From positions 328,840 through 365,067 of the forward strand of contig NZ_AXAR01000001.1 of the NCBI RefSeq assembly GCF_000472905.1: DNA of 36,228 bases, in the 5' to 3' direction. Under the pieces are notes generated by a model that saw only the letters and a list, made by a program, of their open reading frames with translations, was not told the DNA's origin and searched no databases. This stretch comes from Alicyclobacillus pomorum DSM 14955. Its GTDB lineage: Bacteria > Bacillota > Bacilli > Alicyclobacillales > Alicyclobacillaceae. The translations under genes and the position numbers were made by a program. This document shows positions 1-36,228 of this stretch, in pieces (positions within the stretch are counted from its first letter, which is position 1; every line of letters starts with the position of its first letter).

Positions 1-6
1 ATTGGC

Positions 7-318
7 ATGGTCACCCTGATTGTCTCCGTGGCCTTGCTCATTTGGAACGGCTTTCGACTGGGGCGTGGCATCCAAGCGGCCAGTTACCGGATGGTGCTGG
101 TGGGGTTGTTGGACTTGCAGGTATTGCTCGGCGTGATTACCTGGGTCATCCATCCACAACCGAGCCGATGGCTGCTCCACCCACTGTTTATGCTGATTGC
201 CGTGGCACTGGGTCATACCATGCTCAAGGACCGCAGGTCGTCGCGAACCCAGTTTCTCGGCTACTTGCTGATTTTCGTACTTCTCATACTGGGTATCTCG
301 GTGCCGTCGCACGTATAA
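7..318 (+). CDS. Small polytopic membrane protein, unknown function (possibly 5'-truncated)
   Basis: This reading frame of 103 residues is almost entirely hydrophobic, with about four membrane-spanning segments (roughly residues 1-16, 28-48, 56-72 and 82-98). Short basic loops lie between them, for example KDRRSSR after the third segment. A histidine pair brackets the third helix (HPLFMLIAVALGH), which could in principle bind metal or haem, but I cannot assign a family. The ATG at 7 is only six bases from the window edge and no ribosome binding site is visible, so the true start may lie upstream. It ends at TAA 316-318 and is followed by about 260 bases without a gene. No function is proposed. 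Confidence 0.55.
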   Translation: MVTLIVSVALLIWNGFRLGRGIQAASYRMVLVGLLDLQVLLGVITWVIHPQPSRWLLHPLFMLIAVALGHTMLKDRRSSRTQFLGYLLIFVLLILGISVPSHV

Positions 319-584
319 GGCACACGACACAAACCAGACGGTACCAAGGGTTCCGCCAAACTGGGCAGACAAAATCGGCGTCTAATTGGAAACACATGTC
401 ATTTTCGCCAACGTGACCACTGCGTATGTGGGTTTTGGGAAAGACTAGGCTTGGTGGTTGAAGTCTCTGGTGAACTGAACGCCGTTTGGCGACTGGCAAG
501 TTGAGTGAGTTTGACGCCGAGTTGCCCTTGCATAGACGTGTTTGGCGCGCGTAGGGCGCCCGTGAGAAAGGACTGGATTTCGGA

Positions 585-1481
585 TTGGGTACACAAAGTG
601 AACCGTGGTTCAAACCGTTGGCGGTTGCCATTCGCGCTGCCATCGAAGCGGGAGATTACTTCCGCTCCCGCATTGACAGCGTGGGGGAAGTGAAGACGAA
701 GTCGTCTCCATCTGATTTAGTGACCGACGTGGATCCAGAGTGTGAACGTCGGATTCGCCAGCATATCGCCGAGGCGTTCCCGGAACACGACGTCCTCGGC
801 GAAGAGACGACGGAGCCAGGCTCCGAGGCATCCGCGGAGGCAACCGCAAAAGCAGCCAACGCACAGCACTTGTGGATTGTCGATCCGCTCGACGGGACGA
901 CAAATTTCGTTCAAGGTCTTCCTCTGTCCGTCGTATCCATCGCCTATGCCGAGGCAGGCAAGCTCTGTGTCGGCGTCGTCTACGATCCGTACCGACAGGA
1001 ATTGTTCTACGCTGTCCGCGGCATGGGCGCTTACCGCGTGTCTGCTTCCCAAGCGTCGGATTTTGCAAACGGGCAGTCAACGTCTTTGCCAGGCGAGAAG
1101 CTGCAGGTAGCCAACGAAAAGGAACTTCGCGCTTGTGTGGTGGCCACCGGCGTTCCGACACGAGGCGAAGCGCGTGCGTGGACAACCGAGGCGGCCTTCA
1201 AAATGGTCGGCAAGGTGAAGAGCTTCCGCGCTCTGGGGGCGGCTGCCCTGCAATTGGCCTACGTGGCAGCGGGACGGTTGGATGCGTTCTGGGAGTACGA
1301 CTTAAATGCCTGGGACTTGGCAGCCGGTGTCCTTCTCATTTCAGAGGCAGGTGGTATTGTTCGGGAAATCGGCGGGAAACCGTACCACCTGGGCGTGCGC
1401 AACGTCGTGGCGGCCGGACGCGACGACGTGGTAGAGGGCATTGACGCCGCTGTACAAATTCCGGACGCGCTAAGGGGATGA
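585..1481 (+). CDS. suhB: Inositol monophosphatase family phosphatase
   Basis: This is a 298-residue Mg2+-dependent, Li+-sensitive-type phosphatase of the IMPase/FBPase superfamily. Family members hydrolyse inositol-1-phosphate and related sugar or nucleotide phosphates. The metal site is visible: GEET with E73/E74, the DPLDGTTNF motif with D100 and D103, and WDLAAG with D244. The start is a TTG at 585, preceded by AAAGGA at 567-572; no ATG gives the full N-terminal helix. The stop at 1479-1481 lies inside the ribosome binding region of the next gene (pncB), so the two are probably co-transcribed. Physiological substrate is uncertain: bacterial SuhB-like proteins are promiscuous. There is no evidence that it belongs to the sugar locus further downstream. 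Confidence 0.9.
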   Translation: MGTQSEPWFKPLAVAIRAAIEAGDYFRSRIDSVGEVKTKSSPSDLVTDVDPECERRIRQHIAEAFPEHDVLGEETTEPGSEASAEATAKAANAQHLWIVDPLDGTTNFVQGLPLSVVSIAYAEAGKLCVGVVYDPYRQELFYAVRGMGAYRVSASQASDFANGQSTSLPGEKLQVANEKELRACVVATGVPTRGEARAWTTEAAFKMVGKVKSFRALGAAALQLAYVAAGRLDAFWEYDLNAWDLAAGVLLISEAGGIVREIGGKPYHLGVRNVVAAGRDDVVEGIDAAVQIPDALRG

Positions 1482-1488
1482 CCATCGA

Positions 1489-3027
1489 ATGACGAATCAA
1501 ACGGTTTCAGAAGTATCTCATCAACGTGCGCTTCAGCGCATTGAGGAAATCTCACAATTGGCGGTCTACCGCAACCGCCCGGTCGCTCTGTATACAGATC
1601 TGTACCAACTGACAATGATGTACGGCCATTATCAGGCCGGGCGCCATCGCCAGCGCGTGGTGTTCGACCTCTTTTATCGTAAGAACCCAAGTCAGAACGG
1701 ATACGTCATCGCTGCAGGGCTAGAGCAGGTCGTTTGGTATTTGCACCACTTGCATTTCGATGACGCGCAGATTGAGTACCTCAAAAGCTTGAACATGTTT
1801 AGCGACGCATTCCTTGAGGAGTTGCGGTCGTTTCGCTTTACCGGCGACCTGTACGCCGTTCCGGAGGGCACCATTGTCTTCCCGCAGGAACCAATACTGC
1901 GGGTGGAGGGACCGTTGTTTGAAGTTCAGCTGATTGAGTCGGCGCTGTTATCGTTCGTCAATCACCAGAGTTTGATTGCCACGAAGACACAGCGAATTGT
2001 GGATGCGGCGAAGAGTGGGGGATCGCAAGGACCTGTCATAGAAATGGGATTGCGGCGGGCGCAGAATATGGATGCGGCGGTGTTTGGGGCTCGGGCGTCG
2101 TTCATCGGCGGCTGTATCGCCACGAGCAATGTCCTGGCAGGACAGTGTTTTGGGATTCCCGTGTCGGGAACGCAAGGGCACGCTTGGATTCAGAGCTTCC
2201 CGTCAGAACTGGACGCGTTCCGGGCATACTACCGTGCATTTCCGGACCACACCGTGTTGCTTGTGGACACCTACGACGTTTTGCGCAGTGGCGTTCCCAA
2301 TGCCATTACCGTGGCGAAGGAAATGGAACAAGACGGGAAGCGACTGCAGGGTATTCGCATTGACAGTGGTGATCTCGCCTATCTCTCGAAACAGGCGCGA
2401 GCGATGCTTGACGATGCGGGATTGCATTACGTGAAGATTGTTGCGTCGTCAGATCTCGACGAGTGGACGATACGCGACCTGATTATGCAGAAGGCGAAAA
2501 TTGACAGCTGGGGTGTCGGCACCAAGCTGATTACGAGCTACGACCACCCGTCGCTCGGCGGCGTCTACAAGCTCGCGGCGCAGGAAGCAAACGGCCGGTT
2601 GGAGCCGCGCATCAAGATATCCGAGAATGCAGAGAAGGTGACCAATCCGGGGAAGAAGAAAGTACTGCGCTTGCTGGTGGATGGGGTGGCATCGGCGGAT
2701 CTGATTGCGCTTGACGACGAGCAATTCAACCCAGCGGAACCGCTGGAACTGTTTGATCCCGTCCACACGTACAAGCGCAAGGTGATTCAGAACTACGAGA
2801 TTCAAGAACTGTTGGTGCCTGTGTTTGTGGGCGGTAAGCTGGTCTACGAATTGCCAACGCTCCAGGCGATTCGGGAGACGGTGGTGAAGGGACTATCGCA
2901 ATTTTCGTCGGAAGTCTTGCGACACGTGAATCCGCATATCCACCACGTGGATCTTTCGCAAAAGTTATGGGATTTGAAGCAATACTTGTTACGTCAATGG
3001 CGCCCGCACGCGAAATACAATAAGTAA
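1489..3027 (+). CDS. pncB: Nicotinate phosphoribosyltransferase
   Basis: This enzyme joins nicotinate to PRPP, with ATP hydrolysis, to make nicotinate mononucleotide in the NAD salvage (Preiss-Handler) pathway in the cytosol. The 512-residue product has the usual family length. It shows the N-terminal YTDLYQLTMMYGHY segment, the phosphorylated-histidine loop SGTQGHAW (H231), the PRPP-site stretches VDTYDVL and RIDSGDL, and the GVGTKLITS glycine loop. The ATG at 1489 is preceded by AAGGGGA a few bases upstream, overlapping the end of the phosphatase gene. The next gene, ispH, begins 19 bases after the stop with its own strong ribosome binding site, so a three-gene transcript is likely. Confidence 0.95.
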   Translation: MTNQTVSEVSHQRALQRIEEISQLAVYRNRPVALYTDLYQLTMMYGHYQAGRHRQRVVFDLFYRKNPSQNGYVIAAGLEQVVWYLHHLHFDDAQIEYLKSLNMFSDAFLEELRSFRFTGDLYAVPEGTIVFPQEPILRVEGPLFEVQLIESALLSFVNHQSLIATKTQRIVDAAKSGGSQGPVIEMGLRRAQNMDAAVFGARASFIGGCIATSNVLAGQCFGIPVSGTQGHAWIQSFPSELDAFRAYYRAFPDHTVLLVDTYDVLRSGVPNAITVAKEMEQDGKRLQGIRIDSGDLAYLSKQARAMLDDAGLHYVKIVASSDLDEWTIRDLIMQKAKIDSWGVGTKLITSYDHPSLGGVYKLAAQEANGRLEPRIKISENAEKVTNPGKKKVLRLLVDGVASADLIALDDEQFNPAEPLELFDPVHTYKRKVIQNYEIQELLVPVFVGGKLVYELPTLQAIRETVVKGLSQFSSEVLRHVNPHIHHVDLSQKLWDLKQYLLRQWRPHAKYNK

Positions 3028-3045
3028 GAACGGAGGTGCACCAGG

Positions 3046-3987
3046 ATGGAAGTCATCAAGATTGCACCGCGCGGATACTGTTACGGCGTGGTGGACGCCA
3101 TGGTCCTCGCAAAGCAGGCGGCCGATGACAAATCGTTGCCGCGCCCAATATACATTTTGGGTATGATTGTGCACAACCAGCACGTGGTCGACGCGTTTCG
3201 GCGCGAGGGCATCATTACCCTGGATGGCGCCAACCGCCTGGAACTGCTGGAGCAGGTGAAGGAGGGGACGGTCATCTTCACGGCGCACGGCGTCTCTCCC
3301 GAAGTGAAGCGGTGCGCACGGGAGCGCGGTTTGCACGTGATTGATGCCACCTGTCCGGACGTGACGAAAACGCACGACTTGATCCGGGAAAAGGTTGCAG
3401 ACGGTTACGATATCATTTACATTGGGCGGAAAGGTCACCCAGAACCGGAAGGTGCCATGGGGGTCGCGCCAGGTCACGTATTTCTGGTCGAAAATCTGGA
3501 CGACATTGAAGCGTTGTCGATTGACAACGACAAGATTGCCGTGACCAACCAAACCACCATGAGTCAGTGGGATACCGCGCACCTCATGAACGCTGTCAAA
3601 GAGAAGTATCCGCAGGCCGAAATTCACAATGAAATCTGCATGGCGACACAGACCCGCCAGCAGGCAGTGGCAGACCAGGCGAAGGGGGCCGATTTGTGCA
3701 TTGTCGTCGGTGACCCGCGCAGCAACAATTCCAATCGCCTGGCGCAAGTTGCTGAGGAAATCGCTGGCACAAAGGCGTACCGCGTTGCGGACGTGACTGA
3801 GATTCAACGCGAATGGCTAGTGGGTGTCAAGAAGGTGGCCGTCACGGCCGGTGCATCAACACCAACGCCCATCACCAAAGAGGTCATTGAGTACCTGGAA
3901 CAGTACGAGGAGGATGATCCGACGACGTGGGAACCCGTGCGGACGGTCCGCGCCGATAGGCTTCTGCCGACAACTCGGAAGTCGTGA
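3046..3987 (+). CDS. ispH: 4-Hydroxy-3-methylbut-2-enyl diphosphate reductase (IspH/LytB)
   Basis: IspH carries out the last step of the methylerythritol phosphate pathway, reducing HMBPP to IPP and DMAPP with an iron-sulfur cluster. All three cluster cysteines are present: C12 (PRGYCYGV), C103 (DATCPD) and C198 (EICMATQ). Substrate-binding motifs are also seen: [39 protein letters not shown] and AGASTP. The length, 313 residues, is typical. The start ATG at 3046 follows GGAGGTG at 3031-3037. The position downstream of pncB is probably a transcriptional coupling only, since the two pathways are unrelated. Confidence 0.96.
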
Positions 3988-4064
3988 CCCTCGCACCTGT
4001 GCCACAGACGCTTACGACAGTCATTGTCGGTGAGAAGACGCCGTTACTGTAGGGAGAGTTGGCT

Positions 4065-4250
4065 TTGCTCGTATTGTTACTGATTCTCTTACTCGTCATT
4101 GCGATTGTTTGCACGTGGCTGCGAAGAAAATACGTCAAGTGGTTGTTTACGTTGTTGGCCGTGTTGTTTTGGATTGCTTTCCTGGCGTTGCTTGGATTTG
4201 TGATTGGATACTCGGTGGGGCAACACGGGTTTCAGGTGCTCAAGGTTTGA
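4065..4250 (+). CDS. Very small membrane protein, unknown function
   Basis: This is a hydrophobic peptide of about 61 residues with two predicted membrane helices separated by a basic loop (WLRRKYVKW) and a short hydrophilic C-terminus. A run of leucine, isoleucine and valine opens the protein. Two in-frame TTG codons are possible starts, 4059 and 4065. The AGGGAGAG at 4051-4058 sits only one base from the first but 6-7 bases from the second, so 4065 is preferred. The gene follows ispH by 77 bases and is closed by a strong terminator at 4284-4324, which supports real expression. I do not recognise a family and assign no function. Confidence 0.6.
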   Translation: MLVLLLILLLVIAIVCTWLRRKYVKWLFTLLAVLFWIAFLALLGFVIGYSVGQHGFQVLKV

Positions 4251-4283
4251 CTATAGTTCACATATGCGATTCTCGAATGGAAC

Positions 4284-4330
4284 AGTAAGTCCCCCTGTCA
4301 CTGTCATTGGCAGGGGGACTTACTTTTTTG
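4284..4330 (+). terminator. Strong intrinsic terminator
   Basis: A perfect 14-base-pair stem (arms 4284-4297 and 4311-4324, containing AGTCCCCCTG) encloses a 13-base loop and is followed directly by a T-run in 4324-4329. It ends the pncB-ispH-small membrane protein transcript. Confidence 0.93.
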
Positions 4331-4355
4331 CAACGGGAATCGGGAAACACACCAG

Positions 4356-4472
4356 GCGTTTTGCAAGTCACTAATGAGAGATTGGTTCAGCGCAATACAT
4401 AGTGTTTCCGGCTGTAGGGAAACACAACATTTAAATGTGCTGAACCAATTCAGGTGGGAACTTGCAAAACGC
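4356..4472. repeat. Nested inverted repeats forming a large potential cruciform or RNA structure
   Basis: Three sets of complementary arms are nested in one another. The outer pair GCGTTTTGCAAGT (4356-4368) matches ACTTGCAAAACGC (4460-4472). The middle pair ATTGGTTCAGC (4381-4391) matches GCTGAACCAAT (4439-4449). The inner pair GTGTTTCC (4402-4409) matches GGAAACAC (4418-4425). A separate 12-base palindrome ACATTTAAATGT lies at 4427-4438. The arrangement sits between a terminator and the proline dehydrogenase promoter, so it is probably not part of either flanking transcript unless an unseen promoter exists. No ORF or known RNA family was recognised. Confidence 0.8.
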
Positions 4473-4538
4473 AAGGGACATCGAAACGTGCTCAACCCAT
4501 TCAAACAGAAATTTGCAAAACGAAAGCAACATCAAATG
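4437..4538. repeat. Two imperfect tandem copies of a 51-bp unit
   Basis: The first unit (4437-4487) and second unit (4488-4538) align without gaps. Shared blocks are GTGCTxAACC, ATTCA, TTGCAAAACG (4462-4471 and 4513-4522) and ACATCxAA. The first unit also supplies the right arms of the outer and middle inverted repeats at 4356-4472, so the motif [GCTgAACCaAT, 10-12 bases, TTGCAAAACG] occurs three times here, once inverted. It may be a regulator-binding array, an RNA element or a decayed mobile repeat. Confidence 0.75.
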
Positions 4539-4578
4539 CTGCAAAATCTTCCGTTAAGCGCGTCACTGAGAATGCGTG

Positions 4579-4584
4579 TATAAT
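4579..4584 (+). promoter_or_regulatory. Probable -10 element of the proline dehydrogenase promoter
   Basis: A perfect TATAAT lies 53 bases before the proline dehydrogenase ATG. No good -35 hexamer is found at 16-18 bases; TTAAGC at 4555-4560 is the nearest T-rich candidate. The tandem 51-bp repeats end about 40 bases upstream, which is where an activator could bind. Confidence 0.6.
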
Positions 4585-4637
4585 AGACGGCGGATTGTTA
4601 CCTTTTTTCTTGCTGTGAAGAAACGGAGGCTTAGTAC

Positions 4638-5552
4638 ATGGAGCAGTTGATGCGTTCGTTGTTCTTGTCGATGGCACAGAATCGCGCTGCAAACCGATGG
4701 GCGAAACGTTACGGATTGAGGCTGGGTGCACAGCGATTTGTGGCAGGCGAGACCATTGACGACGCCATTCGTGTTGTGCGTACGCTCAACCAGCAGGGTA
4801 TGACAGTCACCCTGGACCACTTGGGCGAGTTCGTGAATGATGAATCTGAGGCAAACGAGGCCGCCGACTATTGCGTAAGGACGCTGGAGGCAATTCATGC
4901 GTCCGGTGTGGATGCGTCTCTCTCATTGAAAATGACGCAGACGGGACTCGATATCAGCCGCGAATTGTGCATGAGCAACATGCGGCGGATTCTCGATGTC
5001 GCCAAGAAGTATGGACTGCTTGTCACTATTGATATGGAAGACTTTTCGCATTGCCAAATCACGCTGGATATTTTGGACGAATTGCGTAAGGACTACGACA
5101 ATGTTGGCACAGTCATCCAGGCCTACCTGTACCGCAGCCTTGAGGATGTACAGCGGCTGGGCGCTGAGGGCGTACATCTGCGCATTGTGAAAGGCGCCTA
5201 TAAGGAACCTCCTGAAGTCGCGTTCCCTGACAAGGCGGATGTGGACGCCAACTACATTAAATTGATGGAAGCGCAATTGTTGAGCAAAGGATTTACGGCG
5301 ATTGCCACGCACGACGAAAAGATGATTGAACACGCAAAATCGTTTATTGCAAAGCACAATATTCCGAAGGAAAAATACGAATTTCAGATGCTTTACGGTA
5401 TTCGTACCAATTTGCAGCAGCAGTTGGTCAGAGAGGGGTATCCGATGCGCGTGTACGTCCCGTACGGAAATGATTGGTACGGCTACTTTATGCGACGTCT
5501 CGCGGAACGTCCAGCCAACGTTGGATTCGTATTGAAAGGAATGTTCAATTAA
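4638..5552 (+). CDS. putB: Proline dehydrogenase, monofunctional
   Basis: This FAD enzyme oxidises L-proline to pyrroline-5-carboxylate and passes electrons to the respiratory chain at the membrane surface. The 304-residue length fits the monofunctional Gram-positive ProDH. It has the (beta-alpha)8 barrel motifs TLDHLGE, SLKMTQTG, TIDMEDF, QAYLYRS, RIVKGAYKE, IATHDE and FQMLYG, and the C-terminal VPYGNDWYGYFMRRLAERP helix that binds proline (the RR pair). The ATG at 4638 follows GGAGG at 4625-4629. The partner P5C dehydrogenase is not adjacent. Transcription probably starts at the -10 element at 4579-4584 and ends at the hairpin at 5589-5617. Confidence 0.95.
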   Translation: MEQLMRSLFLSMAQNRAANRWAKRYGLRLGAQRFVAGETIDDAIRVVRTLNQQGMTVTLDHLGEFVNDESEANEAADYCVRTLEAIHASGVDASLSLKMTQTGLDISRELCMSNMRRILDVAKKYGLLVTIDMEDFSHCQITLDILDELRKDYDNVGTVIQAYLYRSLEDVQRLGAEGVHLRIVKGAYKEPPEVAFPDKADVDANYIKLMEAQLLSKGFTAIATHDEKMIEHAKSFIAKHNIPKEKYEFQMLYGIRTNLQQQLVREGYPMRVYVPYGNDWYGYFMRRLAERPANVGFVLKGMFN

Positions 5553-5588
5553 GGCAAGAAACACGCAATTTTTGCATCGTCATCATGC

Positions 5589-5620
5589 ACGTGCCCCGAG
5601 GTGGCTTTGGGGCACGTTTT
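5589..5620. terminator. Terminator between convergent genes
   Basis: A 9-base-pair perfect stem ACGTGCCCC (5589-5597) and GGGGCACGT (5609-5617) with an 11-base loop is followed by TTTTATATTTT. It serves proline dehydrogenase on the plus strand. The minus-strand DUF2161 gene ends at 5619, so the hairpin could also act on that transcript, although its minus-side T-run is poor. Confidence 0.85.
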
Positions 5621-6350
5621 ATATTTTATTCTGCCTCTGTTGTTCAATGACTCCGTGGTAGTAGGTGGTGAGCTGGGGATACGCTTCAAGCCCCTGGCGA
5701 CCGGATTCCGTCAATGCGTAGACGCCCTTTTTCACGCGACGAAACCATCCGTACACGTTATTCGCAAGGATGGATTGGGTCTTGTCTCCGGTTCCAAGTG
5801 CGCGTAGCGCTTTTGGCGACAGTGGGCCATAAACCGCGAGACACGTTGCGATAAACAGGGCCTGTTCCCGGTATGCCGTGAGCAGCGGTTGGCGGGTGCT
5901 GCCGCCCGTGTTGTAATCCAGGGATCGGCCTGAGATTTCGCGGAGGATGGCCTGCACCTGTCTGGTTTGGCGACGGCGCACAAACGGACGGGGATGTTCC
6001 ACGACTTGCACGCGGTCCTTTGGAGGTAGTGGGGACTCGAGGGTGACGAACATTAGACCCAATTCGAGTCGGCGGAGAAGGTGCCGAGTGTCTCTCCACT
6101 TGGATATTGCCACATTTTTGCGTGGTCTTGGTACGGCCACATAGACGGTGTCGGTCAATTTCTGCCGCTTGACGGCCTGGACGAGTACATCTACGTTCAA
6201 GCTTTTTTTCATTTCTATGATGAGCAAGTTGCCTTCGCGAACGGCTGCAATGTCGCAATGGTGCACTTCACTTCGGACGGTATACCCTTGTTCCTCTAGA
6301 AATGCGCGCAACGGTAAGTACATATCTGCTTCTCGAAACAAGCGGGTCAT
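5619..6350 (-). CDS. DUF2161 family protein, putative PD-(D/E)XK nuclease fold
   Basis: The 243-residue product opens with a region of about 120 residues carrying a restriction-endonuclease-like signature: HHCDIAAV with D33, then a hydrophobic strand leading to IIEMKKS with E46 and K48, the D...ExK arrangement of the PD-(D/E)XK superfamily. This is the hallmark of DUF2161, annotated as a putative phosphodiesterase. The C-terminal part (about 160-243) looks like a winged helix (SPKALRALGT...YGWFRRVKKGVYALTESGRQ). The ATG at 6350 is used with GAAAGG about 11 bases upstream; Met10 is an alternative. The gene is convergent with proline dehydrogenase. Substrate and role are unknown. Confidence 0.75.
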   Translation of the reverse strand: MTRLFREADMYLPLRAFLEEQGYTVRSEVHHCDIAAVREGNLLIIEMKKSLNVDVLVQAVKRQKLTDTVYVAVPRPRKNVAISKWRDTRHLLRRLELGLMFVTLESPLPPKDRVQVVEHPRPFVRRRQTRQVQAILREISGRSLDYNTGGSTRQPLLTAYREQALFIATCLAVYGPLSPKALRALGTGDKTQSILANNVYGWFRRVKKGVYALTESGRQGLEAYPQLTTYYHGVIEQQRQNKI

Positions 6351-6472
6351 CAGGTCACGCGCCTTTCATTCGGAATGCCTCGGGACTATTGTATCGCATA
6401 CGGATGGGCTCGAACGTATACCTGTGGAAAGTCCAACCAGAGACGGAAATGCACCGGATGTCGAATTGTGAC

Positions 6473-6482
6473 GAAATATTTC
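6473..6482. promoter_or_regulatory. Short perfect palindrome upstream of the sugar-locus promoter
   Basis: GAAATATTTC is a perfect 10-base palindrome lying 12 bases upstream of the -35 element at 6495. It resembles the halves of the GAAA/TTTC dyad before nanE (16243-16255) but with a spacer three bases shorter. A regulator site is possible; chance is not excluded. Confidence 0.25.
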
Positions 6483-6494
6483 TCCAAATTTATC

Positions 6495-6524
6495 TTGCTA
6501 AAAAGAAAATTGCTCTCATATAAT
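6495..6524 (+). promoter_or_regulatory. Candidate sigma-A promoter of the carbohydrate locus
   Basis: TTGCTA (6495-6500) and TATAAT (6519-6524) are separated by 18 bases, in the 319-base gap between the divergently oriented DUF2161 and DUF4855 genes. Transcription would begin around 6531 and leave a leader of about 140 bases before the ATG at 6670. No riboswitch was recognised in that leader. Confidence 0.65.
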
Positions 6525-6669
6525 GGGGGCGTACCCACCTACGTCTTCAGCAACTGTCTCCTGACCCTCACAACTCCACGATATCGCGCACCGAGAATTC
6601 GCAGTGATAGGGCCAAACACGGGGGTGTGATTCAGAAGATTCGGTATGTATTTCTGGAGGAGGGAGTTT

Positions 6670-8502
6670 ATGCGCAATGCATGGCTCGTTGCAGGCGCCG
6701 CCGTGATGGCATCCGGAATTCCGTTCTTCGGTACCGTTGCCGAAGCAGGAACAGCGCAGGGGAGCCCACCCACGACTGCTGAGACAATGCACGCTCGGTA
6801 TCCGGATCAGAATCCCGGAGCCAATCCGGATAATCCAGCGTCCTATCCGTTTCTGCCCCCCGGACAAGTCGTGCCCCATCTTGCAGGTCGGACCGCCAAT
6901 CCGCAGCCGGTTGGACAAGACTTGGCACTGAATCGTCCCTACATCATTACCGCACAAATTCCGGACTCCTATTGGCACAACATGGAGCAGTCCAACTACC
7001 CGGATCAAGGGCAGCTGACGAACGGGAAGATGGCCACCCTTAACTTTAAAGATCCGCAGTGGGTGGGTTTGGCATACCAGTATGTCCACGACATCACCGT
7101 GGATCTCGGACAAGTCGAGAACATCAAAGGGTGTTCGCTCGACTTCTTGCAAGATCTCGGTGCGGGCATCGTGTTTCCGGACAGCGTGACCTACTACGTG
7201 TCGCAAGACGGAAAGAACTGGGCGCCCGTCGGCGCCGTGCCCTCTTCCCAAGGCGCTGGGGATTTCACACCGCAGACGCAAGCTTTTGAACGTTCCGGGA
7301 TCAATGTCAACGCACGGTATGTCCGCGCCGAGTTTACCAACAAGATTTGGGGATTCATCGACCAGTTTGAAGTGTACGGCAACCCCACGCCAGATCCACG
7401 CGCCGAGACACCGCATGGTCATCCGACGGTGACGTGGCAAACGGGCTACTTGAGGGCCAGCAGCCCGGCGACCGGTGGCATCCATAACATGCTGCTCTGC
7501 TACACGGACGGGTATGGGCCACTCGGCACCTGGCAGGTCAGCGACTTCTTGCCGATGGTGGCCAACGAGGACGCATCGGGTCATGCCCGCGGCCCCATGT
7601 ACGATGGATTCCTCTTCAGTAATTATAGCTTGAGCACGTCGGAGGACGCATGGAACAGTTGGCTTAAAGACCTGTTCTCACCGGGGGTTCAGTTGTCCGC
7701 GCTGGATCAGGCTGTGTCGCAGTACAAGGCGCAATTGAAAAAGGAGCAGAGCGCTCGTCTTCCAGGGCTGTGGCCGGACGGCAAAGTCAAGGTGGTCGTT
7801 ACGATTCCGACCATCCAAGACACGAGCAATTTCGGACCTGTCGGGAACGACAGTTCGCTCGACCTGAATCCACAGGATGTAGGGCAGCAGAAGGCGCTTG
7901 AAAACAAACTGAAAGCCGTCCAGTGGTACATACAACAGACAATGCGCGACTTTCAGCAGGCAAAGTTTCAAAACCTCGAGCTGGCCGGTTTCTATTGGCA
8001 ACCTGAATCGCTCAACGTCACAAAACCGGAGGACGCAGCGCTGGTCAAAGGGACGTCTGAGTTGGTTCACCAAGCTTGGATGCGGTTCTACTGGATCCCG
8101 TTCTACGGAGCGGTCGGGTTGACCGAATGGCGGAAGCTTGGCTTCGATGCTGTGATGGTCCAGCCCAACGTTTCGTTCAATTGGGATATGCCGCCCGGGC
8201 CCCGCTTCGAGTCCGTGGCGCAGTTCGCAAAGACGTACGGGACGGGGGTTGAGATAGAGGCGCACTGGGACGTGATGTCGAGTGACTCGAGCCTGGCCCA
8301 GACCGCGCAGAATCGCTACTTTGATTACTTCACGGCTGGTCATTTGCTCGGGTTCGAAGACAATGTGATGAACAGCTACTACGAGAATTCGAAAACGCTG
8401 GTCACGGCGTACGCTGACCAGACGCCCTTCTACCATCGGGTGTACGACGACACAAACCAATTTATTGACAGGTTGTGGGACGGTACACAGTACACCCAAT
8501 GA
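6670..8502 (+). CDS. Secreted discoidin-like plus DUF4855 protein (first copy)
   Basis: The 610-residue product starts at ATG 6670, which has GGAGGAGGG at 6656-6664 just upstream; an in-frame ATG at 6646 has none. It opens with a Sec signal (MRNAWLVAGA..., likely cut after AEA at about residue 26) and a proline-rich linker. Residues about 84-238 resemble a coagulation factor 5/8 C (discoidin) carbohydrate-binding domain (DLALNRPY, LTNGK, WVGL, ITVDLGQ, YYVSQDGKNW, ARYVRAEF, DQFEVYG). Residues about 250-605 are DUF4855, which reads like a TIM barrel: GFYWQPE (E446), FYWIPFYG, LGFDAVMVQPN and GVEIE (E528, E530). Those glutamates recur in the paralogue at 18209, making them candidate catalytic residues. 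Known function is lacking; a glycan-active role is inferred from the neighbours. It heads an operon with the ABC importer. Confidence 0.85.
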   Translation: MRNAWLVAGAAVMASGIPFFGTVAEAGTAQGSPPTTAETMHARYPDQNPGANPDNPASYPFLPPGQVVPHLAGRTANPQPVGQDLALNRPYIITAQIPDSYWHNMEQSNYPDQGQLTNGKMATLNFKDPQWVGLAYQYVHDITVDLGQVENIKGCSLDFLQDLGAGIVFPDSVTYYVSQDGKNWAPVGAVPSSQGAGDFTPQTQAFERSGINVNARYVRAEFTNKIWGFIDQFEVYGNPTPDPRAETPHGHPTVTWQTGYLRASSPATGGIHNMLLCYTDGYGPLGTWQVSDFLPMVANEDASGHARGPMYDGFLFSNYSLSTSEDAWNSWLKDLFSPGVQLSALDQAVSQYKAQLKKEQSARLPGLWPDGKVKVVVTIPTIQDTSNFGPVGNDSSLDLNPQDVGQQKALENKLKAVQWYIQQTMRDFQQAKFQNLELAGFYWQPESLNVTKPEDAALVKGTSELVHQAWMRFYWIPFYGAVGLTEWRKLGFDAVMVQPNVSFNWDMPPGPRFESVAQFAKTYGTGVEIEAHWDVMSSDSSLAQTAQNRYFDYFTAGHLLGFEDNVMNSYYENSKTLVTAYADQTPFYHRVYDDTNQFIDRLWDGTQYTQ

Positions 8503-8565
8503 GGTTCGGGAACAGTCAGGTCTATGGGATACGCACAGAGTTGAATGGAGAAAGGGGTATGTAAC

Positions 8566-9882
8566 GTGAAGAGCAGATGGTTGAAAGCGGCATCCGTTGC
8601 GATGGTTGGATCCATCTCCACCTTCGGCCTCGTGGCCTGCGGGAACGGGGGTGGTGGCAATAACACGGGCAACAGCGGAGGAACCGTCGAGATTACGTTC
8701 TGGCATCCCTGGACGGCAGCGGACCAAGGCCCAATCAATGCTGTAGTCGACGAGTTTAACAAGACGCACAAAGATGTGCACGTCACGGCCATCGGAAACC
8801 AGAATAACCAGAAGCAGACCATCGCCTTAGCGGGCGGATCACCCCCGGATATCATCCTGACGGCATCCACCAACATCATTCCGTGGGCGGGTCAAGGGGC
8901 GATTGAACCGCTTGATTCGGACATAAAGCAGAGCAACTTCAGCACAGCCCAATTCATTCCAGGGTTGATGACGGACTTGGAGTACAACGGTCATACCTAC
9001 GCGCTGCCTTACAGCGTGGGGATTGAGAGCGCACTCTTGTACAACAAGAAAGATTTCCAGGCTGCCGGCATCAAGAGTCCGCCCAAGACGCTCAACGAGC
9101 TGTACGCTGATGCGCAGAAGCTGACGAAGCGAGACAGCGCTGGGAACATCACGCAAATTGGGTTTATGCCCGATTTTCCGTGGTTCGACCCTGTGTTCTG
9201 GCCACTGGTTTTCGGCGGAAAGTTCTACGACCCAGCGGCCAAACAGGTCACACCGACGGATCCAGCGAACATCCAGGCGTTGGAGTACGAGCGCAAATTC
9301 TATCAACTGTATGGCGCCAACCAGATGAACAAGTTCAAATCCGGCTTCGGCAAGCTCGGCACGCCGAACGATCCGCTCGTGACCGGCCAGCTGGCGATGG
9401 AGATGGGGTGGGACTACACGGACGCACAGTACAGGGGCGATAATGGCCCCATCGGCGTGGCTCCGTTCCCGTATCCGGACGGCCATCCTGAACTCGCCGG
9501 CGCCGGCCTGATGGGTTCCGACGCGGTGTTCATCCCAGCAAAGTCCAAGCATAAGCAGGCTGCGTGGGAGTTTCTGCAGTGGATGGTGGGCGAGAAGCCG
9601 CAAATTCTGTTCTCCAAGGAAGGAAACTCCATCCCATCGGTCACGGCGGCGTTGACCGATCCATCGTTGGTCGATGATCCGAAGATGAAAGTGATGGATC
9701 CGTTCTTCAAAATGGCATCCAGTCATAATTTGGGTGCCTTCCCTGCAAGCACATACGCGGCGAAGTATGCCCAGGCACTGATTGACGAAGGGCAGAAGGT
9801 ATTGCTTGGACAGGAAAGCGCGGCGGCTGCGATGGCGCAGGTCAAGCAGCAGATTCAACCGCTCGTCGGCCAAGGGAACTAG
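8566..9882 (+). CDS. CUT1-type sugar ABC transporter, substrate-binding lipoprotein
   Basis: This is the extracellular, lipid-anchored binding protein of a carbohydrate importer. The lipobox LVAC places the acylated cysteine at residue 25, followed by a glycine/asparagine-rich linker (GNGGGGNNTGNSGG). The mature part has family-1 hallmarks: VEITFWHPW, LAGGSPPDIILT, LPYSVGIESALLYNKKDFQAAGI, and the AAWEFLQWM helix. The length is 438 residues. The chosen start is GTG 8566, with AAAGGGG at 8550-8556; an ATG at 8545 lies before that site and would disrupt the signal peptide. The gene lies 63 bases after the DUF4855 gene and before two permeases. Ligand is unknown, but a product of the DUF4855 protein is a reasonable guess. 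Confidence 0.92.
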   Translation: MKSRWLKAASVAMVGSISTFGLVACGNGGGGNNTGNSGGTVEITFWHPWTAADQGPINAVVDEFNKTHKDVHVTAIGNQNNQKQTIALAGGSPPDIILTASTNIIPWAGQGAIEPLDSDIKQSNFSTAQFIPGLMTDLEYNGHTYALPYSVGIESALLYNKKDFQAAGIKSPPKTLNELYADAQKLTKRDSAGNITQIGFMPDFPWFDPVFWPLVFGGKFYDPAAKQVTPTDPANIQALEYERKFYQLYGANQMNKFKSGFGKLGTPNDPLVTGQLAMEMGWDYTDAQYRGDNGPIGVAPFPYPDGHPELAGAGLMGSDAVFIPAKSKHKQAAWEFLQWMVGEKPQILFSKEGNSIPSVTAALTDPSLVDDPKMKVMDPFFKMASSHNLGAFPASTYAAKYAQALIDEGQKVLLGQESAAAAMAQVKQQIQPLVGQGN

Positions 9883-9988
9883 GTCGGCGATGTGCAACGC
9901 ACACGGTATCTCGTCCTGCTGAACCAAGCCATCGGACTGTTGCAAATCGCTTAGGTATTTACCACCGCTCAGGCGTGTATCGGACCAG

Positions 9989-10020
9989 GCGAAATGGGGT
10001 GCCGCAGCAGCCCATTTCGC
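9989..10020 (+). terminator. Hairpin between binding-protein and permease genes
   Basis: A perfect 10-base-pair stem, GCGAAATGGG (9989-9998) and CCCATTTCGC (10011-10020), encloses a 12-base loop. There is no T-run after it, so it is probably not a full terminator. In ABC operons such a hairpin after the binding-protein gene often stabilises the upstream mRNA or attenuates the permease genes; that role here is inferred. Confidence 0.6.
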
Positions 10021-10104
10021 GGCGTTCTGCACGTCTGTGGGATGAGCATGGCGGCGGCGCCTTACAACGTCAGAAGGTTCTCGCGATACCGAAGGAGTGG
10101 CAGT

Positions 10105-11040
10105 ATGAGCGCAAGCACAGTGAATGCGAACTTGTTGGGAATCCGCAGCCGGCGACGCAAGGCCTTGTTGGTTGGTTTGTTATTCGCGAGCCCCTGGATC
10201 CTAGGCTTTTTGATCTTTCAACTCTACCCCATTCTCATCTCGTTTTACTACAGCTTGACCGATTATCATTTGATGTCGGCTCCGCATTTTACGGGATTGA
10301 AGAATTACCAGGACCTGTTTCGGGATCCAAAGTTCTATCAGTCTCTGTACAATACCATCTACATCACCATTTTCGGCTTTGTGCCGCAGCTGGCGTTCTC
10401 GTTATTTATCGCGTTGTTGCTGAACATGAACGTAAAAGGGCAATCCATCTACCGTACCATCTTTTTCTTGCCGACCATTGTACCGCTCGTTGCCAGTTCC
10501 TTGCTGTGGATGTGGCTACTGAATGGTGAGCACGGGCTTGTGAACGAAATCTTGCGGAGTCTAGGGATGGGGCAACCGGCTTGGCTGGCTGATCCCAACT
10601 GGACGAAACCAGCCTTAATCTTGATGGGGTTCTGGGGAACCGGAATTGGTACGGTGATGTACCTTGCGGCACTACAGGACGTGCCGCGCGAGTACTACGA
10701 GGCGGCGGCAATTGACGGGGCCGGACCGTGGCAGCGGTTCTGGAAAATTACGTTCCCTTCGATTTCGCCGATGACGCTCTTTCAATTGATTACAGGGTTG
10801 ATTGGTTCGTTCCAATATTTCACGCAAGCGTACGTATTTGCGAACGATCCGAACAACATCGGTGGACCCGGCGGCTCGATGTTGTTCTATGCCACTTATC
10901 TCTACCAGCAAGCGTTTTCGTTCCTCGACATGGGGTACGCTTCAGCAATGGCGTGGGTGCTCTTCGTCATTGTCCTGGTCCTCACGATTCTGGTGTTTCG
11001 CACTTCCGCGAGATGGGTGTACTACGGAGGCGAAAAGTGA
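10105..11040 (+). CDS. Sugar ABC transporter permease (MalF/UgpA type)
   Basis: The 311-residue inner-membrane permease has six predicted helices, starting with LLVGLLFASPWILGFLIFQL, and the cytoplasmic EAA loop EYYEAAAIDGAGPWQRF (about residues 197-213) that docks the ATPase. The frame is open from 9994, but ATG 10105 is preceded by GAAGGAGTGG and gives the normal basic N-terminus, so it is chosen. The stop TGA (11038-11040) overlaps the ATG of the next permease by one base, showing translational coupling. It pairs with the binding protein at 8566. No ATP-binding subunit is encoded in the window, so a shared MsmX/MsmK-type ATPase elsewhere is presumed. Confidence 0.93.
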   Translation: MSASTVNANLLGIRSRRRKALLVGLLFASPWILGFLIFQLYPILISFYYSLTDYHLMSAPHFTGLKNYQDLFRDPKFYQSLYNTIYITIFGFVPQLAFSLFIALLLNMNVKGQSIYRTIFFLPTIVPLVASSLLWMWLLNGEHGLVNEILRSLGMGQPAWLADPNWTKPALILMGFWGTGIGTVMYLAALQDVPREYYEAAAIDGAGPWQRFWKITFPSISPMTLFQLITGLIGSFQYFTQAYVFANDPNNIGGPGGSMLFYATYLYQQAFSFLDMGYASAMAWVLFVIVLVLTILVFRTSARWVYYGGEK

Positions 11041-11921
11041 TGAATCCACAGCTTGCAGATCTGTTCGAGGCCCAACCAGCAAACCCCCCAATGCGTTGGA
11101 GCGTTGTGTTCCGGAGGCGCATTCTCCCACACGTGCCACTTGTCCTGGTAGGAATCCTGTTCCTGATGCCGTTCGCCTGGTTGGTCGTGACGTCTGTGGA
11201 GACGGACCAGGAGATTTTTTCTTCGCACCCTGTCTTTTTCCCACACGTGTTGCAGTGGTCCAATTATGCGCAGGCCGTTCAGGATTTTCCCTTTCTGCAA
11301 TACACGTACAATACCTTGTATATCGCGTTTTTCTCCATCATTGGACAGGTCATCTCTTGCCCGCTGGTCGCCTATTCTTTTTCCCGTTTGCGCTATCCGG
11401 GCCGCACGTTCTTGTTCTTTCTCATGATGTCGACCATGATTCTGCCGTCCCAGGTGACGATGGTCCCGGTATACGTCATGTGGAACAAGATGGGCTTAAT
11501 CAACACGTTTTGGCCGCTCATCATTCCGCATTTTTTCGGTTCCGCGATGTACATCTTCCTGCTCCGGCAGTTCTTCATGTCCATTCCATTTGAATTGTCG
11601 GAGGCGGCCAAGATTGACGGTGCCTCAGAGTTTCGCATCTTTACTCAAATTATGATCCCTCTGGCAAAGCCGGCCATGTATACGGTGATCCTGTTTCAGT
11701 TCCTGGCGAGTTGGAGCGATTTCATGGGTCCGTTGATTTATCTGAACGATCCGACCAAGTGGACGCTCTCCATTGGACTGCAGTCGTTCATCGGGGATCA
11801 CAGCGTCCAATGGGGACTGCTGATGGCAGCCTCCACGTTATTCACCTTGCCCATCATTGTGCTGTACTTCTTTGTACAGAGAAGGTTCATCCAGGGGATC
11901 ACGCTGACCGGCATCAAGTAA
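11040..11921 (+). CDS. Sugar ABC transporter permease (MalG/UgpE type)
   Basis: This is the second permease of the CUT1 importer, 293 residues with six membrane helices. The EAA loop is FELSEAAKIDGASEFRIF (about residues 184-201), followed by the usual IPLAKPA. The C-terminus QRRFIQGITLTGIK is the standard MalG-type ending. ATG 11040 overlaps the stop of the preceding permease gene. A longer open frame extends upstream to 10728 but that part is only the other reading frame of the first permease. Partner subunits are encoded at 8566 and 10105; the ATPase is missing from the locus. Confidence 0.94.
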   Translation: MNPQLADLFEAQPANPPMRWSVVFRRRILPHVPLVLVGILFLMPFAWLVVTSVETDQEIFSSHPVFFPHVLQWSNYAQAVQDFPFLQYTYNTLYIAFFSIIGQVISCPLVAYSFSRLRYPGRTFLFFLMMSTMILPSQVTMVPVYVMWNKMGLINTFWPLIIPHFFGSAMYIFLLRQFFMSIPFELSEAAKIDGASEFRIFTQIMIPLAKPAMYTVILFQFLASWSDFMGPLIYLNDPTKWTLSIGLQSFIGDHSVQWGLLMAASTLFTLPIIVLYFFVQRRFIQGITLTGIK

Positions 11922-11968
11922 GGGAGCCGAAGGAACCTGCCCAATCGGTAGGGAAAGGGGCAGATCAG

Positions 11969-13048
11969 ATGGAAGCGACGGAGATCCGGCAGGCGCGGAC
12001 ATGGGCTGAACGGGAATCGTGTCTCATGTTTTGGAGCAGCGTGTTTCCGGAAGATGCTTCGTATTTTGCTGAGCGGTTGGCTGCCGAGGCGGACTGCGGT
12101 CTTGAGACGACCTGGCTGGCGTTGGTGGACGGGCAGATGGTGTCGGCCGCTCAGGTGTTTCCGTATTGGGCACGGCTCGGCAAGGCGAGCGTGCGAATGG
12201 GCGGCATCGGCAATGTGGCGACCAGGCCCGACTACCGCGGCCGCGGTCTGGCACGAGCCATCTTGAACGCCCAGATCCATTGGATGTCTGAGAACGGTTT
12301 CGCGGTTTCCGCCTTGTACACCGGGATTCCGGATTTCTATGAGGCGCTTGGTTGGCGCATCGCGCCCCGCGAGATGCTGGTCGTGGAAGGACCGGCGTTG
12401 GCGACGTTGGCCGCGGAACCATCGGCGCCGTACGAGGTGAACCCATATCGGGCATCGGACGCGGAGGAGGTCTGCCGCCTCTACGAGGCGTTCAACGCAG
12501 GCCGTCCCGGGTCCCGCATCCGTGAACTTCCCTACGCACAGGCCAGTTTTGACCGGACCGTGCGGCGGGGGACGTTTTTGCTCGCCCGGCGCAACGGGCG
12601 GTTGGCTGGCTATGTACGCGCCGTGCCCGGTCCGGAGAAGACGGTACGGGTCTGTGAGTTGTGCTATGCGGAGGGAGAGGAGTCGGCGGCGCCCTGCTTG
12701 GTGCAGCAGCTTGCGCGCCGGTCGGAGGGGCTGGAGCGCCTGGAAATCGGTGTGCCGGCTGACCACCACCTGTGGGCCTGGGTTTCACGTGGGATGGCAG
12801 CCGTCAAGCCGATGAACGATGTGATGTGTCGCATTGTCGACCCAGTGCGGCTCATGGCGGCCTGGCGGGAATCGGGGTTCGGCGACACGGTGACGGATTC
12901 CTCGGATGATACGGCAGCGTTGGCGGCGTTGTTGCTGGCGGGCGCGCGGCCCAGCCATGGGTGTGCTGCTGGCGGCGCCCTCCGTATGGCTGAGCTTCGG
13001 GCTATCAGTGCCTGCCCGCCCATGTTGTGGGAGAGTGATGCGTATTGA
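11969..13048 (+). CDS. GNAT family N-acetyltransferase, probable tandem-domain (Eis-like)
   Basis: The 359-residue product begins with a typical acetyl-CoA-binding GNAT domain: a strand with GGIGNVAT, then RPDYRGRGLARAIL (about residues 86-99), which is motif A with the pyrophosphate loop. IPDFYEALGW follows as motif B. Residues about 160-359 look like a second, degenerate acyltransferase domain (TFLLARRNGRLAGYVRAV), as in the Eis group. ATG 11969 follows GGGAAAGGGG at 11951-11960, 47 bases after the permease. The stop overlaps the TTG start of the next gene, so it belongs to the same operon. Acetylation of an amino sugar or a drug-like amine is possible; substrate is not predictable. Confidence 0.8.
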   Translation: MEATEIRQARTWAERESCLMFWSSVFPEDASYFAERLAAEADCGLETTWLALVDGQMVSAAQVFPYWARLGKASVRMGGIGNVATRPDYRGRGLARAILNAQIHWMSENGFAVSALYTGIPDFYEALGWRIAPREMLVVEGPALATLAAEPSAPYEVNPYRASDAEEVCRLYEAFNAGRPGSRIRELPYAQASFDRTVRRGTFLLARRNGRLAGYVRAVPGPEKTVRVCELCYAEGEESAAPCLVQQLARRSEGLERLEIGVPADHHLWAWVSRGMAAVKPMNDVMCRIVDPVRLMAAWRESGFGDTVTDSSDDTAALAALLLAGARPSHGCAAGGALRMAELRAISACPPMLWESDAY

Positions 13049-14178
13049 AGATGACGGCCATTGAAGCGTTTCCGGTTCGACTGCCGCTGCGCCGGCCGTT
13101 CGCGACTTCTGGTGGCGTGGTGGGCGACATGGCGTCCGGCGCTCCGCACGTGTATGTCCGAGTTACGGCGAGCGACGGCAGTGTCGGCTGGGGAGAAGCG
13201 CGGCCGAGCCCGCGCTGGAGCTACGAGACGCTGGAATCCGTGGTGACCACGATTCGCCGCTATATCGCCCCCGCGTTGCTCGGTCAATCCGTCCTCTCCA
13301 GCACGGAAATCCTGCGCGCCATGGACGCGGAGATTGCGCCCGGTCCCGGCGGTGGGCAACCGATTGCAAAAGCGGCCATCGATACGGCGGTACACGACCT
13401 TCTCGCGCGGCGCCAGCGTGTGCCCTTGTGTGCGCTGTGGGGGACGGCACCGCGAGCGGCCATCCGTTTGTCTTACCTCATCAGCACCAAGGATGCGGCG
13501 GATGCGGAAGCGATGGCGAAAGCCGCCAGGGAAGCTGGATATCAGGGCATTGACTTGAAAATCGGGTTTGGCTTGCAGGTGGACGAAGCTTTGTTGGAAG
13601 CCGTGGCCCCGTACGCGAAAGACCTGTTCTTCCGCGTCGACGCCAACCAGGCATACACACTGCCCGAGGCCATCGCGATGGCCCGGCGGATGGGCCGCCT
13701 TGGTGTCAGCGTGTTCGAACAACCGCTGGCCGCACTGGACTGGCTCGGCCATGCCGAACTGCGGCGCAAGGTGGACGTCCCTGTGGCTTTGGACGAGGGT
13801 ATTTGGGACGCGATGATGCTGTTGCAAGCGATTCGTCTGGAGGCGTGCGACGCAGTGGTTGTGAAGTTGACAAAAATGGGCGGCCTCGCGCGCGCCAGGC
13901 TGTGCGGCGAACTGGCCCGGGAGGCCGGGCTTGGCTTGCTGGGCGGCGGATTGACCGAATCTAGCCTGGGCCTCGTTGCCAGCGCACACTTGTTTCACGC
14001 GCTGGGGATAGAAGACCCGGTGGATCTCAACGGCCCGTTCTTCCTCGCAGATGACCCAATTGACCGAAAGCCGATTGTGCTCGACGGGTCAGCGCAACTG
14101 CCGGAGGGCGAGGGACTTGGCTGCACGGTGGTGATGGAGCGGTTGCGGCGCTTTGCAGTGCCGCCGGAACCGATGTAA
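13045..14178 (+). CDS. Enolase-superfamily enzyme (mandelate racemase/muconate lactonizing type)
   Basis: The 377-residue protein has the N-terminal capping domain (VRLPLRRPFATSGG, GWGEARPSP) and a C-terminal (beta/alpha)7 barrel. Metal ligands are D199 (VDANQ), E225 (FEQPL) and D250 (LDEGI). The barrel also has K172 at the end of the second strand and K274/K277 (VVKLTKMGG). The usual KxK of the muconate lactonizing group is here D170-L-K172, so the first lysine is absent. Such enzymes abstract a proton next to a carboxylate (acid-sugar dehydratases, epimerases, lactonases). The TTG at 13045 overlaps the GNAT stop; ATG 13051 is an alternative start. In this locus an aldonate or uronate dehydratase role is plausible but unproven. 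Confidence 0.85.
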   Translation: MKMTAIEAFPVRLPLRRPFATSGGVVGDMASGAPHVYVRVTASDGSVGWGEARPSPRWSYETLESVVTTIRRYIAPALLGQSVLSSTEILRAMDAEIAPGPGGGQPIAKAAIDTAVHDLLARRQRVPLCALWGTAPRAAIRLSYLISTKDAADAEAMAKAAREAGYQGIDLKIGFGLQVDEALLEAVAPYAKDLFFRVDANQAYTLPEAIAMARRMGRLGVSVFEQPLAALDWLGHAELRRKVDVPVALDEGIWDAMMLLQAIRLEACDAVVVKLTKMGGLARARLCGELAREAGLGLLGGGLTESSLGLVASAHLFHALGIEDPVDLNGPFFLADDPIDRKPIVLDGSAQLPEGEGLGCTVVMERLRRFAVPPEPM

Positions 14179-14205
14179 CGAACTGGGATGGGAGGCAGAC
14201 GGAAT

Positions 14206-15228
14206 ATGGCGAAGTTCCCGCGGGAGAGGGTTCGGTTCGGCATCGTGGGTTGCGGTGTGGTATCTCACTTGCATGCGGAAGCGCTTAAGGCGTGCCCGAT
14301 GACGGAATTGGTCGCTGTCGCGGATGTCGACCGGGATCGGGCGGGGCGGTTTGCAGTGGAACACGGTGTGCCCCGCGTCTATACGGATTTCCGTGAGCTT
14401 TTGGCCGAGCGCAAGGTCGATGCGGTATGTGTGTGTACTCCGAGTGGCATGCACGGGGACATTGTACTGGCGGCAGCGGAAGCCCGAAAGCATGTGCTCT
14501 GCGAAAAACCGTTAGAAATCCGCGCGGAGCGGATGACCGCGATGATTGAGGCCTGTCGCCGGGCTGGGGTCAAGCTTGGCGCCGTCTACCAGCGGCGTGC
14601 CTTGCCGCTTGTCGAGCAAGTGAAACGCGCCATTGACCGCGGCGAACTCGGAAAGCTCGTGTTGTGTGACGCGTCACTCAAGTATTATCGCCATCAGTCG
14701 TACTACGACAGCGCTGGTTGGCGCGGCACCTGGGCGATGGACGGGGGTGGCGCCTTAATGAACCAGGGAGTCCACGGCGTCGACATGATTCAATGGCTGG
14801 CTGGCGGGGTCGTGTCCGTATTTGGGAAAGCATCGGCGCTTGCCCGCCGCATTGAGGTGGAGGACACGGCAGTGGCGGTCGTCCGCTACCGAAACGGGGC
14901 CCTCGGCGTCATTGAAGCGGCGACGACGGTATACCCAGAGCGTAACACTCGCTTCGAGATCCACGGTGAACGCGGGACCATTGTGTTTGACGACAGCGGG
15001 CTCCTCGAGTGGTGCGTACAGGGTAGCGAGGCTGCCCCTGGCACAGTCGATACGCCGTCCATCTCGGGGGTCGGTTCCTATGGTCACTATCGCTTCGTAG
15101 AAGACATGGCGCAGGCGATTGTGGAGGATAGACAACCGCTCGTGCCTGGTGAAGAGGCACGCAAAGCGGTGGACATCACTCTGGCCATCTACGAATCATC
15201 CCAGACGGGTCGTGAGGTCTTCCTGTAA
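14206..15228 (+). CDS. Gfo/Idh/MocA family oxidoreductase 1
   Basis: This 340-residue NAD(P)-dependent sugar dehydrogenase-like protein has a Rossmann domain (FGIVGCGVVS, residues 11-20), the nicotinamide-side motif CEKP (E100, K101) and a C-terminal alpha/beta domain with GGGALMNQGVHGVD. In place of the common DxGxH catalytic motif it carries NQGVH, a variant I associate with the subgroup related to nucleotide-amino-sugar 3-dehydrogenases; this is only a hint. ATG 14206 is chosen because GGGAGG lies at 14189-14194, downstream of the other in-frame ATG at 14188. It is the last gene of the first operon (6670-15228), closed by the hairpin at 15234-15267. Confidence 0.9.
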   Translation: MAKFPRERVRFGIVGCGVVSHLHAEALKACPMTELVAVADVDRDRAGRFAVEHGVPRVYTDFRELLAERKVDAVCVCTPSGMHGDIVLAAAEARKHVLCEKPLEIRAERMTAMIEACRRAGVKLGAVYQRRALPLVEQVKRAIDRGELGKLVLCDASLKYYRHQSYYDSAGWRGTWAMDGGGALMNQGVHGVDMIQWLAGGVVSVFGKASALARRIEVEDTAVAVVRYRNGALGVIEAATTVYPERNTRFEIHGERGTIVFDDSGLLEWCVQGSEAAPGTVDTPSISGVGSYGHYRFVEDMAQAIVEDRQPLVPGEEARKAVDITLAIYESSQTGREVFL

Positions 15229-15233
15229 TCTGC

Positions 15234-15267
15234 GGACGCGGTCATTTCGTCTTCCGTGACCGCGTCC
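15234..15267. terminator. Hairpin between convergent genes
   Basis: GGACGCGGTCA (15234-15244) pairs perfectly with TGACCGCGTCC (15257-15267) around a 12-base loop. It lies between the convergent oxidoreductase and phosphoesterase genes and could serve both strands. No T-run follows on either side, so efficiency is uncertain. Confidence 0.6.
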
Positions 15268-15283
15268 ATCCAGTGACAGGGCG

Positions 15284-16111
15284 TCAATCGATGCTCCACA
15301 GGCCGCCGTGGAAACGCACCGTCCGCGTCCAGTCATCGAGCCACCGTTCGTCCCGGTGATCGCGAATGCGGAGCACGATACTGTTCCGACCGATGTCTAA
15401 CCAACGAGACTGGGGCGTGTCGCCGAATGCGCAACCACCGCCGACGAACAGCGTGCCATCCTGGTACACGAGCTGGTCCTTGCGGTCCATACGGCAGTGG
15501 GTGTGTCCGCTCAGGAACAACACGCCCGGACGCTTGCTGAAGATGGAGCGCAGTTCGTCAGACTGCATGCAGGTGTTGGTAGAGTCGGCGACCGTATCGT
15601 TAACGGGTTGGTGGAACCAGACCAGGACGGGGCCAGGCGGTGCGTTGAGGAGCCGCTGCTCAAGCCAATGCAGCGTGGCCGGGTGGAGCACGCCGGCGTC
15701 CTTCCAATCCGGTCGGTAACCGTCGGTCGATAGGAACACGAGCGACAGCCCGAAACGGCGCACTTCAAAGTGGATGTTGGGCATGCCGGTATGGTGCAGG
15801 AATCGCTGTTGCGCAAGGTCATCACTGAAATCGGCATCCTCGTAGAATCCATAGTATTCATGGTTGCCCATCGTGAAATAGTGTTTCGGCCGGCCACAGT
15901 GGCGGCGAATGGCGCTCATGGCCAAATCGTAGTCGCGATCCTTCCCGTTGGTCAGGTCCCCGTTACAGACGAAGATGTCGGGGGACTGGCGCGCGGCGTC
16001 CTGCAGGGCGCGCTCCAAGTCCGGCACCCACTCCACAGGGGTGAGCGTCTGCTGCCAGGCCATAAAGTGCATGTCGGAGAACACGGCAATACGGCCGGAC
16101 TGAGATGTCAT
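15284..16111 (-). CDS. Calcineurin-like metallophosphoesterase
   Basis: This cytosolic-looking protein of 275 residues has the full dinuclear metal motif set: SDMH (D13, H15), NGDL (D52), GNHE (N83, H84), WFHQ (H167) and SGHTHC (H203, H205). No signal peptide or membrane segment is seen. Two in-frame starts exist: 16123 is directly abutted by AGAAAGG, whereas the ATG at 16111 has that site at a proper distance of about 11 bases, so 16111 is preferred. It is the only minus-strand gene in the accessory locus and is transcribed divergently from nanE. Substrate (sugar phosphate, nucleotide or phospholipid head group) cannot be inferred. Confidence 0.85.
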   Translation of the reverse strand: MTSQSGRIAVFSDMHFMAWQQTLTPVEWVPDLERALQDAARQSPDIFVCNGDLTNGKDRDYDLAMSAIRRHCGRPKHYFTMGNHEYYGFYEDADFSDDLAQQRFLHHTGMPNIHFEVRRFGLSLVFLSTDGYRPDWKDAGVLHPATLHWLEQRLLNAPPGPVLVWFHQPVNDTVADSTNTCMQSDELRSIFSKRPGVLFLSGHTHCRMDRKDQLVYQDGTLFVGGGCAFGDTPQSRWLDIGRNSIVLRIRDHRDERWLDDWTRTVRFHGGLWSID

Positions 16112-16240
16112 GAACTGTACCATCCTTTCTCGTTCACATCGTCTTTCGGCCGAGAGACGGCCGTCTGGCCGGAACGGTGTGGAGCTTTGAACTGCCGGAC
16201 CGGCGTCCTTATAAAAAATTATTCCACCATACCAAACAAA

Positions 16241-16257
16241 AAGAAAGGATATTTCTT
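16241..16257. promoter_or_regulatory. Inverted repeat in the metallophosphoesterase/nanE intergenic region
   Basis: AAGAAA and TTTCTT are separated by GGATA, a dyad about 90 bases before nanE and 130 bases before the divergent phosphoesterase. The core GAAAGGATATTT recurs at 21650-21661 before another oxidoreductase of the locus. It is a candidate operator; the surrounding AT-rich stretch (16211-16270) probably holds the divergent promoters, but I could not fix hexamers. Confidence 0.35.
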
Positions 16258-16344
16258 ATTTTCTGACGAATAGTCTAGAGCAAGGTAGGTGTGTCAACGG
16301 TGACTGAAAGGATTTGAACGCCAAAACATGTCTGGTGGGAGTCT

Positions 16345-17046
16345 ATGAACAAACGGTCGGTATTGGAACGCATCCGAGGCGGGCTCATTGTATCATGCCA
16401 GGCGGTGGAGGGAGAACCCCTTCATGGTGCAGACACGATGACGAAGATGGCGCTGGCAGCGAAGATGGGGGGCGCTGTCGGCATTCGGGCGAATGGCGCT
16501 GAGGACATTCGCCGAATCAAAGCATGCACCGAACTGCCAGTGATTGGAATTGTCAAGCGCGTCTACGAAGACTCGGAGGTCTATATCACCTCCACCTTGC
16601 GCGAAGTCGAAGAGGTGGTGGAGGCTGGTGCCGACATCGTGGCGGTGGACGCGACGATGCGGAGACGACCCGGCAATCTGTCCACATCGGCGTTTCTGGA
16701 GCGGGTCAAGCGCGAGTTCCCGGACATCGTCCTCATGGCGGATATCTCCACCCTTGAAGAAGGCATTATGGCGGAACAGTCCGGAGCGGATGTCGTGGCT
16801 TCCACCATGGCCGGATACACCGCCTACAGCCGCCCATCTGCGGGGCCAGACCTGGCGCTGGTGGCCAACCTTGTGAACACGCTTACGGTCTCGGTGGTCG
16901 CGGAGGGCCGTATCCGGCGCCCAGAGGAGGCGAAAGCCTGTATCGAGCTGGGGTGCTGGGCCGTCGTCGTCGGCTCCGCTATCACGCGGCCACAGGACAT
17001 TACGCGGGATTTTGTGGAAGAGATTCGGAAAGCGATATCTCGATGA
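16345..17046 (+). CDS. nanE: N-acetylmannosamine-6-phosphate 2-epimerase
   Basis: NanE converts ManNAc-6-P to GlcNAc-6-P, normally in sialic acid or ManNAc catabolism in the cytosol. The 233-residue TIM barrel matches the family length. Motifs include IVSCQA, GIVKRVYEDSEVYIT with the catalytic-position lysine K71, VAVDATMRRRP (D102), MADISTLEEG and VVAEGRI (E186). ATG 16345 follows GGTGGGAG. It starts a second plus-strand operon and is followed after 26 bases by an oxidoreductase gene. The usual partners (sialate lyase NanA, ManNAc kinase NanK, NagA, NagB) are not in the window, so the source of ManNAc-6-P here is unclear. Confidence 0.93.
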   Translation: MNKRSVLERIRGGLIVSCQAVEGEPLHGADTMTKMALAAKMGGAVGIRANGAEDIRRIKACTELPVIGIVKRVYEDSEVYITSTLREVEEVVEAGADIVAVDATMRRRPGNLSTSAFLERVKREFPDIVLMADISTLEEGIMAEQSGADVVASTMAGYTAYSRPSAGPDLALVANLVNTLTVSVVAEGRIRRPEEAKACIELGCWAVVVGSAITRPQDITRDFVEEIRKAISR

Positions 17047-17072
17047 ATCGGAATTTTCAGGAGGGACCATGC

Positions 17073-18125
17073 ATGACTGTAAGAGTTGGCGTCATCGGAA
17101 CGGGATCGATTTCCCGCGTTGGGCACTTGCCGCACTATCGAAATCATCCAGAGGTGGAGTTGGTCGCGGTGGCCGATGTGGATCCAACACGCGCCGAAAA
17201 GGTGGCGGCAGAATTCGGGGCGGCCCGCTGGTATGCAAACCCCACGGACATGTTTGATTCGGAGCGGCTCGACGCCGTCAGCATCTGCACGGCCAACAAT
17301 AGCCACGTGCCGCTGGCGCTCATGGCGTTTGAACACGGCGCCGATGTGCTTGTGGAGAAGCCACTGGCGACGGACCTGGCAGCGGCGCGCCAACTGGCGG
17401 ACGCGGCAACGAAGCACGGGCGCATTTGCATGGTGGGCATGACGCACCGATTCCGCAACGATGCGCAGGCGTTAAAGCGGTTTGTTGAAGCTGGCGATCT
17501 CGGTGACCTCTACGCCGCGCGGGCACAAATTCTGCGCCGTCGCGGTACGCCCGCAGGTTGGTTCACCAACCGCGCTGTATCAGGCGGTGGGCCGCTGATG
17601 GACATCGGTGTCCACGTGCTCGATTTGGCATGGTGGCTGGCGGGCATGCCGGTGCCAGAGACAGTCTCTGGCCACCTCGTGACAGGTATCGGCCGCTACA
17701 ACACGGTTATGTCGTCGCGGTGGCGCTCTTCGGACGCGGCCAACCAGGACAATGGCGTGTTCGACGTGGAGGATTACGCGAGCGCCTACATACGATTCAA
17801 AAACGGCCTTGTCCTTCAATTGGAAGTCAGCTGGGCGTTGAACGGGCCCCAGGATGACAACCTGAAGGTCGACTTGTATGGAACAAAGGGCGGTGTGTCG
17901 CTGGATCCGCTCACCTATTACTCGGAGAGAAACGACATCTTCCTGGACTCCAGTCCGTCCATTGAACGGAACGATCCATATGAGGCAGAGATCCATCACT
18001 TCGTGGAGGCCGTGAAGACCCGTACGCAGCCCCTCATCCCCGTGGAACAAGGCGTCTCCATTGTGGAAATGTTGACTGCCATTGTTGCGAGTGCAGAGCG
18101 AAGGCGCGAAGTCGTACTCGGTTGA
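17073..18125 (+). CDS. Gfo/Idh/MocA family oxidoreductase 2
   Basis: This is a 350-residue sugar oxidoreductase with the NAD(P)-binding VGVIGTGSIS (5-14), VEKP (E95, K96) and the catalytic-type DIGVH in the C-terminal domain. It shares a distinctive stretch with oxidoreductase 4 at 22786 (LRRRGTP...FTNR, then GG..D.GVH.LDLA.WLAG), so the two are closest paralogues within the locus. ATG 17073 follows AGGAGGGA at 17059-17066; an ATG at 17069 is out of frame. The gene is coupled to nanE upstream. A small hairpin (18125-18138) directly follows the stop, after which base composition drops into the AT-rich insert. Confidence 0.92.
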   Translation: MTVRVGVIGTGSISRVGHLPHYRNHPEVELVAVADVDPTRAEKVAAEFGAARWYANPTDMFDSERLDAVSICTANNSHVPLALMAFEHGADVLVEKPLATDLAAARQLADAATKHGRICMVGMTHRFRNDAQALKRFVEAGDLGDLYAARAQILRRRGTPAGWFTNRAVSGGGPLMDIGVHVLDLAWWLAGMPVPETVSGHLVTGIGRYNTVMSSRWRSSDAANQDNGVFDVEDYASAYIRFKNGLVLQLEVSWALNGPQDDNLKVDLYGTKGGVSLDPLTYYSERNDIFLDSSPSIERNDPYEAEIHHFVEAVKTRTQPLIPVEQGVSIVEMLTAIVASAERRREVVLG

Positions 18126-18208
18126 CGCGTTGGCGCGTGACAGAAGGACTTCAAATACCAGGAAAAGCCCATGGTGAATCTCTGTCTATGCATATTGGGG
18201 GAGTTTGT

Positions 18209-19957
18209 GTGAAGAAGATTGCGTTTGCAGTATCGACTTTATCATCTTGCCTTGTACTCAGTTGCTCTAACGTTGTATTTGCTGATACAAGTCAAGAAGA
18301 TATCAATTTAGCCTTAAATAAACCATATACAGTATCCGCTCCCATACCCGATCCATTGCTATCTGCGGATGAACAAAGCTGGTTTCCGGACACAGGGGGA
18401 AAATTGACAGACGGAAAGTTTCTGAATCCAAAACTTGCTCCATCGACAAACGATCAAGGTTGGGTGGGATTTGTCGATCAAGATGATCGCAGCATTGTGA
18501 TTGACCTCGGGCAAACAGACACTGTACACGCATTGACTGCGGATTTTTTAAACGACCCAGGAGACTACGTTCATGCGCCTGAAAAGGTAATCTTCTCCGT
18601 ATCATTGGATAGAATACATTGGCAAAGTCTTCAAGGCGTGAATTCTCCTATAACGCTCGCTGACCAATCCCTTCGCAACGTGACCTTTGTGAAAAACGGC
18701 GTGAATCTCCAAGCTCGTTACGTGCGTGTACAATTCCCGGTGGATACATATGTACTCTCCGATCAAATTCAAGTGCTTGGAGTGAGGGGGATTGTGGCCG
18801 GAGCAAAAGTCCCCCGGGAGACACCCAATCAAATCCAGCCAAGTCTAGGATATGCTAAGGTTAGCCAAACAGGTGGAGCGAACCAAATTCTGCTTTGTAA
18901 CATGTGGCTCTCGGAAAAGTATGATCAAAGGATTTACCCGTGGGATGTTACTGAGCAACAATGGCTGCCCATGATCACATATATGGATGGTAAAGGCCAT
19001 ATTCGTGACTGGATGTTTAAGACGGTCTTGGCGATGCCTAATGTAGATCAGCCCAGCGCTACCCAACAAGACTGGACCAACTGGCTTGATGATATCTTCC
19101 ATAATGGGGGTTCGCCGAGCGCAACAACACCAACTCAATTGAACGCTCTCAACCAAGCTGTCGGTCATGCGAAAGCCGCATTACACGACCCGAATTACCA
19201 AGAAAAAGTCATCATCTCAATACCGTATCCTGACCCTTCGGTGACGAATTGGGGATCCATGAGCGGACGGCAACTAGATTTCAGTCATGCAGTAGATCGG
19301 CAAAAAGCAGTTGCATGGTATCTACATCAAGTGGAGCAGTTGTGGAACAGTGCGCATTACAACAACCTAAAACTTGTCGGCTTCTATTGGTTTAACGAAG
19401 GTGTAGATGTTCACCAACCCGGTGAGGTTCAATTACTGCAGCATACGTCTCGCTTGATTCATGCGAATCATCTGCACTTTTATTGGATTCCTTATTTTGA
19501 AGCACCAGGTTACAAAATTTGGCGGACACTTGGCTTTGACGTCGCCATCATGCAACCGAATTATGCCTTCTACGATGCACCGGTAAATCGGTTAACAGAG
19601 ACCGCAGAACTGGCAAAACATTATCAACTTGGTGTGGAAATGGAGTTTCCGTTCCAAGACTTTAATCCTGGAGCTACGAAGGGAACAAACACGTACCTGC
19701 AGTATCAGGATGCGGCACTAGCCTACCATTTCAATCAAAATGTGCCATTAGCCTGGTATCAAAATACACAAGGGGTTTTAACAGACTACCAACAGAACCG
19801 TGTTTTGTACGACCTCATCTACGAGTTCCTGAAAGGTACGTATGTACCGCAGAAATACGTACCAAGCGGCAACTCATATACATTGGTGCCTGATGACAGT
19901 CCGAATTTACCACCATTTACATGGCCTCAGATTCCCGCTGGTTTAAGTTGCTATTAA
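18209..19957 (+). CDS. Secreted discoidin-like plus DUF4855 protein (second, AT-rich copy)
   Basis: This is a 582-residue paralogue of the protein at 6670 with the same order: signal peptide (MKKIAFAVST..., likely cut after VFA near residue 25), discoidin-like domain (about 32-185; LALNKPY, LTDGK, WVGF, IVIDLGQ, ARYVRVQF), then DUF4855. The barrel motifs match: GFYWFNE (E397), FYWIPYF, LGFDVAIMQPN, GVEME (E477, E479). GTG 18209 is chosen because GGGGGAG (18197-18203) precedes it; upstream in-frame ATGs have no site and spoil the signal. Codon use is far more AT-rich than the first copy (hand count 23/60 G+C at 18301-18360 against 34/60 at 7141-7200), so it is more likely acquired than duplicated in place. 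Function unknown; glycan-directed activity inferred. Confidence 0.85.
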   Translation: MKKIAFAVSTLSSCLVLSCSNVVFADTSQEDINLALNKPYTVSAPIPDPLLSADEQSWFPDTGGKLTDGKFLNPKLAPSTNDQGWVGFVDQDDRSIVIDLGQTDTVHALTADFLNDPGDYVHAPEKVIFSVSLDRIHWQSLQGVNSPITLADQSLRNVTFVKNGVNLQARYVRVQFPVDTYVLSDQIQVLGVRGIVAGAKVPRETPNQIQPSLGYAKVSQTGGANQILLCNMWLSEKYDQRIYPWDVTEQQWLPMITYMDGKGHIRDWMFKTVLAMPNVDQPSATQQDWTNWLDDIFHNGGSPSATTPTQLNALNQAVGHAKAALHDPNYQEKVIISIPYPDPSVTNWGSMSGRQLDFSHAVDRQKAVAWYLHQVEQLWNSAHYNNLKLVGFYWFNEGVDVHQPGEVQLLQHTSRLIHANHLHFYWIPYFEAPGYKIWRTLGFDVAIMQPNYAFYDAPVNRLTETAELAKHYQLGVEMEFPFQDFNPGATKGTNTYLQYQDAALAYHFNQNVPLAWYQNTQGVLTDYQQNRVLYDLIYEFLKGTYVPQKYVPSGNSYTLVPDDSPNLPPFTWPQIPAGLSCY

Positions 19958-20018
19958 TCAAACGTACCGATAAATAACCGGACGGGTTCTGGTGCAAAAT
20001 CTCATGGGGCGGTGAAAG

Positions 20019-20049
20019 AAATTCCCCTTACACCACCTTAGGGGGATTT
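20019..20049 (+). terminator. Possible terminator after the second DUF4855 gene
   Basis: AAATTCCCC (20019-20027) pairs with GGGGGATTT (20041-20049) in a 9-pair stem with one G-T wobble and a 13-base loop. Only a weak T-rich tail follows, so attenuation or mRNA protection is equally possible. Confidence 0.45.
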
Positions 20050-20050
20050 A

Positions 20051-20087
20051 ACTTCGTACGTACATGTACAGTGAAACGAAGTATAAT
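20051..20087 (+). promoter_or_regulatory. Promoter with embedded palindromes before the permease
   Basis: A perfect TATAAT lies at 20082-20087. Directly upstream are the inverted arms ACTTCGT (20051-20057) and ACGAAGT (20076-20082), and between them a perfect palindrome GTACATGTAC (20060-20069). The dyads cover the spacer and -35 position, where no good -35 hexamer is seen, as expected for a regulated promoter. It is in the 331-base gap 19958-20288; the remaining 200 bases are AT-rich with no gene seen. Confidence 0.45.
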
Positions 20088-20288
20088 ATTTTCAAACGCA
20101 ATAATCCGATAATTCATATAAATCACACGGATTCAAATCGACCATTTAGGGCAAATCGAGCGATTGGATTGGGGGTGAAGGTAGGAACAAGGTATTTTCT
20201 CCCTTGTATTACGAATGTGAAGCACGGTTGACTTTCTCTGTAGAAGTTTCCATTTTGCCATGAGTATTTTTATAGGAGCTGAAGCAGA

Positions 20289-21536
20289 ATGGGTCAAGAT
20301 TTAAAGGTACCTCGCCTTTCCGCCATGATGTTTTTGGAGTACTTTGTATGGGGAGCTTGGTATGCTACCGCAGGTTTGGCGATGACCAAGTACGGTCTGT
20401 CCTCCATTATTGGATTAACGTATTCACTGGCGGCTGTTTCCGCCATTATCGCTCCATTTTTTCTTGGCATGGTTGCCGACCGCTTTTTCTCTTCTGAAAA
20501 AGTCCTGGGCGTTCTTCATATCATCGGTGGTACCCTCCTGTTTATCATCCCATCGCAAATGAAGTCTGCCAACAGCAGTCTATTTCTCCTCGTTATTTTC
20601 TTATACATGCTTTGCTTTATGCCCACACTGGCATTAACGAATAACGTCGCCTTTCATCACGTTGAAGACAGCGCTAGACATTTTCCCATCATTCGTGTGT
20701 TTGGGACCATTGGATGGATTGCTGCGGGTATAGGAATCGGACAGCTGGGATTTTCGGACAGGGCAATCATCTTTACGATTTCAGCTGTCGCTTCTGTTCT
20801 GCTAGGCATTTATAGTTTTGCTTTGCCTCATACACCTGCGCCGGCTAAGGGGAAACCACTGTCGATGAGAGATTTGCTATGTCTGGATGCGTTGAAATTG
20901 TTTGGAAAATGGAATTTCGCGGTGTTCATGATCTGCTCATTACTGATCTGCATTCCGCTGGCTGCATATTATTCGTTCACGTCACCATTTCTTGGAGCCA
21001 TCGGATTCAAGAATGTGGGAACCATTATGACCATCGGACAAATGCTCGAGGTCATCTTTATGTTGCTTATTCCGTTTCTCTTTGTTCGGTTAGGAGTCAA
21101 GTATGTGTTGCTCGTAGGGATGTTCGCCTGGGCCGTTCGGTATGGGTTGTTCGCAATCGGTGCACCCACAGGGATCATGCCTCTCATTTTTATCGGTATT
21201 GCCATTCATGGAGTCTGCTACGATTTCTTCATGGTAACCGGCTCCATCTATGCGGAAAAGCAGGCCGGTGACAAGGTAAAAGCGCAAGCTCAGAGTCTGT
21301 TCATCCTATTCACTCAAGGCATTGGCATGTTCGTCGGCTCGTTGATTGCGGGTGATATCTTCAACTCTACTGTGACGGCGACAGGAATCAAGGCACTTCA
21401 ACAGTGGCAAATCTTCTGGTTGATTCCAGCCGGCATTGCCACAGTGATTGCTGTCATCTTCCTCTCGGCGTTTAGAAACAATCATGAAAAAGCCGCAGAA
21501 GTGGGGGCTTCGAGTATGAATCTCAATACAAACTAA
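20289..21536 (+). CDS. Nucleoside:H+ symporter (NHS) family MFS permease
   Basis: The 415-residue protein has about twelve membrane helices and the Nuc_H_symport pattern of NupG/XapB: an opening MMFLEYFVWGAWYATAGLAM, RVFGTIGWIAAG in the middle, and HGVCYDFFMVTGSIYAEKQAG in the second half. Relatives in carbohydrate clusters, next to Gfo/Idh and sugar isomerase genes, are thought to carry sugars or glycosides instead of nucleosides. ATG 20289 is preceded by AGGAGCT about nine bases upstream. The gene is AT-rich like the DUF4855 gene before it (hand count 23/60 G+C at 20581-20640), and both probably arrived together. Substrate is not known. Confidence 0.88.
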   Translation: MGQDLKVPRLSAMMFLEYFVWGAWYATAGLAMTKYGLSSIIGLTYSLAAVSAIIAPFFLGMVADRFFSSEKVLGVLHIIGGTLLFIIPSQMKSANSSLFLLVIFLYMLCFMPTLALTNNVAFHHVEDSARHFPIIRVFGTIGWIAAGIGIGQLGFSDRAIIFTISAVASVLLGIYSFALPHTPAPAKGKPLSMRDLLCLDALKLFGKWNFAVFMICSLLICIPLAAYYSFTSPFLGAIGFKNVGTIMTIGQMLEVIFMLLIPFLFVRLGVKYVLLVGMFAWAVRYGLFAIGAPTGIMPLIFIGIAIHGVCYDFFMVTGSIYAEKQAGDKVKAQAQSLFILFTQGIGMFVGSLIAGDIFNSTVTATGIKALQQWQIFWLIPAGIATVIAVIFLSAFRNNHEKAAEVGASSMNLNTN

Positions 21537-21628
21537 GATGATGTTTTCAGTGAACGCCGTACGGTGTAGTCCCATAGCTTACATAGAAGAGGCACTGCCC
21601 CGTTCAACGTAGTCTGAAAATTCATCGA

Positions 21629-21661
21629 TATAAATATAAATGATGGTTGGAAAGGATATTT
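21629..21661 (+). promoter_or_regulatory. AT-rich control region before oxidoreductase 3
   Basis: Two overlapping -10-like hexamers, TATAAA at 21629-21634 and 21635-21640, lie about 85 bases before the ATG at 21719, but no convincing -35 is present. GAAAGGATATTT at 21650-21661 is identical to 12 bases of the dyad upstream of nanE (16243-16254) and sits in a GGAAA...TTTCC inverted repeat. This may be a shared operator. GAAAGGA also resembles a ribosome binding site, which weakens the case. Confidence 0.3.
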
Positions 21662-21718
21662 TTCCGTTTCGCGAAAGCCTGCACGATTTGCAAGAGTGGA
21701 CATCGGGAGGTTCATGCC

Positions 21719-22741
21719 ATGATGAAACTTGCGGTTCTTAGTTTTTGGCACGTCCATGCGAAGGAATACGCAGACCAAGCCGAACAACACCCGGATACGG
21801 AAATTGTGGCGATTTGGGATGAGGATCCAAAGCGGGGTGAAGCCGAGGCGGCGAAACGTGGGGCGCGGTTTTTCGCCAATCTCGATGACCTTCTGGCACA
21901 ACCGGACATCGACGGCGTCATTGTGACCACGCCGACAACAGATCACCACGACGTCATTGTGCGGGCAGCGCGGGCCGGCAAACACATTTTTACGGAAAAA
22001 GTCCTTGCGCCGACGCTGGCCGAGTGCAACCAAATTCTCGCGGCAGTTGCTGAAGCCGGGGTCAAATTGATGGTTTCTCTGCCCAGGCTCAATACGGGAT
22101 CCACACAAGCGATTCAAGAGATCCTCGCTCAGGGGTTACTGGGGCAATTGACGCTAGTCCGAGTTCGGTTGTCTCACAATGGAGCCATCCCGAGTGATGG
22201 CGCTGCAAGTGGTTGGTTGCCTGAACACTTTTACAATTTGGCTCAGTGTGGTGGAGGGGCGCTGATAGACCTCGGCTGTCATCCCATGTATTTGGCCCGT
22301 CTCTTCGCCGGATTACCTGAGAGTGTGTCGGCCAATTATGGCTATGTCACCGATAGACAAGTGGAGGACAATGCCGTCGCCATCCTGCGGTATCGGAATG
22401 GAGCCATCGGCGTCGTCGAGGCGGGATTTGTAAACCCGCACTCTCCGTTTTCTATTGAGATTCACGGAACGCATGGAAGTTTATTTTACGGCACCCCAGA
22501 AAACAAGTTGTGGGTTCGCAGTTCAATGCAACGTACGTCTGACGCGAACTGGGTGGCGTTAGAGCAATTCCCTCCCGACAAGCCGTCTGCTTTCGAGCAG
22601 TGGATTACACACATTCAACGAGGTACGACGGCTGCTGAGAACATTGAAATGGCTGTAGATTTGACCCGGTTGATGGAAGCGTCGAATCGATCCGTCATGG
22701 AACACAAGCCCATTTATCTGAGCGATTTGCAAAATTCCTGA
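21719..22741 (+). CDS. Gfo/Idh/MocA family oxidoreductase 3 (divergent cofactor motif)
   Basis: The 340-residue protein has the two-domain Gfo/Idh layout but an unusual N-terminus: the glycine-rich loop GxGxxG is replaced by LSFWHVHAKEYA (about residues 7-18). The EKP motif is TEKV (E93, K94, V95), so the catalytic lysine stays and the proline is lost. The C-terminal domain has GGGALIDLGCHPMYLA with a DLGCH motif. Such HxH-containing N-termini occur in a subgroup of the family found in carbohydrate clusters. ATG 21719 (or the next codon, 21722) follows GGGAGG at 21705-21710. NAD(P) binding is likely but its mode may differ. It starts the third plus-strand operon (21719-26915). Confidence 0.85.
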   Translation: MMKLAVLSFWHVHAKEYADQAEQHPDTEIVAIWDEDPKRGEAEAAKRGARFFANLDDLLAQPDIDGVIVTTPTTDHHDVIVRAARAGKHIFTEKVLAPTLAECNQILAAVAEAGVKLMVSLPRLNTGSTQAIQEILAQGLLGQLTLVRVRLSHNGAIPSDGAASGWLPEHFYNLAQCGGGALIDLGCHPMYLARLFAGLPESVSANYGYVTDRQVEDNAVAILRYRNGAIGVVEAGFVNPHSPFSIEIHGTHGSLFYGTPENKLWVRSSMQRTSDANWVALEQFPPDKPSAFEQWITHIQRGTTAAENIEMAVDLTRLMEASNRSVMEHKPIYLSDLQNS

Positions 22742-22785
22742 GTGGTTCAGCACGAAAGAAGACATACCGTGAGAGGGATATTGAC

Positions 22786-23832
22786 ATGGCGAGATTGCGC
22801 GTAGGCGTCGTCGGAACAGGCGGGATTGCACGCAACAGACACATTCCAGGTTACGTAAAACTGCAGGACGAGGTCGATCTCGTCGCGATTTGTGATGTGT
22901 CCAAGGACGTGGTCACTCGTACAGCGTCCGAGTTCGGCATAGAGAAAGCTTATACGGATTATCGAGAAATGTTTGATTGTGAAAAGTTGGATGCCATCAG
23001 TGTCTGTACGCCCAACAGTTTCCATGCGCCTATTTCCATTGCAGCGCTGGAAAGGGGCATCCATGTTCTTTGTGAGAAGCCGCTGGCGCTGTGCCCAGAA
23101 GAAGCCAAAAACATGATCCGGGCCGCAGAGCAAGCAGGTAAGACGCTGATGACAGGGTTTCACTACCGCTTTCAAGCCGAGGCACAGGCGGCCAAGCGCG
23201 TGATTGAATCGGGAGAACTTGGCGACATCTACATGGTGCGCGTGCAAGCGATTCGTCGACGGGGGATACCAGGTTGGGGCGTCTTCACCAACCGCAGCTT
23301 GCAAGGCGGTGGCGCGATGATTGACTTTGGTGTGCACCTGCTGGATTTGGCGTTGTGGCTCGCTGGAAATCCCAAGGTCGTGGAAGTGACCGGTGTGATT
23401 TCGGCACACTTGGGAACCCAGCCAAACGTCAATCCGTGGGGACCTTGGGATCATGAACACTTTGAAGTCGAAGACCACGCCGCTGCCTTCATTCGCTGTG
23501 AGCATGGAATGGCGATGCAGTTTGAAGCGTCCTGGGCACTGAATGTTGCTCAATCCGTTGAAAATGTGTCCTTTTCGGGCACACATGCAGGCCTCGACGT
23601 ATTTCCCTTTCAGTTAAACAAGGCTGCGCACGGCATGTTATTGAACACAAAACCCGCGTGGATGCCTGGTGAGCAAGACAATGTGGGCGACTTGGAGATT
23701 GCGGAGTTCGTCCATTCGATTTTGGAAGAACGTACACCACTCGTGACCGTTCAACAAGCTTTGCAAGTGACCGAAATTGTAGACGCGATGTATCGCAGTG
23801 CAGAGCGGCGCGCCTCGATTCAGCTCGCCTGA
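22786..23832 (+). CDS. Gfo/Idh/MocA family oxidoreductase 4
   Basis: This 348-residue NAD(P)-dependent oxidoreductase shows VGVVGTGGIA (6-15), CEKP (E97, K98) and DFGVHLLDLALWLAG. It resembles oxidoreductase 2 (17073) closely along its whole length, including the IRRRGIPGWGVFTNR segment after the nucleotide domain, and both have a similar C-terminal substrate lid. ATG 22786 follows GAGAGGGA, 44 bases after the preceding gene. Base composition is intermediate between the AT-rich insert and the GC-rich genes downstream. The two paralogues may oxidise and reduce related sugars in the same route. Confidence 0.92.
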   Translation: MARLRVGVVGTGGIARNRHIPGYVKLQDEVDLVAICDVSKDVVTRTASEFGIEKAYTDYREMFDCEKLDAISVCTPNSFHAPISIAALERGIHVLCEKPLALCPEEAKNMIRAAEQAGKTLMTGFHYRFQAEAQAAKRVIESGELGDIYMVRVQAIRRRGIPGWGVFTNRSLQGGGAMIDFGVHLLDLALWLAGNPKVVEVTGVISAHLGTQPNVNPWGPWDHEHFEVEDHAAAFIRCEHGMAMQFEASWALNVAQSVENVSFSGTHAGLDVFPFQLNKAAHGMLLNTKPAWMPGEQDNVGDLEIAEFVHSILEERTPLVTVQQALQVTEIVDAMYRSAERRASIQLA

Positions 23833-23955
23833 GTATTTTTTCACCATCGCCAGATGGGCTCCGGCGCTGTGGTGACTTCCAATTCTTTGGCTTCTGCCGC
23901 AATGCGGAGGCAGGTCGGAGTCGACCACATGGCATTCGAAGAAAGGAGGATGGCG

Positions 23956-25116
23956 GTGAAAATTAAGGTTGGAATCATTGGGACTGGATTTGTTGGACCT
24001 GCACACATTGAAGCAGTGGAACGGACGGGGTGTGCGGAGGTGGTCGCAGTGGCCGGTTCGAATGTGGAAGCGGCTCAGCGAACGGCCAGGCAGTACGGTA
24101 TCGCCAGAGCGTACGGTGATTATCGCGAGATGCTCCAGGATCCTGAGATCCAGTGCATCCACAACTGTACCCCGAACCACCTGCACTTTTCCATCAATCG
24201 CGACATCATTCTGGCCGGCAAACACGTGTTATCGGAAAAGCCCCTCGGCACAAGCCGAGCGGAGACCGAGGAACTGGTGAGGATTGCGGAGGAGGCCGGC
24301 GTGGTGAACGGGGTCTGCTTCAACTACCGGCACTACGCGATGGTGCAGCACCTCAGAGCCATGATTGCAGACGGACGGCTGGGGACGATTCGACTCATCC
24401 GGGGTCATTATCTGCAGGATTGGTTGTCGAAAGATTCGGACTACAACTGGCGCGTTCACCCGCAGCTGGGCGGTAGGTCTCGGGCGGTGGCGGACATCGG
24501 ATCGCACTGGATGGACACGGTGCAGTTTGTCACCGGACAGCGTATCACTGAGGTCTTTGCAGACCTCGCCACGTTGCTGCCCACGCGTCGGCGGGCGAAG
24601 CAGCGCGCGGCGACGTTTGCAGAGACTTCCGCCCCGGACTTTGAGGAGGTCGAGGTGCATACGGAGGACTATGCGACGCTCTTGTTGCGATTCGACGGCG
24701 GGGCGGTCGGTACGGTGACGGTCTCGCAGATCACGCCGGGGCGAAAGAACCATCTCGTCTGCGAAATTGACGGGAGCGACGCGTCAGCGATGTGGGATCA
24801 GGAGGCCTCGGAGCGTCTGTGGATTGGACACCGGGATGGTCCGAATGAAATCGTGATGGCGGATCCCGCCTTGATTGCGGCGTCCGCTCGTCCATTCCTG
24901 CACTATCCCGGCGGGCACAACCAGGGCTGGCCGGATGGCCTGAAAAACCTCATGCTCCGATTCTACGAGGCCGTCAGAGAAGGGGCTGCATCCACCGACA
25001 CACAGTCCTGCGGTTTCGCGACATTTGCAGAGGGTCACCGGATGCAGTGCGTCATCGACGCGATGCTGGAAAGCCACGCGCGGCGCCAGTGGGTATCTGT
25101 CGCCTACGATGCGTGA
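23956..25116 (+). CDS. Gfo/Idh/MocA family oxidoreductase 5
   Basis: The 386-residue product is the longest of the five oxidoreductases. It has VGIIGTGFVG (5-14), SEKP (E94, K95) and DIGSHWMD, and an insertion (LLPTRRRAKQRAATFAE) before the last strands that is typical of the 380-390-residue subgroup. Start choice is between ATG 23950, only one base from AAAGGAGG (23942-23948), and GTG 23956, at seven bases; GTG is preferred and gives MKIKVGIIGTG. It lies 20 bases before a TIM-barrel isomerase gene, and a Gfo/Idh gene next to such genes is a common catabolic pairing. The substrate is unknown. Confidence 0.9.
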   Translation: MKIKVGIIGTGFVGPAHIEAVERTGCAEVVAVAGSNVEAAQRTARQYGIARAYGDYREMLQDPEIQCIHNCTPNHLHFSINRDIILAGKHVLSEKPLGTSRAETEELVRIAEEAGVVNGVCFNYRHYAMVQHLRAMIADGRLGTIRLIRGHYLQDWLSKDSDYNWRVHPQLGGRSRAVADIGSHWMDTVQFVTGQRITEVFADLATLLPTRRRAKQRAATFAETSAPDFEEVEVHTEDYATLLLRFDGGAVGTVTVSQITPGRKNHLVCEIDGSDASAMWDQEASERLWIGHRDGPNEIVMADPALIAASARPFLHYPGGHNQGWPDGLKNLMLRFYEAVREGAASTDTQSCGFATFAEGHRMQCVIDAMLESHARRQWVSVAYDA

Positions 25117-25136
25117 GACAGGGGAGGAGGACCGAT

Positions 25137-26108
25137 ATGAAGCTCGGGGTATTCACGGTTTTGTTTCAGGATCACCCATTTGAAGAGATGCTCGACATTG
25201 TGAAGGCGCACGGTCTGGACGCGGTGGAAATTGGGACCGGCAATTATCCGGGCAGCGCCCATTGCCAGCCGGATGTGCTGTTGAACGACGCACAGGCGCG
25301 GAAGGCGTTCTCTGAGGCCCTCGCACAACGCAATCTGGTAGTCAGCGCTCTCAGCTGCCACGGTAACCCGCTGCACCCGGATGGGGACGTGGCGGAGAGG
25401 GCCCATCAGACGTGGCGACAGACGGTGCGACTCGCTGAACAGCTGGAAATCGATTGCATCAATGTTTTTTCAGGCTGTCCAGGCGACTGCGATGCGGCCC
25501 GCTTTCCGAACTGGGTGACATGCGCGTGGCCGCCGGAATACGCAGAGGTCCTGGAATGGCAATGGAACGAAAAGCTCATCCCGTATTGGCAGCGAGAAGC
25601 GGAATTCGCGCGGGAACATGGGGTGCGTCACATCGCCTTCGAAATGCATCCGGGGTTTCTGGTCTACAACCCGGAGACGCTGATCCGGTTGCGGGAAGCG
25701 GTCGGGCCGGAGATTGGGGCGAATTTCGATCCGAGTCACCTTGTGTGGCAGGGCATCGATCCATGCGAGGCCATCCGTTATTTAGCGCAGCACGACGCCA
25801 TGTTCCACGTCCATGCGAAGGATGTGTACTTAGATCCGGCGAATGTCCGGGTCAATGGGGTGCTTGACACAAAGTCGTACCGGCAGATCAACCGCCGTGC
25901 CTGGACGTTCCGGAGTGTTGGGTACGGACTGTCGGAACACAAGTGGCGCGAAATCGTCAGCGTCTTGCGGACGGTGGGGTATGACGGTGTCCTCAGCATC
26001 GAACACGAGGACGCACTGGCCTCTCCGATGGAAGGATTTCGAAAGGCGGTTGAACTGTTGCAGCGAGCGCTGTTGCGGGAATCTGTGGCGGACATGTGGT
26101 GGGCGTAA
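25137..26108 (+). CDS. Sugar phosphate isomerase/epimerase-like TIM barrel 1
   Basis: The 323-residue protein belongs to the xylose-isomerase-like TIM barrel (AP endonuclease 2) superfamily. Likely metal ligands are E169 (FEMHP), D198 with H201 (FDPSH), H226 (HVHAKD) and E289 (SIEHED). Members include inosose dehydratases, epimerases and lyases acting on keto-sugars. The ATG at 25137 follows the near-perfect GGGGAGGAGG at 25121-25130. The larger size relative to the second barrel gene comes from an insertion around 236-262 (NGVLDTKSYRQINRRAWTFR) that probably shapes the active site. It is coupled to oxidoreductase 5 and followed by the second barrel gene after 36 bases. Confidence 0.88.
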   Translation: MKLGVFTVLFQDHPFEEMLDIVKAHGLDAVEIGTGNYPGSAHCQPDVLLNDAQARKAFSEALAQRNLVVSALSCHGNPLHPDGDVAERAHQTWRQTVRLAEQLEIDCINVFSGCPGDCDAARFPNWVTCAWPPEYAEVLEWQWNEKLIPYWQREAEFAREHGVRHIAFEMHPGFLVYNPETLIRLREAVGPEIGANFDPSHLVWQGIDPCEAIRYLAQHDAMFHVHAKDVYLDPANVRVNGVLDTKSYRQINRRAWTFRSVGYGLSEHKWREIVSVLRTVGYDGVLSIEHEDALASPMEGFRKAVELLQRALLRESVADMWWA

Positions 26109-26144
26109 CCGCAGAAGAAATAGAGCGAAGGGACGGCGAATCGA

Positions 26145-26915
26145 TTGGCACGACTGGCGGTGCAACTCTACACCTTGCGAGACCGGCTGCAGCAGGATTT
26201 TCAGGGCACGTTGCGGGACGTGGCGAACATCGGCTTTGAAGGCGTCGAGTTTGCCGGATATGGCAGTCTGTCCCCAGAAGGGGTGCGAGACTGTGTCAAG
26301 GAACTCGGGTTGGTGCCGGTGGCCAGCCACGTACCGTTTCATCGGTTGCAGGACGAGCTCGACGCGGTGATTCGTGAAGCGCAGATCATCGGGATTGGGA
26401 CCGTGGTTTGTCCGTTCATCCCTGAGTCTCTGCGCGCCAGCGAAGATCAATACCGCGAGCTTGCCCAGTTTTTCAACCGTGTTGGGCAGGCGTGCCGGGC
26501 GGCAGGGCTGACGTTTGCGTACCATAATCACGATTTCGAATTTCAGTTGTGGAGCGGACATACTGCGCTGGACCTTCTGTATGAATGCACGGATCCGGAA
26601 CTGGTGCAGTTTGAGCTGGACGTCTACTGGGTAGAATTCGCCCGTCAGCACGCTGCGCGTTGCATCGCTCAGTACGCGTCTCGCTGCCGACTGCTGCATG
26701 TAAAGGACATGTCGGGTGACGAGGAGCGCTTTTTCGAGGCGGTGGGTCGAGGGATTCTGCCCTGGCCTCTCATTTTGGGCGAAGCGGATCGAGCCGGTGT
26801 CGAGTGGTACATCGTCGAACAGGATGTGTGCCGCCGGGACCCGCTGGAGAGTGTGCGTCTGAGTTATGAATACCTGACAGGCCTTTCGCATCCTGGGGTA
26901 GGGAATGAGGCGTAA
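26145..26915 (+). CDS. Sugar phosphate isomerase/epimerase-like TIM barrel 2
   Basis: This shorter barrel of 256 residues has YHNHDFEF (H127, H129, E132), FELDVYWV (E157, D159), LLHVKDM (H185) and YIVEQD (E225), the metal-site pattern of the IolE/hydroxypyruvate-isomerase-like superfamily. The start is TTG 26145 with GAAGGGA about 11 bases upstream; there is no ATG near the first strand MARLAVQLYT. It is the last gene of the carbohydrate locus. Family members with this motif set often act on 3-keto or 2-keto sugar intermediates after a Gfo/Idh dehydrogenase. Specificity cannot be given from sequence. Confidence 0.88.
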   Translation: MARLAVQLYTLRDRLQQDFQGTLRDVANIGFEGVEFAGYGSLSPEGVRDCVKELGLVPVASHVPFHRLQDELDAVIREAQIIGIGTVVCPFIPESLRASEDQYRELAQFFNRVGQACRAAGLTFAYHNHDFEFQLWSGHTALDLLYECTDPELVQFELDVYWVEFARQHAARCIAQYASRCRLLHVKDMSGDEERFFEAVGRGILPWPLILGEADRAGVEWYIVEQDVCRRDPLESVRLSYEYLTGLSHPGVGNEA

Positions 26916-26971
26916 GCGGTACACGCGGTTTGGGGGCGAGCCACCTCAACAGAAAGGGTGGTGTCGGAGTC

Positions 26972-28573
26972 TTGGTAATCATCCTTCTGATTCTGTTTCT
27001 CGTCATATTCCTTGTGATTCCGGCGGTGTTGTTCGGATACCTATACATGGCCTCCCGGAAACCACAGCATTCGGTGATTCGTGCCCATCCGTACCTTGGA
27101 TGGCTGCGCTACCTACTGGAGAAACTCGGCCCGGAGTTTCGACAGTACTGGTTTGACGGTGATACCGACGGACGTCCGATTTCGCGGAGCGATTTTCTCG
27201 GCGTTGTGTTTGCGTCGAAGTATCAGAGTGATCTGATCAGTTTTGGATCCAAGCGGGACTTTGAGAAACCAGGCTACTACATTTCCAACGACCTGTTTCC
27301 ACTGCTTGTGAACGAATTGAAGGTAGACAATCAAGATGTTGTGGCAGCGAGAAGGTACAACATTGTGCGTGAAGGGCTGTTCGCGCGGGAAGAGGAACTG
27401 GAGACCGTTGAAGTCTCCAAATGGCTGTATACCGAAGAAGACCAGATGGTGGTGGGTTCTACCCGTCGGCATCCTTGGAAGCTGCGGGGGATGTTCGGCG
27501 CATCGGCAACGTCCTACGGAGCGGTTGGGGAGCACTATATTCTCTCAACTGGAAACGGGGCAAGGATGGCCGGGGGATCTTGGATCAACACGGGTGAGGG
27601 CGGCGTTGCGCCGGAGCACTTGCAGACCAACGTGGACGTCGTGGCTCAGATTGGGCCTGGGCTGTTTGGCTACCGCGACGAGCAGGGGAACTTTTCATTC
27701 GAAGAGTTCCGAATCAAGGCGGCGGAACCGAACATCAAGGCGTTCGAATTGAAGTTTGCACAAGGGGCCAAGATCCGCGGAGGACATCTGGAGGGCTCAA
27801 AAGTGACTGCGAAGGTGGCAGCGATTCGCAAAGTCCCTGTCGGCGTGACGGTGAACTCTCCGAACCGCTTCCCGTTCCTGCGCAACAGCGAAGAGGCGTT
27901 ACGGTTTGTAAAGATGTTGCAGGAGGAAGGAGGCAAACCGGTCGGTATCAAGATTGTGGTCGGAGATCAGTATCGTTTGGAGAGCTTGTTCGATGTCATG
28001 GTGCGGCTGGACATTTATCCCGACTTCATGACGGTCGACGGTGGAGAGGGCGGATCTGGTGCGACGTTTAAGTCGATGTCGGACAGCATGGGCTTGCCGC
28101 TTTATCCGGCACTCATCGCCTTGGTCGACACTGCCGTCCGGTATGGTGTGCGGGACAAATTCGCTGTGTTTGCCTCCGGAAAATTGATAACGCCAGACAA
28201 AGTGGCCATTGCCCTGGCGCTTGGAGCGAATGCCGTCAATTCGGCGCGCGGCTTTATGATGGCGAATGGTTGCATCATGGCGCTGCAGTGCCACACGGGG
28301 AAATGTCCGACAGGAATCACCACGACCCATGCGAAGTATCAAGATGCGCTGGTTCCGGAAGAGAAGCAGTGGCGCGTGATGAACTATATTATTAGCCTTC
28401 GACAAGGGTTGTTTGCACTGGCAGCCGCATGTGGATTGGACAGTCCTCGTCAATTCACGCGAGAACACGTGGTCTACAAGAACGAGTACGGCCGAACGGT
28501 GCGGCTGAGTGAACTGTTTCCGTTGCCTGTCGGCAAGACAGATGACCATAGGCGCAGTGCAGAGATGAGATAG
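26972..28573 (+). CDS. Membrane-anchored FMN-binding glutamate-synthase-like protein
   Basis: The 533-residue protein matches the FMN/synthase domain of the glutamate synthase large subunit, without the glutaminase domain. An N-terminal transmembrane helix (VIILLILFLVIFLVIPAVLF) anchors it. The barrel shows MFGASATSYGAVG, GGSWINTGEGG, GVTVNSPNRFPF and DGGEGGSGA (FMN phosphate loop). A CIMALQCHTGKCPTGI stretch has the C-x5-C-x4-C spacing of the [3Fe-4S] ligands of GltS. The frame is open from TTG 26930, but AGAAAGGG lies at 26951-26958, so TTG 26972 is preferred. It ends at a UUCG hairpin terminator. Physiological reaction is uncertain; many such stand-alone proteins are only assumed to be glutamate synthases. 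Confidence 0.85.
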   Translation: MVIILLILFLVIFLVIPAVLFGYLYMASRKPQHSVIRAHPYLGWLRYLLEKLGPEFRQYWFDGDTDGRPISRSDFLGVVFASKYQSDLISFGSKRDFEKPGYYISNDLFPLLVNELKVDNQDVVAARRYNIVREGLFAREEELETVEVSKWLYTEEDQMVVGSTRRHPWKLRGMFGASATSYGAVGEHYILSTGNGARMAGGSWINTGEGGVAPEHLQTNVDVVAQIGPGLFGYRDEQGNFSFEEFRIKAAEPNIKAFELKFAQGAKIRGGHLEGSKVTAKVAAIRKVPVGVTVNSPNRFPFLRNSEEALRFVKMLQEEGGKPVGIKIVVGDQYRLESLFDVMVRLDIYPDFMTVDGGEGGSGATFKSMSDSMGLPLYPALIALVDTAVRYGVRDKFAVFASGKLITPDKVAIALALGANAVNSARGFMMANGCIMALQCHTGKCPTGITTTHAKYQDALVPEEKQWRVMNYIISLRQGLFALAAACGLDSPRQFTREHVVYKNEYGRTVRLSELFPLPVGKTDDHRRSAEMR

Positions 28574-28574
28574 T

Positions 28575-28596
28575 GACCGCTTCGGCGGTCTCTTTT
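28575..28596 (+). terminator. UUCG-tetraloop intrinsic terminator
   Basis: GACCGC-TTCG-GCGGTC (28575-28590) is followed by TCTTTT. The stable UUCG loop and T-run end the glutamate-synthase-like transcript one base after its stop codon. Confidence 0.88.
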
Positions 28597-28713
28597 GTCT
28601 TCGTTGCTTTAATACGGAACAGCATATCCGCAGTAGCATGTGTTATTGCAGACAATTCTTGCGTTTCAGTAAGATAACGGTGGAATCGCTTACAAAGTAT
28701 TCGCATCGTAGAA

Positions 28714-28728
28714 ACGTTGTGCAAACGT
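28714..28728. promoter_or_regulatory. Inverted repeat before the tyrosine-degradation operon
   Basis: ACGTT-GTGCA-AACGT lies 35 bases before the HPD start. The 28597-28713 stretch upstream presumably contains the promoter (a weak TTGCAG/TAAGAT pair with 18-base spacing is visible near 28645-28675). Operator role is speculative. Confidence 0.25.
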
Positions 28729-28762
28729 CGTTCGAGAAACTACTGGGATGGAGGAGACAGGA

Positions 28763-29857
28763 ATGGCAGACCATTTGCCTTTGCAAGGGATTGACTACGT
28801 AGAGTTTTACGTCGGCAATGCCAAGCAATTCGCATACTTCTTGTCGCGGGCGTACGGTTTCCAGGTGGTTGCGTATGCAGGAATGGAAACGGGGGTTCGC
28901 GACAAAGCTTCTTACGTGCTCGAGCAAGGGGACATTCGCTTTGTTGTGACAAGTGCTCTGGGACCGGATCATCCGATTGCTGAGTTCGTCAAAAAGCACG
29001 GGGATGGCGTGAAAGAGATTGCGTTTACTGTGGACGATGCGGCGGTGGCGTACCGGGAATCGACGAGTCGCGGCGCGATTCCGGTGGCGGATGTCATAGA
29101 GCTGAAAGACAAACATGGGGTGGTACGGAAGTCCGTCATCGGCACCTACGGGGAAACGGTGCACGCGTTCATTGAGCGCGAAAAGTACGACGGGGTGTTT
29201 CTGCCCGGGTACGAGCCGATGGACAACATCTTCGGCGGTGAGCCGAAAGGGTTGCTCGCGGTGGATCACATCGTCGGCAATGTCGAACTGGGCAAGATGG
29301 AAGAGTGGGTCCGATACTACGAAAAGGCGCTCGGCTTTGAGCAATTTATTCACTTTACTGACGAGGATATCAACACCGAGTACTCTGCTCTGATGTCGAA
29401 GGTGATGCAGAACGGCGGCGGAAAGATTAAGTTCCCTATCAACGAGCCGGCACAGGGCAAGAAGAAGTCGCAGATTCAAGAATACCTGGACTTCTTTGGC
29501 GGCCCCGGGGTGCAACACATTGCCCTCATCACTAAGGACATTCTGCAGACCGTGACCGATTTAAAGGCAGCTGGCGTTGAGTTTCTCAGTGCGCCGGATG
29601 TGTATTATGAGGAGCTTTGGGACCGCATTGGCCCGATTGACGAAGACGTGAAGCGCATCCAGGCGTTAAACATTCTCGTGGATAGGGACGAAGAAGGCTA
29701 TCTCCTGCAAATCTTCACGAAGCCGTTGATGGACCGGCCGACCGTGTTCTTCGAAATCATCCAACGCAAAGGCAGCCGCGGCTTCGGCAACGGCAACTTC
29801 AAGGCTCTGTTCGAAGCGATTGAAAAAGAGCAGGCTAGGCGCGGGAATCTGGAATGA
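28763..29857 (+). CDS. hpd: 4-Hydroxyphenylpyruvate dioxygenase
   Basis: HPD converts 4-hydroxyphenylpyruvate to homogentisate, the committing step of tyrosine breakdown. The 364-residue product has two vicinal-oxygen-chelate modules, and the iron triad is in place: H169 (VDHIVGN), H252 (VQHIAL) and E331 (FFEIIQR). The C-terminal GNGNFKALFEAIEKEQARRG matches the gating helix of the family. ATG 28763 is preferred to ATG 28748, since GGAGGAG at 28750-28756 falls between them at the right distance for the second. The stop overlaps the ATG of the next gene as ATGA, so translation is coupled. It heads an operon through 32743. Confidence 0.96.
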   Translation: MADHLPLQGIDYVEFYVGNAKQFAYFLSRAYGFQVVAYAGMETGVRDKASYVLEQGDIRFVVTSALGPDHPIAEFVKKHGDGVKEIAFTVDDAAVAYRESTSRGAIPVADVIELKDKHGVVRKSVIGTYGETVHAFIEREKYDGVFLPGYEPMDNIFGGEPKGLLAVDHIVGNVELGKMEEWVRYYEKALGFEQFIHFTDEDINTEYSALMSKVMQNGGGKIKFPINEPAQGKKKSQIQEYLDFFGGPGVQHIALITKDILQTVTDLKAAGVEFLSAPDVYYEELWDRIGPIDEDVKRIQALNILVDRDEEGYLLQIFTKPLMDRPTVFFEIIQRKGSRGFGNGNFKALFEAIEKEQARRGNLE

Positions 29858-30912
29858 GGTTGGCGAGTTATCGAAGAAAAGAGGGGCGGACCGCGACGGC
29901 CGCCCCGCGTTCGGCCTGGGTTGTCGAGGATGGTACGTTGGTAGACATCCGTCGCGCGGTCGAGTGGTGGTGCGAATCATACAGCACTCGAGCGGGCGGA
30001 GGTCATGTCAGGGGGTTCCTGCGCAAGCATGGTGCGCTGTTTCAGGATCTCTCCGAACTGGTTTGGCGCGGGGAAGTGAGTGATCTGTGGAAAGCCATGC
30101 GGCAGGTCTACGACGATTGGTCCGAGGCAGTGCGGCATGGTAATGAATCTGCACTCGTTTGCACGATAGATTCGGACACGGTAAACCTGTGCTTGCCGTT
30201 TCGACCTCGCTCGTTTCGCGACTTCTACGCCTTTGAACAGCACGTGGCCACTTGCAGGCGCAAGCGCGGACTGGATATGGTGCCGGAATGGTATGAGTTC
30301 CCGGTTTTTTACTTCTCCAATACGACGAGTTTCCGAGGACCCAATGAACCGGTCTGGGCACCGCCGGGGTGCCAGGAACTGGACTATGAGTTGGAAGTCG
30401 CGTGCGTCATCGGAAAACCTGGGCGAAATATCGCTGCAAAAGAGGCGGATGAGTACATCCTTGGCTACGCCATTTTAAACGACTGGAGCGCTCGCGATGT
30501 GCAGCGGCAGGAGATGAAAGTGGGGCTTGGCCCGGCAAAAGGGAAAGACTTTGCCACTTCCTTCGGGCCGTATCTGGTCACGGCTGACCATCTGGACGAT
30601 GTGGCGGTGTCGGGCGCACATGGACGTAGACATCGCCTGACGATGACAGCTTCTGTCAACGGCCGCACCATTTCCAGCGGCAATCTGGCGGACATTCATT
30701 TCACGTTTGCACAAATGATTGAGCGTGCTTCTGCGGACGTCGACCTCATGCCCGGAGACGTGATAGGGTCAGGCACCGTGGGAACTGGATGCATCCTGGA
30801 ACTGGGAACCCAGGTGCACAGCTGGTTGCAGCCCGGAGACGTCGTGGAACTGACCGTAGATAAGCTGGGTGTGTTGCAGACACCGATTGTCGAGAGACCC
30901 AACTGGAGGTGA
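29854..30912 (+). CDS. Fumarylacetoacetate hydrolase family protein
   Basis: The position in the operon makes this the likely fumarylacetoacetase, splitting fumarylacetoacetate into fumarate and acetoacetate. The 352-residue product has the FAH fold core in the last two thirds: SFRDFYAFEQHV, YELEVACVIGKPG (metal-binding glutamates), LNDWSARDVQRQEM, GPAKGKDFATSFGPY, and MPGDVIGSGTVGTG. An N-terminal part of about 100 residues is less conserved, as in Bacillales FAH proteins. ATG 29854 shares four bases with the HPD stop. The stop codon lies inside the ribosome binding site of the homogentisate dioxygenase gene. A maleylacetoacetate isomerase gene is not present nearby. Confidence 0.9.
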   Translation: MRLASYRRKEGRTATAAPRSAWVVEDGTLVDIRRAVEWWCESYSTRAGGGHVRGFLRKHGALFQDLSELVWRGEVSDLWKAMRQVYDDWSEAVRHGNESALVCTIDSDTVNLCLPFRPRSFRDFYAFEQHVATCRRKRGLDMVPEWYEFPVFYFSNTTSFRGPNEPVWAPPGCQELDYELEVACVIGKPGRNIAAKEADEYILGYAILNDWSARDVQRQEMKVGLGPAKGKDFATSFGPYLVTADHLDDVAVSGAHGRRHRLTMTASVNGRTISSGNLADIHFTFAQMIERASADVDLMPGDVIGSGTVGTGCILELGTQVHSWLQPGDVVELTVDKLGVLQTPIVERPNWR

Positions 30913-30918
30913 TGGACC

Positions 30919-32067
30919 ATGCCGTTTTACGTTGTGCGCGGTGAGATTCCGCACAAACGACACACGCAGTTTCGGCGTCCGGATGGACAACTGTATAAGG
31001 AAGAAGTGTTTGGTACCAAAGGGTTTTCTGGCATCCAGTCCATCCTCTACCACACGTACCCACCGACAGCCGTTCGCCGCGTGGAGGGACCCGTGCCCGT
31101 GGCGTATGTGCCGGAGGAAGCTGGGCCGCTTCGCCACCGTCACTTTTGGACCAAGCGGCTTGCGACCGAGGGCCATCCGATTGCTGCCCGCCAGTATTTG
31201 CTGGGTAACGACGACGTGTTGTTGGGCACGTGCGTGGCTACGCAGAGCATGGACGATTTCTACAAGAACGGCGAGTGTGACGAAATCCTCTTCATCCATG
31301 AAGGCACTGGTACACTGGAGTCGATGTTTGGGTACATTGAGTTCCGACCCGGTGACTACCTCGTGATTCCCGCCGGAACCATCTACAAACTGGTGATTGA
31401 CAAGCCGGTTCGCTACCTGCTGATTGAATCAGCGAGCCACATCGAAGTGCCGCGGCGTTACCGGAATGAATTCGGCCAGTTTCTCGAGCATGCGCCGTTC
31501 TGTGAACGGGACCTCCGTCCGCCGGTGTACGCGGCGCCCGTCGCGAATGAAGGGGAATTTCCCGTCCGCGTCAAAGCCCGGGGTGCCATCACGACCCTTG
31601 TGCTTGCACATCATCCATTCGATGTTGTCGGCTGGGATGGATATGTGTATCCTTACGCGTTCAACATTGAGGACTTTGAACCGATAACTGGCCGTATTCA
31701 CCTGCCACCTCCGGTGCACCAGACGTTCGCTGGACAGAACTTTGTCGTCTGTTCCTTCGTTCCGAGGTTGTTTGACTATCATCCGGAAGCCATTCCAGTT
31801 CCGTACAACCACAGCAACGTCGACAGTGACGAAGTGTTGTATTATGTACGTGGAAATTTTATGAGTCGACGTGGTGTAGAGGTGGGGTCCATGACGCTGC
31901 ACCCATCTGGAATTCCACACGGACCGCATCCTGGAACGGTGGAAGCCAGCTTGGGGAAGGAGCGCACAGAAGAACTGGCTGTCATGGTGGACACATTCCG
32001 TCCACTCAAGGTATTGAAACCGGCGCTCGCCGTGGAAGATCCCAATTACATGTACTCCTGGCTGTGA
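30919..32067 (+). CDS. hmgA: Homogentisate 1,2-dioxygenase
   Basis: This Fe(II) cupin enzyme opens the ring of homogentisate to maleylacetoacetate. At 382 residues it belongs to the shorter Gram-positive-type enzymes; animal and proteobacterial ones are near 430-445. Two cupin repeats are seen: DEILFIHEGTGTLESMFG...RPGDYLVIPAGT, and NHSNVDSDEVLYYVRGNF with GIPHGPHPG. H298, E305, H334 and H337 form the region of the iron ligands in the second repeat. The start ATG at 30919 follows GGAGGTG. An 18-base palindrome spans its stop codon. Upstream genes encode HPD and FAH, giving nearly the whole tyrosine route in order. Confidence 0.94.
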   Translation: MPFYVVRGEIPHKRHTQFRRPDGQLYKEEVFGTKGFSGIQSILYHTYPPTAVRRVEGPVPVAYVPEEAGPLRHRHFWTKRLATEGHPIAARQYLLGNDDVLLGTCVATQSMDDFYKNGECDEILFIHEGTGTLESMFGYIEFRPGDYLVIPAGTIYKLVIDKPVRYLLIESASHIEVPRRYRNEFGQFLEHAPFCERDLRPPVYAAPVANEGEFPVRVKARGAITTLVLAHHPFDVVGWDGYVYPYAFNIEDFEPITGRIHLPPPVHQTFAGQNFVVCSFVPRLFDYHPEAIPVPYNHSNVDSDEVLYYVRGNFMSRRGVEVGSMTLHPSGIPHGPHPGTVEASLGKERTEELAVMVDTFRPLKVLKPALAVEDPNYMYSWL

Positions 32068-32081
32068 GCCGCGCGGCTCAC
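32064..32081. repeat. Perfect 18-base palindrome at the hmgA stop codon
   Basis: GTGAGCCGCGCGGCTCAC overlaps the hmgA stop (32065-32067) and ends 33 bases before the flavin reductase start. As RNA it forms a GC-rich hairpin that could reduce expression of the last gene or protect the mRNA; as DNA it could bind a dimeric protein. Confidence 0.6.
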
Positions 32082-32113
32082 ACGCGGTGAACTGGAATGG
32101 AGGTGGGTGGCTC

Positions 32114-32743
32114 GTGGTGGAGTTGATACCAGACGCACTCCCGTGGCGGGACGTCTACAAACTTTTGATTGGAGCGATTGTTCCTCGGCCCATCGCGTTT
32201 GTGTCCACCGTCAGTAAGGACGGAATCCGGAACCTCAGTGCTTTCAGCTTTTTCAACGGCGTGTGTCCGAAGCCGTTTATCGTCGCATTTGCGCCGATGT
32301 TCCGCGGACAGGATGGGCAGAAAAAAGACACGCTCCGCAACATCGAGGAAACCCGCCAGTTTGTCATCAACGTGGTCAGTGAAGACATTGTGGAAAAGAT
32401 GAATCTGACTGCCCCTGAGTTTCCACCCGAGGTGGATGAGTTTGAGGTGTCCGGCCTCACGCCCATCCCGAGTGTGGACGTTGCACCGCCACGGGTTGAG
32501 GAAAGCGCCATCCAGATGGAATGCGAGCTTGAGCAAATCCTGCAGTTCGGAGATGGCCCCGGCAGCGGATTTCTCGTGCTTGGTAAAGTGATCCGGATGC
32601 ACGTGCGCGATGACGTGTACGTGGACGGGAAGATCAACCCTGACGCTCTCGCTGCAGTCGGGCGCATGGCGGGGGACGACTATGTGCGGACGCGGGATCG
32701 ATTCAAGCTACCACGCCCGGCTTTACCGCAAGAGAAGTCCTGA
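32114..32743 (+). CDS. Flavin reductase-like FMN-binding protein
   Basis: The 209-residue protein has the flavin reductase split-barrel fold: LLIGAIVPRPIAFVSTVSKDGIRNLSAFSFFNGV, then PFIVAFAP, KDTLRNIEETRQFVINVV and the C-terminal LGKVIRMHVRD. Members either supply reduced FMN to a two-component monooxygenase or act as oxidoreductases in their own right. GTG 32114 is chosen because GGAGGTGG (32099-32106) precedes it; an in-frame GTG at 32087 lies before that site. It is the last gene of the tyrosine operon but has no obvious step in it, as HPD and HmgA do not need flavin. Its 3' end overlaps the convergent glycosyltransferase gene by 64 bases. Confidence 0.88.
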   Translation: MVELIPDALPWRDVYKLLIGAIVPRPIAFVSTVSKDGIRNLSAFSFFNGVCPKPFIVAFAPMFRGQDGQKKDTLRNIEETRQFVINVVSEDIVEKMNLTAPEFPPEVDEFEVSGLTPIPSVDVAPPRVEESAIQMECELEQILQFGDGPGSGFLVLGKVIRMHVRDDVYVDGKINPDALAAVGRMAGDDYVRTRDRFKLPRPALPQEKS

Positions 32744-33831
32744 TGAACGGCCGGTGGGCCAAGTGACAAACGATGATACAGCTTGTGGAACTTTTCTGCC
32801 GTCCGCGACCATTGAAAGCGGTCGGCTTGTTTTTTGGTTCCTGCAGCCAGCGCTTTCAGTCGACTTCGGTCGAGCGCGAGCCTGCGAAGCGTCGCTGCAA
32901 ATGCCGCGGGTCTTGTGAAGTGTTGGACGAGAACGCCACAGCTGTCGTCGACGATTTCCGGAATCCCCCCTTGTCGGCTTGCCACCACGGGCAGACCGGC
33001 CGCTAATGCTTCGACATTGACCATGCCAAACGCTTCGTTGCGCTGTGACGGGCAGACCAGCAAGTCCGCGTCCTGAAAGTATTCCGGTAAGTGTTCCGGC
33101 GCCACGAATCCGACAAAGCGCACAGGAAGCGCGCGGGCCTGTTTCAACAACTTGGCACGGTATTTTCGCTCCCAAGGATGCGTGCCACCGACAACGGTCA
33201 ACTGGACTGGAATCCCCTGGCGCACCAGAATTCGTACGGCTTCCAGGAGCACGTGCACACCCTTTTGTTGAATGACGCGGCCCACATAGAGCAAGCGAAG
33301 CGTTCCCTCGCCTCTCGGAGTGCCATCTGCCGCGAACTTGTGGAGGTCCACGCCGGGATGGATGACCACTGTCTTCCACTGCGCTCGGTGGATGGAGAAC
33401 GTCCGCTCAATGGTGCGCCGTAAGGAGCGGCTGTTGAGAACCACCCGGTCTGCCGACCGTAACGCGTGCCGCGCTGCGGCTGGAGTCAAGTGTTTTCGAC
33501 CCAGGAAGGTCGTGGAATGCAGGTTCAGAATGACCTTGGCATGGGGAACCGCTCTTCGGACAGGACGAACCAGGTGGGGGCGGTTTTCAATTTGCACGAT
33601 GTCCGGCGCGAGTGTGCGCAGCCATTGCAGGGCTTTGCGTTGATACTCGTGTCCGCGCGCAGAGATCCGGATGTGGCCATCCCCATTTTCGGACCTGCTC
33701 GGACTCAACAGGGTGACGTCACAGTTGCGTTGGGTGAGTTCCTGGTACAGCGCATGCACGTAAATCTGGACGGAGCCGCCGCGAACAGGGGGCACTGGCA
33801 GATCTTCTGGCGCGAGAATGGCAATCCTCAC
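32680..33831 (-). CDS. Family 4 glycosyltransferase
   Basis: This GT-B-fold glycosyltransferase of 383 residues transfers a sugar from a nucleotide donor, probably at the cytoplasmic membrane face. The N-terminal half has MRIAILAPEDLPVPPVRGG; the C-terminal half has LLYVGRVIQQKGVHVLLEA, VGGTHPWE and the E-x7-E motif NEAFGMVNVEALAAGLPVVAS (E266, E274). The frame opens at GTG 33840, which overlaps its own GGGAGG site, so GTG 33831 is preferred. The last 20 residues (GKAGRGSLNRSRVRT) are read antisense to the end of the flavin reductase gene and look unconserved. The divergent YheC/YheD gene starts only 33 bases away. Relatives near spore-coat genes are thought to build coat or spore polysaccharides. 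Confidence 0.88.
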   Translation of the reverse strand: MRIAILAPEDLPVPPVRGGSVQIYVHALYQELTQRNCDVTLLSPSRSENGDGHIRISARGHEYQRKALQWLRTLAPDIVQIENRPHLVRPVRRAVPHAKVILNLHSTTFLGRKHLTPAAARHALRSADRVVLNSRSLRRTIERTFSIHRAQWKTVVIHPGVDLHKFAADGTPRGEGTLRLLYVGRVIQQKGVHVLLEAVRILVRQGIPVQLTVVGGTHPWERKYRAKLLKQARALPVRFVGFVAPEHLPEYFQDADLLVCPSQRNEAFGMVNVEALAAGLPVVASRQGGIPEIVDDSCGVLVQHFTRPAAFAATLRRLALDRSRLKALAAGTKKQADRFQWSRTAEKFHKLYHRLSLGPPAVHQDFSCGKAGRGSLNRSRVRT

Positions 33832-33864
33832 TTCCTGCACCTCCCAACAGTTCTTCGGTAGCGT

Positions 33865-35166
33865 ATGCTCGATGCCACGATGTGGAGAGACCTAGACATT
33901 CGCCCATTCCGCCATCGCCCACCTTTCATAGCCTGTAACATGCTCGCGGCGAAATGGGGGATTTCTGTGCTTGTCGCCCTGACTGGCGTACCGCCCGATA
34001 GGCTCACGCATGCGCGCCGACAGTGGACATTTCTACAGCTAGGGCGTGCTGCTGAACAGTTTGGGCTACCACTGATGGTGACTACGCCTGCGGAATTTCA
34101 ACCGCATCGCCGGTGGATAGGAGGTCGTCTATACCGTGCAGACGACGAAGGGTCCCCGTGGACATGTGCTGAAATTCCATTGTCGCGACATGCCGTCGTG
34201 TACGATGCCATGTACCTTTCGGACCTGCAGTTGTTTCGCTCTTCTTTCCACCCATTGCGGCATGCGCTGCACGGTCTTGAGGTACCCGTGTTCAATCCTG
34301 TCCTGCCTCCGAAAGACACCGTGTACCGTGCTCTTTCCGGACGGCCGCTGAAGGGCGGGGGGTTACCTGAGACGAGGTACGACCTTTCGCCGAACGGCGT
34401 ACTTCAATTGTTCAAATCAGTACCTCAGTGGTGGTTGAAGCCCGTGTACGGATCCGGCGGGCGCAATATCTTGTTCGTGCAGAGGCTGAAACCTGGACGG
34501 TACTTGGTCTCCGGGGAACGATTTTTTGGACAGCGATTGGTGGGGGAAGTGAACAGGCGCGAGTTGAAACGCATTTTGTGCCAGGCGATGGAGCGCCGCA
34601 GATATATGGCGCAGCAACACATACCGCTCATCACTTCGAGCGACGGTCGGAAAGTCGACTTTCGCGTCACAGTGCAGCGCAACGAAACCGGCGCGTGGCA
34701 AATAACCGCCATCACCGCCCGGCTGAGCGCCAAGGGTTCGATGTTGACCAATTACCATGCGGGAGGTGCCGTCCAATCGTTGACGCGCTCCAGCGAGGAG
34801 GATCTCGCGTGGATGACGCGTCAGGGGATTCGCGACATTCCGTTTGAGCATGCGCAGGAGTTTGCACTGCGTGTGGCCAAACGCTTGCAGCAGAAGTATC
34901 CGTTGCTCGGCAGCCTCGGCGTAGACGTCGGCCAGTCCGTGGAAGGCGAGTGGTACGTCTACGACTGTAATGGCCGCCCAGGTCGGGACATTCTCACAGA
35001 CCAGGAAGTCGAGGCGTTTGTGCACTCGGTGGCTGGTTTCGCGAAGTATTTGTTGGAGCACCCAAGACGCCGCAGTACCCATTGCCATCCTCTGGACGAC
35101 AAACTGGCGAGCATAGGTGCCCAATCGCCGAGCCTCTGGTACAATGAAAATACAGGCGATTCGTGA
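33865..35166 (+). CDS. YheC/YheD family ATP-grasp protein (spore coat-associated type)
   Basis: The 433-residue product resembles the endospore coat-associated YheC/YheD family of Bacillales, which have an ATP-grasp fold: [14 protein letters not shown] (ATP-binding lysine), [10 protein letters not shown], and a C-terminal LGVDVG...[11 protein letters not shown] with acidic and asparagine Mg ligands. The N-terminal domain (about 20-130) carries [13 protein letters not shown] and VYDAMYLSD. The start is uncertain: ATG 33865 gives full length but has no clear ribosome binding site, and the GGAGAG at 33884-33889 has only ATT 33898 in frame after it. The gene is divergent from the glycosyltransferase. 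Substrate of the presumed ligase is unknown. Confidence 0.82.
35137..35145 (+). promoter_or_regulatory. Extended -10 promoter before the M24 peptidase
   Basis: TGGTACAAT is an extended -10 element inside the last codons of the YheC/YheD gene, 36 bases before the peptidase start. No good -35 is seen, which is usual for this class. Confidence 0.45.
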
Positions 35167-35180
35167 AAGGGGCGGCGGGG

Positions 35181-36228
35181 ATGGTACAAATAGACATCTA
35201 CCGAGATAGAATTAGACGTTTAGACGCAGTGTTACAGCAAATTCACCTAGACGGAGTCGTTATCACTTCGCCGGCAAGTCTCTATTATTTTACCGGAGTG
35301 TGGCTAGAAACCGGGGAACGGCCAACAGCGTTGATTATTCGGCCGCACAAGGAGCCTGTGTGGATTGTCCACGAAATGTTTGCCAATGAGGTGAGTAGCG
35401 CAGACGTCAAAAAGGTGTTCTGGAAAGACGGGGTTTCGCCGTATCCGCTCATCGGGGAAGCTGTGGGGATAAACGCCCGGCTGGCGATTGACGGGAATTG
35501 GGCTGCTCGGCATGTCATCAAGTTGATGGCCACTCGACCGACCGCGCCGGAACCTGTGGTTGCGGACGCCGTCATCAGTGCGCTGCGCGAACGGAAAGAC
35601 GCGGATGAACTGAGCAAACTGGAAAGAGCGTCCGCGATGGCAGACGAAGTGGTAGGCAAACTCAAGACCATGCTGAGACCCGGGATGACCGAGTTGGAAG
35701 CCACCGAGATGCTTGAACAGTTGTGGGAAGAAGCTGGTTCGGAAGGACTGTCGTTCCCTATCATTGTCGCGGCAGGTGCAAACGGAGCCGCGCCTCACCA
35801 TGAGCCGGATCATTCGAAAATTGAGGAAGGGTCCACCGTTATCGTGGACACCGGCGGTATCTACCAACGTTACGTGTCGGATACCACGCGAACATTTGTC
35901 GTTGGAGAACCTACCGAGGAAATCCGCAAAGTGTACGAGTGTGTATTGCGAGCGCAACAAATTGGCATTGAAACGGCGAAACCCGGCGTTCGCTTGGGGG
36001 ATGTCGACGCAGCGGTGCGCCAGTACATCACCGACCAGGGATACGGTCCGTACTTTACGCATCGGACGGGCCATGGCGTGGGTCTGGACATCCACGAAGA
36101 ACCATTCGTCGTCGCTGGCAACGAAGCCGTGTTGGAAACAGGCATGGTGATGAGCGTCGAGCCTGGCATTTACCTGCCGGGGAAATTCGGGGTTCGCATT
36201 GAGGATCTCGTCGTCATTGAAGAGGACG
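35181..36228 (+). CDS. M24 family aminopeptidase (Xaa-Pro dipeptidase type), 3'-truncated by window
   Basis: About 349 residues are seen before the window ends without a stop. The N-terminal creatinase-like domain ([23 protein letters not shown]) is followed by the pita-bread catalytic domain. The dimetal ligands are all visible: D223 (VDTGG), D234 (SDTTR), H298 (GHGVG), E327 (EPGIY) and E341 (RIEDL), with the substrate-binding histidine near H206 (PHHEPDH). Such cytosolic enzymes release N-terminal residues or split X-Pro dipeptides with Mn2+ or Co2+. ATG 35181 follows AAAGGGG. The gene begins 14 bases after the YheC/YheD stop. Only a short C-terminal piece should be missing. Confidence 0.93.

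Follow-up and report, generated by a model that had tools for sequence, protein, structure and literature searches.

Short modular repeats and MITEs in bacterial genomes

The BOX elements of Streptococcus pneumoniae, of which 125 are present in the strain studied, are described as short composite repeats built of ~50-nt modules, with the middle module present in variable number; they fold strongly, are regarded as parasitic and are enriched between convergent genes (PMC3049150). The BrickBuilt element of Porphyromonas gingivalis is characterised as an intergenic MITE with a 23-nt tandem unit and insertion-sequence-like ends, these ends being reported as most like those of the insertion sequences of P. 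gingivalis itself (PMC4596501). Correia elements and ERIC are presented as short intergenic palindromic repeats for which RNA effects have been reported (PMC3049150, PMC10969869), and the definition of a MITE that we apply is taken from the same group of accounts (PMC3049150, PMC4596501, PMC10969869). Our search of the literature found no account of the repeat family described below, nor of any Alicyclobacillus MITE.

The repeat that concerns us lies upstream of a proline dehydrogenase gene in Alicyclobacillus pomorum DSM 14955, within a stretch of 36,228 nucleotides (the window, whose numbering is used here). A first-pass annotation had offered three readings of it: a multi-site regulator array for proline use, an unseen small RNA, or a mobile repeat that has decayed. 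The last of these is supported, and we conclude that the repeat is very probably a compound, partly deleted and decayed copy of a modular MITE family. In architecture the family appears closest to BOX and BrickBuilt, a likeness by description for which homology is not claimed. On the published descriptions, it resembles BOX in having around a hundred or more copies, a ~50-nt module in variable number and a strong fold, the comparison being one of architecture only. It resembles BrickBuilt, as that element is described, in being an intergenic MITE that contains a tandem repeat and has insertion-sequence-like ends, but its unit is 51 bp rather than 23 nt, and only in other species did an insertion sequence with matching ends turn up. 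Its likeness to Correia elements and ERIC, as short intergenic palindromic repeats, is again by description and not by sequence.

Structure of the repeat upstream of putA

The proline dehydrogenase gene, putA, occupies 4638..5552 on the + strand and matches NF045947 with 305.6 bits over 2-302, a score under the curated cut-off of 500. Just upstream of the gene, and just downstream of the repeat, is the native putA promoter block GTCAC..GTGTATAATA (4562..4585, + strand, aligned by eye), which is common to the window and the sister species G001 and in which TATAAT can be read at 4579-4584. On the other side of the repeat is an intrinsic-terminator-like hairpin on the + strand (4284-4324, with a tail to 4333), for which membership of the family is not implied; it is absent from the corresponding syntenic gap of G001 in an alignment by eye. 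The placement of the repeat between a terminator and a -10 element, as given in the first-pass annotation, is therefore correct.

Both the nested inverted arms and the tandem 51-base units reported earlier at ~4340-4550 were recovered in a repeat search. The tandem units form a direct repeat of 51 nt (4427-4477 and 4478-4528, 73% identity), and the arms comprise a perfect inverted pair of 13 nt (4356-4368 and 4460-4472, 100%) and a second pair of 14 nt (4381-4394 and 4436-4449, 93%). The short repeat that had been seen at 4342 and 4417 was found as GGGAAACACACCA, 13 nt in length, at 4342-4354 and 4417-4429 (92%). The long folded structure proposed at the same time is borne out by RNA folding, 4330-4560 reaching -77.6 kcal/mol where shuffled sequence averages -49.4 (sd 3.9; z -7.2, with 0 of 200 shuffles as good).

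Read as modules, all of them on the - strand, the repeat begins with a truncated left-end module, AGTGACTTGCAAAACGCCTGGTGTGTTTCCC (4342..4372), the remnant of a copy of a 91-93-bp type; a blastn search of the same genome places it at 94% over 31 bp to C8:56218-56248. There follows a 118-bp three-tier core (4355..4473), recognised from its inverted repeats and from its match to a covariance model of the 118-bp form, R1 (E 1e-21, the window copy itself being among the 10 used to build the model). The core consists of outer arms, middle arms (TGGTTCAGC(G/A)CA) and an inner hairpin (GTGTTTCC..GGAAACAC). The first tandem copy of the 51-bp module (4427..4477) overlaps one side of the core and the second follows directly (4478..4528), with bases 4462-4522 matching four other places in the genome at 70-76% by blastn. 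The last piece, GATTTTGCA..GCATTTGATGTTGC (4529..4550), is probably what an internal deletion has left of a third module together with an outer end, to judge by eye from the other copies. No clean target duplication and no intact outer ends were found around this compound, decayed copy. The copy at C31:9837-10025 is compound in much the same way, a 118-bp core being joined there, as in the window, to part of a copy of the 91-93-bp type.

A fold of this strength might be that of a free small-RNA gene, but nothing was found in support of this. An Rfam scan of the window gave 0 matches above the gathering threshold, and a promoter scan of 4200-4700 found no promoter-like site, this being a weak negative because the putA -10 block was missed by the same scan. 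The fold is moreover accounted for by palindromes present throughout the family, a 118-bp copy elsewhere in the genome folding with z -9.4, and we consider a small-RNA gene highly improbable.

A dispersed and mostly intergenic family

The analysis covered one genome of the species, a draft in 36 contigs. In it, the outer arm TTTTGCAAATCGCT occurs 162 times (78+84) with up to one mismatch, compared with once for a reversed control, and a blastn search with 4330-4560 identifies 10 further places at E ≤1e-3, two of them overlapping. Scattered copies in such number are what the decayed mobile repeat reading called for. Among the matches listed, which cover ~100 of the 162 end places, there are at least 47 two-ended copies of 45-169 bp; these were drawn from ~314 kb around the listed end places, with four overlapping pairings dropped. 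None carries a transposase gene. The copies are thus of MITE size, are multiple and dispersed, and have the terminal inverted repeats of a MITE, although in the window copy these have decayed.

The lengths of the 47 copies form a ladder, with 20 of 45-55 bp, 13 of 65-74 bp, five of 85-93 bp, one of 107 bp, six of 118-121 bp, one of 130 bp and one of 169 bp. The longest can be read as the 118-bp form plus one 51-bp unit (169 = 118+51), the unit that is found in tandem in the window. Ten aligned copies of the 118-bp form have a mean pairwise identity of 74%, the window copy being 66% identical to the others. A further 42 ends (≤1 mismatch) in the fetched DNA have no partner, and truncated copies must therefore be common. 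The window itself contains two more copies. One, identified by eye, is a decayed copy of the 68-bp type (9886..9951, - strand) between the gene at 8545-9882 and that at 10105; the other is a truncated copy on the + strand (22721..22754) that retains only the left end and the middle arm, with an exact outer end at 22721-22734, inside a called gene, and the middle arm at 22743-22754.

Using gene calls from a simple home-made caller, by which 81% of 321 kb is coding, 42 of the 47 copies lie wholly outside called genes, and for 45 the overlap is 30% or less. The 46 copies that could be classed (one lies at an edge) fall in tandem gaps in 28 cases, divergent gaps in 11 and convergent gaps in seven. 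These figures track gap length in the same DNA, of which 59, 30 and 11% is tandem, divergent and convergent, shares that include the gaps that hold the copies. The enrichment between convergent genes reported for BOX is not clearly seen in this family, with seven of 46 copies set against 11% of gap length. Copies or single ends adjoin genes encoding a homoserine dehydrogenase, an Nramp-type transporter, a GAD-domain class II tRNA synthetase and a phosphoglucomutase-like enzyme.

Signs of past transposition

Whilst the window copy has no recognisable target duplication, the family as a whole does. In 11 of the 47 copies the 4 bp adjoining the outer base are exactly duplicated, where shuffles average 0.76; for 5 bp the figures are five of 47 and 0.11, and in neither case did any of 300 shuffles reach the observed count. 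These are two of 175 settings of length and offset that were scanned. A neighbouring offset gives the strongest excess, with 3 bp duplicated in 15 of 47 copies (1.69 in shuffles). At the 4-bp setting quoted, 36 of the 47 copies have no exact duplication. Six of the 47 copies could not be oriented; in the other 41, G predominates as the base just outside each end (35 of 41 and 38 of 41), with an A/T-rich target beyond it.

Many short, palindromic and mostly intergenic copies would also be expected of a repeat of the REP/REPIN type, mobilised by a Y1 (RAYT) transposase. A RAYT marks REP elements, and the genome contains no resident candidate, with 0 matches to PF01797 (Y1_Tnp); in addition, terminal inverted repeats with flank duplications are a better fit to a DDE element. 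An origin of the REP type is extremely unlikely, barring a diverged RAYT hidden in a gap of the assembly.

Distribution in related genomes

In the sister species G001, tblastn identifies ispH (84% identical), a small ORF (59%) and putA (86%) in the same order as in the window, and in an alignment by eye the short syntenic gap before putA contains no repeat. This bears directly on the proposal that the repeat is a multi-site regulator array or structured leader controlling proline use. Its position upstream of the -10 block and its strong fold would suit such a role, but the proposal is unsupported because the family adjoins unrelated genes and is absent from the sister's gap. The spread of copies over gap classes follows gap length and, since the repeat is upstream of the shared -10 block, a transcript from the putA promoter would not be expected to carry it. 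We regard control of proline use by the repeat as very unlikely; a local influence on putA, though possible, is unsupported.

Among the 41 genomes of the family Alicyclobacillaceae that were searched, the repeat family is expanded only in the window's species. Each of the 40 others has between 0 and 14 occurrences of the outer-arm motif, the one further member of the genus in the set having three, and blastn with the 231-bp stretch found nothing in these 40 relatives at E 0.01 and nothing in plasmids. The exact end 14-mers first inspected in G044, G048 and G052 appeared by eye to lie within coding sequence and were set aside. Wider scans for the paired-end pattern, in which records of the window's genome or its near relatives were possibly left out, gave 22 stretches in genome_contigs that by eye lack the inner modules of the family and 0 matches in viral_contigs.

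Model R1, built from the 10 copies of the 118-bp form, was run over the 41 genomes with strict filters, its E-values being rough. Beyond its own genome it found 25 matches in G044 and one each in G042, G049 and G052 (E ≤0.1). It also matched repeats in a different family within the order, with 18 matches in G034, six in G030, four in G040 and one in G033. The repeats of this other family (L200, L202, L203 and L206, in G030, G040, G033 and G034) are ~118-122 bp in length and have a similar three-tier nested palindrome, with different ends, mostly GGACATGTGATAAA; the fold of L200 has z -9.7. A link between them and one copy of the window family through an inner hairpin, TAGTGTTT, was examined and found weak and unconvincing, the match being reached by 184 of 20000 shuffles for the best-matching pair, which was picked post hoc. 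A similar style is also seen in L204, from another family of the order, a palindrome of 104 bp at G025:C8:19733-19836 whose ends are AGGATTTTGCATAAT.

A MITE and an insertion sequence in A. acidoterrestris

G044 is Alicyclobacillus acidoterrestris DSM 3922, and the matches there (locus L133 and others) correspond to a 117-bp element with ends GAGCGTTTTGCAGAATT. We examined 13 of the 25: all are ≥99.1% alike and all 13 have perfect target duplications, nine of 4 bp, three of 5 bp and one, identified by eye, of 7 bp. A copy of the element, identical at 116 of 117 bases, is present on plasmid NZ_CP080468.1 (96286-96402), where the gene table, itself incomplete, lists no feature for it. Like the window family, this MITE has related ends, target duplications of 4-5 bp and a nested palindrome. 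The two differ at their ends, with AGCGTTTTGCAGAATT in the A. acidoterrestris type against AGCGATTTGCAAAAT in the window family, and the outer base of one end is C in the former and G in the latter.

The same genome contains insertion sequences of ~1.45 kb (L160 and others) with ends that match those of the 117-bp MITE, and an insertion-sequence fragment in G044 has identical coordinates on NZ_CP080468.1. Unlike the window family these are autonomous, encoding a 400-amino acid DDE transposase with DDE_Tnp_1 and DUF772 domains. The transposase scores best against IS1182 (NCBIfam NF033551), with 206.5, 221.3 and 207.9 bits, and since these are under the curated cut-off of 270 we call it IS1182-like only. 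It has 36 matches in the genome, 16 of which span all 400 residues at ≥98% identity, and duplications of 4-5 bp are found at five of the eight insertion-sequence copies whose flanks were inspected. The 117-bp MITE, uniform in the 13 copies examined, looks young and shares its genome with its probable insertion sequence; none was found for the window family in its own genome.

The ends provide a connection to the window family. At both ends of seven copies of the A. acidoterrestris insertion sequence, 11 to 14 of 15 positions are identical to AGCGATTTGCAAAAT, the best match being an end of L168, AGCGTTTTGCAAAAT (14 of 15); for related insertion sequences of other family genomes, where it was possible to recognise the two ends, the figure is 12 or 13 of 15. 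Relatives of the transposase (E ≤1e-6) are present in 24 of the 41 genomes, but at E 1e-6 or better none was found in the window's genome assembly or in sister G001. Searches of the window's genome with DDE_Tnp_1, Y1_Tnp and DUF772 gave 0 matches, and none of ten ORFs scanned between distant ends has a transposase domain, nine having metabolic, transport or tRNA-synthetase domains and one no match. Because the transposase was not found in its own genome or the sister, the link to an insertion sequence rests on the likeness of the ends, the size of the duplications and a related MITE of another genus. On this comparison of sequences, mobilisation of the family by an IS1182-like lineage is likely.

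Is the fold under selection?

In the 10 copies of the 118-bp form, seven of 35 pairs have changed on both sides, compared with 2.8 in shuffles (one of 500 as high) and with three or fewer when the structure is slid along the alignment, a contrast that is partly built in because the structure was read from the same sequences. The clearest covarying pair closes the inner loop, where A-T, C-G, T-A and T-G all occur. Double changes that keep pairs are not expected from plain decay alone and count against the simplest form of the decayed-MITE reading. They make past selection on pairing possible, which may have acted on the DNA in the course of transposition.

Selection at the RNA level would follow if a mobile family such as this acted as RNA hairpins when transcribed (terminator, attenuator or RNase III site), with some copies kept by selection, and the reports on Correia and ERIC elements offer precedents (PMC3049150, PMC10969869). 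The covariation is in keeping with this, as are the deviations from Watson-Crick pairing on the canonical strand, where 34 pairs counted by hand yield 21 G-U against nine A-C. However, two columns supply eight of these 21 G-U cells, and the structure prediction is itself biased towards G-U. Across the outer arms of the 41 orientable copies G-U and A-C are equal, at 11 and 11. Nor is there a clear preference for convergent gaps, and strand bias in tandem gaps is not significant, a count by hand placing five copies on the strand of the genes and 11 on the opposite strand (16 labelled, two-sided p 0.21). The case for the fold working as RNA is a poor one, and we regard the family's acting as RNA hairpins as unlikely.

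A proposed history of the repeats as a MITE family

Taking the family to be a set of MITEs, intact copies would have two ends, (G)AGCGATTTGCAAAAT...ATTTTGCAAATCGCT, recognised by a DDE transposase acting in trans, and insertion would duplicate ~4-5 bp of the target. Between the ends would sit exchangeable palindromic modules (the 51-bp unit, the middle arms and the inner hairpin). The length ladder could have arisen as these were gained, lost or duplicated in tandem through slippage or recombination. The mobilising enzyme would most likely have belonged to an IS1182-like lineage that shares related ends with the sister MITE of A. acidoterrestris and may since have been lost. The family looks old and, in this assembly, orphaned, since the mobilising enzyme was not found in the genome and the copies average 74% identity.

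A more elaborate scheme would have the family as a self-shuffling system of palindromes, with modules carrying the 51-bp repeat kept in pairing by selection and some copies, that upstream of putA perhaps among them, recruited after loss of the transposase as host insulators or modifiers of expression. Selection would then act on the folded strand, either through hairpin-assisted transposition or through a role of the RNA. We think this quite improbable.

What appeared to be a proline regulator is thus better viewed as one member of a repeat family, and strongly folding intergenic repeats should not by default be taken for gene-specific switches. The ends tie the family to an insertion-sequence lineage and to the young sister MITE of A. 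acidoterrestris, which allows the origin and the decay of a modular bacterial MITE to be compared across two related genera.
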